A stretch of 64,000 nucleotides of DNA from Cupriavidus malaysiensis (lineage in GTDB: Bacteria > Pseudomonadota > Gammaproteobacteria > Burkholderiales > Burkholderiaceae). The stretch covers positions 620,001 through 684,000 of the forward strand of contig NZ_CP017754.1 in assembly GCF_001854325.1 (NCBI RefSeq). The letters are read 5' to 3'. Positions 1 through 64,000 of this stretch are shown one piece after another (position 1 is the stretch's first letter; each line of letters starts with the position of its first letter). The notes under the pieces were generated by a model. The model had not been told where the DNA came from. It saw nothing but the letters and a program-made list of their open reading frames with translations, and ran no database searches. The translations under genes and the position numbers were made by a program.

Positions 1-532
1 CAAGGGCATCAGCGGCGGCTACCTGCCGCTCTCGCTGGTGCTGTCGCGTGACGCCATCCAGCAGGCCTTCGTCGCCGACGACGTGGCGCGCAGCTTCCTG
101 CATTCGCATTCCTATACCGGCAACCCGCTCGCCTGCCGCGCCGCGCTGGCCACGCTCGACCTGTTCGCGCAGCAGGACGTGCTGGTCCGCAACCGCGAGC
201 GCGCGCGCTGGCTGGCCGAAGCGATGGCAGGCCTGGCCGCCGACGCGCGCCTTACGCACGTGCGCCAGCGCGGCCTGATCTGGGCCGCCGACGTGCGCGC
301 CGAACTGGCCGGCGCCGATTTCGCCGCGCGTTTCCACCAGGCCGGCCTGGCGCGCGAGCTGCTGATCCGGCCCCTGGGCCGCACGCTCTACGTGCTGCCA
401 CCCTATGTCTTCGATGCCGCGCAGGCCCGTTGGCTGGCCGGGCGGCTGCAATCCACGCTGGACGCCGTGCTGGCGCCCGCTGCCGCCGGCACCGCCCGGC
501 GCGAGCAGAAGGAGAGTCTCGATGCTGCTTGA
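1..532 (+). CDS. bioA: BioA, adenosylmethionine-8-amino-7-oxononanoate aminotransferase (3' part)
   Basis: C-terminal 176 residues of the PLP enzyme that converts KAPA to 7,8-diaminononanoate in biotin synthesis, using SAM as amino donor. The 5' part lies outside the window. The first complete codon (2-4) is the lysine of [11 protein letters not shown], which aligns with the PLP Schiff-base lysine of class III aminotransferases. A second signature, [13 protein letters not shown], lies near 105-143. The reading frame is open from base 2 to the stop at 530-532. The stop falls inside bioF (ATG at 522), an 11-base overlap that suggests translational coupling. It is the first visible gene of a bioA-F-D-B run on one strand. 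Assignment is firm because of the motifs and the neighbours. Confidence 0.95.
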
Positions 533-1787
533 ACACCTGAAACAGGCCGCCCAGGCGCGTGCGGCCAGTGCCCTGACGCGCCGTCGCCGCACCGCGCACA
601 GCGCCTGCGCCCCCTGGCAGGACATCGCCGCTGCCGCCGATGCTGCCGATGCCTCGAACGCATCGGTGGCCGGCCCGGCCCGGCGCCTGCTTACCTTCTG
701 CAGCAACGATTACCTCGGGCTGGCCAACCATGCCGCGGTGGCCGAGGGCTTCATCGACGGCGTGCGCCGCTATGGCGCGGGCAGCGGTGCCTCGCACCTG
801 GTCAGCGGCCACTCGCTGGCGCATGCGCAACTCGAGGCGGAGCTGGCGCGCTGGCTGGCGCCGCACATTCCCGCCGCGCGCGCGCTCTACTTCTGCACCG
901 GCTACATGGCCAATCTCGCCGTGCTGACGGCGCTCGGGAGCGCCGAGGCGACCTTGTTCAGCGAGGCCCTCAACCATGCCTCGCTGATCGACGGCACCCG
1001 GCTGGCGCGCGCCGCTGTGCAGCGCTACCCGCATGGCGACCTGGCGGCGCTCGACGCACTGCTGGGCGCGTGTACCAGTCCGCTCAAGCTGATCGTCACC
1101 GACAGCGTGTTCAGCATGGACGGCGACATCGCCCCGCTGGCCGGCCTGCTGGCGCTGGCCGAACGGCATGATGCCTGGCTCATCGTCGACGACGCGCACG
1201 GCTTCGGCGCGCTGGGCGCGCAGGGCCGCGGCGTGCTCGCCCACCTGGGCCTGGCCTCGGAGCGATTCGTCTACATCGGCACCCTGGGCAAGGCGGCCGG
1301 CGTGGCCGGCGCCTTCGTGGCGGCGCACCCGCTGGTGATCGAGCACCTGGTCAATGCCGCGCGTCCCTATATCTATACCACCGCCGCGCCGCCCGCCGTG
1401 GCGCACGCGCTGCTGGCCAGCCTGGACCTGATCGCCGGCGCCGAGGGCGATGCCCGGCGCGCCGCGCTGGCCGAGCGCATCGCCGAGCTGCGTGCCGGCC
1501 TGGCGCCGCTGGCAGCCGCCGCCGGCTGGCAGCTGCCGCCCAGCGACACGGCGATCCAGCCGCTGATCATCGGCGACAACGACGAGGCGCTGGCGCTGTC
1601 CGCCGCGCTGGAGGCCGACGGTATCCGCGTCGGCGCGATCCGGCCGCCTACCGTGGCAGCCGGCACCGCGCGCCTGCGCATCACCTTGTCGGCCGCGCAC
1701 AGCGCGCAGGACGTGGCTACCCTGCTGGCGGCGCTCGGCCGCCATGCGCGCGCCGCCGGCGCGGTACCGGCACGGGAGGCCGCATGA
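522..1787 (+). CDS. bioF: BioF, 8-amino-7-oxononanoate synthase
   Basis: A 421-residue PLP enzyme of the alpha-oxoamine synthase family that condenses pimeloyl thioester with L-alanine to KAPA. Seen in the sequence: FCSNDYLGL near residue 60, [13 protein letters not shown] near 85, DDAHGFG with D223/D224/H226, and GTLGKA with K257 as the PLP lysine. The ATG at 522 is preceded by AAGGAGAG at 509-516, an excellent ribosome site. Longer in-frame openings upstream lie inside bioA and lack homology. It overlaps bioA by 11 bases and its TGA overlaps the bioD ATG (ATGA at 1784-1787). Length is slightly above the usual 385-395 because of an Ala-rich insertion around residues 35-50. Confidence 0.96.
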
Positions 1788-2557
1788 ACGCCAGCCTGCC
1801 CGCCGCGCTCCGTCCGGCCTCGCTGGCCTGCTTCGTGACCGGCACCGACACCGGCGTCGGCAAGACCCACGCGAGCGCCACCCTGCTGCACGCGCTGCGC
1901 GCCGCCGGCTACCGCGCCGCCGGCATGAAGCCGGTCGCCAGCGGCAGCGAATGGCGCGACGGCGCCTGGCACAACGACGACGTGGCCCGGTTGCGCGCCG
2001 CCGGCTCGGTCGAGGTCGCGCTGCACGAGACCTGCCCCTTCCTGCTGCGCACGCCGTGCTCGCCTCACCTGGCCGCGGCCGCGGAAGGCGCGCGCATCGC
2101 GCCCGGTCCCATCCGGACCGCCTTCGCCGCCTTGCGCCGCCAGGCCGAAGCGGTGGTGGTGGAAGGGGTCGGCGGCTTCCAGGTGCCGCTGCACCTGCCG
2201 GACGGCGGCGACCCGGATGGCGCCAGCGCGGGCTGGGACACCGCCGACCTCGCCGCCATGCTGGGCCTGCCCGTGGTGCTGGTGGTCGGCGTGCGCCTGG
2301 GCTGCCTGAACCACGCCATGCTGAGCGCCGCCGCCGTGCGCGCGCGCGGCCTGACCCTGGCCGGCTGGATCGCCAACCGGGTCGACCCGGACATGCTGCT
2401 GGCCGAGCAGAACATCGACACGCTGCACCGCACGCTGGGCGCGCCTTGCCTGGGCGAACTGCCCTGGCAGGTGGCACCCGCCGACGCCGCGGCCCGGCTC
2501 GACCTGGCGCCGCTGCTGGCGGCCTGGGTGCAGGCCGGCGCGGCGCCACGGCCCTGA
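1784..2557 (+). CDS. bioD: BioD, dethiobiotin synthetase
   Basis: A 257-residue ATP-dependent synthetase that closes the ureido ring of diaminononanoate with CO2 to give dethiobiotin. The P-loop GTDTGVGKT is at residues 20-28, and MKPVASG, which carries the second conserved lysine, lies near residue 49. [13 protein letters not shown] near 125 is the conserved carboxylate-contacting region. Its ATG shares four bases with the bioF stop, so translation is probably coupled. Length is a little over the E. coli enzyme (about 225) owing to the N-terminal extension and an inter-strand loop. The fixed bioA-F-D-B order makes the assignment secure. Confidence 0.96.
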
Positions 2558-2627
2558 GCAAGACATTGCCCCAGGCGCGCGCGCCTGGATCGAAAACCGA
2601 ACGAGAAAGAGAAAGAAGAGGACCCCG

Positions 2628-3662
2628 ATGAACCCGATCGAGAACACCACCGTCGCCACCATTTCCGCCGACGCGCTGCGCCAGAGCGCGCGCCAGCGCC
2701 AGGCCCAGCTGCCGGCCGATGCGCGCTGGAGCGTGGCCGATATCGCCGCGCTGTTCGCGCTGCCCTTCAACGACCTGCTGTTCCGTGCCCAGCAGGTCCA
2801 CCGCGAGCACTTCGACGCCAATACCGTGCAGCTCTCCACGCTGCTGTCGATCAAGACCGGCGGCTGCGAAGAGGACTGCGGCTACTGCTCGCAGAGCGCT
2901 CACCACGACACCGGCCTCAAGGCCAGCAAGCTGATGGCGCTGGACGAGGTGCTGCAGGCCGCGCGCGAGGCCAAGGCCAGCGGCGCCACCCGCTTCTGCA
3001 TGGGCGCGGCCTGGCGCAGCCCCAAGGAGCGCCACCTGGAGCCGGTGATGGACATGGTGCGCGAGGTCAAGGCGATGGGCCTGGAGACCTGCGTCACGCT
3101 GGGCATGCTCGAGCCCGGACAGGCCCAGCAGCTCAAGGAGGCGGGGCTGGACTACTACAACCACAACCTGGACACCTCGCCCGAGTACTACGGCAAGATC
3201 GTCAGCACCCGCACCTACCAGGACCGGCTCGATACCATCGGCCACGTGCGCGACGCCGGCATCCATGTCTGCAGCGGCGGCATCGTCGGCATGGGCGAGA
3301 CGCGCGAGGCGCGCGCCGGCCTGATCGCCCAGCTGGCCAACCTGGATCCCTATCCCGAGTCGGTGCCCATCAACAACCTGATGCCGGTGGACGGCACGCC
3401 GCTGGCCGGCGCGGACCGGATCGATCCTTTCGAGTTCGTGCGCACCATCGCCGTGGCGCGCATCACCATGCCCAAATCGATGGTGCGTCTTTCGGCCGGA
3501 CGCGAGACAATGGACGAAGCCTTGCAGGCCCTGTGCTTCATGGCCGGCGCCAACTCCATCTTCTACGGCGACCGGCTGCTGACCACGGGCAACCCGCAGG
3601 CCGAGCGCGACCGCGCGCTGCTGGCTCGGCTGGACATCCGCACCGAAGGCTGGGCCGGATGA
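2628..3662 (+). CDS. bioB: BioB, biotin synthase (radical SAM)
   Basis: A 344-residue radical SAM enzyme that inserts sulfur into dethiobiotin. The cluster-binding motif CX3CX2C is present as C80, C84 and C87 ([14 protein letters not shown]). C-terminal features of the family, including [17 protein letters not shown], are intact and carry the [2Fe-2S]-ligand arginine region. A purine-rich stretch with AGAGGA about seven bases upstream serves the ATG at 2628. The gap from bioD is 70 bases with no terminator seen, so the gene is likely the last of the bio operon. In several Burkholderiaceae the gene sits in the same order. Confidence 0.97.
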
Positions 3663-3746
3663 TGCGCTGAGGCGGGCGGCGGGCGGCCTGGCCGGCGTCC
3701 GCCGCAGCTTGGCGGTGGCGCCGGGAGACCGGAGGATGGAGGAAAC

Positions 3747-5783
<2,037 letters not shown>

Positions 5784-5956
5784 TACATGCCCGCGGCGCG
5801 CGCCGGCGCGCCAGGGCTGCGTCTGCGGCGCGGGTCTGCCACAATAGCAGGCGGTACGGCGCGCGGCCCGCGGCAGCGCGCGCCGTGCCGGATAGCCCAC
5901 ACAGACAAGACAGGGCGGCGCGCCTGGCTGCCCGGACACGCGTTGGAGAGCCCCAG

Positions 5957-6898
5957 ATGAAGTTGCAGTTGTATGTGCCGGACGGCCGGTATGCACCGTG
6001 GATCGAAGGCTTCGCCCAGGCCCTGCCCGAGGCGCAGTGCCTGACCTGGGAAGGCAGCCGGGGCGAGCAGGCGGACTATGCCGTGGTGTGGCGCCCGCCG
6101 CTGGAGATGCTGCGCGGGCGCACCGACCTGAAGGCCGTGTTCAACCTGGGCGCCGGCGTCGACGGCATCCTGCGCCTGCGCGACCAGGATCCCGCCGCGC
6201 TGCCCGCAGGCGTGCCCATCGTGCGCCTGGACGACGCCGGCATGGCCGCGCAGATGGCCGAGTACGTGACGCATGCAGTGCTGCGCCACTTCCGCCGCCT
6301 CGACGACTACGCCGGCCAGCAGCGCGCCGGCGCCTGGAAGTTCCTCAAGCCGTACCGGCGCGAGGAATTCCCCGTCGGCGTGATGGGCATCGGCACGCTC
6401 GGCACGCATATCGCGCGCACGCTGGCCGGCTTCGGCTTCCCGGTGCGCGGCTGGAGCCGCAGCGCCAAGACCGTGGAAGGCGTGCAGGGCTTCCATGGCG
6501 AGGACGGCCGCGCCGCCTTCCTCGACGGCCTGCGCGTGCTGGTCAACGTGCTGCCGCTGACGCCGGAGACCGAGAACGTCGTCGACGCCGCGCTGCTGGC
6601 GCGGCTGGCCAAGGGCGCTTACTTCATCAACGTGGCGCGCGGGCAGCATGTGGTCGAGGAAGACCTGCTCGCCGCCGTCCAGCAGGGGCAGCTCGCCGGC
6701 GCCACGCTCGACGTGTTCCGCGTCGAGCCGCTGCCGGCCGAGCATCCTTTCTGGGGCGAGCCCCGCATCACCATCACGCCGCACATCTCGGCGCTCACGC
6801 TGCGCGAGGACAGCATCGCGCAGATCGCCGGCAAGATCCGCGCGCTGGCCGAGGGCCGGACGGTCGCCGGCGTGGTGGACCTGCAGCGCGGCTACTGA
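5957..6898 (+). CDS. ghrA: Glyoxylate/hydroxypyruvate reductase A
   Basis: A 313-residue D-2-hydroxyacid dehydrogenase, the same length as E. coli GhrA (312), which reduces glyoxylate and hydroxypyruvate with NADPH. Seen: the NAD(P)-binding turn MGIGTLGTHIA near residue 140, the catalytic arginine in NVARGQHVVEEDLL, the glutamate in RVEPLPAEHPFW, and the histidine in TPHISAL. The cofactor-loop sequence GWSRSAKTVEGVQGF fits NADP preference. The start at 5957 has GGAGAG 5 bases upstream; the frame is open further upstream but that stretch has no conserved residues. It sits between two leucine-degradation genes although no shared role is obvious. Confidence 0.88.
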   Translation: MKLQLYVPDGRYAPWIEGFAQALPEAQCLTWEGSRGEQADYAVVWRPPLEMLRGRTDLKAVFNLGAGVDGILRLRDQDPAALPAGVPIVRLDDAGMAAQMAEYVTHAVLRHFRRLDDYAGQQRAGAWKFLKPYRREEFPVGVMGIGTLGTHIARTLAGFGFPVRGWSRSAKTVEGVQGFHGEDGRAAFLDGLRVLVNVLPLTPETENVVDAALLARLAKGAYFINVARGQHVVEEDLLAAVQQGQLAGATLDVFRVEPLPAEHPFWGEPRITITPHISALTLREDSIAQIAGKIRALAEGRTVAGVVDLQRGY

Positions 6899-6975
6899 CG
6901 CGACGGAATCGAGGAGGGCGGCCACGCGCCCGCACGGCGCATGGAAGCGCATCAGAGGAACAGAGGAGACACAGC

Positions 6976-7908
6976 ATGAACACGCCTGGTTATGTGAAGG
7001 TTGTCGAAGTGGGGCCGCGTGACGGCCTGCAGAACGAGAAGGAGATCGTGCCCACCGAGGTCAAGGTGGCGCTGGTGGACCGACTGACCGAGGCCGGCTT
7101 CGTCAATATCGAGGCCGCCTCCTTCGTCTCGCCGAAATGGGTGCCGCAGATGGCCGACAGCGCCGACGTGATGGCGCGCATCCAGCGCCGTCCGGGCACG
7201 CTGTATTCGGCGCTGACGCCCAATATGAAAGGCTTCGAGGCGGCGGTGGAGGCCGGTGCGGACGAGGTGGTGATCTTCGGCGCGGCCAGCGAGGCCTTCT
7301 CGCAGAAGAATATCAACTGCTCGATCGCCGAATCGATCGCGCGCTTCGCGCCGGTCGCGGCCGCGGCCAAGGAACGCGGCCTGCGCCTGCGCGCCAGCGT
7401 CTCGTGCGCGCTGGGCTGTCCCTACCAGGGCGAGGTGCCGGTGTCGGCCGTGGTGGACGTGGTGCGCCGCATGCGCGAACTGGGCTGCGACGAGATCGAT
7501 ATCGCCGACACCATCGGTGTGGGCACGCCGGCGCGGGTGCAGGAAGTGATGCGCGCGGCGGCAGCCGAATTCCCCATCGACCGGCTGTCGGGGCACTTCC
7601 ACGATACGTACGGACAGGCGCTGTCCAATATCCTGGCCAGCCTCGATGTCGGCATCGCCATCTTCCACGCCTCGGTGGCCGGCCTGGGCGGCTGTCCCTA
7701 TGCCAAGGGCGCCACCGGCAACGTGGCCACCGAAGACGTGCTGTACATGCTGCAGGGCATGGGTATCCACACCGGCATCGACCTGGAGCAGGTGGTACGC
7801 GCGGGCGACTTCATCTCGCGCGCCATCGGCCGACCCAACAACTCGCGCGTCGGCCGCGCCCTGCTGACCAAGTGGGGAAGCGCCGAGGCGCCGGCCACCT
7901 GTGTCTGA
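6976..7908 (+). CDS. mvaB: Hydroxymethylglutaryl-CoA lyase
   Basis: A 310-residue DRE-TIM enzyme that splits HMG-CoA into acetoacetate and acetyl-CoA, the last step of leucine breakdown. GPRDGLQNE at the N-terminus carries the catalytic Arg and the metal-binding Asp. HFHDTYGQA holds the metal-binding histidines, and GGCPYAKGATGNVATED near residue 235 has the catalytic cysteine loop. The ATG at 6976 follows GAGGAGACA. Its stop overlaps alternative starts of the next gene, so it is probably co-transcribed with the YbaK-like protein. Context with the carboxylase alpha subunit supports a role in leucine catabolism over HMG-CoA use elsewhere. Confidence 0.95.
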   Translation: MNTPGYVKVVEVGPRDGLQNEKEIVPTEVKVALVDRLTEAGFVNIEAASFVSPKWVPQMADSADVMARIQRRPGTLYSALTPNMKGFEAAVEAGADEVVIFGAASEAFSQKNINCSIAESIARFAPVAAAAKERGLRLRASVSCALGCPYQGEVPVSAVVDVVRRMRELGCDEIDIADTIGVGTPARVQEVMRAAAAEFPIDRLSGHFHDTYGQALSNILASLDVGIAIFHASVAGLGGCPYAKGATGNVATEDVLYMLQGMGIHTGIDLEQVVRAGDFISRAIGRPNNSRVGRALLTKWGSAEAPATCV

Positions 7909-7936
7909 GCGCATGCGGCCACCGGAGCGCCCGGGC

Positions 7937-8452
7937 ATGAGCGAAGGCAATGCAGCGGCGGCGCCGGAGGCGCTGCCGGAATCCGCGCAGCGTGTGGCCG
8001 GCCTGCTGGCCGGGCTCGGCCACGACCGGCCCGTGGTGATGCTGCCGGCCACCGGCAAGACCTCGGCGGAAGCCGCCGCCGGCCTGGGTTGCAGCGTGGC
8101 GGAAATCGCCAAGTCCATCCTCTTCCGCCGCCTTGCCGACGATGCGCCGGTGCTGGTCATCGCCAGCGGCAGCAACCGTGTCGACGAGGACAAGGTGGCG
8201 GCGCGCGTGGGCGCGCTCGGCAAGGCCGACGCGCGTTTCGTGCGCGAGAAGACGGGCTATGCCATCGGCGGTGTCTGCCCGATCGGCCACCGGGTCGAGC
8301 CGCTGATGCTGATCGACCGCGACCTGTTCCGCTACCAGAGCCTGTGGGCGGCGGCAGGGCATCCGCATGCGGTGTTCAATCTGACACCCTCGCAGCTGCA
8401 GGCGATGACGGGGGCCGAGGTGGCCGACGTGGCGCAGGACGCGCAGCGCTAG
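7937..8452 (+). CDS. YbaK/EbsC-family aminoacyl-tRNA deacylase-like protein
   Basis: A 171-residue member of the YbaK/ProX (INS-like) fold, whose characterised members hydrolyse mischarged Cys-, Ala- or Pro-tRNA in trans. Seen: VAEIAKSILF, with the conserved lysine of the family, and GYAIGGVCPIGH, the glycine-rich active-site loop. Which mischarged tRNA it acts on cannot be told from sequence. The ATG at 7937 has GGAG nine bases upstream. A GTG at 7901 and an ATG at 7913 would lengthen the protein but overlap mvaB and add an unconserved segment. It is likely translated from the mvaB transcript. Confidence 0.8.
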   Translation: MSEGNAAAAPEALPESAQRVAGLLAGLGHDRPVVMLPATGKTSAEAAAGLGCSVAEIAKSILFRRLADDAPVLVIASGSNRVDEDKVAARVGALGKADARFVREKTGYAIGGVCPIGHRVEPLMLIDRDLFRYQSLWAAAGHPHAVFNLTPSQLQAMTGAEVADVAQDAQR

Positions 8453-8482
8453 GATCGGCCTCCGCCAGGCCGCTGGTTTGCT

Positions 8483-8605
8483 CCCCTCTCCCACTTGTGG
8501 GAGAGGGGCTGGGGGAGAGGGCGGGCGCTGGCGCGAAGTGAATGCCGTCGTGCTGGCGAAGGCCGGCCCTCTCCCCCGACCCCTCTCCCGCACGCGGGAG
8601 AGGGG
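8483..8605. repeat. Two REP-like GC-rich palindromes
   Basis: Two perfect hairpins of the same family lie in the gap after the YbaK-like gene. The first (8483-8508) has 12-base arms CCCCTCTCCCAC with a two-base loop. The second (8580-8605) has arms CCCCTCTCCCGC with a two-base loop. Copies of the same CCCTCTCCC core occur at 62134-62157. They look like the dispersed extragenic palindromes common in GC-rich beta- and gammaproteobacteria. Neither is followed by a T run, so they are poor intrinsic terminators. Besides these and the hexamer array the 337-base gap (8453-8789) holds no gene. Confidence 0.8.
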
Positions 8606-8616
8606 AGGCCACACTC

Positions 8617-8718
8617 GCAACTGCAACTGCAACTGCAACTGCAACTGCAACTGCAACTGCAACTGCAACTGCAACTGCAACTGCAACTGCAACTGCAACT
8701 GCAACTGCAACTGCAACT
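8617..8718 (+). repeat. (GCAACT)17 hexanucleotide tandem array
   Basis: Seventeen uninterrupted identical copies of GCAACT cover 8617-8718, 71 bases upstream of the GTG start of the DUF1289 gene. The array is perfect, which points to recent slippage or active expansion. Six is a multiple of three, so copy-number change would not shift a frame but would alter promoter-to-gene spacing. On the plus strand the array is in frame with the downstream gene and open upstream to 8478, but no good ribosome site supports a fused protein. Confidence 0.98.
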
Positions 8719-8789
8719 GCGATCGCGCCTGTGACAGCCGCCGCCATCGTCGCGGCCGGCCGCGCAGCCGCCTACCCTCAGGAGAATCC

Positions 8790-9047
8790 GTGCCCTGGAC
8801 CACCGTGCAACTCGCCGACCTGCAGCGCCAGGCCGAGGCCGCGCAGCGCGCGGTGCCCGTGCCTTCGCCCTGCCGCAATGTCTGCCGCATGGATGCAGCC
8901 GGCGGCTGGTGCGAGGGCTGCCTGCGCACCATCGACGAGATCGCGGCGTGGTCGAACGCCACCGAAGCCGACAAGCGGCGCATCTGGGCCAGCCTGCCCG
9001 GGCGCGCGCAGCAGCTTGCCGGCAGCGGCACGATGCCACCACAATAG
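8790..9047 (+). CDS. DUF1289 family cysteine-rich protein
   Basis: An 85-residue protein whose core matches DUF1289: CRNVCRMD near residue 29, then GWCEGCLRTIDEIAAW near 40. Four cysteines in two pairs suggest a bound metal, though this is not shown. Function is unknown for the family. The start is a GTG at 8790 with AGGAG five bases upstream; the same frame is open through the hexamer array but lacks any start with a ribosome site. The next gene follows after four bases, so the two are likely co-transcribed. Confidence 0.82.
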   Translation: MPWTTVQLADLQRQAEAAQRAVPVPSPCRNVCRMDAAGGWCEGCLRTIDEIAAWSNATEADKRRIWASLPGRAQQLAGSGTMPPQ

Positions 9048-9051
9048 CCCC

Positions 9052-9996
9052 ATGCCCACACCCACCTCTGCTCCTGCCGCACCGTTCGCCCTGCCTGCCA
9101 CGCTGCGCGTGTTCGAGCGTGGCTGGCTGTCGGCCAACAATATCCTGTTCGTCGACGGCGACGAGACCGCCCTGGTCGATTCCGGCTATGTCACGCACAG
9201 CGCGCAGACACTGGCGCTGGTCGAGGCCGGGCTGGGCGGCCGGCCGCTGCGGCGCCTGATCAATACCCATCTGCATTCCGACCACTGCGGCGGCAATGCC
9301 GCGCTGCAGGCGCGCTGGCAGCCGCGCACCGCGATTCCTGCCGCCGAGGCGGAGGCGGTGCGGCGTTGGGATGCCGAGGCGCTCAGCTTCGTCGAGACCG
9401 GGCAGCAGTGCGATCCCTTCGGCTTCGACGAGCTGCTGCGCGATGGCGATGAACTCATGCTGGGCGGTATCGCCTGGCGCGTGGTAGCCGCGCCGGGGCA
9501 CGATCCGCATGCGGTCATGCTGTACGCGCCGGACGAGCGCATCCTGATTTCGGGCGACGCCTTGTGGGAAAACGGCTTCGGCGTGATCTTTCCCGAGCTG
9601 GACGGCGAGAGCGGCTTCGCCGAGCAGGCCGCGGTGCTGGAGTGCATCGCCGGGCTGGTGCCGAAGCTGGTGATCCCGGGACACGGGCGCCTGTTCAGCG
9701 ATGTGGAAGGGGCCCTGGCGCGGGCGCGCGGCCGGCTCGGCCACCTGCGCGCCGATCCGCGCCGCAATGCCTCGCATGCGGTCAAGGTGCTGGTCAAGTT
9801 CAAGCTGCTGGAACAGGGCAGCATGCGCCTGGACGCGCTGCAGGCCTGGATGGAGGCGGCGCCGCTGATGCAGCGCATCCACGCGCGCTTCCTGTCGGAG
9901 CAGCCGCTCGGTGCTATGCTCGACGAAGTGGTGCGGTCGCTGGCGGGCATCGGCGCGCTGGCGCTGCAGGATGGGCTGGTGGTGGATCGCGGCTGA
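9052..9996 (+). CDS. Metallo-beta-lactamase-fold hydrolase
   Basis: A 314-residue MBL-fold hydrolase. The metal site motif HLHSDHCGG is near residue 65, later ligands are APGHDPHAV (near 148), SGDALWENGFG (near 168) and IPGHGRLF (near 208). A C-terminal helical domain of about 80 residues (LDALQAWMEAAPLMQRI region) is typical of the GloB/LACTB2-like subgroup in betaproteobacteria. The substrate is unknown; hydroxyacyl-glutathione hydrolase or thioesterase activity is possible but unsupported here. It follows the DUF1289 gene at four bases. Confidence 0.85.
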   Translation: MPTPTSAPAAPFALPATLRVFERGWLSANNILFVDGDETALVDSGYVTHSAQTLALVEAGLGGRPLRRLINTHLHSDHCGGNAALQARWQPRTAIPAAEAEAVRRWDAEALSFVETGQQCDPFGFDELLRDGDELMLGGIAWRVVAAPGHDPHAVMLYAPDERILISGDALWENGFGVIFPELDGESGFAEQAAVLECIAGLVPKLVIPGHGRLFSDVEGALARARGRLGHLRADPRRNASHAVKVLVKFKLLEQGSMRLDALQAWMEAAPLMQRIHARFLSEQPLGAMLDEVVRSLAGIGALALQDGLVVDRG

Positions 9997-10101
9997 GCGA
10001 TCGCAGCGGGAGGAGGGCGTATGCCGAGGATGCCATGGTGGCCGGACCTGCACCAGGCGCGGCCTGAGGCAGATCTGCCTGAAAGGGAGGCACGGAATCG
10101 C

Positions 10102-10671
10102 ATGATGCAGACGCTGCATGGACAGGGGTTCATGTTGCGGCCGTTCCGGCACGCCGACGTGCCGCAATTCGTGGCTGCCGTGCGCGAGTCGCGCGCCAGC
10201 GTGGGCGTCTGGATGCCGTGGGCGCACGAGGGCTACGATGCGCTCGACGCGCAGGCCTGGTTCGATATCTGCGCCGACAACCTGGCCGCCGGGTCCAGCT
10301 ACGACGTCGGCGTGTATTCGCCCGATGGCCGCGAGCTCTATGGCGGTGTCGCCGTCAGCGATGTCCACAGCGCCTACAACATGGGCAATCTCGGCTACTG
10401 GATCCGCGCCAGCCGCCAGCGCCAGGGCCTGGCCTCGCGCGCGGCGGCGATGATGGCCTGCTTCGCCTTCCACCGCCTGCGCCTGACGCGGCTGGAGATC
10501 GTGGCGGCCGAGCACAACGCGGCCAGCCGCGGCGTGGCGGAGAAGATCGGCGCGCAGTTCGAATGCATCGCGCGCAACCGCCTGGTCATGCACGGGCTGC
10601 CATGCGCGGCTGCGGTCTATTCGCTGGTGCCGGAATCGTTCGGCCCGGCCAGCCTGGGAGGGAGAGGGTGA
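10102..10671 (+). CDS. GNAT acetyltransferase, RimJ/RimL type
   Basis: A 189-residue GNAT protein of the ribosomal-protein-alanine acetyltransferase type. It begins with MLRPFRHADVPQFV and carries the acetyl-CoA loop RQRQGLASRAA near residue 108. N-terminal acetylation of a protein or a small amine is the usual role; the target is unknown. Another ATG at 10021 has a better ribosome site (GGGAGGAGG), but codons 10021-10101 have mixed third positions unlike the rest of the gene and no conserved residues, so 10102 was chosen. Its stop overlaps the GTG of the GFA remnant. Confidence 0.75.
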   Translation: MMQTLHGQGFMLRPFRHADVPQFVAAVRESRASVGVWMPWAHEGYDALDAQAWFDICADNLAAGSSYDVGVYSPDGRELYGGVAVSDVHSAYNMGNLGYWIRASRQRQGLASRAAAMMACFAFHRLRLTRLEIVAAEHNAASRGVAEKIGAQFECIARNRLVMHGLPCAAAVYSLVPESFGPASLGGRG

Positions 10672-10820
10672 AGGGCAGTTGCCTGCGCGGGGCCGTGCGC
10701 TTCGAGATCGACCGGCTCGACGGGCCGATCGTGCATTGCCCGTGCCGGACCTGCCAAAAGGCGCATGCGGCGGCCATCCCCTCCTATCCGTATACGGAGT
10801 GGCCGCCCGGCCCGCGCTGA
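10668..10820 (+). pseudogene. Truncated GFA-family (glutathione-dependent formaldehyde-activating-like) protein
   Basis: Fifty codons from a GTG at 10668 encode the N-terminal strand of a GFA/DUF636 protein: GSCLRGAVRFEI, then HCPCRTCQKAHAAA, which retains the zinc-ligand cysteines CXC and the next cysteine. Family members are about 120-160 residues, so more than half is missing. The frame ends in SYPYTEWPPGPR and a stop, 37 bases before the end of the convergent TonB receptor gene. No continuation was found in other frames. The start overlaps the acetyltransferase stop (GTGA), so the remnant may still be translated. Confidence 0.7.
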
Positions 10821-10856
10821 ACCGCCGCGCGGACCGGCCCGCCGCCACGCGGGTGC

Positions 10857-13016
10857 TCAGAAGGTCGTGCGCAGGCCCACCTTGACGCTGCGTCCCGCCA
10901 GCGGCGCGATGTCGCGCAGCAGGGAGGTCGCATTGCGCGCGTCCTGGTTGGTCAGGTTATCGCCGCGCAGGTAGACCAGGGTCTGGGTGCCGGCCAGCTT
11001 GAACTTGTAGCTCAGCGCGAGGCCCAGCAGCGTATAAGCCTCGGTCGGCGTGTCGTTGGCCGGCACGCGGGTCTGGCGCGCGGCATAGGTGACGTCCACG
11101 CGCGCGTTCCAGGGGCCCGCGCCGTAGATCAGCGCGCCGCCCAGGCGCAGCGGCGCCAGGCGCGGCAGCGGCTCGCCGGTGTCGCGGTTCTTGCCGCGTA
11201 CCAGGTCGACGCGGCCTTCCAGGTCGAGGCTGTCGCCGGCGAAGGCGAGTCGCTCGGCCAGGCGCGTGCGGCCTTCCGCCTCGAAGCCATACAGGGTGGC
11301 GGGCACGCCTGCGTAGCGGAACTCCGGCAGGGCGCCTGCGGTGCCCGCGGCGACCACGTCGCCCGCCTCATCACGTGCATGGCCGGTGGCCTGCAGCGCC
11401 AGGTAGTTGGCGAAGCGGTTGTAGTAGCCGGACAGGCTGGCGCTGTGGGGCCCGTTCTTGAAGCGCACGCCGAGGTCCAGCGAGGTGGCGCGTTCCTTGG
11501 CCGCGTTCGGGTCGCCGACTTCCCAGGTGCCGGTGGCCACGTGCGGGCCGTTGGCGAACAGCTCGTAGAAGGTCGGCGCGCGCTCGGTATAGGCCAGGTT
11601 GCTGCTCAGCGACCAGGCCGGCGTCAGCTTGTAGAGCAGGCCGGCCGACGCGCTGGCGGCGTTGAAGCTGCGGCTGGCGTCGCTGAAGCGCTCGTTGCCG
11701 TTGGCACTGGATCTGACGCGGCTGTGGTCGAGCCGGCCGCCCAGGTCCAGCTTGAGGTCGCCGCCGGCGGCCAGGGGCAGTTCCTCGAACACGAACAGGG
11801 CCGCGTTGTCGGTGTCGGTACTGGGCACGAAGGCTTCCTCGCCCAGCGCCGAGAAGCGGGTCTGGCCGAACTGGGCGCCGACCACGCCGCGCAGCGGGCC
11901 GATGTTGCCATGGCGTGCTTCCACGCGCGCATCCCAGCCGCGGTTGCGGAAGATGGTGCCGGTCGCGCCGTGCTCGATTTCCTTGTGCTCGTACTCGGTG
12001 TGGCTGAAGCTCGCCTTGACCGCCTCCAGCCAGCCGCCGGTGGCGCCGGACAACTCGCGTGCCTCGCCGGCCAGGGCGAAGCGGTCCTGCTTCATCTTCA
12101 GGCGCACGTCGGACTCGGCGGGGGTACCGTATTCGTTGCGGTAGGCGCTGTAGTTGGCGCCGACGAAGCCATCGGCCCAGGTATAGGCGCCGCCCAGCGA
12201 GCCGCCGTCCTGCTGGGCGCTGGTATTGGGCAGGCGGCCGTAGGCCTCGCTCTCGCCTTCGGCGAGGGGCTGGCTGGCACGCAGCGCGGCGCTGCGCGCG
12301 AAGCCGGGAATGCGCTGGTCGCTGGTCTTGCGGGCAAAGGCATCGGCGTGGATGGCGAAGCGGCCGTTGCCGGCCTCGAGCAGGGCGCTGGCGCCGCGCC
12401 CCTGGTCGCCGCCGGCGGTGGCGCTGGTGTCGAGCGCGCCGCCGACGCCTTCCACCGGTGCCTTCGGAATGCGGTTGTCGATCACGTTGACCACGCCGCC
12501 GATGGCGTTGCCGCCGTACATCAGCGCGGCCGGGCCGCGTACCACTTCGATCCGCTCGGCCACCAGCGGGTCGACCGGCACCGCGTGGTCATAGGACAGC
12601 GAGGAGGCGTCGACGGTGCTGCCGCCGTCCTGCAGGATCTTGATGCGGTCGGCGTCGAGGCCGCGGATCACCGGCCGGCTGGCATTGGGTCCGAAACCGG
12701 TCGAGGAGACACCGGGCAGGCCATCCAGGGTCTGGCCCAGCGTGCTGCCCTGGCGCAGCGTCAAGGCATCGCCCTGCAGCGCGCTGGCGGGCGCGACCAT
12801 CTCGTTGAGTTCGCTGCCGAGCGGGTTGGCGGTGACCACCACGGTCTTCAGGGTGTTGCGCTCGGCGCTTTCCGCGGCGTCCGCGCTTTCGGCGGGAGCG
12901 CCTTGCGCATAGGCGCCGCCCGAGGCGAGCAGGGCGGTGAGCGCGGAGATGGCGCGCAGGGCGGAGCGTGAGGGGCGCCGCGAGGCGTTCTTCTTGTGGG
13001 CTTGCAGGTTGGGCAT
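10857..13016 (-). CDS. TonB-dependent outer-membrane receptor, probably zinc-related
   Basis: A 719-residue outer-membrane receptor with a signal peptide (SALRAISALTALLASGGAYA), a TonB-box-like KTVVVTANPLG, a plug domain (LDGLPGVSSTGFG; RIEVVRGPAALMYGGNAIGG) and a beta-barrel that ends in the terminal phenylalanine (VGLRTTF). Substrate cannot be read from sequence, but the gene lies downstream of a COG0523 GTPase operon near zur, as with ZnuD-type zinc receptors. The ATG at 13016 was chosen because the longer frame adds an Arg-rich, unconserved 25 residues. A 168-bp element with terminal inverted repeats lies 63 bases upstream, between it and the rest of the zinc operon. Confidence 0.88.
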   Translation of the reverse strand: MPNLQAHKKNASRRPSRSALRAISALTALLASGGAYAQGAPAESADAAESAERNTLKTVVVTANPLGSELNEMVAPASALQGDALTLRQGSTLGQTLDGLPGVSSTGFGPNASRPVIRGLDADRIKILQDGGSTVDASSLSYDHAVPVDPLVAERIEVVRGPAALMYGGNAIGGVVNVIDNRIPKAPVEGVGGALDTSATAGGDQGRGASALLEAGNGRFAIHADAFARKTSDQRIPGFARSAALRASQPLAEGESEAYGRLPNTSAQQDGGSLGGAYTWADGFVGANYSAYRNEYGTPAESDVRLKMKQDRFALAGEARELSGATGGWLEAVKASFSHTEYEHKEIEHGATGTIFRNRGWDARVEARHGNIGPLRGVVGAQFGQTRFSALGEEAFVPSTDTDNAALFVFEELPLAAGGDLKLDLGGRLDHSRVRSSANGNERFSDASRSFNAASASAGLLYKLTPAWSLSSNLAYTERAPTFYELFANGPHVATGTWEVGDPNAAKERATSLDLGVRFKNGPHSASLSGYYNRFANYLALQATGHARDEAGDVVAAGTAGALPEFRYAGVPATLYGFEAEGRTRLAERLAFAGDSLDLEGRVDLVRGKNRDTGEPLPRLAPLRLGGALIYGAGPWNARVDVTYAARQTRVPANDTPTEAYTLLGLALSYKFKLAGTQTLVYLRGDNLTNQDARNATSLLRDIAPLAGRSVKVGLRTTF

Positions 13017-13078
13017 GGCTCGCAATCGATAGGGGCCGCGCCGGCGCGGTGCCGGCGCGGAGCGACGCGCGGGGCAAG

Positions 13079-13246
13079 TGTCCTGAATCACAAATTCGTT
13101 GACTCGGTGTGTCCTGAGTCCGTCGATAAGCCATGCGATGCGCCGTCACGAATGCCCGCAAGGCTCCAGCCTTGCTGCGCGTCGTTCCTGGCCTCGAACG
13201 TCTTCTCTACAGACCGGGCGATCCAACGAATGGAAGAATCAGGACA
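13079..13246. mobile_element. MITE-like element with 23-bp imperfect terminal inverted repeats
   Basis: The ends 13079-13101 and 13224-13246 are inverted copies, 18 of 23 positions matching: both outer ends read TGTCCTGA and both inner ends read ATTCGTTG. Near the centre is a perfect hairpin, GCAAGGCT-CC-AGCCTTGC (13158-13175). The element is 168 bp, AT-richer than its surroundings and has no convincing gene. No clear target duplication is seen. A third copy of TGTCCTGA lies at 13110-13117. It may be a MITE or a deletion remnant of an insertion sequence. The rest of 13017-13348 holds no gene. Confidence 0.65.
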
Positions 13247-13348
13247 CTAGGCGCCGCCGGGCGCGTGCGGGTATGCGACGGGCCCGGCCGGCGGCGGTCC
13301 GCGGGTCGGTGGATGCTGGTGGAGGCGGGGCCGCTCGGGCCCCGGGGA

Positions 13349-13789
13349 TCAGGCGAGTGCGAGCGCTGCCGGTGGGGCGCGCGGATGGAAGGCTGTGAGG
13401 GGGGCGAGGTCGGGCCGGGCCGCCTCGGCGCTGGCCGGCGCGTGCGGGTGCCCGTGCGCGAGCACGCCGGGCAGGGCCAGGCTGCAATGCGTGTCGGCCA
13501 GGGCCGCCGCATCGAAGAGGACACAAGAGTGGCCGCCGCCCCGCAGAGCGAGCGGGTCGCGCGGGCCTTCATCGAGGGTGCCGTCGGCCAGCGGGTCGGC
13601 CAGCGGGTCCGACAGCAGGCCGGCCGCAGCCGGCGCCGCTTCGGCGGCCGCCAGCAGCGGCTGGTTCTGCAGGCCGCCGTGCAGGACGCGGTGCGTCAGG
13701 CCGGCATGCTGGGCCAGCAGCAGGCACAACGAGAGCCAGAGCGCGTGCGCCAGGCTCGGCCGGCGCGGCGCGTGCCGTTCAGTGCGCAT
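13349..13789 (-). CDS. Small exported His-rich protein of the zinc operon, function unknown
   Basis: A 146-residue protein I do not recognise with certainty. A hydrophobic stretch near residues 14-26 ([19 protein letters not shown]) looks like a signal peptide or anchor. The mature part has scattered metal-type ligands: [16 protein letters not shown] and LAHGHPHAP. It starts inside the end of the COG0523 GTPase gene (11-base overlap, ATG at 13789), so it is translationally coupled to it. The context suggests a periplasmic zinc-binding or receptor-associated role, which is inference. Small Cys/His proteins of this kind accompany TonB receptors and metal GTPases in other betaproteobacteria. Confidence 0.65.
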
Positions 13790-15077
13790 GCCCGCAGTCG
13801 CAGCGGTCCGGATCGTGACCGCAGTCGTCGTCGCCGTCGTCGCCGTCGAGGCCGTCGAAGGTGTCGTCCCAGGCGGGGAAGGGGTCTTGCCAGGCAGCCC
13901 AGGCGGACGGGCCGGCGGCCATCTCGGCATCGTCCAGCAGGCAGGCGTCGAGCAGGGCTTCCAGCGCGGCGCGGTCCATGTCCTGGCCGATGAAGACCAG
14001 TTCCTGGCGGCGGTCGCCGAAGCGTGCAGGCTGGCCGTCCTCGTCCAGCATGTCGGCCTCGATGGCGGCGCGGGCCTCGTCCTCGGCCGGCCATTCGGCC
14101 GGATCGACGGCCGCCCACCAGGCACCGGCGCCGCCATGGCGGCAGACGCCGCCGGCCTGGCTCCAGCTGCCTGCGGTGTCCATGCGGCCGGCCAGCCAGA
14201 AGAAGCCCTTGGAGCGCAGCACGTTGCCATGCTCGCGCAGCCAGTCACCATGGATCAGCGCGGCGAAGCGCTGTGGATGGAAGGGGCGGCGGCGGCGGTA
14301 GACGAAGCTGCCGATGCCGTAGGCGGCGGTCTCGGGCACATGCTCGCCGCGCAGTTCGGCCAGCCAGCCGGGGGCCGCGGCGGCGGCCTCGAAATCGAAG
14401 CGGCCGGTGTCGAGCAGGCGCGCCAGCGGCACCTGGCCGAAGGAGGCGGCCACGATGTCGGCGCGCGGGTTGAGGGTGTGCAGGATGCCGGCCAGGCGCT
14501 CGCGTTCGGCTGCGCTGACCAGGTCGATCTTGTTCAGCACGATCACGTCGCAGAACTCGACCTGCTCGATCAGCAGGTCGACCACGGTACGGTCGTCGTC
14601 TTCGTCGCGCGCCTGGCCGCGGTCGCTCAGGTAGTCGGCTTCGTTGAAATCGCGCAGGAAGTGGGCGGCATCCACCACCGTGACCATGGTGTCGAGGCGG
14701 GCGACCTGGTCCAGCGTGGTGCCGTGCTCGTCCTCGAAGGTGAAGGTCTCGGCGATCGGCAGCGGCTCGGCCACGCCGGTGGACTCGACCAGCAGGTAGT
14801 CGAAGCGGCCTTCGCGCGCGAGCTTGCCGATCTCGGTCAGCAGGTCCTCGCGCAAGGTGCAGCAGATGCAGCCGTTGGACAGCTCGATCAGCCGCTCGCC
14901 GGCCTGGGCCACGCGTCCGTCGCCGACCAGGCGCGCATCGATGTTGACGTCGGCGAGGTCGTTGACGATCACAGCGACCCGCTTGCCCTCGCGGTTGGCG
15001 AGCACGTGGTTGAGCAGGGTGGTCTTGCCGGCGCCGAGGAATCCGGACAGCACGGTGACGGGCAGGCGATCGGCCAT
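13779..15077 (-). CDS. COG0523 (CobW-like) zinc-responsive GTPase
   Basis: A 432-residue G3E GTPase. P-loop GFLGAGKT is at residues 12-19, the metal motif CICC is in [15 protein letters not shown] near residue 68, VESTGVAEP follows, and NKID is near 180. The C-terminal 40 residues are rich in Asp, Cys and His (ending DRCDCGHAH), a likely metal-binding tail. COG0523 proteins of the ZigA/ZagA/YciC kind are induced in zinc starvation and deliver metal to selected enzymes. A 13-bp palindrome at 15110-15122, shared with the zur promoter, lies 33 bases upstream. The gene heads an operon with the small exported protein and perhaps the TonB receptor. Confidence 0.9.
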
Positions 15078-15109
15078 GACAAGCGGAGCGCCGCGTGGCG
15101 CTGGTTATT

Positions 15110-15122
15110 GCAACAAAGTTGC
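15110..15122 (-). promoter_or_regulatory. Candidate Zur operator of the COG0523 operon
   Basis: The palindrome GCAACAAAGTTGC lies 33-45 bases upstream of the GTPase start, in the right place for a repressor site. It matches GCAATTTAGTTGC at 18053-18065, upstream of zur, at 10 of 13 positions, with identical GCAA/TTGC arms. No other gene in the window has such a site in its promoter by eye. Zur binding is inferred from the shared site and the type of gene controlled. Confidence 0.55.
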
Positions 15123-15261
15123 GACTGTAACAGAAAGCCGGCCCGACGCACAGCCGGGCCCAGGCCTCCATCTTAGGCCGGTGTCGATGACACCACAAAG
15201 ACAGAATGACTGCCCGCCGCCGGCCAGGTGGCGGGTGGCGGGCGCGCAGGGCGGCCCGCAC

Positions 15262-15291
15262 AAAACAAAACGGCCCGGCAAGCCGGGCCGT
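15262..15291 (-). terminator. Rho-independent terminator of dksA
   Basis: On the minus strand a perfect stem ACGGCCCGGC with a two-base loop (15270-15291) is followed by TTTTGTTTTG. It lies about 40 bases beyond the dksA stop and should separate dksA from the COG0523 operon downstream. Confidence 0.85.
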
Positions 15292-15332
15292 GCTCTGGCG
15301 GGGGCGCGCTGCCCGCCGGAAGCCGGCAATGC

Positions 15333-16019
15333 TCAGTCGCCGAACAGCTTCTGGCGCAGTTCGCGGCGCTGCTGGGCTTCCAGCGACAGCGTGGCGGTGG
15401 GGCGCGCCAGCAGGCGCGGCACGCCGATCGGCTCGCCGGTTTCCTCGCACCAGCCGTACTCGCCGGATTCGATGCGGACCAGGGCCTGCTCGACCTTCTT
15501 CAGCAGCTTGCGCTCGCGATCGCGGGTGCGCAGCTCGAGGGCATGCTCTTCCTCGATGGTGGCGCGGTCGGCCGGATCCGGCACGATGACCGTTTCGCGC
15601 AGGTGCTCCGTCGTCTGGTCGGCGTTCTTCAGGATGTCGTCGCGCAGCTGTTCAAGGCGATGCTTGAAGAAAGCGAGTTGCGCTTCATTCATGTAATCCT
15701 TGTCGCCCATCTTCAGGATTTCAGCTTCAGTCAGAAGTTTATTGCTGCTCATGGTTGCTGCTGATTCTCTTGTTGATGCGACCGGCGGGGCGGGGCTCCG
15801 CTCGGGTGCAGTGTCCGGCTGCTTGCGCGGCGTGGACGTTTCACTCTGGCTGGCTGCAGTCTTGCTGCTTCGCGCGCCTCCCTTGGACCCGCTTGCAGCG
15901 GCGCGCGCCGTGTCACTGCGGGATCCCGATGCCGCCTTGCGGGACGGCGCCTCTATCGTCTCGGCCGCAACGCTAGCTGTCTTGCTGCGGCTTTCCTTCG
16001 TTTTTGTTGCGGCTGACAT
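15333..16019 (-). CDS. dksA: DksA-family RNA polymerase-binding factor with degenerate zinc finger
   Basis: A 228-residue protein. The last 140 residues are DksA: coiled coil with the tip motif DPADRA intact, ELRTRDRERKLLKKV, then the C-terminal globular region YGWCEETGEPIGVPRLLARP. Canonical DksA has four zinc cysteines; here the first pair reads C-E-E-T and the second S-L-E-A, so only one cysteine remains. Such forms do not need zinc, as reported for Pseudomonas DksA2. The first 85-90 residues are a disordered Ser/Ala/Lys-rich extension. The ATG at 16019 has GAGAGG nearby. It works with ppGpp at rRNA and amino-acid promoters. A -10-like TACAAT lies at 16204-16209 (minus strand). Confidence 0.85.
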   Translation of the reverse strand: MSAATKTKESRSKTASVAAETIEAPSRKAASGSRSDTARAAASGSKGGARSSKTAASQSETSTPRKQPDTAPERSPAPPVASTRESAATMSSNKLLTEAEILKMGDKDYMNEAQLAFFKHRLEQLRDDILKNADQTTEHLRETVIVPDPADRATIEEEHALELRTRDRERKLLKKVEQALVRIESGEYGWCEETGEPIGVPRLLARPTATLSLEAQQRRELRQKLFGD

Positions 16020-16329
16020 GGGACACCTCTCTTTCGCGTCGATCTGGGATGACGCTTGCCGGTGCCCCGGGGCGGAATCAGGCGGTCTCCGCACGAAGCA
16101 CTGCGACCGCGCCTGGCGACCCACCTCGTACCGACGACGGACGCCGTCCTGCCGAACTCGGGTGGCGAATTCCAAGCCACGCCGCCCGCACTAAATCCGA
16201 CCTATTGTACTTGAACAAATTTTTCCGAGATACGGGGGAAAACCGGTCGATTTTGGCGGTCTTTTCCGATCCAGACCCCAAATCCCACCCGAAAGGGGGG
16301 CATGCGGGGCCGGACCGGCGGGCCGGCGC
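16020..16329. other. Intergenic region upstream of dksA
   Basis: This 310-base gap separates the dksA start from the end of the second COG0523 GTPase; both are on the minus strand. It contains an AT-rich core (16195-16265) unlike its surroundings, with a minus-strand TACAAT at 16204-16209, likely the dksA promoter. I see no palindrome of the candidate Zur type and no gene. No clear intrinsic terminator for the GTPase was found. Confidence 0.5.
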
Positions 16330-17430
<1,101 letters not shown>

Positions 17431-17490
17431 TGTCGTTCTCCGTGGAAGGGGAAAGGCGCGGCGCCGCACGGGCGGGCGGTGCCGCCTCGT

Positions 17491-18021
17491 TTATTCGGGT
17501 TGCGCCGGCGCTGCCTGCCGCGCAGGTTCGGTGCGCGCGCCGCATTCGGCGCAGATGCCATTGACGGTCAGCTCGACGTGTTCGACGGCGAAGCCGCTGG
17601 GCACGCGCGGGGCGTCCAGCCCGGCGGGCACGCTGCCGTCGTCCAGGCAGAAGGTGCGGTCGCAGCGCGTGCAGTGGAAATGGCTGTGCCGGCGATGGAC
17701 CTGGGCGCGCGCCGCCTCGTGCTCGACCAGGCTGAAGCGGAAGACGCGGTCGTTGCCGGCGCGCTTCTGCGCCAGGCCTTGTTCGACCAGCCAGTCGAGC
17801 ACGCGGTAGACGGTCACGCGGTCGATGGCTTCGCCGGTGGCGGGAATGCGGTCGAGCACCGCCTGGTGGGTCAGGGCTTCGTCGCTGCCGATCAGGCAGG
17901 CCAGGATGCACAGGCGCGGCTGCGTCACGCGCGCGCCCAGCCGCCGCAGGCGTTCGCGCGCGTCGTCCAGGGCGGCTGCGGCCGGCGCGCCGGCCGGCCA
18001 GGTCTCGGAGGGGTGGGTCAT
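17491..18021 (-). CDS. zur: Zur, Fur-family zinc uptake regulator
   Basis: A 176-residue Fur-family repressor. The winged-helix part includes LGARVTQPRLCILACLI and DRVTVYRVLDWLVEQGL. The dimer domain has HRRHSHFHCTRCDRTFC and, at the end, NGICAECG, giving two CXXC pairs for the structural zinc. The SHFHC pattern and the neighbours (COG0523 GTPases, TonB receptor, DksA variant) favour Zur over Fur or PerR. The gene starts with ATG at 18021. A palindrome at 18053-18065 lies 32 bases upstream, suggesting autoregulation. The frame fits the usual 150-170 residues. Confidence 0.85.
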   Translation of the reverse strand: MTHPSETWPAGAPAAAALDDARERLRRLGARVTQPRLCILACLIGSDEALTHQAVLDRIPATGEAIDRVTVYRVLDWLVEQGLAQKRAGNDRVFRFSLVEHEAARAQVHRRHSHFHCTRCDRTFCLDDGSVPAGLDAPRVPSGFAVEHVELTVNGICAECGARTEPARQAAPAQPE

Positions 18022-18052
18022 GACCCGATTTAACCATAGCCCCCTGGGTGAT

Positions 18053-18065
18053 GCAATTTAGTTGC
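18053..18065 (-). promoter_or_regulatory. Candidate Zur operator upstream of zur
   Basis: GCAATTTAGTTGC, within the larger near-palindrome ATGCAATTTAGTTGCAAT (18051-18068), lies 32-44 bases upstream of the zur start. It shares its arms with the site at 15110-15122. It also lies 115 bases upstream of the divergent hydrolase gene. Zur binding is inferred, not seen. Confidence 0.55.
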
Positions 18066-18179
18066 AATTCTGGCGGGGCTGGCCATGCCTTGGCTTCCGT
18101 CGCGGCGAATGCGCCTATCATCGCCAACAAGAGGCCGGCGTCCCGCCGCGGGGCGCCGCCGCCAGGGAGGAGACCCGAG

Positions 18180-19085
18180 ATGCTCAACGACGCGAGCGCG
18201 CTGCTGTATCCCAACTTCGAACCCTTGCGCCTGAAGGTGGGCGGCGCGGAGATCGCCGGCGTGCGGGGCGGCTCCGGCCCGCCGCTGCTGCTGCTGCATG
18301 GCTTTCCCCAGAGCCACCTGATCTGGCACAAGGTGGCGCCGGCGCTGGCCGACCACTTCACCGTGATCGCCACCGACCTGCGCGGCTATGGCAGCAGTTC
18401 GGCGCCGCCCGGCGGGCCCGGGCATGCCGCCTACAGCAAGCGCGCCATGGCGCAGGACCAGGTCGCGCTGATGGCGGCGCTCGGCTACCCGCGCTTCGCG
18501 CTGTGCGCCCACGATCGCGGCGCGCGCGTGGCGCACCGGCTCTGCATGGACCATCCGGAGGCGGTCAGCCGCCTGATGCTGCTCGATATCGCCCCCACGC
18601 TGGCCATGTACGAGCGCACCAGCATGGCCTTCGCCGCCGCCTACTGGCACTGGTTCTTCCTGATCCAGCCAGAGCCCCTGCCGGAAACCCTGATCAATGC
18701 CGAGCCCGACTTCTTCCTGGCGCGCTGCCTGGGCCTGGGCATGCGCCAGGGCGGTCCCGAGCCGTTCGCCGCCGATGCCCTGGCCGCCTATGGCGCAGCC
18801 ATGCGCGAACCGGCGCGCGTGCATGCCATGTGCGAGGACTACCGTGCCTCGGCCGGCGTCGACCTGGAGCACGACCGCGCCGACCGCGAGGCCGGGCGCC
18901 GGCTGGCGCCCCCGCTGCGGGTGCTGTGGGGCGAGCACGGCGTGGTCGCGCGCTGCTTCGAGCCGCTGGCGCTGTGGCAGGAAGTCGCGCAGGACGTCAG
19001 CGGGCAGGCGCTGCCCTGCGGTCACTACGTGCCGGAGGAGGCCGCCGAGGCACTGGCCGGGGAGATGCTGGCCTTCTTCCGTTGA
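18180..19085 (+). CDS. Alpha/beta hydrolase of the fluoroacetate/haloacetate dehalogenase type
   Basis: A 301-residue alpha/beta hydrolase. The nucleophile motif is HDRGAR, D112, with R113 and R116; the acid is D136 (LLDIAPT) and the base H282 (CGHYVPEE). H157 and W158 (YWHWFF) and Y221 (EDYRA) match the fluoride-binding trio of the Rhodopseudomonas fluoroacetate dehalogenase at a constant offset of two residues (D110, R111, R114, D134, H155, W156, Y219, H280, from memory). The oxyanion HGFPQSH and DLRGYG are also typical. One pocket tryptophan of that enzyme (W185) appears to be glycine here (G187). GGAGGAG lies seven bases before the ATG. Substrate is inferred. Confidence 0.8.
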   Translation: MLNDASALLYPNFEPLRLKVGGAEIAGVRGGSGPPLLLLHGFPQSHLIWHKVAPALADHFTVIATDLRGYGSSSAPPGGPGHAAYSKRAMAQDQVALMAALGYPRFALCAHDRGARVAHRLCMDHPEAVSRLMLLDIAPTLAMYERTSMAFAAAYWHWFFLIQPEPLPETLINAEPDFFLARCLGLGMRQGGPEPFAADALAAYGAAMREPARVHAMCEDYRASAGVDLEHDRADREAGRRLAPPLRVLWGEHGVVARCFEPLALWQEVAQDVSGQALPCGHYVPEEAAEALAGEMLAFFR

Positions 19086-19478
19086 GGCGGTTGCGGCGCC
19101 GGCACGCCGGAGCGCCAGGGCGCCAGGGCGGCCAGGCACCCGGTGCAGCGCCGCGACGGCCTGTTTTGTGACGCTTGTTTCTCATATCTCCTGTTTTCCG
19201 TTCCACCAGGCAGGCGGCCGCTGCGCCGCCAGGCCGCTCCGCCGCCACAGCCAGCGACCGGGTTAGCACTAATGTGTCTGGATGTCTGCAATTGATAGCA
19301 TTGCGCTCCGCCCACCCCGGAGCCGGCGCATTGCCGCGGGGTGACGCCGGGGCGAGGCCGGATCTGCGGCGCCTCGCGGCACTGGGCGGCCCGCCGCGAG
19401 CGGCGGCGGGCACGCGCCTGGCGAATCCGGCCGGGCGCCATACCGTGGACGGGAACAACAGGGTATCCAGGAGAGAAG
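19086..19478. other. 393-base gap with no gene recognised
   Basis: Between the hydrolase and the Bug protein gene no frame looks coding. The stretch 19158-19200 is T/C-rich and 19262-19310 is AT-richer (ATTGATAGCATTG), which would suit a promoter for the downstream gene. No hairpin with a T run was seen after the hydrolase. Confidence 0.4.
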
Positions 19479-20465
19479 ATGAAACGAGTTGCACTGAAGG
19501 TGGCGGCCGCGCTGGCGGTCGGTCTGATTTGGGTGACGCCTGGCGCACATGCTGACGAGTATCCGGGTAGCAAGCCGGTGTCGGCCGTGGTGCCGTTCTC
19601 CGCCGGCGGTCCGACCGACAAGGTTGCGCGCGAGCTGACCATGATCATGTCCAAGCACCTGGGTACCCAGATCGTCATCGAGAACCTGGGTGGCGCCGGC
19701 GGCACCATCGGCGCCAAGAAGGTCGCGCAGGCGCGCAACGACGGCTACACCATCCTGATCCACCACATCGGCATGTCGACCGCGCCGGCGTTGTACCGCA
19801 ACCTCGGCTTCGACCCGCTCAAGGATTTCGAGATGGTGGGCGAGATCGCCGACGTGCCGATGGTGATGGTCGGCAACAAGAACCTGCCGCCGAGCAACTT
19901 CAAGGACCTGCTGCCGTACATCAAGGCCAATGCCAGCAAGCTCTCGCTGGCCAATGCCGGTATCGGCTCGGCTTCGCACCTGTGCGGCCTGCTGTTCCAG
20001 AGCGCGATCCAGACCGAGCTGACCACGGTGCCCTACAAGGGCACGGCGCCGGCGCTGACCGACATCCTGGGCGGCCAGGTCAACCTGATATGCGACCAGA
20101 CCACCAATATCGCCGGCCAGCTCAAGGCCGGCTCGCTCAAGCCCTACGCCGCCATGCAGGCGCGCCGCGTAGAAGCCTTCAAGGACATCCCGACCGCGGG
20201 CGAGCAGGGCCTGCCGGGCGTGGAAGTGAAGATCTGGCACGCCATGTACGCGCCCAAGGGCACGCCCAAGCCGGTCATCGACAAGCTGTCGGCGGCCCTG
20301 CAGAAGGCCGTGGCCGACCCCAATTTCCGTGCCAAGATGGCCGAACTGGGTGCCGAGGCGGTACCGGCCCAGCGCGCCACGCCGGATTCGCTGCGCACCT
20401 TCCTCGCCGGCGAGATCAACAAGTGGACTCCGGTGATCCGCAAGGCCGGCGTCTACGCCGACTGA
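19479..20465 (+). CDS. Bug/TctC-family tripartite tricarboxylate transporter substrate-binding protein
   Basis: A 328-residue periplasmic binding protein with a signal peptide cleaved after GAHA (residue 26). The family core follows: [46 protein letters not shown], and [17 protein letters not shown]. The Bug family is greatly expanded in Burkholderiales and most members stand alone, without TctAB transport genes, as here. The ligand, usually a carboxylate, cannot be predicted. AGGAGAGA precedes the ATG. A strong terminator at 20505-20537 ends the transcript, so it is a single-gene unit. Confidence 0.9.
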
Positions 20466-20504
20466 TCCGCGCCCAGGCTGCCCGGCGGGCGGCTTGCCCA
20501 GCGC

Positions 20505-20537
20505 AAAAGGCCACGCCGGCGGCGTGGCCTTTTGCTT
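20505..20537 (+). terminator. Rho-independent terminator after the Bug gene
   Basis: A perfect 13-base stem AAAAGGCCACGCC with loop GGC (20505-20533) ends in TTTT and continues as GCTTTG. It is symmetric and could act on both strands. It lies 40 bases after the Bug-family stop and isolates hslVU. Confidence 0.9.
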
Positions 20538-20686
20538 TGCGGCGCCGCTGCGCCGCGCCGGCGGGGGGCGTCTATAGTGAGGGAACCGCTGTGCGGCGCG
20601 TGCGCCGCGCAGCCTCCCGGGCGCCGGCCCTTGAATTCGCGCCGGCCGCCGCCACTTGCTGGGCAGATCCCCTCTCCGAAGCCATC

Positions 20687-21223
20687 ATGGAACAGTATCA
20701 CGGCACCACTATTCTCAGCGTACGCCGCGGCAACCAGGTCGCGCTCGGCGGTGACGGGCAGGTCACGCTCGGCAACGTCGTCATGAAGGGCACGGCGCGC
20801 AAGGTACGCCGTATCTACAACGGCAAGGTACTGGTCGGCTTCGCCGGCAGCACGGCCGACGCTTTTTCCCTGCTCGACCGTTTCGAGGCCAAGCTGGAGA
20901 AACACCAGGGCCAGCTGACGCGCGCTGCCGTGGACCTCGCCAAGGACTGGCGTTCCGACCGCGCCCTGCGCCGCCTGGAGGCCATGCTGATCGTCGCCGA
21001 CCGCGACACCACGCTGGTGCTGACCGGCAACGGCGACGTGCTCGATCCCGAGGGCGGCGTGGCCGCGATCGGCTCGGGCGGCTCCTACGCCCAGTCGGCG
21101 GCCAAGGCCCTGGTCGAGAATACCGACCTGGCCCCCAAGGACATCGTGGAGAAGTCGCTCACCATCGCCGGCGAACTCTGCATCTACACCAACACCAATT
21201 TCGTCATCGAGACGCTGGAATGA
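20687..21223 (+). CDS. hslV: HslV, proteasome-like peptidase subunit
   Basis: A 178-residue peptidase subunit of the HslUV (ClpQY) ATP-dependent protease. The start [14 protein letters not shown] means the catalytic threonine is not residue 2 as in E. coli but residue 7 (the first Thr after HG), so a short propeptide must be removed; this is usual in betaproteobacteria. GDGQVTLG and [14 protein letters not shown] are the family's structural motifs. HslU follows after 41 bases. A TATAGT at 20573-20578 may be the -10 box; I could not see a convincing heat-shock consensus. Confidence 0.96.
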
Positions 21224-21264
21224 GCGTCGGGCGGCCCGCCCCCGGCCATCACTGAACGGATACC

Positions 21265-22596
<1,332 letters not shown>

Positions 22597-22650
22597 GCGC
22601 ACGCGGCATCGGGGCCCTGGTCCGCTTACCGCGGCCGACCGGGCCGCAAC

Positions 22651-22680
22651 AAAAGCGCACCGCAAGGTGCGCTTTTTTTT
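22651..22680 (+). terminator. Rho-independent terminator of hslVU
   Basis: Stem AAAAGCGCACC / GGTGCGCTTTT with loop GCAA (22651-22676), continuing to an eight-base T run. It lies 55 bases after the hslU stop. Confidence 0.95.
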
Positions 22681-22896
22681 GTTCCTCGTCCTGGTTCCTC
22701 ACCCTTGACCTCGGTCTTGCGTCCCGGCTGCCCTGTGGGAATCGTCCGACACGCCTTTCGGCGCGGCACGCCTGCTGTGACGTCCGGCGCGCTCCTAAGC
22801 TTGTTCGCGCGGGCCGGGCCGGACAACCCGGCTGCGCGCTGTCCATCTATCCATCCATCGCACGTGCGCGCGCGCCGTGCCAAGCAGGGGGCTGTC

Positions 22897-23100
22897 ATGA
22901 ATTGGGACCAGATCGCAGGCAAGTGGGACCAGGCCAAGGGCCGGATCAAGGAGAAGTGGGGCCAGCTGACCGACGATGACCTGGCACGCATCCAGGGCAA
23001 GCGCGACCAGCTCGCCGGCCGGATCCAGGAGCGTTATGGCTACACCAAGGAGCGCGTGGAAGAAGAACTCAAGGCCTGGGAGCGTGACTCACGCTGGTAA
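22897..23100 (+). CDS. CsbD family small stress protein
   Basis: A 67-residue hydrophilic protein of the CsbD family: MNWDQIAGKWDQAKGRIKEK is the family N-terminus, and YTKERVEEELKAWER follows. CsbD proteins are general-stress or sigma-B/RpoS-type induced in other bacteria; molecular function is unknown. CAGGGGGCTG precedes the ATG. It stands alone after the hslVU terminator. Confidence 0.88.
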   Translation: MNWDQIAGKWDQAKGRIKEKWGQLTDDDLARIQGKRDQLAGRIQERYGYTKERVEEELKAWERDSRW

Positions 23101-23275
23101 GCCAGGTAAGCATTGGTAAGTGCGCTGGCGCCTGCCGGCGCGCGCTGCGAAGCTGTGCGGCCGCAGTCGCTTGAGGGCGCTGCGGCCGTCGCCTGTACGG
23201 GGCGCACGGCGTGGCCGCCGCGGCCCGCCGTGCCCATTTCCGCCGGCATGGCCCGGCTTCGCCGAGGAGGACGAG

Positions 23276-23623
23276 ATGAAACGCGAACTGATGATTTCCA
23301 CCGCCGTGCTGTGCGGCCTGGCGGCGGCCACGCTGTTCCTGTGCGCGCGGCCCGGACCGGCGGCGGCGCCGGACGCCGCGGCGGCTTGCAGCGCTGGTGG
23401 CGGCGCGCCGGCGGCGCGCTTGCCAGCGCTGGTGACTGCCGCCCACGCCGGCACCGTCGTTCCGGCAGGCACCCCCAGCGGGGCTGCGCCGCTGGCGCAG
23501 GCCATGCAGGCCGCCGACCTGGTCTGGCGCGCCGATCGCCATGCCGCGGATGCCTTGCGGCTGGCCGATCGCGTAGGCGACGACGACGGCCTGGCCTGGA
23601 ACTACGTGCAGTTGCGACTCTGA
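23276..23623 (+). CDS. Small hypothetical protein with an N-terminal membrane anchor or signal
   Basis: A 115-residue protein I do not recognise. Residues 7-25 (ISTAVLCGLAAATLFLCA) form a hydrophobic signal or anchor. The middle is Ala/Gly/Pro-rich and the end is more ordered (MQAADLVWRADRHAADALRL). GAGGAGG lies five to seven bases before the ATG at 23276, and third positions are G/C-rich, so the gene is probably real. It is convergent with the RegA-type regulator gene, 29 bases apart. Confidence 0.55.
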   Translation: MKRELMISTAVLCGLAAATLFLCARPGPAAAPDAAAACSAGGGAPAARLPALVTAAHAGTVVPAGTPSGAAPLAQAMQAADLVWRADRHAADALRLADRVGDDDGLAWNYVQLRL

Positions 23624-23652
23624 ACGCGGGCATGTCCCGCCGGCACCTCCCG

Positions 23653-24270
23653 TCAGCGCGAGACCGGCCGCTTGCCCAGCTTGCGCTGCAGCGTGCGGCG
23701 ATGCATGTTCAGCGCGCGCGCCGTTGCCGAGATATTGCCGCCGTGCTCGTTGAGCACGCGCTGGATGTGCTCCCATTCGAGCCGTGCCACCGACAGCGGC
23801 ACCGGCTCTTCCAGCGCGGCTTCCGCCGCGTCCTCCGACACCCCCGCCATCAGCGCGGTCAGGATCGAGTCGACGTTGGCCGGCTTGGCCAGGTATTCAT
23901 CCGCGCCCTGCTTGACCGCCGTGACCGCGGTGGCGATGCTCGCATAGCCGGTCAGGATCAGGATGCGCGCGTGCGGCAGCGCGGTACGCAGCGGGCCGAT
24001 CAGGTGCAGGCCCGAGTCCGCCGGAGCGGTGCCGCCGGCCTCGGCGGGCGCGTTCAGGTGCAGGTCCAGCGTGACATAGGCGAAGGCGGTGCGTTCGGCC
24101 AGTGCCAGCGCCTCCTGGCGGGTGTGCGCCACCTGCACGGCGTAGCCGCGGCGTGCCAGCGCGCGCGCCAGCGTGCCGGCGAAGACGGTGTCGTCGTCGA
24201 CGACCAGGAAGGGGGCGCCGGCGGGGTCGCCCGGAGCGTCGCCGGCAGCGGTGGGGGGGACTTCATTCAT
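23653..24270 (-). CDS. regA: RegA/PrrA/ActR-type redox response regulator
   Basis: A 205-residue regulator: receiver domain with the acidic pocket VVDDD, phospho-acceptor D69 (TLDLHL), LTGYAS and KPA lysine; then a Fis-type helix-turn-helix at the C-terminus (WEHIQRVLNEHGGNISATARALNMHRRTLQRKLGKR), nearly invariant in RegA/PrrA. Such regulators control respiration and redox balance. Odd: about eight extra residues (NAPAEAGGTAPADS region) follow the phospho-acceptor strand, where classic RegA is shorter. The kinase gene lies 42 bases upstream on the same strand. No classic proline-rich hinge is seen between the domains. Confidence 0.88.
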   Translation of the reverse strand: MNEVPPTAAGDAPGDPAGAPFLVVDDDTVFAGTLARALARRGYAVQVAHTRQEALALAERTAFAYVTLDLHLNAPAEAGGTAPADSGLHLIGPLRTALPHARILILTGYASIATAVTAVKQGADEYLAKPANVDSILTALMAGVSEDAAEAALEEPVPLSVARLEWEHIQRVLNEHGGNISATARALNMHRRTLQRKLGKRPVSR

Positions 24271-24312
24271 GGCGGATCTCGGGAGATGTCTCGGGAAACA
24301 GGCTTGGAGGAT

Positions 24313-25650
24313 TCAGGCGCCGGCGGCCGCGCGCGCGGCCAGGGGCAGGCGCAGCTCGGCGACGGTGCCGCCGCCGGCATGGTCGTGCCAGCTCAGGCGG
24401 CCGCCCATGCGCAGCGCCGTGCTTTGCGCCAGGTAGGCGCCGATACCCTGGCCGCCGTGCGAGCTGGCCACCGGGGCTTCGCCCAGGTGCTGGCGCAGCA
24501 GCGGTGCGATGCCGCCGCCGTGGTCGGCCACGCGGAAGCACAGCGTGGCGTGCGGGGTGCCGCTTTCCAGCGCGATCGACAATTGCAGCGGCGGGGTGGC
24601 GCCCTGCTGGCTGCGCGCCGCGTTGTCGAGCAGGATGGTGAGGATCTGGCCGACCCGGGCCGGCTCGATTTCCTGCGCGGCGGCCGCGGGCGCGGCACTG
24701 GCTTGCAGCTGCGCCTGCGGGTGGCGCAATTGCCAGCGCTCGACGAAGGCCGGCAGCCAGGAGGCGATGGCTTGGGGTGCCACCGTGGCATGGTCTTCGC
24801 GCAGCCGGGCCAGGATCGACTTGCACAGCTCGATCTGCTGCTCCATGGTCTGCAGGTCGGCCAGGTAGCCTGCCACCGGCGTGGCGCCGTGCTGGCGGTG
24901 TTCGGCATCGCCGCGCAGTTCGCCCGCGATCACCGCCAGCGTGGACAGCGGCGTGCCGATCTCATGGGCCACCGCGGCGGCCTGCGCATTGAGCGCTTCC
25001 ACGCGCGCCTCGCGCAGCAACTGCTCCTGCGCCTGGCTGAGCTGGGCATCGCGCTGGCGCAGCACGCCGGACAGCCGCGCCACGAAAAAGGCGATCATCA
25101 CCGCGCTGGCGACGAAGTTCAGCCACATGCCGGCCAGGTGGTAGTTGACCGCGTTGTCCGGGTTGATCAGGTTCAGCGGCACGTATTCGAGCAGCAGCAC
25201 CGAATAGCAGGCCAGCGCGAACAGCGCCAGCGCCATCACCATGCGCCACGGCAGGATGGCCGCCGCGATCGCCAGTCCCGGCAGGTAGAAGGAGACGAAG
25301 GGATTGGTGGCGCCGCCGGTGAAGAACAGGATGGCGGACAGCGCGGTCAGGTCGACCATCAGCTGACCCATCAGTTCCGCGTCGCTGGGCGCGGCGTCGT
25401 CGCTGGAGTGCAGATGCAGCCGCAGGCCCGTCATCAGGTTGAACAGGGTCTGCAGCGCGAAGATGATCAGCAGCGGGCGGTAGGGCAGGATGACGCCGGC
25501 CAGCGCCTCGCAGGTCAGCAGCATGGTCGCCTGCGCGCTCAGCAGCGCCCAGCGCAGCCAGAACAGCCGGCGCAGGCTCACCAGGTTGTGGCGCGCCTGG
25601 CCGTCGGCCGCCGGCGCGAAGGGGGCGTACAGGAAGAGAGCGGATGGCAT
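24313..25650 (-). CDS. regB: RegB/PrrB-type membrane redox-sensing histidine kinase
   Basis: A 445-residue kinase with six predicted membrane spans in residues 25-200. The quinone-site motif GGATNPF, specific to RegB, is present near residue 112. The H-box is VAHEIGTPLS with H229, and the redox cysteine of RegB aligns with C276 (IELCKSILARL). N-box ILLDNAARSQ and G-box HGGQGIGAYLA are intact. With the downstream RegA it forms a two-component system that reads the redox state of the ubiquinone pool. The ATG at 25650 was chosen because the segment upstream is unconserved. Divergent from the PCu(A)C gene by 197 bases, a possible target. Confidence 0.9.
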   Translation of the reverse strand: MPSALFLYAPFAPAADGQARHNLVSLRRLFWLRWALLSAQATMLLTCEALAGVILPYRPLLIIFALQTLFNLMTGLRLHLHSSDDAAPSDAELMGQLMVDLTALSAILFFTGGATNPFVSFYLPGLAIAAAILPWRMVMALALFALACYSVLLLEYVPLNLINPDNAVNYHLAGMWLNFVASAVMIAFFVARLSGVLRQRDAQLSQAQEQLLREARVEALNAQAAAVAHEIGTPLSTLAVIAGELRGDAEHRQHGATPVAGYLADLQTMEQQIELCKSILARLREDHATVAPQAIASWLPAFVERWQLRHPQAQLQASAAPAAAAQEIEPARVGQILTILLDNAARSQQGATPPLQLSIALESGTPHATLCFRVADHGGGIAPLLRQHLGEAPVASSHGGQGIGAYLAQSTALRMGGRLSWHDHAGGGTVAELRLPLAARAAAGA

Positions 25651-25847
25651 GGCGGCAGTGTAGCAACGCACGCGCCGGTCGGCCGGCGCGTGCGACACCT
25701 TGCCGCATTGGTGCGCCGGCGCGGCGCTGCCAGACTGGACGATCCGCCCGCGCGCCGAGATGCCGGACGCTGGCCGCCACCGTCCCGCGTGGTCTAATGT
25801 GAGTCCTGCAGCAGAACCAACCAGACCCATCTTCAGGAGAGTCAGTC

Positions 25848-26366
25848 ATGCATGCCAAGTTCCGTGCGGCCCGCGCCGCCGCTTCCTGTGTCGCCCTGTT
25901 CGCCGCCCTGGCCTCCGGCGCGGCGCTGGCCCAGGTCGACGTCAGCAATGCCTGGGCGCGCGGCACCGTGCCGGCCCAGACCGCCTCCGGGGCTTTCATG
26001 ACCCTGCACGCCCATGAGGCGGCCAAGCTGGTGGGCGTGTCCTCGCCCGTCGCGGCCAGCGTGGAGCTGCACGAGATGAAGATGGACGGCAGCGTGATGC
26101 GCATGCGCCCGGTGGCCTCGATCGACCTGCCCAAGATGCAGGACGTCGAACTGAAGCCGGGCGGCTACCACGTGATGCTGATGGGCCTGAAGGGCCAGCT
26201 CAAGGCCGGCGACAAGGTGCCCCTGACGCTGAAGATCGAGCAGGGCGGCAAGGTCACCGAGCAGCGCGTCGAAGCCGAGGTGCGCGACCTGGGCGCCATG
26301 GGGCAGGGAGCCATGGGGCAGGGTGGCCAAGGTGGCCAAGGTGGCCATAGCGGCCACATGCACTGA
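25848..26366 (+). CDS. Periplasmic copper chaperone PCu(A)C
   Basis: A 172-residue secreted protein, signal peptide ending ASGAALA (residue 28). The PCu(A)C copper site H-M-X10-M-X21-H-X-M is present as ELHEMKMDGSVMRMRP and GGYHVMLM. Such chaperones supply copper to the CuA site of cytochrome c oxidase, in keeping with the divergent RegBA redox genes. CAGGAGAG precedes the ATG. The C-terminus has an added Gly/Gln/His tail (GQGGQGGQGGHSGHMH) encoded by a nine-base tandem repeat at 26322-26348 and able to bind metal. Confidence 0.92.
   Translation: MHAKFRAARAAASCVALFAALASGAALAQVDVSNAWARGTVPAQTASGAFMTLHAHEAAKLVGVSSPVAASVELHEMKMDGSVMRMRPVASIDLPKMQDVELKPGGYHVMLMGLKGQLKAGDKVPLTLKIEQGGKVTEQRVEAEVRDLGAMGQGAMGQGGQGGQGGHSGHMH
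26322..26348 (+). repeat. Nine-base tandem repeat in the copper chaperone tail
   Basis: GGTGGCCAA occurs twice and GGTGGCCAT once, head to tail, adding GQG units to the end of the protein just before its GHSGHMH tail. The unit keeps the reading frame. Confidence 0.9.
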
Positions 26367-26693
26367 GCGCCGCCGCAGGGCACGGGCAGCCGCCATGGCC
26401 AACAAGCAGCTGGGCACCCGGCAGAAGCTGGTCTACCGTGGCGGCACCGGCGTGCCGGCGCGCGGCGCGGCCCGGCCGCCCGCTCCGCCACCGCGCCGCG
26501 GGCGCGCGCCTCTTCCAGCGTCCCCTCCCGCGCCCGGCGCAGGAACCTTGCCGCAGCCCTCGCGTGGCCGGCCAGCCGTCCGCCGCGGCGGCCCGGCCGC
26601 GAAGCGGCACGATACGCCGTCGGGCCAGCCCGCCGGGGCAGCCGAGCAGTCTGACGGCTGCGGCGACGCCGACGATGCCGGCGATTCCAGTGC
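26367..26693. other. 327-base gap; one weak small frame
   Basis: An open frame from an ATG at 26395 to 26730 has G/C-rich third positions for its first 27 codons (begins MANKQLGTRQKLVYRGG), but then becomes a Pro/Arg/Ala low-complexity stretch and overlaps the LysR gene end by 37 bases. There is no good ribosome site. It could be a remnant or an unrecognised small gene; I do not support it as a CDS. No terminator was seen. Confidence 0.3.
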
Positions 26694-27629
26694 TCAGCCG
26701 CGCAGGCTGATCGATTCTCCCGATTCCTGACCCGCGGCCGCGGCCACCACCCGTTCGCGCAGCCACATGTGGCCGGGATCCGCTTCGATGCGCTCGTGCC
26801 AGATCATGCTGAAGGTCAGCCCCGGCAGCGCGAACGGCGGGTCGAACACGGCGAAGCGCGGGTCTTCCTGCAGCGCGGCCAGGCTGCGCCGTGCCGTCGT
26901 CAGTACCAGGTTGGTCCCGGCGATCAGCGCGGGCGCCACGCTCCAGTGCGGCAGCACGCAGGCGATCTTGCGGCGGCCGCCGAGCTTGGCCACGGCCGCG
27001 TCGATGGCGTCGACGCGCTCGCTGTGCGTGGCCACCAGCACATGGGAACGCGCCAGGTAGGCGACCTGGTCGAGCCGGCCGTTGTCGCGTACCGTGGCGG
27101 CGTCGACCGCGCAGGCGTAGTCATCCTCGAACAGCGTCTGTGCGCGCACGCTTTCCGGCGGATTGGCGAACACGCCCAGCGCGGCGTCGATCTCGCCGTC
27201 CGCCACCTTGGCCGTCATTGCCTCACGGCTGGCCTGCGTCACCACCAGGTCGATGCCCGGCGCGGCCTTGCGCACCGCGCGCAGCAGGCGCGGCAGCACC
27301 ACCATGGCGCCGTAGTCGGACATGGCCAGGCGGAAGGTGCGGCGCGCGGTCGCCGGCTGGAAGCCGGACGGCCCCAGCAGGATGCGCACCTGCGCCAGCG
27401 CCTCGGCCAGCGGGCCGGAGAGCTCGTGGGCGCGCGCGGTCAGCACCAGGCCGCCCTGGCCGCGCACCAGCAGCGGATCGTCGAGCAGTTGGCGCAGGCG
27501 GCCGAGCGCATGGCTGACGGCCGGCTGGCTCAGGTGCAGGCGCAGCGCCGCGCGCGAGATATGGCGTTCCGCCAGCAGGGCTTCCAGCACCACCAGCAGG
27601 TTCAGGTCGATAGCACGTAGATTATTCAT
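26694..27629 (-). CDS. LysR-family transcriptional regulator
   Basis: A 311-residue LysR regulator. The winged helix reads [20 protein letters not shown] then [20 protein letters not shown]. The effector domain follows from residue 90 ([19 protein letters not shown]), the NodD/NahR-like subgroup with DYGA near 106. The effector is unknown. Divergent from the YdcZ-type gene (91 bases between starts); the AT-rich gap 27630-27700 likely holds the operator, and the transporter is the best candidate target. Confidence 0.9.
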
Positions 27630-27720
27630 GCTGCGAATATTAAATCTTTGAAGTCGGAATTGGAATTTTTAAAGGGAATATTTGAAACTGAGCGCTCTCG
27701 GATATTCCTCGAATCGCGCC

Positions 27721-28224
27721 ATGGCTTCGCTTCTCGCTTCCCCCTCCGCCCTGCTGCCGTCGCTGCTGATGGGCGTCGCCGCCGGCGCGGTCATTCCCCT
27801 GCAGGCCGGGGCCAACGGCGGGCTGGGCCGCGCGCTGGGCCATCCCTTGTGGGCGACCCTGGTCTCGCTGCTGGTCAGCCTGGTGGCGGTGGTGCTGGTG
27901 CTGGCGGCGCTGCGCGTGCCGCTGCCGGCGGTCGGTGCGGCCGCCGGCGTGCGCGGCTGGATGTGGAGCGGTGGCCTGCTCGGTGCCTTCTATATCACCG
28001 CCGCGCTGGTGCTGGCGCCGCGGCTGGGCGCGGGCAGCTTCATCGCCGCGGTGGTGGCAGGGCAGATGCTGGCGGCGCTGGCGGCCGACCGGTTCGGCCT
28101 GGCCGGGTTTGCCGTGCGCGAACTGAGCGCTGCGCGCCTGGGCGGGGCCTTGCTGGTGGTGCTGGGGGTGGCGGTGATGCAGTGGGGCGGTGCGCCAGGC
28201 GTGCGGGCCGCGGCCGGCGCCTGA
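27721..28224 (+). CDS. YdcZ (DUF606) / DMT-superfamily membrane protein
   Basis: A 167-residue integral membrane protein with five predicted helices. It begins with LLMGVAAGAVIPLQAGANGGLGRALGHPLWATLVS, which matches the DUF606/YdcZ start. GLLGAFYITAALVLAPRLGAG is the repeated half motif. Function of the family is unproven; small-molecule export is assumed. A TTG at 27682 is possible, but the ATG at 27721 fits homologues. Likely controlled by the divergent LysR gene. Confidence 0.8.
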   Translation: MASLLASPSALLPSLLMGVAAGAVIPLQAGANGGLGRALGHPLWATLVSLLVSLVAVVLVLAALRVPLPAVGAAAGVRGWMWSGGLLGAFYITAALVLAPRLGAGSFIAAVVAGQMLAALAADRFGLAGFAVRELSAARLGGALLVVLGVAVMQWGGAPGVRAAAGA

Positions 28225-28239
28225 GCCCGGGCGCCCCGC

Positions 28240-28473
28240 TCAGTCCTGTCCGGCGCGGCGCTGCCGCAGGCAGTCGGGACAGAGGCAGTGCCGGCCCGGC
28301 ACGATGGCGCGCGCCGGCAGCAGCGGCTCGCTGGCGCACCAGCAGGCGGGCAGGCCGGCCGCGTGGCCGCAGACGAAACCCTTGCCGCAGCGGCTGCAGT
28401 GCTCGACCGGCCGCAACTGGCCGGTCAGCACGGCGCAGGCGGGGGCGGGAGGCGGGGCCGGCCGGTCGCTCAT
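28240..28473 (-). CDS. Cysteine-rich CWC-family small protein
   Basis: A 77-residue protein with nine cysteines: HCSRCGKGFVCG, then CWCASEPL and CLCPDCLRQRR. This is the Cys-rich CWC pattern, a predicted zinc-binding module of unknown role. It lies 12 bases after the zf-HC2 gene on the same strand and is probably the last gene of the ECF-sigma operon. Confidence 0.75.
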   Translation of the reverse strand: MSDRPAPPPAPACAVLTGQLRPVEHCSRCGKGFVCGHAAGLPACWCASEPLLPARAIVPGRHCLCPDCLRQRRAGQD

Positions 28474-28485
28474 ATGGCGTTTGCC

Positions 28486-28719
28486 TCAGCCTTCCCGGCG
28501 TGGCCCGGCCGCGCCGTCGTCGCGGCCGAGGTGGCGCATGGCGGCGCGCATCAGGCGCATCTGGCCGGCGAACCGGGTGCAGGCGTCGCAGATCGTCAGG
28601 TGGCTGCGCACGCGCAGGCGCTGGACCCAGCCGAGTTCGCGGTCCAGCCCCTGCATGGTGAGCTGGTGCACCTCGTGGCAGGTCGGCATCAGGCGGCGGC
28701 GTGGCGGCGTATCAGGCAT
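28486..28719 (-). CDS. zf-HC2 domain protein, candidate anti-sigma factor
   Basis: A 77-residue protein with the zf-HC2 pattern: CHEVHQLTMQ, then RVRSHLTICDACTRF (His, CXXC). No membrane segment follows, so it would be a soluble, single-domain anti-sigma factor of the ZAS type, which sense redox or metal through the Cys/His cluster. It lies just downstream of the ECF sigma gene (42 bases), the usual order. Partnering is inferred from position. Confidence 0.75.
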   Translation of the reverse strand: MPDTPPRRRLMPTCHEVHQLTMQGLDRELGWVQRLRVRSHLTICDACTRFAGQMRLMRAAMRHLGRDDGAAGPRREG

Positions 28720-28761
28720 GGTTTCCTAGGAGGGGCGGGCGGGTTCCCGGGCCGGCCGGCA

Positions 28762-29340
28762 TCAGCCCGCGCGCTGGCCGAACCAGTTCAGCTCGAGGCA
28801 TTCGCGCAGGCGCATGCGGGCACGGTAGAGCATCACCCACAGATTGGTCGCGCTGATCTGCAGATCCTGACAGATTTCTTCCGATTCCAGTTCCAGCCAC
28901 TCGCGCATCATGAAGACGCGCCCGATCTTGGCCGGCAGCCGGTCCACGCACAGTTGCAGGATTTCGAAGAACTCGCGCCGCTCGAAGGTGCGGTCGGGAT
29001 CGCCCCAGTCGGACGGCGGGGTCTGGTAGTGGCCGTTGCGGGCGAACAGGGCGTCGAAGGCTTCGAGGTCGGACTGCTCGTCGCCGTCCTCGCCCGCGCT
29101 CAGCGCCAGCGTCACTTCGCGGCGGCCGCTGCGCAGCGTGTCGATGATCTTGTGCTTGAGGATGCCGATCAGGTAGGTCTTGAGCGCTGACTGGCCGGCG
29201 AAGCGCTCGGGGTGTTCCAGCGCCGCCAGCAGCGTTTCCGACACCGTGTCCTCGGCCAGCGCCTCGTCGCGCAGCTGCAGCAGGGCGAAGCGCAGCAGGT
29301 GGGGGCGCAGGGACTGCAGTTCGTCAGGATCGAGGGGCAT
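28762..29340 (-). CDS. ECF-type sigma-70 family RNA polymerase sigma factor
   Basis: A 192-residue sigma factor. Region 2 covers LQSLRPHLLRFALLQLRD through FAGQSALKTYLIGILKHKIID; region 4 covers FFEILQLCVDRLPAKIGRVFMMREWLELESEEICQDL and TNLWVMLYRARMRLRECL. An acidic linker lies between. The start at 29340 gives a family-sized protein. Transcribed away from argB. With zf-HC2 and the Cys-rich protein it forms a three-gene set; the stimulus is unknown. Confidence 0.88.
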   Translation of the reverse strand: MPLDPDELQSLRPHLLRFALLQLRDEALAEDTVSETLLAALEHPERFAGQSALKTYLIGILKHKIIDTLRSGRREVTLALSAGEDGDEQSDLEAFDALFARNGHYQTPPSDWGDPDRTFERREFFEILQLCVDRLPAKIGRVFMMREWLELESEEICQDLQISATNLWVMLYRARMRLRECLELNWFGQRAG

Positions 29341-29590
29341 CGGCGCGGCCTGCGGCAAGGTTGAGGGGGCGGGCGGCGGGCATCGCTCGCTGTTGCGCGC
29401 ATCGCACGTGCGGGGCGCCGCGCCGGGCCTTCCCGGCCGCCGCCAGCCCTGCGTCGGGCGGTGTGCGCGCGCGGCACGCGGTTTCTTGTAAAATCGGCGC
29501 CTGCCGCTCCCGGCGACCGGTGCCACGCCTTCCACGGAAGGCGGCGAACCCGCCGCGCAGCGATTTTGACACGATCATGATACTTGTTGA

Positions 29591-30529
<939 letters not shown>

Positions 30530-30589
30530 GCGGACCCGTCGCGGCGGCGCCTGCACGCGGCCGCGACCGTTACTCCACTTCTCGACGGC

Positions 30590-31591
30590 TTGTCCTACCC
30601 CTACCCAACGCGAACGCATGGCACGCGCCGCGGCCGCCTGCGCCGCGCCGCCGGCAATACGGCCGGGCCCACCGTCTGGCTGTTCGATCTCGACAATACG
30701 CTGCACGATGCCTCGCACGCCATTTTCCCGGCCATCAACCGGCAGATGACGGCCTACGTGGCGCGCGTGCTCGGCTGTGACGAGGCCCGTGCCAGCGAGG
30801 TGCGCGTGGCCTACTGGCAGCGCTACGGCGCCACGCTGCTGGGCATGATCCGGCACCACGGCGTCGACGCCGCCGATTTCCTGCGCGCCGCACACGACTT
30901 TCCCGAGCTGGCGCGCATGATCAAGGTCAGGCGCGGCCTGGCCGCACACCTGCGGCGCCTGCCCGGGCGCAAGATCCTGGTGACCAATGCGCCGCAGGAC
31001 TATGCGCTGGCGGTGCTGCGCATCGCCGGCATCGCCCAGTATTTCGAACGCGTAGTGGCGATCGAGCAGATGTGGGTGCACGGGCACCTGCGGCCCAAGC
31101 CCGATCGCCGCATGCTGCGCCGGTTGCTGGCACAGGAGCGCATCGCGCCGCACCGCGCCGTGCTGGTCGAGGACACGCTGTCGCACCTGAAGCGCTACGC
31201 GGGCATGGGCATCGGCACCGCCTGGGTCACCGGCTACCTGCGCGCGCTGGCGCCGGCCCGCCCGCAGGCCTTGCCGGCTCCGGCCGAGGCCGCGGTGCCG
31301 GGCGTCACCGCCGACGCCGTGCTGCGTACCACCCTCGCGGCCGAGGATGGCCGCCATGCCCCGCACACCGCGCAGGAGCGCGCCGTGACCCTGGTCGCGG
31401 CCGAGGCCCAGGTACCGCCAGCCGGGTCCGAAGGGCGCCAGCCGCCGGCACCGCAGGCGATGCCGGACAGCGCGCCGCGGGTGCGCGCCCGCGTCGTCAA
31501 TCGTCCCGCCTATGTGAAGGTAAAAGTACAATCCATGCATCAACTCCAACGACAACGACAAACGCGGAGCAAGGGTCATGATGCACAGTAA
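30590..31591 (+). CDS. HAD hydrolase, pyrimidine 5'-nucleotidase type
   Basis: A 333-residue HAD-superfamily phosphatase. Motif I is FDLDNTLHDA near residue 33 with the Asp nucleophile, motif II is LVTNAP, motif III lysine in RPKPDRR, and motif IV is LVEDTLSH. The IA-type cap and the pattern fit the SDT1/pyrimidine nucleotidase group. The start is uncertain: the frame has no ATG or GTG before motif I, so TTG at 30590 is used. The C-terminal 110 residues are Ala/Pro-rich, unlike the family, and run 14 bases into slmA, over its likely promoter. Confidence 0.75.
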   Translation: MSYPYPTRTHGTRRGRLRRAAGNTAGPTVWLFDLDNTLHDASHAIFPAINRQMTAYVARVLGCDEARASEVRVAYWQRYGATLLGMIRHHGVDAADFLRAAHDFPELARMIKVRRGLAAHLRRLPGRKILVTNAPQDYALAVLRIAGIAQYFERVVAIEQMWVHGHLRPKPDRRMLRRLLAQERIAPHRAVLVEDTLSHLKRYAGMGIGTAWVTGYLRALAPARPQALPAPAEAAVPGVTADAVLRTTLAAEDGRHAPHTAQERAVTLVAAEAQVPPAGSEGRQPPAPQAMPDSAPRVRARVVNRPAYVKVKVQSMHQLQRQRQTRSKGHDAQ

Positions 31592-32246
31592 CGGGCACAC
31601 TAGCGGCCCGGCGCCGGCCGCGCCCGCCGGCGCCGTCCAGGACGGCGGCGACGCCGCCGCGCCCGCGCGCAAGCGTCCCCGCCCGGGCGAGCGCCGCATC
31701 CAGATCCTGCAGACCCTGGCCGGCATGCTCGAGCATCCGCGCGGGGAGAAGATCACCACCGCTGCGCTGGCGGCCAAGCTCGGCGTGTCCGAGGCGGCCC
31801 TGTACCGGCACTTCGCCAGCAAGGCGCAGATGTTCGAAGGCCTGATCGGCTTCATCGAGCAGTCGGTATTCGGCCTCATCAACCAGATCACCACGCAGGA
31901 AGAGCACGGCCTGCGCCAGGCGCATGCGATCGTGCGCATGCTGCTGTCCTTCGCCGAGAAGAATCCGGGCATGACGCGCGTGCTGACCGGCGAGGCGCTG
32001 GTCGGCGAGCACGAGCGCCTGCAGGAGCGCATCAACCAGATGATCGACCGCATCGAGGCCTCGCTGCGCCAGTGCCTGAAGGTCGCCGTCAGCCAGGGCG
32101 CCTTCCCGCCCGACGCGGACGTGTCGATGCGCGCCGCGCTGATCGTGTCCGCGGTGCAGGGCCAGTGGCACCGCTATGCCAAGAGCGGTTTCCGCAAGCT
32201 GCCGGGCGAGCACGCCGAGGCCCAGCTGCGCGTGCTGCTGGGCTGA
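31578..32246 (+). CDS. slmA: SlmA, nucleoid occlusion factor (TetR family)
   Basis: A 222-residue TetR-fold DNA-binding protein. After a 35-residue disordered Ala/Pro-rich start, the helix-turn-helix reads KITTAALAAKLGVSEAALYRHFASKAQMFEGL, typical of SlmA, which binds chromosomal sites and blocks FtsZ ring assembly over the nucleoid. The C-terminal domain includes GMTRVLTGEALVGEHERL, also SlmA-like. ATG at 31578 overlaps the end of the HAD gene. A TACAAT at 31527-31532 suggests its own promoter inside that gene. Confidence 0.87.
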   Translation: MMHSNGHTSGPAPAAPAGAVQDGGDAAAPARKRPRPGERRIQILQTLAGMLEHPRGEKITTAALAAKLGVSEAALYRHFASKAQMFEGLIGFIEQSVFGLINQITTQEEHGLRQAHAIVRMLLSFAEKNPGMTRVLTGEALVGEHERLQERINQMIDRIEASLRQCLKVAVSQGAFPPDADVSMRAALIVSAVQGQWHRYAKSGFRKLPGEHAEAQLRVLLG

Positions 32247-32317
32247 CGCGCTGTCGCCGGCGGTGCCCCGCCGGGCACCGCTCCGCTTCCCCGCGCCGCG
32301 ATCCACGCGGATTGCTC

Positions 32318-32323
32318 TATAAT
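32318..32323 (+). promoter_or_regulatory. -10 box of the metX leader
   Basis: A perfect TATAAT, about seven bases before the first base of the riboswitch, so the transcript should begin with the aptamer. No good -35 hexamer is seen at 17 bases upstream. Confidence 0.65.
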
Positions 32324-32328
32324 GTGCC

Positions 32329-32433
32329 GGTCGCGCCGATTTGATGACTGGCTTGCGGGCGCGCGGCAGCCAGGTGGTGTCCGGATTCCGGTACCGCCCG
32401 CCTGCGAATATAAATGCGGCTAAAGAGGTTGGG
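32329..32433 (+). promoter_or_regulatory. SAM-II-like riboswitch upstream of metX
   Basis: The order of conserved parts matches the SAM-II aptamer: TCGCGCCGATTTGATGAC, then GGCTTGCGGGCGCG closing P1, and AATATAAATGCGGCTAAAG (32407-32425) as the pseudoknot strand. An extra hairpin-forming stretch lies between the two parts, also seen in the metK leader. The class binds S-adenosylmethionine and shuts off methionine genes. The distance to the metX start (over 150 bases) and a terminator at 32513-32559 argue for transcriptional rather than translational control here. Confidence 0.82.
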
Positions 32434-32440
32434 CCGGCGC

Positions 32441-32480
32441 CACTGCAACACTGCAACACTGCGACAGAGCAACACTGCAG
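32441..32480 (+). repeat. Degenerate eight-base tandem repeat in the metX leader
   Basis: CACTGCAA, CACTGCAA, CACTGCGA, CAGAGCAA and CACTGCAG follow each other between the riboswitch and its terminator. The stretch is unlike the surrounding GC-rich sequence. It may be a recent expansion in the linker. Confidence 0.8.
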
Positions 32481-32512
32481 AGATGCCGCCGGCACGCGGG
32501 AAACCGCGGGAG

Positions 32513-32559
32513 CCCGACTTGGCTGCGATGAGGTTTGCGCAATGCCGGTCGGGTTTTTT
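32513..32559 (+). terminator. Intrinsic terminator in the metX leader
   Basis: CCCGAC (32513-32518) pairs with GTCGGG (32548-32553), with inner pairs GGC/GCC and TGCG/CGCA, followed at once by six T. It lies after the SAM-II-like aptamer and 27 bases before the metX ATG, so it is well placed to be the riboswitch's expression platform. Confidence 0.75.
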
Positions 32560-32586
32560 ATGCCCGTGCACCAACGGGCTCCATTC

Positions 32587-33759
32587 ATGACAGACGTTGC
32601 TCCGCCGCCTGCCCTGCGCGACCTGCCGCCCGATTCCGTCGGCATCGTCGCGCCGCAGCGCATGCATTTCCCCGAGCCGCTCAAGCTGCGCAACGGTTCT
32701 TCGATCGCCGGCTACGACCTGATGGTCGAGACCTACGGCACCCTCAACGCCGAGCGCAGCAACGCCGTGCTGGTCTGCCACGCGCTCAATGCCTCCCACC
32801 ACGTGGCCGGCATCTATGCCGACGACCCGCGCGACGTGGGCTGGTGGGACAATATGGTCGGTCCGGGCAAGCCGCTCGACACCGACCGTTTCTTCGTCAT
32901 CGGCGTCAACAATCTCGGTTCCTGCTTCGGCTCGACCGGCCCCATGAGTCCCAATCCGGCCACCGGCCTGCCCTATGGCGCGGCCTTCCCGGTGGTGACG
33001 GTGGAGGACTGGGTCAATGCGCAGGCGCGCGTGGCCGATGCGTTCGGCATCCGCCAGTTCGCCGCGGTGATGGGCGGCAGCCTCGGCGGCATGCAGGCGG
33101 TGGCCTGGAGCCTGATGTACCCGGAGCGCCTGCGCCACTGCATCGTGGTCGCCTCCACGCCCAAGCTGTCGGCGCAGAACATCGCCTTCAACGAGGTTGC
33201 GCGCAGCGCCATCCTGTCCGACCCCGATTTCCACGGCGGCAACTACTACGCGCACGGCGTCAAGCCCAAGCGCGGCCTGCGCGTGGCCCGCATGATCGGC
33301 CACATCACCTACCTGTCCGACGAGGACATGGCGGAGAAATTCGGCCGCGAGCTGAAGACCGAGGACATCCGCTTCTCCTTCGACGTCGAGTTCCAGGTGG
33401 AGAGCTACCTGCGCTACCAGGGCGACAAGTTCGCCGAGTATTTCGACGCCAACACCTACCTGCTGATCACGCGCGCGCTCGACTACTTCGACCCCGCGCT
33501 GGCCTTCGGCGGCAACCTGACCCGCGCGATGGCGCAGACCCAGGCGAGCTTCCTGGTGGCCAGCTTCACCACCGACTGGCGCTTCGCCCCCAACCGCAGC
33601 CGCGAGATCGTCAAGGCACTGCTCGACAACAAGCGCCCGGTCACCTACGCCGAGATCGACGCACCGCATGGCCACGACGCCTTCCTGCTCGACGACGCGC
33701 GCTACCACAACCTGATGCGCGCCTACTACGAGCGCGTCGCTGAGGAGATCGGCGCATGA
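32587..33759 (+). CDS. metX: MetX, homoserine O-acyltransferase
   Basis: A 390-residue alpha/beta-hydrolase-fold acyltransferase that activates homoserine for methionine synthesis. The nucleophile elbow is GGSLGGMQ near residue 160, with the Asp in TTDWRFAP and His in APHGHDAFL. In betaproteobacteria MetX-type enzymes may use succinyl- or acetyl-CoA, and sequence alone does not settle which. ATG at 32587 lies after the leader terminator; longer frames run through the riboswitch and are rejected. The stop overlaps the metW ATG (ATGA at 33756-33759). Confidence 0.93.
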
Positions 33760-34367
33760 ATGCCGCGGCCAATCCCAATATCCTGGCGCTGCGCCCCGAC
33801 TTCCGCGCCATCGCGCGCTGGGTCGAGCCGAACTCGACCGTGCTCGATCTCGGCTGCGGCGACGGCAGCCTGCTGCGCGTGCTGCAGGACGAACTGTCGG
33901 TGCAGGCCTACGGCGTGGAGATCCGCGACGAGGGCGTGCTGTCGTGCGCGCAGAAGGGTGTGCACGTGATCCAGCAGGACCTGGAGGGCGGGCTCAAGCT
34001 GTTCGAGGACAAGAGCTTCGACACGGTGATCCTGTCGCAGACCCTGCAGACCATCCACAACACCGCGCAGGTGCTGCGCGACACGCTGCGCGTGGGACGC
34101 GAGTGCATCGTGTCCTTCCCCAACTTCGGCTACTGGCCGCACCGGCTGTCGGTGTTCCGCGGCAGCATGCCGGTGTCGGAGTCGCTGCCCTACCAGTGGT
34201 ACGACACCCCCAACGTGCGCGTGCTGACCATCAAGGATTTCGAGGCGCTGGCGCCCAAGGTCGGCCTGCGCGTGCTCGACCGTGTGGTCATGCACGAGGG
34301 CGTGACGGTCAACTGGGCCGCCAACTGGCGCGGCAGCCTGGCCGTCTACCGCGTCTGCTCGGCCTGA
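33756..34367 (+). CDS. metW: MetW, methyltransferase-like methionine biosynthesis protein
   Basis: A 203-residue class I methyltransferase-fold protein. The SAM loop [12 protein letters not shown] is near residue 30. It overlaps metX by four bases, an arrangement conserved in many proteobacteria, where MetW is needed for or stimulates MetX activity. The last 22 bases overlap the convergent LysR gene end. The pair shares the SAM-II leader, so high SAM should lower both. Confidence 0.93.
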
Positions 34368-35338
34368 GCCGGCGCGGCCAGGTGGTCGATGAAGGCGCGC
34401 ACCTTGGGGGCCAGGTGCCGCGTCGGCGTGTACACGGCGTAGGCGGTGCCGGCATAGGGTTCCAGCACGCGCCAGTCGTCGAGCACGCTCACCAGGCTGC
34501 CGTCGGCCAGGCCCTGCGCCGCGGCGAAGTCGGGCACCAGCCCGATGCCGGCGCCGGCCGCGGCCATCGCCACGATGGCCGCGCTGTTGTTCACCGTTAC
34601 CCGCGGCGGCACCCGCACGGTGACCGTCTCGGCCATTTCGGCCGTGGCGTTGCTGTCGCTTTCCGCCCCTGCTGCTTTTCCCGCCTCTGCCGTTTCCCCC
34701 TCCGTCGCGCGGTCCTCGCGCCGCAGCGTCCATTGCTCGCCGAATGCGCCGTAGCCCAGGTACAGGCAAGGCAGCGCCGGCAGTGCCGCGGGCGTGCCTG
34801 GCACGCCGTGGCGTGCCAGGAAGGCCGGTGCGGCCACCAGCCGGTAGCGCACCGCGCATAGCGGCCGCGCCACCAGGCCCGGCGCCAGGTCGCGCGCGAT
34901 GCGCACGGCCACGTCGACGCCTTCCTCGACCAGGTCCACCAGGCGATCGGTCAGCGACAGTTGCAGCTCCAGTCCCGCATGGCGCGCCAGCAGCGCGGGC
35001 AGGCGCGGGGCCAGCCAGGCCTGGCCGAACGAGACCGGGGCGCTGACGCGCAGCAGGCCACGCGGCTCGCCTGGCTGGGCGCCGGCCAGCGCCTCGACCT
35101 CGCGCGCGCCCGCCAGCATGCGCGTGCAGGCCGCGTAGACCGCACGGCCCGGCTCGGTCAGCGCGACCGCGCGCGTGGTCCGCTGCAGCAGGGCGGTGCC
35201 CAGCGCCGCCTCCAGCCGCGACACATGGCGGCTGGCCGCCGAAGGTGTCATGCCGAGCTGGCGCGCGGCCGCTGAGAAACTGCCGGCATCGACCACGCGG
35301 GCGAACACGGCCATGGCATTGAGGGAGGGCATCGGCAT
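34346..35338 (-). CDS. LysR-family regulator with an acidic insertion
   Basis: A 330-residue LysR regulator. The N-terminal helix-turn-helix is typical (AMAVFARVVDAGSFSAAARQLGMTPSAASRHVSRLE), and the effector domain is of the CrgA/AaeR-like group (LLRVSAPVSFGQAWLAPRLP). Within the effector domain, after GAFGEQWTLRRED, about 28 residues rich in Ala, Glu, Thr and Ser (TEGETAEAGKAAGAESDSN and on) replace a short loop; the protein is longer than the usual 300 as a result. Divergent from the EamA exporter gene, its likely target. Confidence 0.87.
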   Translation of the reverse strand: MPMPSLNAMAVFARVVDAGSFSAAARQLGMTPSAASRHVSRLEAALGTALLQRTTRAVALTEPGRAVYAACTRMLAGAREVEALAGAQPGEPRGLLRVSAPVSFGQAWLAPRLPALLARHAGLELQLSLTDRLVDLVEEGVDVAVRIARDLAPGLVARPLCAVRYRLVAAPAFLARHGVPGTPAALPALPCLYLGYGAFGEQWTLRREDRATEGETAEAGKAAGAESDSNATAEMAETVTVRVPPRVTVNNSAAIVAMAAAGAGIGLVPDFAAAQGLADGSLVSVLDDWRVLEPYAGTAYAVYTPTRHLAPKVRAFIDHLAAPAQAEQTR

Positions 35339-35475
35339 CCGCAGTCGCTCCTTGGGGTGTCGGATTTTGACTTTTTGTCACATGGTAATTGTTCAGTGGA
35401 CGGATTGTTGATCTGGATGGCGGGTGGAAGAATGGCCCGCACCGGTCCTCCGCTGACCTCGACGCAAATCCCGAC

Positions 35476-36390
35476 ATGACGAATCCCGCATCCGCGCCGC
35501 CGGCGCACGCCGCGACAGGCGGCACCTGGCGCATGGTCGCCGCCATGGCGCTGTCCGGCACCATCGGCGCTTTCGTGGTGATGAGCGGCCAGCCGCCCAT
35601 CGACGTGGTCTGGTTCCGTTGCCTGCTGGGCGGCCTGGCGCTGCTCGGCGCGCTGGCGCTGCAGCGGGGCTGGAGGCCCATGGACACACGCCAGTGGAGC
35701 TGGCTGGCGCTCGGCGGCATCGCCCTGATCCTGAACTGGATCTGCCTGTTCTCGGCCTACCGCTACAGCGGCATCTCGATCGCCACCGTGGTCTATCACA
35801 CCCAGCCCTTCTTCCTGCTGTGGCTGGTGGCGCTGTTCCAGCGCGAGCGCGTGGGCGCCGGGCGGCTGCCGTGGCTGCTGCTGGCCTTTGCCGGTGTCGT
35901 GCTGATCACCGGGCTGGAGCACGGCGGCAGCGGCACGCCTGGCCGGCTGCTGGCCGGCGTCGCGCTGTCCCTGGTTGCGGCCCTGCTGTATGCCGTCACC
36001 ACCTTCGCCACGCGCCGGCTGCAGGGCCTGCCGCCGGCCCAGATCGCCGGCCTGCAGATGCTGCTGGGAGTGCCGCTGCTGCTGCCGCTGGCCCACCCGG
36101 CCCCGGGCAGCTACGGCGCGCAGGCCTGGGGGGCGCTGCTGGCGCTGGGGCTGCTGCATACCGGCGTGATGTACACCTGGCTGTATGCCGCCTTCCAGCG
36201 CCTCGGCGTGCTGTCGATCGCGACCCTGTCCTTCATCTATCCGCTGGTCGCCATCGCGATCGATGTGCTCGTCTTTCGCGTCGTGCTGAGCCCGGCGCAA
36301 CTGGCGGGCATGGCCCTGGTGCTGCTGGCCGTGGTTGCCAACCAGCGCGGCTGGCAACTGCCGGGCGGACGCCAGGCTGCGGGCCGTTGA
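35476..36390 (+). CDS. EamA/RhaT-family (DMT) exporter
   Basis: A 304-residue membrane protein with ten predicted helices in two EamA halves. Seen: AMALSGTIGAFVVMSGQPPIDVVWFR at the N-terminus, ALILNWICLFSAYRYSGISIATVVYHTQPFF in the first half, and TGVMYTWLYAAFQRLGVLSIATLSFIYPLVAI in the second. Substrate unknown, often amino acids or metabolites. The gene is divergent from the LysR gene, 137 bases between starts. No Shine-Dalgarno is evident at the chosen ATG; an earlier ATG at 35389 would add 29 unconserved residues. Confidence 0.85.
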   Translation: MTNPASAPPAHAATGGTWRMVAAMALSGTIGAFVVMSGQPPIDVVWFRCLLGGLALLGALALQRGWRPMDTRQWSWLALGGIALILNWICLFSAYRYSGISIATVVYHTQPFFLLWLVALFQRERVGAGRLPWLLLAFAGVVLITGLEHGGSGTPGRLLAGVALSLVAALLYAVTTFATRRLQGLPPAQIAGLQMLLGVPLLLPLAHPAPGSYGAQAWGALLALGLLHTGVMYTWLYAAFQRLGVLSIATLSFIYPLVAIAIDVLVFRVVLSPAQLAGMALVLLAVVANQRGWQLPGGRQAAGR

Positions 36391-36451
36391 AGGCAGCCGG
36401 GCCAGGGCGGGCTCATGCGGGCGATCTGCCGGCCGTGGCACGCGACCAGGC

Positions 36452-36480
36452 TTGACGGTCAGGCTGACTACGACTACTGT
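36452..36480 (+). promoter_or_regulatory. Candidate sigma-70 promoter of the thioesterase gene
   Basis: TTGACG (36452-36457) and TACTGT (36475-36480) are separated by exactly 17 bases, 33 bases before the ATG at 36514. A short inverted repeat CGTT-ACCG-AACG lies between promoter and start. Confidence 0.45.
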
Positions 36481-36513
36481 AGCCATCGTTACCGAACGAT
36501 CGTACTTTTTTCC

Positions 36514-37365
36514 ATGTCCTCAGTCTCCGCAGTTTCCGCAGACGCGGCCGGAACGCTGGCGCCGCACCCCTTCGACGACGCGCTGGCGCTCGAGCCGGCC
36601 GGTCCCGACCGCTTCCTCGGCCGCACCACGCCGGCCTACTGGAACATGATCGGCCCCTTCGGCGGCATCACCGCCGCCACGCTGCTGCAGGCGGTGCTGC
36701 AGCATCCGCAGCGGCTGGGCGACCCGATCGCGCTGACCGTGAACTTCGCCGGCCCGATCGCCGAAGGTCCGTTCGAGATCGAGGCGCGGCCCTCGCGCAC
36801 CAACCGCTCGACCCAGCACTGGAGCCTGGAACTGCGCCAGCAGGGCGTGGTGGCGACCACCGCCAGCGCCGTCTTCGCCGTGCGACGCGAGACCTGGGGT
36901 TGCGGCGAGGCCGTGCGTCCGGAGGCGCCGCCGCCGGAGCAGGTGCCGGCGGCGGGCGGCTTCGCCCCGGTGCGCTGGCTCAAGGCCTACGATATGCGCC
37001 CGCTGCGCGGTGCCAAGCCGAGCGCCGAGGCAGGCACGGAGCATCCGGACAGCCTGACGCAGTTCTGGCTGCGCGACGCGCCGGCGCGTACGCCCGACTT
37101 TGCCGCCGTGGCTTCGTGGTGCGATACCTTCTATCCGCGCATCTTCCTCAAGCGCGCCGGCTTCGTGCCGGCCGGCACGGTGTCGCTGACCACCTATTTC
37201 CATGCCGACGCCGCCACGCTGGCGGCGCTGGGCGACAGCCACGTGCTGGCCAGCGCCCGGGCGCAGGTGTTCCGGCAGGGCTACTTCGACCAGAGCGCGC
37301 AGATCTGGAGCGCCGCCGGCGAGCTGCTGGCGACCTCGCACCAGATCGTCTACTACAAGGAATAG
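36514..37365 (+). CDS. TesB-like acyl-CoA thioesterase (double hotdog)
   Basis: A 283-residue double-hotdog thioesterase-family protein. The first hotdog holds YWNMIGPFGGITAATLLQA; the second holds SLTTYFHADAATLAALGD. Unlike classic TesB the active-site Asp/Gln/Thr signature is not obvious by eye, as in the PF13622 thioesterase-like group. Substrate unknown. It stands alone between the exporter and the convergent AmpG-like gene, with a candidate promoter of its own. Confidence 0.8.
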   Translation: MSSVSAVSADAAGTLAPHPFDDALALEPAGPDRFLGRTTPAYWNMIGPFGGITAATLLQAVLQHPQRLGDPIALTVNFAGPIAEGPFEIEARPSRTNRSTQHWSLELRQQGVVATTASAVFAVRRETWGCGEAVRPEAPPPEQVPAAGGFAPVRWLKAYDMRPLRGAKPSAEAGTEHPDSLTQFWLRDAPARTPDFAAVASWCDTFYPRIFLKRAGFVPAGTVSLTTYFHADAATLAALGDSHVLASARAQVFRQGYFDQSAQIWSAAGELLATSHQIVYYKE

Positions 37366-37407
37366 CCGGCGGCGGGCCCGGTGCCGGTGGAGGTTGCCGG
37401 CCCCGGC

Positions 37408-37440
37408 TGCCGGCTTCAGTTGCCGGCTTCAGTTGCCGGC
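37408..37440. repeat. 13-base tandem duplication over the stop codon of the AmpG-like gene
   Basis: TGCCGGCTTCAGT occurs twice (37408-37420, 37421-37433) followed by a partial copy, TGCCGGC. The stop codon used (37429-37431) lies in the second copy, and the duplicate carries another TGA just downstream on the minus strand. Confidence 0.9.
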
Positions 37441-38685
37441 GCGGGCCTCGGCCTCGTAGCGGTGGATGGTGCCGCGCATGGCGCGCAGCAGCAGCACGCC
37501 CGGAATCGCGATGGCCACCGTGCCGAGATAGAAGGGCGCCCAGCCCCAGGCTTCCACCAGGTAGCCCGAACTCGGTCCCACATAGACGCGGCCGATCGAA
37601 GCCAGCGCTGACAGCAGTGCATACTGCGTGGCCGAGAAGGAGCGGTTGCACAAGGCCATCAGCAGCGCGACGAAGGCGGCCGTGCCCATGCCGCCGCACA
37701 GGTTCTCCACGCCGATGGCGGCGCCCATGGTCCACAGGTGCTGCGGCGTGACCGCCAGCATCCAGTAGCCCAGGTTGGACACGGCCTGCAGCACGCCGAA
37801 CAGCAGCAGGGAGCGGTACAGGCCCAGGCGCACCATCAGCGTGCCGCCGAACAGGGCGCCGACGATGGTGGCGGCCAGGCCCAGCGTCTTGTTGACGATG
37901 CCGACCTCGCCCGCCGAAAAGCCGACGCCGCGGATCAGGAAGGTGGTCGAGAGCGCGCCGGCGAAGGCATCGCCCAGCTTGTACAGCACGATCAGCAGCA
38001 GGAGCCACCAGGCCCCGGGGCGCGAGAAGAAGTCGCGCAGCGGGCCGAGCACCGCCTCTTCCAGCGAGCGCGGCGCGCGCGCCGGCGCGTCCGGCTCGGG
38101 CGCCCACAGCAGGGACAGCACGCAGGCGGCCATCAGCGCCGCCATCAGCAGGTACATCTGCGGCCAGCCCAGCACGCGGTCGGCCAGCCACAGCGCCAGT
38201 CCACCCGAGACCAGCATGGCCAGCCGGTAGCCCAGCACCTTGACCGCCGCGCCCACGCCGCGCTCGGCCGGCTGCAGCACATCGGTGCTGTAGGCGTCGA
38301 AGACGATGTCCTGCGAGGCCGACAGGAAGGCCACCAGCGCGGCCAGCGCGGCCAGTGCCCACAGCGCTTCGCGCGGCGGGCAGAAGGCCATGCCGGCGAT
38401 GGCGGCGGCGAGGCCGAGCTGGGTCAGCAACAGCCAGCCGCGGCGGCGGCCCAGCCGCGGCGGCGTGTAGCGGTCCATCAGCGGCGCCCACAGGAATTTG
38501 AAGATATAGGCCTGGCCCACCAGGGAGAAGAAGCCGATCGTCTTGATGTCCAGGCCCTCGACGGTCATCCAGGCCTGCAGCGTGCCGGAGGTCAGCGCCA
38601 GCGGCAGGCCGGATGCGAAGCCCAGCGCCAGCATGGCGCCGATACGGCGGTTGCGGAAGATGTCGAGATAGTCGTGGAAGGTCAT
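37429..38685 (-). CDS. AmpG-like MFS transporter
   Basis: A 418-residue major facilitator with twelve predicted helices, of the AmpG (muropeptide permease) type: LGFASGLPLALTSGTLQAWM at the N-terminus, FSLVGQAYIFKFLWAPLMDRY, LSASQDIVFDAYSTDVL and the second-half GIVNKTLGLAATIVGALFGG. AmpG imports anhydromuropeptides for cell-wall recycling and beta-lactamase induction. ATG at 38685 was chosen over a longer, unconserved opening. The gene is convergent with the thioesterase. Confidence 0.87.
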   Translation of the reverse strand: MTFHDYLDIFRNRRIGAMLALGFASGLPLALTSGTLQAWMTVEGLDIKTIGFFSLVGQAYIFKFLWAPLMDRYTPPRLGRRRGWLLLTQLGLAAAIAGMAFCPPREALWALAALAALVAFLSASQDIVFDAYSTDVLQPAERGVGAAVKVLGYRLAMLVSGGLALWLADRVLGWPQMYLLMAALMAACVLSLLWAPEPDAPARAPRSLEEAVLGPLRDFFSRPGAWWLLLLIVLYKLGDAFAGALSTTFLIRGVGFSAGEVGIVNKTLGLAATIVGALFGGTLMVRLGLYRSLLLFGVLQAVSNLGYWMLAVTPQHLWTMGAAIGVENLCGGMGTAAFVALLMALCNRSFSATQYALLSALASIGRVYVGPSSGYLVEAWGWAPFYLGTVAIAIPGVLLLRAMRGTIHRYEAEARAGN

Positions 38686-38779
38686 GAATGCATGGACGGA
38701 CGGCTGGGCAGGCGTGCCGGGCCGCGGCGGAATCTCGCCTGCGGCCGCGCGGGCGCCGTGTATTATTGCATCACCCTGA

Positions 38780-38829
38780 CCGGCATCCGAACGGCCTTCG
38801 CTCCCTTCGCCAGTATGCCGGCCTTTTTT
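38780..38829 (+). terminator. Terminator-like hairpin in the leader of the M48 protease gene
   Basis: CCGGCAT (38780-38786) pairs with ATGCCGG (38815-38821), then CC and six T. It lies between a TATTAT (38761-38766), a possible -10 box, and the ATG at 38848. No gene upstream runs in this direction, so it is either an attenuator or the end of a short leader RNA. Confidence 0.5.
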
Positions 38830-38847
38830 CATGACCGAGGTTGTGAC

Positions 38848-39804
38848 ATGTCCCGTCGCCAGTGTGTTCGGCAGCCCGCCAAGGCCATGCCAGGCCGGCC
38901 GCTCTGCGCGGCGCTCGGCCTTGCGCTGGTCCTGCTCCCGCTTCCGCTCCTAGCCCAGGAGGACGGCATCCGGCTCGAAGACCGCAACGCCTCGATCCGC
39001 AAGATCGTGCCGCTCGAGGATATCGAGCGGCAGGCGGCGCAGGAGTACGAGCAGATCAAGCAGGAGGCGGTGGCACAGCGCACGCTGATGCCCGACAACA
39101 ATCCGCAGCTCATCCGCCTGCGCGCGATCGCGCGCCGCCTGCTGCCCGAGACCGTGCGCTGGAACGAGCGCGCGCGGCAGTGGAACTGGGAGGTCAACCT
39201 GATCAACACCCGCCAGGTCAATGCCTTCTGCATGCCCGGCGGCAAGATCGCCTTCTACGCGGGCCTGCTCGACCGCCTCAAGCTGACCGACGACGAAGTG
39301 GCGATGGCCATGGGGCACGAGATCGCCCACGCGCTGCGCGAGCACGCGCGCGAGCGCGCTGCCCAGTCCGAGATCACCAACCTTGGCGCCAACGTGATCT
39401 CGCAGCTGTTCGGCTTCGGCAACCTGGGCAATATGGCCCTGGGCACCGGCGCCCACCTGCTGACACTGCGCTTCTCGCGCGCCGACGAGACCGAAGCCGA
39501 CCTGGTCGGCATGGACATCGCCGCGCGCGCCGGCTATGACCCGCGCTCCTCGGTCTCGCTGTGGCAGAAGATGGGCACGGTCACGCAGTCGCAGGCCGGC
39601 GCCGAATTCCTCTCCACCCATCCCTCCGGGCGCAGCCGTATCGCCGAGCTGGAGAAGCACATGCCTGAGGTGCTGCCGCTGTATGTGCAGGCGCGCAATA
39701 TGACGATGAGTGAGTTGCCGCCTTATCAGGCGAATATGAAGAATCTGGGGGATGCGCCGGTGGATAGCGGGGATGAGGATAAGCAGAGGCCGTTGAAGAA
39801 GTAG
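38848..39804 (+). CDS. Exported M48-family metallopeptidase
   Basis: A 318-residue periplasmic zinc protease of the BepA/LoiP type. A signal peptide ends near ALVLLPLPLLAQ (residue 37). The zinc motif HEIAH (MGHEIAHALREHARERAA) is near residue 155, and the third ligand glutamate is in ADETEADLVGMDIAARAGYD. Family roles include outer-membrane protein quality control. There is no TPR domain, so it is the short form. The last 35 codons use many T- and G-ending codons (AAT, GAT, TTG), unlike the rest of the gene. Confidence 0.88.
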   Translation: MSRRQCVRQPAKAMPGRPLCAALGLALVLLPLPLLAQEDGIRLEDRNASIRKIVPLEDIERQAAQEYEQIKQEAVAQRTLMPDNNPQLIRLRAIARRLLPETVRWNERARQWNWEVNLINTRQVNAFCMPGGKIAFYAGLLDRLKLTDDEVAMAMGHEIAHALREHARERAAQSEITNLGANVISQLFGFGNLGNMALGTGAHLLTLRFSRADETEADLVGMDIAARAGYDPRSSVSLWQKMGTVTQSQAGAEFLSTHPSGRSRIAELEKHMPEVLPLYVQARNMTMSELPPYQANMKNLGDAPVDSGDEDKQRPLKK

Positions 39805-39840
39805 GATGGCTGGCGCTGGCTGCTTTGGCGCTTGGGTTGG

Positions 39841-40030
39841 GGCGTTTTCGGTGTGCGAGGCAACGGCCTGTTTCGACTCCCCTGCGGGGGGAGTCGAAAC
39901 AGGCCGTTGTCACACTGACCGATACCACTCGAATCCACGCGCAAAAGCCTTGCGTCACGAAAGCGAGTCGGCTCCCCCGCAGGGGGAGTCGAAACAGGCT
40001 GTTGCCTCGCAGACCGAAATCGCCCGAACT
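39841..40030. repeat. Nested long inverted repeats
   Basis: 39861-39882 and 39888-39909 form a perfect 22-base stem with a five-base loop. A third copy of the same arm lies at 39983-40004 with one change, and its flank (40005-40030) is the inverted copy of 39841-39860 with a few changes. A short hairpin CTCCCCC-GCA-GGGGGAG is at 39972-39988. So one module is present three times, twice in direct and once in inverted orientation. The gap 39805-40180 has no gene that I can support. It may also stop transcription between the convergent M48 and argC genes. Confidence 0.9.
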
Positions 40031-40180
40031 CAAGCCCCAGAGCACCAAGTCACGAACGTCGAGCCCAATTCACATAGACCCCAACCAATCCCCCAAAAGA
40101 AAAATGCCGCCCAGCTCCCGCTGAACGGCATCGATCCGGCATCGGCCCCGCAACCCGCAGGGCCCCGGGGCAGGAAAAGA

Positions 40181-41128
40181 TCAGGCAGTCAGCCCGGTCG
40201 CTTCATCCGCCCTCACATGCACGTTCATGCACTGCACCGCCGCGCCGGCGGCACCCTTGCCCAGGTTGTCCAGGCGCGCCATCAGCACCACATGCTCCGG
40301 CGTGCCGAAGACGAACAGGTCGACCCGGTTGGTGTCATTGCAGCCCTGCACATCGAAGGCCCCGGCGTCGAGGTTGCTGTCGGCGTCGAACGGCAGCACG
40401 CGCACGAACTGCTCGCCTTCGTAGTGCTGGCGGTAGATCTCGACGATCTGCTCGGGCGAGACCTTGCGTGCCAGGCGGTCCGGGTAGACCGGCACGGTCA
40501 CGGCCAGGCCCTTGAGGAAGTTGCCGACCACCGGGGTGAATACCGGCGCCTGCGCCAGGCCGGTCTGCACGCGCATTTCGGGCAGGTGCTTGTGGGTCAG
40601 GCCCAGGGCGTAGGGACGCGGGCTGGTCAGCTTGGGGTTATCGCCGGCTTCGTACTCGGCGATCATCTTCTTGCCGCCGCCGCTGTAGCCGGTCAGCGAG
40701 AAGGCCGAGACCGGATAGTCGGCCTGCATCACGCCGGCTTCGACCAGCGGGCGCACCGCGGTGATGAAGGCGCTGGCGTGGCAGCCGGGCACGGCGATGC
40801 GCTTGCTCTGGCGCACCTTGTCACGCTGGCCGCGCGTCAGTTCGGGCAGGCCGTAGGCCCAGTCGTCGCTGGTGCGGAAGGCCGTGCTGGCGTCGATGAT
40901 GCAGGTGTCCGGGTTGGTCACCAGGGACACCGCCTCGCGCGAGGCCACGTCGGGCAGGCACAGGAAAGCGACGTCGGCGGCATTCAGGAAGCGCGCGCGT
41001 TCGGCCGGGTCCTTGCGCTTGTCCTCGGCGATGCGCAGCAGTTCCACGTCGGGACGACCGGAGAGATAGTCGAGCAGCCGGAGACCGGTGGTGCCTTCCT
41101 GACCATCGACGAACACTTTGAAAACCAT
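40181..41128 (-). CDS. argC: ArgC, N-acetyl-gamma-glutamyl-phosphate reductase (short type)
   Basis: A 315-residue reductase for the third step of arginine synthesis. [17 protein letters not shown] binds [12 protein letters not shown] near residue 117 holds the catalytic cysteine; HKHLPEM carries the conserved histidine. Length (315) marks the type 2 form. The ATG at 41128 sits beyond an unconserved extension. It is a single gene, convergent with the repeats and M48 gene. Confidence 0.94.
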
Positions 41129-41255
41129 GGCGGACTCACTGGGGTTGGACGTTGCGGACCCGCCGCGCAAGGCGGGGCCCTGCATTGTAGCGGGGTTGCT
41201 GACGCACTGCAGCATGCGATCGCCCGTGGCGGCGGGCGCCGCAGGCGCACGTGCC

Positions 41256-42032
41256 CTACAAGGCGAAATCGTAGTCGATCGACAGCGGTGCGTGGTCGCT
41301 GAACTTCTCGTCCTTGTAGATGGACGTGGCGCTTGCCGTCTCGGCGATCTTCTGCGTGGCCAGGTGGTAATCGATGCGCCACCCCACGTTCTTGGCATAG
41401 GCCTGGCCGCGGTTGCTCCACCACGTGTACTGCTCGGGGCGCGGGTCGAGGCGGCGGAACACGTCGACATAGCCGTGCGTGTCGAACAGTTCGCCGATCC
41501 AGGCGCGTTCCTCGGGCAGGAAGCCTGAGTTCTTCAGGTTGCCCTTCCAGTTCTTGATGTCGATTTCCTTGTGCGCGATGTTGACGTCTCCGCACAGCAC
41601 GATCTCGCGCCCGCTGGCCTTGAGCTGCAGCAGGTGGGGCAGGAAGGCTTCCATGAAGCGGAACTTGGCCAGCTGGCGCTCTTCCGAACTGGAACCCGAG
41701 GGCACATAGACGGAAATCACCGCCAGGTGCGGATACTGCACCTCGACGTAGCGGCCCTCGTTATCGAACTCGGTGTTGCCGAAGCCGGTGATGACGCGTT
41801 CCGGGCGGTGACGGGTGTAGAGGCCGACACCGCTGTAGCCCTTCTTCTCCGCATAGTGGAAGTAGCCGTGGTAGCCATGTGGCGCCAGGAACGCTTCGGT
41901 CATGTCGGCGGCCTGCGCCTTGAGTTCCTGTACGCAGACCATGTCGGCGTCCTGCTTGCCCATCCACTCGAAAAACCCCTTCTTGGAGGCGGAGCGGATG
42001 CCGTTGAGGTTGGCGCTGATAATCCGTAACAT
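41256..42032 (-). CDS. xthA: Exodeoxyribonuclease III
   Basis: A 258-residue AP endonuclease/3' exonuclease of base-excision repair. [14 protein letters not shown] with Asn, VCVQELKAQ (metal Glu), GDVNIAH and [15 protein letters not shown] (catalytic Asp-His) are all present. The start at 42032 is divergent from pyrE by 29 bases, so the two promoters must be nearly back to back or overlap. Confidence 0.95.
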
Positions 42033-42061
42033 CTCGGGAAATTTCGATATAGAGAGAAAAG

Positions 42062-42763
42062 ATGACGCAGCAGACTACGCCCTCCGCCACGCAGCCGGGG
42101 GAAGCGGCCGAACTCAGGCAGACCTTCATCCGCTTCGCGCTCGACGCAGGCGTGCTGTCCTTTGGCGAATTCGTCACCAAGGCCGGCCGCAAGTCGCCGT
42201 ATTTCTTCAATGCCGGCCTGTTCAACCAGGGCGGCATGCTGGGTCAGGTGGCGCAATTCTACGCGAAGACCCTGCTGGCCTCGGGCCTGGAGTTCGACGT
42301 GCTGTTCGGGCCGGCCTACAAGGGCATCACGCTGGCCTCGGCCACGGCGGTGGCGCTGGCCGGCATGGGCCGCGACGTGGGTTTCGCCTATAACCGCAAG
42401 GAAGCCAAGGACCATGGCGAGGGCGGCACCCTGGTGGGCGCCAAGCTGCGTGGCAAGGTGGTGATCATCGACGACGTGATCTCGGCCGGCACCTCGGTGC
42501 GCGAGTCGATGCAGATGATCCGTGCCGCCGGCGCCGAGCCGGCCGCGGTGCTGATCGCGCTGGACCGCATGGAGAAGAGCGGCACGGCCGACCAGGTCGG
42601 GACCCATTCGGCGGTGCAGGACGTGCAGCGCGAGTATGGTGTGCCGGTGATCTCGATCGCCAGCCTGGGCGACCTGCTGGCCTATCTCGACGCCTCCCAG
42701 GATCCGGCGCTGGGGGCCTCGCGCGAGGCCGTGGCCGCCTACCGCGCACGCTACGGCGTCTGA
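42062..42763 (+). CDS. pyrE: PyrE, orotate phosphoribosyltransferase
   Basis: A 233-residue type I phosphoribosyltransferase of pyrimidine synthesis. PRPP loop [16 protein letters not shown] near residue 138 is intact, and [15 protein letters not shown] is the flexible catalytic loop with Lys and His. It forms a divergent pair with exonuclease III, conserved in related genomes. A 26-base perfect palindrome (42797-42822) lies 33 bases after the stop but has no T run. Confidence 0.95.
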
Positions 42764-42796
42764 CGACGCGGCCGCGGGCTTGCCTCGCGGCGGCGT

Positions 42797-42822
42797 GGCG
42801 GCGGCCTGCGCAGGCCGCCGCC
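42797..42822. repeat. 26-base perfect palindrome after pyrE
   Basis: GGCGGCGGCCTGC and its exact complement GCAGGCCGCCGCC abut without loop. It may end pyrE transcription with Rho or mark the junction where the dehydrogenase remnant was truncated 18 bases later. Confidence 0.7.
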
Positions 42823-42840
42823 GCATGCAGCGTTCCGCGG

Positions 42841-43002
42841 GAGGAAGAGGTGGTGCGCCGCGTGATGCTGGGCGGTACCGTCGACGGCGTCTTCACCACG
42901 GTGGACGATGTCGCGCGCACGGCGCTGTTCCTGTGTGCCTTCCCGACCGCGGCGTTGACCGGGAAGTCCTTCATTGTCAGCCACGGCTGGTATATGCAGT
43001 AA
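42841..43002 (+). pseudogene. 3' remnant of a 3-hydroxybutyrate dehydrogenase-like SDR gene
   Basis: Fifty-three codons up to a TAA at 43000-43002 encode only the C-terminus of a short-chain dehydrogenase: [34 protein letters not shown], and [13 protein letters not shown], the typical end of bacterial D-3-hydroxybutyrate dehydrogenases. The Rossmann fold and the catalytic Ser/Tyr/Lys are gone, and no upstream frame continues it. Its stop abuts a patatin-like gene, the usual neighbour of hbdH in Ralstonia/Cupriavidus. Confidence 0.75.
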
Positions 43003-43074
43003 ATGAGGGCAAGCGTGGCCGGCCGCCCCGGGACGGCCGCCCGGGGTTTGAACGAGGCAGACGGAGGAACGGGC

Positions 43075-44418
43075 GTGGCAGGGAACGGGCAGGGTGGGGC
43101 GCGGCGCGCGCCGGCACGCCGCGGCAACGGTGCACAGGTGCCGGCCGCGGTGAAGAGGGCAAGGGCTGGAGCATCGGCCACAGCCGCCACAGCGGCCACA
43201 GCGGCCACAGCGCCGCGGCAGGCGCACGCGGCGCCGGCGGTCCCGCATGCCGCGAGCATCGAAGCACTGGCGCGCGCCTACCGCGTGCGGGCGCTGGTGC
43301 TGCAAGGCGGCGGGGCGCTGGGCTCCTACCAGGGCGGTGTCTACCAGGGCCTGGCGGAGCACGGTATCGAGCCGGACTGGGTCGCGGGCATCTCGATCGG
43401 CGCGCTCAATGCCGCCGTGATCGCCGGCAATGCGCCCCAGCGGCGCGTCGAACAGCTGCGCAGCTTCTGGGAGTACATCTGCGGGCAGCCCTGGCTGCCG
43501 AGCCTCCCGCACGGCTGGATGGACTGGGACGCGGTCGACTGGCCGGATCCGCTGCGCTTGTGGTACGACGGCTGGCATGCCATGCGCGCGGTGCTGGAGG
43601 GTCAGCGCGGCTTCTTCGTGCCGCGTTCGCTGCCCAAGCTGCTGTCAGGCCATGTGCCGACCGGGCAGGCCAGCTTCTACGACACCTCGGCGCTGCGCGC
43701 CACGCTGGAGCGTTTCGCCGATTTCGACCGCATCAACGACCACCGCGCGATGCGCGTTTCGCTCGGCGCGGTCAATGTGCACACCGGCAACTTCGCCTAC
43801 TTCGACAACACGCGCGAGACGCTGCGGCCCGAACACTTCATGGCCTCGGGCGCGCTGCCGCCGGGCTTTCCTGCGGTGGAGGTCGACGGTGAGTACTACT
43901 GGGACGGCGGTCTCGTCTCCAATACGCCCTTGGCCGAGGTGCTGAGCGCGCAGCCGCGGCGCGATGCGCTGATCTTCCAGGTCGACCTGTGGAGCGCGCG
44001 CGGGCACCTGCCGCACAACCTGATGGAAGTGGCGGAGCGGCAGAAGGATATCCAGTATTCGAGCCGCACGCGCGCGGTGACCGATGCCCTGTGCGAGCAG
44101 CAGAACCTGCGCCGCCTGCTCAGCGAGGTGCTGGAGCTGGTGCCGCCGGCCGGGCGCGAGGACCCCTGGTACAAGCGCGCGCTCGAGCACGCCTGCACGG
44201 CGCGGCGCAACGTGGTCCACCTGATCTACCGCGACAAGAGCTTCGAGGGCAATGCCAAGGACTACCAGTTCGGCCGGCTGGCGATGGAGGAACACTGGGA
44301 AAGCGGTCTGGCCGATATCCGCCAGACCCTGCAGCATCCGGAATGGCTGGCCATGCCCAGTGCCGAGCATCCCTTCGTGACCCACGACGTGCACCGGGAC
44401 CGGGGCCACGGCGAGTAG
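43075..44418 (+). CDS. Patatin-like phospholipase with DUF3734-type C-terminus
   Basis: A 447-residue patatin-family lipid acyl hydrolase. Oxyanion GGGALGSYQGG and nucleophile GISIGALNAA with Ser give the dyad, completed by the Asp in DGGLVSNTPL. The C-terminal 140 residues (RDALIFQVDLWSARGHLPHN and on) match DUF3734. In related species it neighbours 3-hydroxybutyrate dehydrogenase and is tied to polyhydroxybutyrate use, though this is inference. The GTG at 43075 has GGAGGA six bases upstream; an ATG at 43003 lacks one. The first 60 residues are Ala/Arg-rich with a nine-base repeat. Confidence 0.85.
   Translation: MAGNGQGGARRAPARRGNGAQVPAAVKRARAGASATAATAATAATAPRQAHAAPAVPHAASIEALARAYRVRALVLQGGGALGSYQGGVYQGLAEHGIEPDWVAGISIGALNAAVIAGNAPQRRVEQLRSFWEYICGQPWLPSLPHGWMDWDAVDWPDPLRLWYDGWHAMRAVLEGQRGFFVPRSLPKLLSGHVPTGQASFYDTSALRATLERFADFDRINDHRAMRVSLGAVNVHTGNFAYFDNTRETLRPEHFMASGALPPGFPAVEVDGEYYWDGGLVSNTPLAEVLSAQPRRDALIFQVDLWSARGHLPHNLMEVAERQKDIQYSSRTRAVTDALCEQQNLRRLLSEVLELVPPAGREDPWYKRALEHACTARRNVVHLIYRDKSFEGNAKDYQFGRLAMEEHWESGLADIRQTLQHPEWLAMPSAEHPFVTHDVHRDRGHGE
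43177..43212 (+). repeat. Four-copy nine-base repeat in the patatin gene
   Basis: GCCACAGCC once and GCCACAGCG three times, in frame, coding for Ala-Thr-Ala units in the disordered N-terminus. Copy-number change would keep the frame. Confidence 0.9.
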
Positions 44419-44443
44419 CGGGTACAGTGGGCCGGGTGCGGCG

Positions 44444-44470
44444 TTCAGTCGACCTTCAGTCGACCTTCAG
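44444..44470. repeat. 11-base tandem duplication over the stop codon of ppk2
   Basis: TTCAGTCGACC occurs twice (44444-44454, 44455-44465) plus TTCAG. The ppk2 stop codon (44456-44458, minus strand) is in the second copy; the other copy lies just beyond it. Confidence 0.9.
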
Positions 44471-45265
44471 GCCCGCGAGTTCCGGCTTGGCGGGCGGATA
44501 GGCCGGCTTCATGGCGCTGAACACGGCGAACAGGATCTCGGCGACCATCAGGTTGCGGTGCGTCTTCGAGTCCGCCGGCACCACGTACCAGGGTGTCTCG
44601 GGCGTGCTGGTGGCCGCGATGGCGTCCTCGTAGGCCGCCATGTACTCCTTCCAGTACTTGCGCTCGGCCAGGTCGGTGGTGTCGAATTTCCAGTGCTTCT
44701 CGGGATCGGCCAGGCGCGCCTCCAGGCGCGCTTTCTGCTCTTCCTTGGAAATGTGCAGGAAGCACTTGACGACGGTGGTGCCGGTCTCGGTCAGCATTCT
44801 CTCGAAGTCGCGCAGCTGCCGGTAGCGGCGCTCGCATTCGGCCTTGTCGATCCAGCCGTGCACGCGCGTGATCAGCACGTCTTCGTAATGGCTGCGGTTG
44901 AAGACCACGATTTCGCCGCGCCGCGGCACCTGGGCATGGACGCGCCACAGGTAGTCGTGCGCCAGCTCTTCCGGCGTGGGCGACTTGAAGGCGACCACGC
45001 GGATGCCGAGCGGGTCGAAGGTGCGGAACACGCTGCGCACCGTGCCGTCCTTGCCGGCGGTGTCCATGCCTTGCAGCACGACCAGCAGCTTGCGCTGGTG
45101 TTCGGCATAGAACACATCCTGCATGGCGTCGAGTTTCTCGCAGATATCGTCCAGGCGCGCCAGGTCGGCGGCCTTGTCGCCGCTCGAGATGGGCTTGGCG
45201 CCGGCGGCGAACTCGGCAAGACGGAAGTCCTTGCCATGGGTGATGCGGAAATTCTCCAGCGTCAT
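44456..45265 (-). CDS. ppk2: Polyphosphate kinase 2 family protein
   Basis: A 269-residue single-domain PPK2. Walker A GMDTAGKDGTVR is near residue 65, the lid and Walker B region is RRGEIVVFNRSHYEDVL, and HWKFDTTDLAERKYW closes the domain. Single-domain PPK2 enzymes phosphorylate AMP or ADP (or GDP) from polyphosphate; the short one-domain length and GTVRSVF suggest the class that uses both AMP and ADP. The ATG at 45265 begins MTLENFRITHGKDF. It follows dapF by 64 bases on the same strand, so may share its transcript. Confidence 0.9.
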   Translation of the reverse strand: MTLENFRITHGKDFRLAEFAAGAKPISSGDKAADLARLDDICEKLDAMQDVFYAEHQRKLLVVLQGMDTAGKDGTVRSVFRTFDPLGIRVVAFKSPTPEELAHDYLWRVHAQVPRRGEIVVFNRSHYEDVLITRVHGWIDKAECERRYRQLRDFERMLTETGTTVVKCFLHISKEEQKARLEARLADPEKHWKFDTTDLAERKYWKEYMAAYEDAIAATSTPETPWYVVPADSKTHRNLMVAEILFAVFSAMKPAYPPAKPELAGLKVD

Positions 45266-45329
45266 CGTGCGCTCCAAGGGCGCGCCCCGCTTGCCGCCAA
45301 GTGGCGAAAGGGGCGCCAAGCCCCCATGA

Positions 45330-46196
45330 TCAGACCGGCAGCCGGTCGAGGTCAATGCTGCCTTCGAATACCGTCGTGGCGGGGCCGGTCATCAGTACCG
45401 GGCTGGCGCCGCCGGCCCAGGCGATGGTGAGGTCGCCGCCGTGCGTATGCACCTTGACCGGCGAGTCGAGCAGGCCGCGCCGGATGCCGGCCACCACCGC
45501 CGCGCAGGCGCCGGTGCCGCAGGCCAGCGTTTCGCCAGCGCCGCGCTCGAACACGCGCAGCCGCACCGTGCCGCGCTCGACGATCTCCATGAAGCCCGCG
45601 TTGACGCGCTGCGGAAAGCTGGCGTGGTGCTCGATCAGCGGGCCATCCTGCAGGACCGGGAAGTGCTCCACGTCGTCCACCACCTGCACTGCGTGCGGGT
45701 TGCCCATCGACACCGGCGTGATCCATGCGGTACGGCCGTTGACCTCGAGCCCGTACTGGGTGTCCTCGCCTTCGCTGCGCTGCGGCAGGCCGGCCGGAAC
45801 AAAGGGGACCTGCGCGGGTTCCAGCTCGGGCGCGCCCATGTCGACCGTGACCTGTCCGTCGTCCTGCAGGGTCAGCGTGATCAGCCCTTTCATCACCTGG
45901 ACGCGCACCGAGCGCTTGTCGGTCATGCCGCGGTCGGACACGAAGCGCACGAAGCAGCGCGCGCCGTTGCCGCAGTGCTCGACCTCGCCGCCGTCGGCGT
46001 TGAAGATGCGGTAGCGGAAATCGGCGTCATCGCGCGTGGCGGGCTCGACCACCAGCATCTGGTCGGCGCCCACGCCGAAATGACGGTCGGCGAGCGCGCG
46101 CCACTGGGCCGGGCTCAGGTCGATCTTCTGGTGGATGCCGTCCAGCACGACGAAGTCGTTGCCGGCACCCTGCATCTTGGTGAACTGGAGTTTCAT
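45330..46196 (-). CDS. dapF: DapF, diaminopimelate epimerase
   Basis: A 288-residue cofactor-free epimerase making meso-DAP for lysine and peptidoglycan. Both catalytic cysteines are present: HCGNGARC near residue 80 and LACGTGACA near 230. It starts [18 protein letters not shown], the family N-terminus. The start at 46196 was chosen; the longer frame runs into the upstream acyltransferase end. It lies 55 bases after that gene, likely one operon with the two acyltransferases. Confidence 0.96.
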
Positions 46197-46251
46197 GTCA
46201 GCGATTGTAGCCCGCGCCCGCCGGCACCGCCGGCGCGGCCGCGGGCCGGTC

Positions 46252-47145
46252 TCAGTAAACTTCCGGCTCGCCCGGAGGACGGTGCTTGAAACGCTTGTGC
46301 ACCCAGTAGTATTCGGCGATGCGGGGGCGGATGCAGTCTTCGAAGAAGGCATTCATGCGCCGCGTGTCCTCGCTGACGTTCTCGCCCGGATAGCCGTCCC
46401 AGGGCGGGAGGATATGCAGCACATAGCCGCCGTAGTCGGGCAGCATCTCGGTATAGATCGGCACGACCTTGGCGCCGGTCAGCCGCGCCAGGCGCGCCAC
46501 CGAGGTCAGGGTCAGCGCGGGCACGCCGAAGAACGGCACGAACTCCGAATCGCGTTCGCCGAAGTCCATGTCGGCGATCAGCTGCAGCGCCTCGCCCTTC
46601 TTCAGGCAGCGCAGGATATCGCGCGCGCTGTCGCTGCGCGAGATCATATTGGCGCCGAAGCGGCCGCGCGCCTCCTTGAGAAAGGCGTCGAACAGGCGGT
46701 TCTTCTGCTGGGTGTAGAGCGAGGCGCCCGAGCGGCCCACGTGGTCGCGCAGGTGGATGGTCAGGCGGATGGCGCCCGCTTCCACGCCCGACAGGTGCAT
46801 GGTGACGAGGATGTGCGGCGTGCCGTCCAGCGCCACCAGGTCGGCCTGGTCATCGATCTGCACCCAGCGGCGCATCTGTTTCTCGCTGCCGGTCCAGAAG
46901 ATGCCGCGCTCGGCAAAGCTGCGGAAGACCTGGCGGAAGGTCTGGCGCGACAGCGCCTGGATCTCCGCCTCGCTCTTGTCGGGAAAGCACAGCCGCAGAT
47001 TGGTCTCGACCACGCGGCGGCGGCTGCTCGGCACGCAGTGCAGCAGGCTGCCGAGCGCTTCGCCGAAGCGCGCGACGAGCGGATAGGGCAGCTTGCCCAG
47101 CACGCTCAGCAGGCCGATGCCGAGCCGGGTCAGGACGCGGCTCAT
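46252..47145 (-). CDS. LpxL/HtrB-type lipid A acyltransferase
   Basis: A 297-residue membrane-associated acyltransferase. A short hydrophobic start ([20 protein letters not shown]) is followed by the HX4E catalytic pattern in [13 protein letters not shown] and by [18 protein letters not shown], a family signature. It adds a secondary acyl chain to the Kdo-lipid A precursor. Its ATG at 47145 overlaps the stop of the next acyltransferase (ATGA), so the two are coupled and probably act in succession. Confidence 0.88.
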
Positions 47146-48017
47146 GGGGTGCTCGGGTCGGTGGCGGCCTGCGGCGGCAGGCTGGCGCCCGCCGGATGCT
47201 TGTAGCGGTTGTAGCCCCACAGGTACTGGGTCGGCGCGTCGGCCACCAGCGATTCCACGGTGCGGTTGATGACGGCGGCGGCGGCCGACGGGTCGTCGGG
47301 CAGCATGCCGTCGATCACGCGCAGGTGGGCGCGGTAGCCGCCGCCATGCGGCAGGCGCTCGGCGAACACCATCACGATCGGCGCGCCGGTGAGCTGCTGC
47401 AGGCGCTGTACCAGGCTCATGGTGTAGGCAGGCTTGCCGAAGAAGGGCGCCCAGGCGCCCTCGCCGGCGCTCGGTACCTGGTCGGGCAGGATGCCGACTG
47501 CCTGGCCGCGCTTGAGTGCCTTGACCAGCATGCGCACGCCGCGCGGGGTGGCCGGCGCCATGGCGATGTTGTCGCGCCCGCGCATGCGTTCGACGAAGTC
47601 GCGCAGCCAGGGCTGGTGCGGCGGCTTGAACAGGCAGGTTACGGGACGGCGCAGCGCGTAGGATTGCGGCAGCACTTCGAAGCAGCCCAGGTGGGGCGTC
47701 AGGATGATCAGTCCCTTGCCGTGCGCATCCTGCAGCCTGTCCAGCTCGGGCCAGACGCGGTCGTTGAAATCATAGAGCTTCGCCTTGAGGGTCTTGCGGC
47801 TCCAGAAGTAGGGCATCTCCAGCATCATGCGGCCCGTCGAGCGCGCGGCATCGGCCAGCATGGCATCGGTGGCGGCCGGGAAGGCCAGGCGGAAGTTCTC
47901 GTCGAGCCGGGTGGCATAGCGGCCGGGCAGGCGCGCTGCCAGCAGGCCGAGGATGCCGCCGGCGGCATGCAGCCAGCGCAGCGGCAGCCGGGAGATCAGC
48001 CAGAACAGGAAAGTCAT
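47142..48017 (-). CDS. Second LpxL/MsbB-type lipid A acyltransferase
   Basis: A 291-residue paralogue of the next gene. The catalytic HX4E is in ILTPHLGCFEVLPQ, with GILPDQVPSAGEGAWAPFFG as the later signature. Having two different acyltransferases in tandem suggests the two secondary acylations (LpxL then LpxM-like) of lipid A. It is the first gene of the acyltransferase-dapF-ppk2 run and divergent from metK; the start is 127 bases from the metK riboswitch. Confidence 0.88.
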   Translation of the reverse strand: MTFLFWLISRLPLRWLHAAGGILGLLAARLPGRYATRLDENFRLAFPAATDAMLADAARSTGRMMLEMPYFWSRKTLKAKLYDFNDRVWPELDRLQDAHGKGLIILTPHLGCFEVLPQSYALRRPVTCLFKPPHQPWLRDFVERMRGRDNIAMAPATPRGVRMLVKALKRGQAVGILPDQVPSAGEGAWAPFFGKPAYTMSLVQRLQQLTGAPIVMVFAERLPHGGGYRAHLRVIDGMLPDDPSAAAAVINRTVESLVADAPTQYLWGYNRYKHPAGASLPPQAATDPSTP

Positions 48018-48132
48018 CGTTTCGGTAGGCCGGGTAGGTCGGTCTCGCCGCCGCGCTTGCCGCGGGCTGCGCAGGGCGGCGTGGCGGCCGCCGCGCCGGC
48101 GAGGGCACGGTGCAAGGCAGCAAACAGGCGCG

Positions 48133-48138
48133 TATAAT
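48133..48138 (+). promoter_or_regulatory. -10 box of metK
   Basis: A perfect TATAAT seven bases before the first aptamer base at 48145, the same layout as metX. The hexamer 17 bases upstream, GTGCAA, is a weak -35. Confidence 0.65.
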
Positions 48139-48144
48139 AGCGCG

Positions 48145-48222
48145 TATCGCCGAGTTAACTGACAACTTGCGGGGCGATGCCGCTCTACCCGGGCGGAATG
48201 TAAATACCGCTAAAGCGTCGCC
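48145..48222 (+). promoter_or_regulatory. SAM-II-like riboswitch upstream of metK
   Basis: ATCGCCGAGTTAACTGACAA and CTTGCGGGGCGAT form P1 and its loop; GGAATGTAAATACCGCTAAAG (48195-48215, 21 bases) is the pseudoknot strand, ending in CGCTAAAG as in the metX leader. A small hairpin lies between. The element ends about 50 bases before the metK GTG. Layout agrees with the metX aptamer part for part, which supports both calls. High SAM would lower SAM synthase, a direct feedback loop. Confidence 0.8.
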
Positions 48223-48272
48223 GCTGGAGCTGACCAGGCTGGCACGCAATAGCCAACCTGGAGAATAAGTTC

Positions 48273-49436
48273 GTGGCAAACGACTTCCTGTTCACTTCGG
48301 AATCCGTTTCCGAAGGCCATCCCGACAAGGTCGCCGACCAGATTTCCGACGCCATCCTGGACGCCATCCTGTCCCAGGACAAATATGCGCGCGTCGCCGC
48401 CGAGACCCTCTGCAACACCGGACTGGTGGTGCTGGCCGGCGAGATCACGACGACCGCCAACGTCGACTACATCCAGGTCGCACGCGATACGATCAAGCGC
48501 ATCGGTTACGACAACACCGACTACGGCATCGACTACAAGGGCTGTGCAGTGCTGGTCGCCTACGACAAGCAGTCGCCTGACATCGCCCAGGGCGTCGACC
48601 GCGCCTCGGACGACTACCTGAACCAGGGTGCCGGCGACCAGGGCCTGATGTTCGGCTACGCCTGCGACGAAACCCCGGAACTGATGCCGTTCCCGATCTA
48701 CTACGCGCACCGCCTGGTCGAGCGCCAGTCGCTGCTGCGCCGTGACGGCCGCCTGCCCTGGCTGCGCCCGGATGCCAAGTCGCAGGTGACCGTGCGTTAT
48801 GTGGACGGCAAGCCGCACAGTGTCGATACCGTCGTGCTGTCGACCCAGCACTCGCCCGAGATCAGCCAGGCCCAGATCCGCGAGGCGGTGATCGAGGAGA
48901 TCATCAAGCCGGTGCTGCCGGCCGAGATGCTGAAGGAAACCAAGTACCTGGTGAACCCGACCGGCCGCTTCGTCATCGGCGGCCCGCAGGGCGACTGCGG
49001 CCTGACCGGCCGCAAGATCATCGTCGACACCTATGGCGGCGCCTCGCCGCACGGCGGCGGTGCCTTCTCCGGCAAGGATCCGTCCAAGGTCGACCGCTCG
49101 GCCGCCTACGCCGCCCGCTACGTCGCCAAGAACGTGGTGGCCGCAGGCCTGGCGCGCCAGTGCCAGGTGCAGGTCAGCTACGCCATCGGCGTGGCGCGTC
49201 CGATCAATATCACGGTCTACACGGAAGGCACGGGCAAGATTTCGGACGAGAAGATCGCCGAACTGGTGCAGGAGCATTTCGACCTGCGTCCGAAGGGCAT
49301 CGTGCAGATGCTGGACCTGCTGCGCCCGATCTATGAGAAGACCGCCGCCTACGGCCACTTCGGCCGCGAGGAGCCGGAGTTCTCGTGGGAAGCCACCGAC
49401 AAGGCCGCCGCGCTGCGCGCCGCCGCCGGCCTCTGA
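48273..49436 (+). CDS. metK: MetK, S-adenosylmethionine synthase
   Basis: A 387-residue enzyme making SAM from ATP and methionine. [21 protein letters not shown] at the N-terminus (21 residues, of which GHPDK binds ATP), [12 protein letters not shown] and [16 protein letters not shown] are all present. Starts with GTG at 48273 after GGAGAA. Controlled by a SAM-II-like leader. Next gene on the strand follows after 273 bases and a terminator. Confidence 0.97.
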
Positions 49437-49501
49437 GCCGCTGACGGCCTGGCCGGGACTGCTCCGGCCTGACGCCATCAGGCGCGATCAGACGTCACCC
49501 G

Positions 49502-49530
49502 ACGCCGCCCCCGGGGCGGCGTTTTCGTTT
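49502..49530 (+). terminator. Rho-independent terminator of metK
   Basis: A GC-rich stem ACGCCGCCC / GGGCGGCGT (49502-49522) is followed by TTTTCGTTT. It lies 65 bases after the metK stop. Confidence 0.85.
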
Positions 49531-49709
49531 CAGCCGCGGGCGGCCGGGACGCCGGCGCCCCTCTTGTCCGAGGTCAAGCGGCGCACGCGGCGCCGGCGCC
49601 GCTCCGGATAGGGCGGGGTAGAATGCCGCCATCGCGTGGCCGGGCCGCGCCGCCGCGCGCGCGGTGGTTGCCGTGCCCACTGCCGGCCGCCAGCCCATCA
49701 AGGATTGCC

Positions 49710-50654
49710 ATGGCTACTGCCCAGACCCGCGCCTCGTCGCCGGCCGATCGTTCCCAGGCCGCCGCGCCCGCGCTCGACCTGATCCGTCCCCAGCCCTACA
49801 CCGATTGGCAGCCGCAGGTTTCACCGGCGACTGCGGCGGCGTTGCGCCGTGAACTGGAGCAGGGCTGCGTGCTGTACTTTCCCGAGCTGAAGTTCCACTT
49901 CGAGCCGGGCGAGGAGCGCTTCCTCGACAGCCGCTGGTCGGACGGCAAGTCCAAGAACATCAACCTGCGTGCCGACAGCAGCGCTGTGCGCGGCGCGGTG
50001 GGCAGCGCAGCCGACCTGGCCGCCATGTCGGCGCTGGTGCGGCGCTATGCCGAGTACAGCGAGAAGCTGGTGCTGACCCTGTTCCCCGAGTACGGTCCGC
50101 ACATGAAGCGCGCCGGCACCTCGCTGCGGCCCAGCGAGATCGCCGGGCGGCCGGTGAGCTGGCGCAAGGACGATACGCGGCTGCACGTGGATTCCTTCCC
50201 CTCCAATCCGCTGCTCGGGCAGCGCCTGCTGCGCGTGTTCCACAACATCGACCCGGACGCGCCGCGCGTCTGGCGCGTGGGCGAGCCCTTCGGCGACTTC
50301 GCGCGCCGCTTCGTGCCGCAGACGCGCGGCATGTGGCCGGGCCAGGCATGGCTGATGAAGCAGCTCCACATCACCAAGCGCAGGCGTTCGGAATACGACC
50401 ACCGCATGCTGCAGCTGCACGACCTCGCCAAGGCCGACCTGGACTACCAGGCGCAGGTGCCGCAGCAGGAGTTCCACTTCCCGCCCGGCTCGACCTGGAT
50501 CGTCTTCAGCGACCAGGTCCTGCATGCGGCGATGCGCGGCCGCGCGATGATGGAACAGACTTTCTACCTGGCGCCCAAGGCCATCTCCGACCACACGCAT
50601 TCGCCCGAGGCGGTGCTGTCGCGCATGCTCGGACGGCCGATGCTGGCCGGCTGA
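49710..50654 (+). CDS. kdoO: KdoO, 3-deoxy-D-manno-octulosonate 3-hydroxylase
   Basis: A 314-residue Fe(II)/2-oxoglutarate dioxygenase-type protein matching the Kdo hydroxylase family found in Burkholderia, Ralstonia and Yersinia, which turns a Kdo of lipopolysaccharide into Ko. The Fe ligands appear as H-X-D in TRLHVDSFPSNPLLG and a distal H in SDQVLHAAMRGR. RWSDGKSKNINLR is also family-like. ATG at 49710 follows a purine-poor leader; no strong ribosome site. It sits near the lipid A acyltransferases, and so another envelope gene beside metK. Confidence 0.85.
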   Translation: MATAQTRASSPADRSQAAAPALDLIRPQPYTDWQPQVSPATAAALRRELEQGCVLYFPELKFHFEPGEERFLDSRWSDGKSKNINLRADSSAVRGAVGSAADLAAMSALVRRYAEYSEKLVLTLFPEYGPHMKRAGTSLRPSEIAGRPVSWRKDDTRLHVDSFPSNPLLGQRLLRVFHNIDPDAPRVWRVGEPFGDFARRFVPQTRGMWPGQAWLMKQLHITKRRRSEYDHRMLQLHDLAKADLDYQAQVPQQEFHFPPGSTWIVFSDQVLHAAMRGRAMMEQTFYLAPKAISDHTHSPEAVLSRMLGRPMLAG

Positions 50655-50894
50655 GCCCGCCCGCGCCGGGCCGGCACCATGCCCCGGCCGGCACCCGTCC
50701 CCGGCTTGTTCCTCCCGCCGTGCGAACGCCCGCACAGCGGCGCTCGTGCATGACCCCGCTGCCATTCCCAGCAGCGGCGCGAACGCCTACACTGGTTCTC
50801 GTGGCGCATGCGGTCCCGACGGCAAGACCGCGGGGCGGCGCCCGCACCGGATGACTGCCTTGCAGGACAAGGCGGCGCGCAGGCGGGGGAACAG

Positions 50895-52574
50895 ATGGAA
50901 CGCGAATTCGATTTCGTCATCGTCGGCGCAGGCTCCGCTGGCTGCGCCCTGGCGGGACGCCTGGCGGACAGTGGCGGCGACAGCATCGCCCTGGTGGAGG
51001 CCGGAGGGCGCGACCACCACACGCTGGTGTGGACGCCGGCCGGCTACGCCGCGCTGCTGCCCCGCGCGGGGGCACGCAACTATGGCTATGCCACGGTGCC
51101 GCAGCCTGGCCTCGACGGCCGCCGCGGCTACCAGCCGCGCGGGCGTGGCCTGGGCGGCAGCTCCTCCCTCAATGGCATGATCTACCTGCGCGGCCGCCCC
51201 GGTGACTACGACGACTGGGCCGCGGCGGGGTGCGATGGATGGTCCTGGGACGACGTGCTGCCTTACTTCCGCCGGGCCGAATGCAATGTGCGCGTGGACG
51301 GGCGCGACGACCACCCGCTGCACGGCGGCAGCGGACCGCAGCAAGTAAGCGACCTGCGCACGCCCAATCCCTTCGGCCAGCGTTTCATCGAAGCCGCGCA
51401 GCAAGCGGGCTATCCGTACAACGACGACTTCAACGGCGAAACCCAGCAAGGCGCCGGCTGGTACCAGGTCACGCAGCACGGCGGCGAACGCTGGAACGCG
51501 GCGCGCGCCTATCTGCACGGCGGCCGCGGCGGCGCGGCCTGCAACGGCGGTCGCGCCAACCTGCACGTGCTGGCCGGCCTGCCGGTCCTGCGCATCGCCT
51601 TCGCCGGCCGGCGCGCCATCGGCGTGATGGTCCGGCAGGACGGCCGCGAGCAACTGATCCGGGCGCGCCGTGAGGTGATCGTCAGTGCCGGCGCCTTCGG
51701 TTCGCCGCAACTGCTGATGGTCTCCGGCGTGGGGCCGGCGCGGCACCTCGGCGAGTTCGGCATTCCCATGGTGCACGACCTGCCGGGCGTTGGCGGCAAC
51801 CTGCAGGACCACCTCGGGGTGGCGCTGCACAAGCGCGTGGGTTCGCCGGAACTGTTCGGGGTGTCGCTGGGCGGCGTGTTCCGCCTGCTGGGCGAGATCC
51901 TGCGCTACCGGCGCGACCGCAGCGGCATGCTCAGCTCCAACTATGCCGAGGCCGGCGCCTTCGTGTGCAGCCGTGCGGGGCTCGACGAGCCGGATCTGCA
52001 ACTGCATTTCGTCGTCGCCATGGCCGACGACCACCTGCGCAGGATGCACCTCGGCCACGGCTATTCCTGCCACGTCTGCCTGCTGCGGCCGCGCAGCCGC
52101 GGCGAGGTCAGGCTGGCCTCGCCCGATATGCGGGCTGCGCCGCGCATCGACCCCGGCTACCTGTCCGACGTGCGCGACCTCGACGATCTCGTCGCCGGCG
52201 TGCGCATCGTGCGCAGCATCTTCGCCATGCCGCAGCTGGCCGCACTCGGCGGCAAGGAACTGTATTCCGCCGGCCTGCGCGCCGATGGCAGCGACGACGA
52301 TGCGGTGCGCGCCTTCATCCGTGCCCGCGCCGACACCATCTACCATCCGGTCGGCACCTGCCGCATGGGCATGGACACGCGGGCGGTGGTCGATCCGCAA
52401 CTGCGGGTGCGCGGTGTGCAGGCGCTGCGCGTGGTCGATGCGTCGATCATGCCGACGCTGGTCGGCGGCAGCACCAATGCCCCGGCCATCATGATCGGCG
52501 AGCGCGCGCACGACCTGATCCGCTTCGCGCCGCACGTCACGCTGCGGCTGCCCGAGCCGGCGCTGGAGGCCTGA
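50895..52574 (+). CDS. GMC-family FAD oxidoreductase
   Basis: A 559-residue glucose-methanol-choline oxidoreductase. FAD-binding VGAGSAGCALAGRLA near residue 10, GGSSSLNGMIYLRGRP (GMC signature 1) near 95, SAGAFGSPQLLMVSGVGP (signature 2) near 260, and the catalytic His in HPVGTCRMG near 500 and Asn in GGSTNAPA. Substrate unknown, probably an alcohol. ATG at 50895 has GGGGGA; earlier ATG at 50808 adds 29 unconserved residues. Stands alone. Confidence 0.92.
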   Translation: MEREFDFVIVGAGSAGCALAGRLADSGGDSIALVEAGGRDHHTLVWTPAGYAALLPRAGARNYGYATVPQPGLDGRRGYQPRGRGLGGSSSLNGMIYLRGRPGDYDDWAAAGCDGWSWDDVLPYFRRAECNVRVDGRDDHPLHGGSGPQQVSDLRTPNPFGQRFIEAAQQAGYPYNDDFNGETQQGAGWYQVTQHGGERWNAARAYLHGGRGGAACNGGRANLHVLAGLPVLRIAFAGRRAIGVMVRQDGREQLIRARREVIVSAGAFGSPQLLMVSGVGPARHLGEFGIPMVHDLPGVGGNLQDHLGVALHKRVGSPELFGVSLGGVFRLLGEILRYRRDRSGMLSSNYAEAGAFVCSRAGLDEPDLQLHFVVAMADDHLRRMHLGHGYSCHVCLLRPRSRGEVRLASPDMRAAPRIDPGYLSDVRDLDDLVAGVRIVRSIFAMPQLAALGGKELYSAGLRADGSDDDAVRAFIRARADTIYHPVGTCRMGMDTRAVVDPQLRVRGVQALRVVDASIMPTLVGGSTNAPAIMIGERAHDLIRFAPHVTLRLPEPALEA

Positions 52575-52634
52575 GTCGCTACGCCCGGATGCCGACGGGG
52601 CGGCGGGGCAGGGTGCTGCGGCACCGCGCCCCAT

Positions 52635-52654
52635 GCCTCGGTCCGGGCCGAGGC
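52635..52654. terminator. Hairpin between convergent genes
   Basis: GCCTCGG / CCGAGGC with a six-base loop lies between the GMC oxidoreductase and chemotaxis receptor gene ends. No T run on either side, so termination is uncertain. Confidence 0.35.
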
Positions 52655-52659
52655 TCCGC

Positions 52660-54204
52660 TCAGGCCGCGGCCAGGCGGAAGGCGCCGACCGCCTCGCGCA
52701 GCTTGGCCGCCTGGTCGTCGAGCGACTGCGCCGCGGCCGCGGCTTCCTCCACCAGCGCGGCGTTCTGCTGCGTGACCTGGTCCATCTGGCCGACCGCCTG
52801 GTTCACCTGGGTGATGCCCGCGCTCTGTTCGCCGGAAGCGGCGGCGATCTCCGCGATGATGTCCGACACGCGCTTCACCGCCTGGCGGATCTCCTCCATG
52901 GTGCCGCCGACGCTCTCCGCCTGCTGCGAGCCTTCACGCACGGTCGTTACCGAGGTGTCGATCAGTTCCTTGATTTCCTTGGCCGCGCTCGACGAGCGCT
53001 GGGCCAGGCTGCGCACCTCGCCGGCCACCACGGCGAAGCCGCGCCCCTGCTCGCCCGCGCGCGCAGCTTCCACCGCTGCGTTCAGTGCCAGGATGTTGGT
53101 CTGGAAGGCGATGCCCTCGATCAGTCCGGTGATCTCGGCGATGCGGCCGGCGTTGTCGCTGATGGCGGTCATGGTGCTGGCCATCTGCTGCACCGAGGCG
53201 CTGCCTTGTTCGGCCACGCTGGCGGCATTGGCGGCCAGCGAGCTGGCCTGGCGCGCGTTGTCGGCATTGTGCTTGACCGTGGTGGTCAGCTCTTCCATGC
53301 TCGATGCGGTTTCTTCCAGCGACGCGGCCTGCTGCTCGGTGCGCGAGGAGAGATCGGTGTTGCCCGCGGCGATCTGGCTGGCCGCCACCGTCACCGACTC
53401 GGTCGAGCGCCGCACCTCGCCCAGCGTGGCGGCGACGCGCTCCACCAGGCGGTTGAAGGCGTCGGCGGTACGGCCCACCTCGTCCAGCCGGCCCACCGTG
53501 GCGCGGTGGCCGAGGTCGAGCGTCGTGCTGACGTGTTCGAGCGAGCCCTGGATCTGTGCCAGGCTGTCATGGATGCGGCGGTAGAGCGAGAAGGCGAGCA
53601 CGGCGGTGATCAGGATGGCCATCGCGATGGCGATCGAGAAGGCGCGCACCGCGAAGGTGTAGGCGGCCTTGTTGCTGGCGACCAGCTCGGCACCCATGCG
53701 CGCATTGTAGTCGCCGTGATCGAGGATGGCCTTGCGCAGTGCGGCGGAGGCCTGGTCGAGTTCGCCGCGCACCAGCATCAGGTGCGTTTCGGCGTCGCCG
53801 CTGGCGCGCGATTTCTCCAGGAACGGTCCCTGCGCGGCGCGGTAGCGCGACATGGCTGCGCGGTCGGTCTCGAGCATCTTGCGGTCGGTGTCGTCGGAGA
53901 TGTCCTCGCGCTCGTACTTGGAGAGGGCGGTCTCGAAGCTCTTGGCGGCATCGGCCAGCATGCCTTCTGCTTCGCTTTTCAGTTCCGGGGTATCGGCGAG
54001 CGCATGGCGGTAGAGCGCCACCCGCATGGACGTGACGGCGCGCTCCATGGTGTCGAGGTCGCGCACGCTGGTGAGGGTGTTGTCGTTGAAGTACTCGAAG
54101 CGCTCTTCCGAGCGGCTCATCTGCCAGATGCCGCCGAGGCCGACGAAGAGCAGTGCCAGCAGGGCCAGCGACAGGGTGAGCAACAAGCGTTGGGACAGGT
54201 TCAT
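52660..54204 (-). CDS. Methyl-accepting chemotaxis protein
   Basis: A 514-residue receptor: TM1 ([21 protein letters not shown]), a four-helix-bundle periplasmic sensor (residues 30-185), TM2 ([21 protein letters not shown]), HAMP and a signalling domain with the hairpin tip [20 protein letters not shown]. No C-terminal NWETF pentapeptide, so it relies on other receptors for methylation by CheR docking. Ligand unknown. Class 36H-like. It is monocistronic by position and convergent with the GMC gene. Confidence 0.93.
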
Positions 54205-54370
54205 TGGGGGAACGGATGCGAATGCAGCGCCGCCTCGTGTGACGAATGGGATCCAGGCGGCGCTTTTTATTGTTTCAGCTTGCCGCTACCACGTGACGGT
54301 TTACGGCGTGCCGCCCCTGCCCCTGAAGTGCCATCTCGTTCCGGATACAAAAGGGCTCGCCGCGCCACAG

Positions 54371-54396
54371 GAAAACGGGGCGCTCGCGCGCCCCGT
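54371..54396 (-). terminator. Rho-independent terminator of the acyl-CoA dehydrogenase gene
   Basis: On the minus strand ACGGGGCGC / GCGCCCCGT with a four-base loop (54375-54396) is followed by TTTTCC. It lies 53 bases beyond the stop of the AidB-like gene. Confidence 0.75.
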
Positions 54397-54448
54397 CCTC
54401 GTCTCATGTCTCAGCGTGGTGTATCGGCGGCGGCAGCCGCGGCCCGCT

Positions 54449-56110
54449 TCAGGCCGGCCAGGCGCGTGCCGCCACGCGGCGCAGTGTCTCGGGCGGCGCA
54501 TCCAGCGTGCCGAAGACGCGGCCGTGCTGGTGCCCGAGCCGGCTGGCGACGAACAGTGCGGCGCTTTCGGCATCGGCATGGGCCAGCATCAGCGCCGCCT
54601 GCGCGGTCAGCACCAGGCCCTGGGCGAAACGCCGGGCACCGGCTTCGAGCGTGTCGGGCGCGGCGCGCAGCTGCGCCTGCAGCGAAGCCAGCTCGGCCCG
54701 CACCGCCGGGTGGCCGCCCGCGCGCTGGGCCAGGTCCTGCAGCAGCCGTGCGCCGTCCTCCGGGCTGCGCTGCAGCGCACGCAGCACATCCAGGCACATG
54801 ATGTTGCCCGAGCCTTCCCAGATCGAGTTGACCGGCGCCTCGCGGTACAGGCGCGCCATCGGGCTCTCCTCGACGTAACCGTTGCCGCCCCACACCTCCA
54901 TCGCCTCGCCGGTGGCCTCGATGGTGCGCTTGCAGACCCAGAACTTGGCGGCGGGCGTGACCACGCGCTTCCAGGCCGAGGCCAGCGCGTCGCCGTCGGC
55001 GCGCTCGAAGGCATGGGCCAGTTCCATCATCAGCAGCGTGGCGGCGGTGCTTTCCAAGGCCAGGTCGGCCAGCACGTTGTCCATCAGCGGCTGGTCGGCC
55101 AGCAGCCGGCCGAAGGCCATGCGGTGGCGCGCGTGATGCAGGGACTGCACCAGCGCCGCGCGCAGCAGTGCCGCGCTGCCGATCACGCAATCCAGCCGCG
55201 TGTAGGTCGCCATCTCGATGATGGTGGGGATGCCGCGCCCTTCCTCGCCGATCAGGATGCCGGTGGCGTCGCGGAACTCGACTTCGCTGCTCGAGTTGGA
55301 ACGGTTGCCGAGCTTGTCCTTGAGGCGCTGGATCTGCACCGCGTTCTTGCTGCCGTCGTCGCGCCAGCGCGGCACGAAGAAGCACGACAGCGGCCCGTCC
55401 TCCGCGCCCACGCGCGCCACCACCAGGTGCGCGTCGCACATCGGCGCGGAGAAGAACCACTTGTGGCCGGTCAGCGCGTATGCGGCGCCGCGTCCCTCGC
55501 CGCGCAGCGGGCGCGCCACCGTGGTGTTGCTGCGCACGTCCGAGCCGCCCTGCTTCTCGGTCATGCCCATGCCGATCATGATGGCGCGCTTGTCGCGCCA
55601 GGGCAGGTCGCGGGCGTCGTGCTCGGCGCTGTACAAGCGCGGTGCCAGTTCGGCGAACAGCGCGCTCTCCTTGGCCAGCACCGGGATGCTGGCCAGCGTC
55701 ATGGTGACCGGGCACAGCGAGCCGGCCTCGACCTGGGCCTGCAGGAAATAGCCGGCGGTGCGCGCCGCCCAGGCGCCCTCGCGCGGCTGCGAGAACGGCA
55801 GCGCCTGGAGCTGCTGGCCGCGCAGCAGGCCCAGCAGGCTGTGCCAGCTGGCATGGAAGTCGACGCGGTCGATGCGCTCGCCGGTGCGGCTGTGGGTGTG
55901 CAGCTCCGGCGGGTGGCGGTTGGCCTGCGCGCCCCACTCCAGCACCTCGGGCTGGCCCAGGCGCGCGCCGAAATCCTCCAGCGCGCCGGCATGCCAGGCG
56001 CCGCCCAGCCGGTCCAGCGCGGTCCGCAGCGCCGGGTCGGTGGCGAAGAGGTTGTACCCGGACAGCTCGGGCACCTGGTTGAACACGCGGTGCGTGGCGG
56101 CGTCGGTCAT
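54449..56110 (-). CDS. AidB-like acyl-CoA dehydrogenase family protein
   Basis: A 553-residue flavoprotein matching E. coli AidB (541) in length and motifs: GMTEKQGGSDV, TGHKWFFSAPMCDA, and the C-terminal EVWGGNGYVEESPMARLYRE then NSIWEGSGNIMCLDVLRAL. AidB binds DNA and is induced by alkylation stress; related proteins may be true acyl-CoA dehydrogenases. The start at 56110 begins MTDAATHRVFNQVPEL; a longer opening runs through the thiC antisense strand and is spurious. Confidence 0.88.
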   Translation of the reverse strand: MTDAATHRVFNQVPELSGYNLFATDPALRTALDRLGGAWHAGALEDFGARLGQPEVLEWGAQANRHPPELHTHSRTGERIDRVDFHASWHSLLGLLRGQQLQALPFSQPREGAWAARTAGYFLQAQVEAGSLCPVTMTLASIPVLAKESALFAELAPRLYSAEHDARDLPWRDKRAIMIGMGMTEKQGGSDVRSNTTVARPLRGEGRGAAYALTGHKWFFSAPMCDAHLVVARVGAEDGPLSCFFVPRWRDDGSKNAVQIQRLKDKLGNRSNSSSEVEFRDATGILIGEEGRGIPTIIEMATYTRLDCVIGSAALLRAALVQSLHHARHRMAFGRLLADQPLMDNVLADLALESTAATLLMMELAHAFERADGDALASAWKRVVTPAAKFWVCKRTIEATGEAMEVWGGNGYVEESPMARLYREAPVNSIWEGSGNIMCLDVLRALQRSPEDGARLLQDLAQRAGGHPAVRAELASLQAQLRAAPDTLEAGARRFAQGLVLTAQAALMLAHADAESAALFVASRLGHQHGRVFGTLDAPPETLRRVAARAWPA

Positions 56111-56404
56111 CTTGTCCTGTCTCCTGGCTGAGGGGCTGGGGCTGCGTTGCGACGGTCCTGCTGCTGGCATGGTAGGCCATTTGCCGGACATTCCCGTAAG
56201 GCGGCGGCCGGCGGCGCGCTGTCCGGCCGCCGCGCGTGGCGGCACTGGTGCCACCGCGCGAGCCTGCATGGGTCCATGGCGGCACGCGGGGTGCCCCCGC
56301 AGCCGCTTGGTGGCGGCACCCCCGGCGCGCTGCGTCCCGCAGGCGCGCCGTTTCGAAACAAGGCTGGCGCCTGCACCCTGCTTGTGCTTAAATTGAGCCC
56401 GTTG

Positions 56405-58492
<2,088 letters not shown>

Positions 58493-58630
58493 GGCTTCGG
58501 CCCACACGCCACGCGGGCATGCCCGCGATCCCGGAGCGGTCCGCGCGCCTGGCGCGCCGGCCGCTCCCAGATGCACAGGAGGCCGGCCGCGCGGCGCACA
58601 GGCGCCCGCGCGGCCGGCACAACGAATCCC

Positions 58631-59797
58631 ATGACACAGCAGTCGTTTGATGTCGCCATTCTCGGCGCCGGCCTGTCCGGGCGCATCGCCGCCTGGTTGC
58701 TTTCACGCGCCGGCGCGCGCGTGGCCCTGGTCGAGCGCATGGGCCCGGATGGCGCGGGCTCGGCCGCCCACGTGGCGGCGGCCATGCTGGCCCCGCTGGC
58801 GGAATCCGCCATCGCCGAGCGCCGCATCGTCGAGCTGGGCATTGCCAGCGTCGACCTGTGGCGCGCCTGGGTGGCCGAGCTGCCCGAGCCGGTCTTCTTC
58901 CAGGAAGATGGCACGCTGGTCGTATGGCATGCGCGCGACCGCGCCGAGATGTCGCTGTTCACCAGCCGCGTGCGCGCGGTGGCGCCACCGGAACTGGTAG
59001 CCGAGCGCATGCGTGCGCTCGACGCGCGCGGCGTGGCCGAACTGGAGCCCGCGCTGGCGGGCCGCTTCCAGCAGGGCCTGCTGCTGGCCGGCGAGGGGCA
59101 GCTCGATAATCGCGGTGCCTTGCGCTCACTGCTTCACTGCGCGGTGGCCGAAGGCGTGCATTGCGTGTGGGAGGCTGGCGAAGTGGAGGCCGGAGACCTG
59201 CCCGGCCTGGGCATCCGCGCCGATGTGGTGCTCGATTGCCGTGGACTGGGAGCGCGCCGCGACTGGCCGGCCCAGGCCGCCGGTGGCATGCCGGGCCTGC
59301 GCGGCCTGCGCGGCGAGGTGGTGCGCGTGCATGCGCCCGAGGTCAAGCTGCACCGCCCGGTGCGCCTGCTGCACCCGCGCTATCCGATCTACATCGCGCC
59401 CAAGCCCAACGACCTCTATGTGATCGGCGCCACCGAGCTGGAAAGCGAGGATGATTCGCCGATGAGCGTGCGCTCCGCGCTGGAACTGCTGTCGGCGGCC
59501 TACTCGCTCGATCCGGCCTTCGGCGAGGCGCGCGTGCTGGAACTCAATGTGCAGCGGCGTCCCACGCGGCCAGACCACCTGCCGGCCATCCGTGTCGACC
59601 AGCAGGCGCGCGTGGTGCGCCTCAACGGCCTGTACCGGCATGGTTTCCTGATCGCCCCGGCGGTGACCGAGGCGGCTTGCGCCGTGGTGCGCGCGCTGCT
59701 GGGCGGGGATCCCGCCGCGCACGCCGTGCCGGCGGCGCTGCGCTGGCCCGGCATGATCGAGACCGATGCTTCCAGGCCGCTGGCCACGCTGCACTGA
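58631..59797 (+). CDS. thiO: ThiO, FAD-dependent glycine oxidase
   Basis: A 388-residue FAD oxidoreductase. Dinucleotide motif LGAGLSGRIAAW at residue 11, second-half YIAPKPNDLYVIGATELE, RPTRPDHLPAI and GLYRHGFLIAPA. In thiamine synthesis ThiO oxidises glycine to dehydroglycine for thiazole assembly. Position between thiC and thiS supports this. ATG at 58631; no strong ribosome site. ThiH is absent here, consistent with the oxygen-dependent route. Confidence 0.92.
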   Translation: MTQQSFDVAILGAGLSGRIAAWLLSRAGARVALVERMGPDGAGSAAHVAAAMLAPLAESAIAERRIVELGIASVDLWRAWVAELPEPVFFQEDGTLVVWHARDRAEMSLFTSRVRAVAPPELVAERMRALDARGVAELEPALAGRFQQGLLLAGEGQLDNRGALRSLLHCAVAEGVHCVWEAGEVEAGDLPGLGIRADVVLDCRGLGARRDWPAQAAGGMPGLRGLRGEVVRVHAPEVKLHRPVRLLHPRYPIYIAPKPNDLYVIGATELESEDDSPMSVRSALELLSAAYSLDPAFGEARVLELNVQRRPTRPDHLPAIRVDQQARVVRLNGLYRHGFLIAPAVTEAACAVVRALLGGDPAAHAVPAALRWPGMIETDASRPLATLH

Positions 59798-59812
59798 CGC
59801 CGAATGGAAACC

Positions 59813-60010
59813 ATGGAAATCCTGCTCAACGGCCGTCCCTTCGCCCTCGAAGCGCCGGCCACGCTGGCGGACGCGGCGACGCGCGCCGGCATCGCGCCGC
59901 CCTTCGCGGCGGCGCTGAACGGCAACTTCGTGCCGCGTGTCGCCCATGCGGCCACCGCGCTCGCCGCCGGCGACCGCGTCGATCTCGTGCAACCCGTGAC
60001 GGGAGGCTGA
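59813..60010 (+). CDS. thiS: ThiS, sulfur carrier protein
   Basis: A 65-residue ubiquitin-like protein ending in the diglycine (QPVTGG) that is thiocarboxylated. MEILLNGRPFAL starts the beta-grasp fold. An ATG at 59804 would add three residues. It lies between thiO and thiG with four bases to thiG, so is translated from the same transcript. Confidence 0.93.
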   Translation: MEILLNGRPFALEAPATLADAATRAGIAPPFAAALNGNFVPRVAHAATALAAGDRVDLVQPVTGG

Positions 60011-60014
60011 ACCG

Positions 60015-60851
60015 ATGACATTGCAAGCAAGCCCCGCCGCGCGCGATCCCTTCGTGCTGTACGGCGAGACCTTCGACTCGCGCCTGCTGCTGGGCACCGC
60101 GCGCTATCCCTCGCCGGCCACGCTGCAGGCCGCAGTCGAGGCCTCCCATCCCGCCATGCTGACGGTGGCGCTGCGCCGCCAGGGCGCCGTCGGCGACGGC
60201 GAGGGCGGCCATGCCTTCTGGCAGATGCTCAAGTCGCTGGCGGTGCCGGTGCTGCCCAATACCGCCGGCTGCCTGGCGCCGCAGGAAGCGATCACCACCG
60301 CCATGATGGCGCGCGAGGTGTTCGAGACCGATTGGATCAAGCTCGAGCTGGTCGGCGACGACTACACGCTGCAGCCCGACACGCTGAACCTGCCGGCGGT
60401 GGCCGAGACCTTGATCAAGGAAGGCTTCAAGGTGCTGCCCTATTGCACCGAAGACCTGGTGCTGTGCCGCCGCCTGCTCGACGTCGGCTGCCAGGCGCTG
60501 ATGCCCTGGGCCGCACCCATCGGCACCGGCAAAGGCGCGGTCAACCCGCATGCGATGCGCGTGCTGCGCGAGCGCCTGCCCGATACGCCGCTGATCGTCG
60601 ATGCCGGCCTGGGCCTGCCTTCGCATGCGGCCCAGGTGCTCGAATGGGGCTATGACGGCGTGCTGCTGAATACGGCGGTCGCGCAGGCGGCCTATCCGGT
60701 GGAGATGGCGCGCGCGTTCGCTCTGGCGGTGGCCGCGGGCCGCACTGCCTACCTGGCCGGTCCGATGCCGGAGCGCGAGATCGCGCAGGCCAGCACGCCG
60801 GTGGTCGGCATGCCGTTCTGGCATGCCACCGGCACGGGGGGCGCGGCATGA
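60015..60851 (+). CDS. thiG: ThiG, thiazole synthase
   Basis: A 278-residue TIM-barrel enzyme. The lysine for the Schiff base with DXP is in DWIKLELVGD, and the phosphate loop DAGLGLPSHA and LLNTAVA are intact. It builds the thiazole phosphate from DXP, dehydroglycine and ThiS-COSH. The stop overlaps thiE by four bases (ATGA). Confidence 0.95.
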   Translation: MTLQASPAARDPFVLYGETFDSRLLLGTARYPSPATLQAAVEASHPAMLTVALRRQGAVGDGEGGHAFWQMLKSLAVPVLPNTAGCLAPQEAITTAMMAREVFETDWIKLELVGDDYTLQPDTLNLPAVAETLIKEGFKVLPYCTEDLVLCRRLLDVGCQALMPWAAPIGTGKGAVNPHAMRVLRERLPDTPLIVDAGLGLPSHAAQVLEWGYDGVLLNTAVAQAAYPVEMARAFALAVAAGRTAYLAGPMPEREIAQASTPVVGMPFWHATGTGGAA

Positions 60852-61990
60852 GCGCGCACGGCGTGCAGGCGGCGTGCGACGCCGCATTGCGCCAGCAGCT
60901 GCTGGCGCGCCACGGCGCCACCTTCGGCGCCGCCGACCAGGCCTGGCGCGCCTGGCGCCTGCAGGATGCGCCCGCGCTGCTGCAGGACCATGACGTGCTG
61001 CTGGCCGATGGCGAGGCCGAGCCGCCGGTGATCGCCCGCGTGGCGGCAGCCGGCGCGGTGCTGATCTGCAGCGAGCGCGAGGGCGGACAGTGGATCGACA
61101 CCGTGCATTCGCCGATGGGCACCTGGGTGCTGGGCGCTGGCGCGGATAGTGACGCGCCGCATGGCCCCGGCTTCGTCGCCGTGCTGCTGGCCTGCCTGCA
61201 GATGCATTTCCCCGCCCATGACGCGCTTTGCCTGGCGCGAGCCTGGCGTACCGGCACGCTGGACTGGCCGGATGCCTTCGCGCGCTTCCCGCAGGTGCGC
61301 CATCCCGCGCTGGCCGCGCCCGACCAGTTGCCGCCCGCCTTCCCGCCGTGCCCCGCCCTGGGGCTGTACGCGGTGGTGCCCGACGCCGACTGGATCGAGC
61401 GCCTGGTCGCCCTGGCGGTGCCGACCGTGCAGCTGCGCTTCAAGTCGGACGACGCCCAGGCGGTGCAGCGCGAAGTCGAGCGCGCCGCGCTGGCCGCGCG
61501 CGGCTCCGCCTCGCGGCTGTTCATCAACGACCACTGGCGCATCGCCGTCGCCTGGCATGCCGCGCACGGCAACGACAGCGCGCGCAGCGGAATCTACGGC
61601 ATCCACCTCGGCCAGGAAGACCTCGACGAGGCCGACCTCTACGCCCTGCGCGCCAGCGGCCTGCACCTGGGGGTGTCCACCCACGGCTACGCCGAGATGC
61701 TGCGCGTAGCGACGCTGCGGCCGAGCTACCTGGCGCTGGGCGCGATCTTCCCCACCACCACCAAGGTCATGCCCACCGCGCCGCAGGGCCTGGGCCGTTT
61801 CCAGGCCTATGTGCGCCTGATGCAGCCGGTGGTGCCCTCGCTGGTCGGCATCGGCGGTGTGGATGCCGCGCGCCTGCCGCAGGTGCTGGCGACGGGCGTC
61901 GGCAGCGCGGCCGTGGTGCGCGCGATCACCGAGGCGGCCGATGTGCCGGCCGCGGTGGCAAACCTGAAGGGGATGTTCCCGGCGGGGTAG
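60848..61990 (+). CDS. thiE: ThiE, thiamine phosphate synthase with an N-terminal extension domain
   Basis: A 380-residue protein; the C-terminal 205 residues are ThiE (GLYAVVPDADW, QLRFK, INDHWRIA, GIHLGQEDL, LGAIFPTTTK, VGIGGVDAA). ThiE normally has about 210 residues. The first 165 residues include VIARVAAAGAVLICSERE and HGPGFVAVLLACL..ALCLARAW, which resemble the end of an HMP-P kinase (ThiD), where HGTGCTLSSAIA sits; here the catalytic cysteine/aspartate region is degenerate. So it may be a decayed or structural kinase-like domain. No full thiD is in this window. Confidence 0.9.
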   Translation: MSAHGVQAACDAALRQQLLARHGATFGAADQAWRAWRLQDAPALLQDHDVLLADGEAEPPVIARVAAAGAVLICSEREGGQWIDTVHSPMGTWVLGAGADSDAPHGPGFVAVLLACLQMHFPAHDALCLARAWRTGTLDWPDAFARFPQVRHPALAAPDQLPPAFPPCPALGLYAVVPDADWIERLVALAVPTVQLRFKSDDAQAVQREVERAALAARGSASRLFINDHWRIAVAWHAAHGNDSARSGIYGIHLGQEDLDEADLYALRASGLHLGVSTHGYAEMLRVATLRPSYLALGAIFPTTTKVMPTAPQGLGRFQAYVRLMQPVVPSLVGIGGVDAARLPQVLATGVGSAAVVRAITEAADVPAAVANLKGMFPAG

Positions 61991-62391
61991 GGCGGGGACT
62001 GGCGCTGGCCGGCATGGCTGGCATCGCGGGGGGGGCGGGCCATACCGTTGGCTTTGATTCTGTGCTTGCGTGTTGGGCCACACCGCTGGCTTCGTTTGGG
62101 CGTGGCGCCTTGTTAGCCCACCCCTCTCCCAGGCCCTCTCCCCGTGAGGGGAGAGGGGGAACACCTGTTGGTTCTGTCGAGCGGCGCGGGTGCGCGTGTT
62201 GGCTCTCCCGATCGGCTTGGGCGCATCCGGATGGCTTCGCCCGGCGCGACGAGATTCGCTTCGCGCCGGTTCGCTCCCCTCTCCCGCCGGGGGTGAGGGC
62301 AGGCGCCGGCAGGCCGTGGCGGCCTGGCTCACGCCATCGGTTTCGACCCGGCCTCATCCTGGCCTCATCCCGGCCTCATCCCTGTCTTCCC
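61991..62391. repeat. 400-base gap with REP-like palindromes
   Basis: The gap has CCCTCTCCCC-GTGA-GGGGAGAGGG (62134-62157, ten-base arms), a half-site CCCCTCTCCC at 62121-62130, and another CTCCCCTCTCCCGCC at 62275-62289 followed by GGGGGTGAGGG. The same core occurs at 8483-8605. No gene is supported. 62350-62382 is an 11-base unit repeated three times just before the next ATG. Confidence 0.75.
62350..62382 (+). repeat. Three-copy 11-base tandem repeat
   Basis: GGCCTCATCCT once and GGCCTCATCCC twice, ending nine bases before the ATG of the acetyltransferase gene. It occupies the usual ribosome-site region. Confidence 0.95.
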
Positions 62392-62913
62392 ATGCCCTAC
62401 CAGGTCCGCCTCGCCGCCATCGACGACCTCGCCGCCTTGCCGTCCATCGAGCGTGCCGCCGCTGCGCTGTTTCCTGCCGATGACCTGCCGCCCGCGCTGC
62501 GCGCGCAGACCTTGCCCGCGCAGGACCTGTGCGATGCCCAGCGGCAGGGCCGCTTGTGGGTGGCGCAGGCCGGCGACGGCACGGTGGCCGGTTTCGCGCT
62601 GGCGAGCCGGTCCGGCGCGCAGGCCTTCCTCGACGAGATGGACGTCCATCCGGCGCACGCCCGCCGCGGCATCGGCCGCGCGCTGGTGGCGGCGGTGGTG
62701 CAGTGGGCGCGCGCGCAGGGGCTGGTGTCGCTTGGGCTGACCACCTTCTCGCACCTGCCCTGGAACGCGCCGTTCTATGCGAGGCTGGGCTTCGTCGCGC
62801 TGGCACCGGCGGCGCTGTGCCCGCACTTGTCGGCGGCGCTCGCGGGCGAGGCCGCACTCGGTCTGCGCCGGCGCGTGGCGATGCGGCTGCCGCTGGACGC
62901 GGTCGCGGACTGA
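62392..62913 (+). CDS. GNAT-family N-acetyltransferase
   Basis: A 173-residue GNAT enzyme. Acetyl-CoA loop RRGIGRALV near residue 91, with LDEMDVHPAHA before it and LPWNAPFYARLGFVAL after. Substrate unknown. The region before the ATG is a tandem repeat with no Shine-Dalgarno, so the start is uncertain, but the next methionine is too far in. It is convergent with the sigma-54 activator remnant. Confidence 0.8.
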   Translation: MPYQVRLAAIDDLAALPSIERAAAALFPADDLPPALRAQTLPAQDLCDAQRQGRLWVAQAGDGTVAGFALASRSGAQAFLDEMDVHPAHARRGIGRALVAAVVQWARAQGLVSLGLTTFSHLPWNAPFYARLGFVALAPAALCPHLSAALAGEAALGLRRRVAMRLPLDAVAD

Positions 62914-62946
62914 CGGGGCGGGCCGCGGCGCCGCGCGGCAGCCGCT

Positions 62947-63474
62947 TCAGGCGCGCTCGCCGCGCGCCAGGATCTGGTACAGGTGGGAGCGCGGGATGCC
63001 GAGTGCGTGGGCGGCCTGCTTCTTGTTGCCGCCATGCCGCGTGATGGCCTGCAGCACGGCTTCGTGGGCCAGCGCGCGCAGCGGCGCGTCGGCCTGCGGC
63101 GTGGGCGGGGCGTCCACGGGCGCCGGTGCGTCCAGGGCGGTGGCGACCTGGGCGGTGGCGGGCGCCAGGCCGGCCGGCGGTGTTTCGGCCAGTACGGCGG
63201 CCAGGCTTCCCTCGCCGCGCGCGAAATCCGCCACGCGCAGCCGGTGGCCGTCGCAGAACACCAGCGCCTCCTCGATCTTCTGGCGCAGCTGGCGCAAGTT
63301 GCCGGGCCAGCGCCGCGTCGCCAGGTGGCGCGCCACGTCGGGCGCGATTTCCGGCACCGGCACCTGGTTGCGCTCGCATCAGGCACGCACGAAGTGCTGC
63401 AGCAGGGCGGGGATGTCCTCCAGCCGCTGGCCCAGCGCAGGCACGCGCAGCACGACGCCGCTCAGCCCCCAATT
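62947..63474 (-). pseudogene. 3' remnant of a sigma-54-dependent activator (AcoR-like)
   Basis: The minus strand encodes LSGVVLRVPALGQRLEDIPA, LLQHFVRA, then a TGA (63379-63381), then CERNQVPVPEIAPDVARHL, WPGNLRQL and a C-terminal Fis-type helix-turn-helix (GNKKQAAHALGIPRSHLYQIL). These are the end of an AAA+ sigma-54 activator domain and its DNA-binding domain. The P-loop and GAFTGA loop are missing and the frame has an in-frame stop, so it is not functional. The homology stops near 63474, just before the biotinyl protein gene. Confidence 0.8.
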
Positions 63475-63491
63475 CCACCAAGAGAGGCCTG

Positions 63492-63713
63492 ATGTCCCGA
63501 GTGTCCCAGTTCGAAGCCGCCGTCAGCGGCCATGTTTCCTCCATCGCCATCGCCGCAGGCGCTACCATTGCGGCCGGCGACGTCCTGATGGTCATCGAGT
63601 CCATGAAGATGGAAATCCCGCTCGAGGCCGAGTCCGGGGGCGTCGTCAAGGCCACCCTGGTGCAGCCCGGCGACGCCGTCGCCGAGGGCCAGCCGGTGGT
63701 GGAGATCGAGTAA
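63492..63713 (+). CDS. Single-domain biotin carboxyl carrier protein
   Basis: A 73-residue biotinyl/lipoyl domain protein. The biotin site is VIESMKMEIPLE with the lysine near residue 39. It is only the carrier domain; no carboxylase subunits lie nearby in the window. Such mini-BCCPs occur beside 5-oxoprolinase/urea-carboxylase-like genes or serve a carboxylase encoded elsewhere. AAGAGAGG precedes the ATG at 63492. Confidence 0.85.
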   Translation: MSRVSQFEAAVSGHVSSIAIAAGATIAAGDVLMVIESMKMEIPLEAESGGVVKATLVQPGDAVAEGQPVVEIE

Positions 63714-63784
63714 GGCGCCAGGCGCGCTGCGACGCCGTCCCGCGCGGGACGGCGCGCCCGTGTCCCAGGCAAGCCAAGCCAGCC

Positions 63785-64000
63785 ATGCAGATGAGTTCCT
63801 ACACCCTCCCCGAGATCGTGCCGGCAGCGCCGGGCACCTCCGACAAGCCCTACTTCGGCATCGACGTTCCGCTGATGCGCTATTTCGGCCTGCAGCCGGT
63901 CCGCATGGAGGAGGGCCTGTGCCATACGCGCCTGCCGGCGCATCCAGCGCTGGTGAACAGCCGTGGCGACGTGCATGGCGGCACGCTGATGGCCACGCTC
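63785..64000 (+). CDS. PaaI-like hotdog thioesterase (5' part)
   Basis: The first 72 codons of a hotdog-fold thioesterase run to the window edge. The PaaI-type active-site region LVNSRGDVHGGTLMATL is present; FGLQPVRMEEG precedes it. Expect about 140-150 residues in full. ATG at 63785 or 63791. It follows the biotin carrier gene by 71 bases. Confidence 0.75.
   Translation, partial: MQMSSYTLPEIVPAAPGTSDKPYFGIDVPLMRYFGLQPVRMEEGLCHTRLPAHPALVNSRGDVHGGTLMATL

Follow-up and report, generated by a model that had tools for sequence, protein, structure and literature searches.

The neighbourhood examined here in Cupriavidus malaysiensis is the Cupriavidus counterpart of the zur-cobW2-dksA-cobW3 locus of C. 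metallidurans CH34 with its receptor Rmet_0123, and therefore a zinc-starvation island that is already known. Very probably, it is a zur/cobW2/cobW3 zinc-starvation locus built around a housekeeping dksA and governed by two Zur operators, with dksA itself outside of the response. The window (64,000 nucleotides of contig NZ_CP017754.1) holds six genes between 10857 and 18021, all on the minus strand, encoding a TonB receptor, a small exported-looking protein, a COG0523 protein, DksA, another COG0523 protein, and a FUR-family regulator; a first-pass annotation had placed the same six genes here. The features of the locus are as follows:

10857..13016, minus: ZnuD-like TonB-dependent outer-membrane receptor gene, tonB (PF00593, PF07715)
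13078..13248, no strand: inverted-repeat element, MITE-like, separating the small gene from tonB (one of 23 matches in the genome)
13349..13789, minus: small protein with an N-terminal membrane or signal helix, HxxxH, HxC, and a C-terminal RAPP (sequence comparison)
13779..15077, minus: COG0523 GTPase of the zigA type, occupying the cobW3 position (NF038288 ZigA, 639.9 bits, over the cut-off of 600)
15108..15122, plus: Zur-box-like site TTGCAACAAAGTTGC before zigA/cobW3
15270..15291, minus: terminator-like hairpin and T-run after dksA (terminator scan)
15333..16019, minus: dksA, one Cys, N-terminal extension of ~90 residues (TIGR02420, 144.8 bits; cut-off 115.5)
16203..16232, minus: conserved promoter-like block TATCTCGGAAAAATTTGTTCAAGTACAATA before dksA (60-row alignment; putative function)
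16330..17430, minus: cobW2, COG0523 GTPase with NGCICC and an internal His/Asp-rich stretch (PF02492, PF07683)
17491..18021, minus: zur, FUR family, orthologue of CH34 Rmet_0128 (PF01475, 42.5 bits; order kept in the genus)
18053..18067, minus: Zur-box-like site TTGCAACTAAATTGC before zur, and also before the divergent hydrolase gene
18180..19085, plus: divergent alpha/beta hydrolase (PF00561), sharing the zur operator region

Conservation of the locus

The order zur-cobW2-dksA-cobW3-small-tonB was complete in 54/60 Cupriavidus genomes, counting one locus (L172) that is in pieces with frame breaks, and was interrupted by contig ends in the remaining six; the six-gene neighbourhood is thus not a product of chance. 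The CH34 locus (operon Op0032r in PMC11647595) has the same six genes in the same order and on the same strand, and its copy in this set (L150) carries both Zur-box-like sites with one mismatch each. The small gene, which there too separates cobW3 from the receptor gene, is not mentioned in the parts of the CH34 literature consulted. Conservation of the gene order across relatives, which had been proposed as a check, held within Cupriavidus; 6/6 Ralstonia-type loci retained zur-cobW2-dksA-zigA as far as their contigs extend, while small and tonB were not found beside these genes in any of the six. The divergent hydrolase gene adjoins zur in 42/60 genomes and is a candidate extra member of the locus, lying beyond the span that was first delimited.

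Two putative Zur operators

The regulator was named Zur because of its FUR-family membership, the adjacent Zur-box-like site, and its orthology to Rmet_0128 of CH34 (74% to the copy in L150), which is named zur in PMC13192273. Neither its score nor its nearest solved structures back this name: it did not reach the cut-off of the NCBIfam Zur equivalog (35.7 vs 167 bits), and the closest structures were a Fur (1.8e-7) and a Zur (2.8e-6).

Both sites in the window are exact pattern matches. The site before cobW3 was kept in 60/60 genomes (55 exact, five with one mismatch), and the best match before zur had zero to two mismatches in 56/56 readable genomes, although two of these matches (L160 and L171) are dubious. 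At up to two mismatches, no such site was found before dksA (0/60) or cobW2 (0/53). Genome-wide, there were four exact sites: those of zur and zigA, one upstream of a ZIP transporter gene located elsewhere in the genome, and one upstream of a second pair of exported-protein and TonB-receptor genes; four against 2.3 expected is not significant alone. Sites with one mismatch numbered 43, compared to 24 for the reversed pattern, and a looser pattern gave 9 matches in the window where 14.8 were expected, hence no enrichment. The weight of these predicted sites lies in their position and conservation, the count alone being weak.

The block had originally been read as a single unit, which is doubtful. 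Separate Zur-box-like sites and the terminator-like hairpin after dksA suggest separate transcription units, and the block is probably not one unit; a single transcript of all six genes was rejected on these grounds. A perfect stem followed by a T-run was present in the dksA-cobW3 gap of 59/60 genomes (a plain count, without shuffle control), and the stretch held 11 terminator-like sites vs 4.8 expected. Contrary to the two-operator reading, a CH34 paper places the receptor in a single operon with zur-cobW2-cobW3.

Upstream of tonB, a site with one or two mismatches was found in 10/54 readable small-tonB gaps, all 10 from genomes whose CobW3 is of one particular reduced form, and tonB may hence have its own operator in those 10 genomes. 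No such site precedes tonB in the window, where the best match had four mismatches. The MITE-like element before tonB is a difference from CH34 and had no match in the other 59 loci of the genus, five of which are cut before tonB. Its RNA fold z-score was -4.4, and it could uncouple tonB here.

With zinc plentiful, Zur would occupy the operators of two units, zur-cobW2 and zigA(cobW3)-small-tonB, and both units would open when zinc is low, which has been shown in part in CH34 and would be expected for C. malaysiensis. The ZnuD-like receptor would then carry zinc over the outer membrane and a ZupT-type ZIP transporter would move it over the inner membrane, replacing ZnuABC; CobW2 would act as a zinc store, as described for CH34, and the zigA-type GTPase would hand zinc to client proteins, while dksA would be transcribed from its own promoter outside of the zinc response. 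In CH34, zur, cobW2, and cobW3 are reported to be derepressed when zinc is low, Rmet_0123 is placed downstream of zur-cobW2-cobW3, and EDTA raised its RNA 10.7-fold (CH34) and 23.2-fold (AE104); CobW3 protein was unchanged in EDTA-treated CH34. The ZIP gene (PF02535, L012:603-1559; 127.4 vs 35.1 bits), for which the name ZupT is an analogy with CH34, has the same exact site upstream, and a search of the ZnuA family (control search positive in 11/14 genomes) found no member in this genome. It had been proposed that the block serves to import, route, and spare zinc. Import and routing are supported by the kept sites before zur-cobW2 and zigA-small-tonB, by the ZIP gene behind a like site, and by published reports that CH34 counterparts are Zur-controlled or induced by EDTA; sparing is not.

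A housekeeping dksA inside the block

The DksA is Cys-poor, as first described, with a single Cys and no four-Cys finger. On the initial reading, the whole block is one zinc-starvation unit in which this protein replaces a zinc-finger DksA under zinc shortage. DksA paralogues without the four-Cys finger have been described downstream of putative Zur sites, e.g. in Pseudomonas (PMC2770081), 'dksA1' figures among the Zur regulon genes of CH34 in a 2018 review table, and dksA lies within the block in 60/60 genomes; moreover, no terminator-like site was seen in the scan between cobW2 and dksA, so that read-through into dksA is possible. Nevertheless, I consider this reading improbable. The protein resembles those paralogues in missing the zinc finger but differs from them in being the only full DksA found in the genome and in having no Zur-box-like site; the other matches were two weak ones (35-36% identity over ~80 residues), and the one that was examined has four Cys and is not a full DksA. 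One Cys is also the usual form among high-scoring relatives: an order-wide sample had it in 28/30 best-scoring matches, own genome included, a count that covers the best 30 of 61 matches, the other 31 being 41-48% identical. In a CH34 folE double mutant with CobW3 up 3.9-fold, DksA, encoded between cobW2 and cobW3, was 'not regulated'. Zinc sparing by a DksA paralogue was rejected as unsupported, given the only full copy found, the lack of an upstream site, and the hairpin that separates dksA from zigA in nearly all genomes. A sigma-70 scan found no promoter-like site, and the conserved block TATCTCGGAAAAATTTGTTCAAGTACAATA is the putative promoter region. Judged from sequence, dksA appears lodged in the block and not part of the Zur units. 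A Cys-poor DksA beside zur alone is hence no ground to count dksA as zinc sparing in this group.

The receptor and the small exported protein

The best solved structure for the receptor, which has plug and barrel domains, was ZnuD (4rdr, E 5e-57; next 8e-15). That it instead takes up another metal or a siderophore, the zinc reading being wrong for this protein, is unlikely: the receptor scored 313.1 bits against NCBIfam ZnuD (NF038289), far below the cut-off of 950, heme and siderophore models match it too, and EDTA also starves cells of iron, but ZnuD is its nearest solved relative by a wide margin and its gene follows a zigA-type gene that is preceded by a Zur-box-like site. A further difference from ZnuD is the pairing with a small exported protein.

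The first 11 nt of the small gene overlap the end of zigA; the gene had been annotated as encoding a His-rich exported protein. The product is exported-looking but hardly His-rich, with 11 His in 146 residues and 6-10 in 19 relatives, and its conserved parts are HRxxH and HxCxLFD. It belongs to no Pfam or NCBIfam family. Assignment to DUF2946 (PF11162) was tried and rejected, with no Pfam match at E<=5 and absence from three genome matches at E<=10. An AlphaFold2 model had one confident helix (13-38) and low confidence elsewhere (mean pLDDT 60, pTM 0.26). In three genera, the gene is accompanied by one for a TonB receptor. In genus g10, zigA is missing between dksA and the small gene, with an exact site directly before the small gene in 4/4 loci read. 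The small gene travels with the receptor gene after dksA, with or without cobW3.

The small protein probably binds metal and partners the receptor, being either membrane-bound or periplasmic. A more ambitious and tentative proposal is that it founds a protein family not described before, whose Zur-controlled, membrane-anchored members bind metal as partners of ZnuD-like receptors and serve as the periplasmic zinc relay in bacteria with a ZIP importer but no ZnuA; beside it, CobW3 would illustrate how, inside a single genus, a zinc GTPase is converted to a GTPase-dead zinc binder. The small protein is a concrete candidate for the crossing of the periplasm by zinc where ZnuA is absent.

That the neighbourhood was kept merely as the flank of a housekeeping dksA region, with zinc genes that are functionally unlinked, is very improbable, even though an hslV-like gene (PF00227) ends at 21223 and the Ralstonia-type loci keep the other four genes without a detected small or tonB, since the site before cobW3 is universal in the genus set, the small gene of g10 has its own exact site, and Rmet_0123 is EDTA-induced in CH34.

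COG0523 proteins and the probable decay of CobW3

Both COG0523 proteins carry CxCC (NGCICC in each), as initially reported, while the His/Asp tails ascribed to both were found on the zigA-type protein only, as a Cys/His/Asp tail; the corresponding His/Asp stretch of the CobW2-like protein is internal. CobW2 scored 327.7 bits against NF008578 (cut-off 361). The zigA-type CobW3 has intact Walker A, CxCC, ESTG, and NKxD motifs. It agrees with ZigA, a protein linked to Acinetobacter (PMC10563805), in passing the curated cut-off, in CxCC, and in the Zur-box-like site upstream, and differs in its Asp-rich tail (13 Asp and three His in the last 42 residues) and in its setting, a zur-cobW2-dksA block that also includes a ZnuD-like receptor gene.

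Work in CH34 regards CobW3 as GTPase-dead and as a zinc binder with a tuning role in import. The protein of C. malaysiensis has CxCC and the G3 region while that of CH34 lacks CxCC, and a second zigA, of the CobW1 type, was not found in the C. malaysiensis genome. CxCC and the switch region were kept in 15/60 genomes of the genus (this one included) and in 6/6 Ralstonia-type loci, and were lost in 45/60, CH34 included; CobW3 in most of the genus is thus without CxCC and the switch region, with the Cys/His/Asp tail kept. Because both elements persist in a quarter of the genus set and throughout the Ralstonia-type outgroup, the GTPase-dead CobW3 of CH34 looks like a derived state. The parts of the C. 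metallidurans literature consulted contained no statement on CobW3 of other species, though a comparison of this kind may have been published. Two narrower points seem new to me: the retention pattern of the CobW3 motifs, and the small protein that travels with the TonB receptor gene. CobW3 with and without CxCC in the same locus offers a natural comparison for the role of GTP hydrolysis in COG0523 proteins. Decay of CobW3 through a second zigA was considered and dropped for want of a clear link: second full-length zigA-type copies occurred in 6/60 genomes, three among the 15 with an intact CobW3 and three among the 45 with reduced forms.

Gene order and conservation

The first-pass annotation had described a single zinc-starvation unit that imports, routes and spares zinc. 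The island itself is real and conserved and, as a locus, already known. It runs from 18021 to 10857 in the following order:

17491–18021, minus strand: zur
16330–17430, minus strand: cobW2
15333–16019, minus strand: dksA
13779–15077, minus strand: zigA-type COG0523 gene (cobW3 position)
13349–13789, minus strand: small exported-protein gene
10857–13016, minus strand: ZnuD-like TonB receptor gene

The window covers C1:620001–684000 of a 7.95 Mb genome in genus group g1, read as Cupriavidus and probably including C. metallidurans CH34. Using the zigA-type protein as a query gave a match in 60/60 genus genomes, the window's own counted, and the locus was taken from each of the 59 others for comparison of all six genes. 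The six genes lay in order on a single strand in 54 of the 60, including one locus in pieces with frame breaks (L172), while the other six (L114, L117, L120, L124, L136 and L154) were missing genes only where the contig ends. In a second set of 80 named loci, 11 titled Cupriavidus or Burkholderiaceae (L034–L044) had an identical order to the contig limits; in L037 and L041 the small gene scored under the threshold of this comparison, and the corresponding genus genomes showed it. Six Ralstonia-type loci (L045–L050) carried zur-cobW2-dksA-zigA to the contig limits, with no small or tonB match within contig reach, and in the remaining 63 the block was mostly absent. Some contigs are common to both sets, which are thus not independent.

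Putative Zur sites

The site TTGCAACNNNNTTGC has four exact copies in the whole genome:

before zur
before zigA
before a gene for a ZIP transporter (PF02535; in L012)
before a second exported-protein and TonB-receptor pair (L013)

Since a first-order model expects 2.3 exact copies, one-mismatch copies number 43 where the reversed pattern has 24, and a looser pattern showed no enrichment within the window, site number alone says little. Across the genus, the site before cobW3 was exact in 55/60 genomes and one mismatch away in 5/60. Among the 56 genomes that could be read ahead of zur, the closest match was exact in 6, one mismatch off in 29 and two off in 21; in L160 and L171 it does not appear to be the same site. 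No comparable site preceded dksA (best match at 3–5 mismatches, 60/60) or cobW2 (4–7 mismatches, 53/53 readable genomes). Between dksA and cobW3, 59/60 genomes have a perfect stem and T-run, counted without a shuffle control, as was the conserved block upstream of dksA that ends in TACAATA; a scan of the window gave 11 terminator-like sites against 4.8 expected. With separate sites before zur and cobW3 and the stem and T-run between dksA and cobW3, the description as a single unit is probably wrong.

In 10/54 readable genomes (L131, L132, L134, L135, L137, L138, L141, L143, L146 and L148), the window not among them, a site at 1–2 mismatches lay in the non-coding small-tonB gap. All ten fall in one group with a 16-residue CobW3 deletion. 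This is perhaps a third operator, and the possibility marginally lowers a still high confidence in the overall reading.

Zinc supply and DksA

A search for ZnuA (PF01297) found zero matches in the genome, while the control search was positive in 11/14 genomes; the site-bearing ZIP gene is present. CH34, too, is without ZnuABC and uses the Zur-controlled ZupT (PMC12632275). According to the CH34 work, RNA of the receptor Rmet_0123, downstream of zur-cobW2-cobW3, rose 10.7-fold under EDTA in CH34 and 23.2-fold in AE104, and its authors place the gene in one operon with zur-cobW2-cobW3; in that study CobW3 protein was unchanged and CobW2 rose 2.2-fold, EDTA not being zinc-specific. Import and routing are borne out by the conserved sites before zur and zigA, the ZIP gene behind the same site and this receptor induction.

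Zinc sparing by a Cys-poor DksA fared worse and is probably wrong, given no site before dksA in any of the 60 genomes and the CH34 DksA, encoded between cobW2 and cobW3, being called 'not regulated' in a folE double mutant with CobW3 raised 3.9-fold (PMC13192273). Counting against an unregulated dksA, a table in PMC6103462 enters dksA1 under the CH34 Zur regulon, for which, according to that review, only four of 11 computed boxes were verified. The window DksA passes TIGR02420; the genome's other two DksA hits are weak (35–36% identity), and the one read has four Cys. An order-wide sample gave 61 DksA matches in 57/60 genomes. Among the best-scoring 30, 28 had one Cys (own genome included), one had two and one four; the other 31, at 41–48% identity, lie outside these Cys counts. 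About half of the genomes had only the 41–48% kind or a four-Cys DksA, so a one-Cys housekeeping DksA is common across the order without being universal. The window DksA also has an N-terminal extension (15752–16019) of ~90 Ser/Ala/Lys-rich residues ahead of the usual start, covered by genus hits.

CobW3

What is added here is a CobW3 that is intact in the window and reduced in 45/60 genus genomes. NGCICC was found in 15/60, window included, and ESTGVAEP in 14 of these 15; 21/60 had lost 16 residues, leaving GCEAT or similar at the site, and 24/60 had lost ~40 residues, CxCC site included. Walker A was kept in 60/60, and tails rich in His, Asp and Cys in 59/59 printed (L172 not scored). A tree from CobW2, DksA and Zur, rooted on the Ralstonia-type loci (6/6 with intact CobW3), placed intact forms on the first branches and reduced forms deeper; it was built by a quick method, with 23 open forks, the window in one of them, and a long L120 branch. 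The three states require at least 2 changes, and a single loss of CxCC in the genus is possible. The CH34 protein lacks GTPase activity and the GCI/mCC site, according to PMC11340326, whereas the window protein carries NGCICC. Because it passes the ZigA cut-off, the window protein would have a ZigA-type role. The genome's third full COG0523 protein (L020, C2:1602375), which adjoins CobN-type (PF02514) and ChlI-type (PF01078) genes, looks like a cobalamin CobW.

The small exported protein and neighbouring features

Tying the small protein to the receptor gene is a further addition. It had no Pfam or NCBIfam match. In the window the first 11 nt of its gene coincide with the end of cobW3; in other genomes the choice of start codon is uncertain. 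H33, R34, H37, H87, C89, F92 and D93 were kept in 60/60 genomes and a C-terminal RxPP in 59/60. AlphaFold2 gave one confident helix (13–38), fitting a predicted signal or membrane anchor. Matches occurred in 26/150 genomes sampled family-wide: 14/14 in the window's genus, and 8, 3 and 1 in genus groups g10, g12 and g11, the last a fragment. All four g10 loci read (of 8) had the order cobW2-dksA-site-small-tonB, with an exact site immediately 5' of the small gene; zigA was absent between dksA and that gene. The two g12 loci read (of 3) had the small gene then the receptor (32–34% identity), with no site seen at ≤1 mismatch.

At L021 (8250–10914; site C1:4376172), a second exact Zur-box-like site precedes a small exported Cys/His protein, which has HxxxH, a Cys and SRxPP in common with the window's family, and a TonB receptor with no NCBIfam ZnuD match. 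A MITE-like element (13078–13248, and ~8595–8646 in L021) has the ends GTGTCCTGA/TCAGGACAC. The 13-mer TGATTCAGGACAC has just 7 copies in the genome, two of them in gaps between small exported-protein and TonB receptor genes, accounting for both loci of this kind that carry an exact Zur-box-like site; this may be chance or function.

A perfect GCAACT array (17.3 copies) lies at 8617–8720. The divergent alpha/beta hydrolase gene (18180–19085) shares the zur operator region and adjoins zur in 42/60 genomes. It may be a candidate counterpart of haloacetate dehalogenase dehH2, listed under the CH34 Zur regulon in PMC6103462, or of a B. cenocepacia alpha/beta hydrolase reported to be strongly induced when zinc is depleted.
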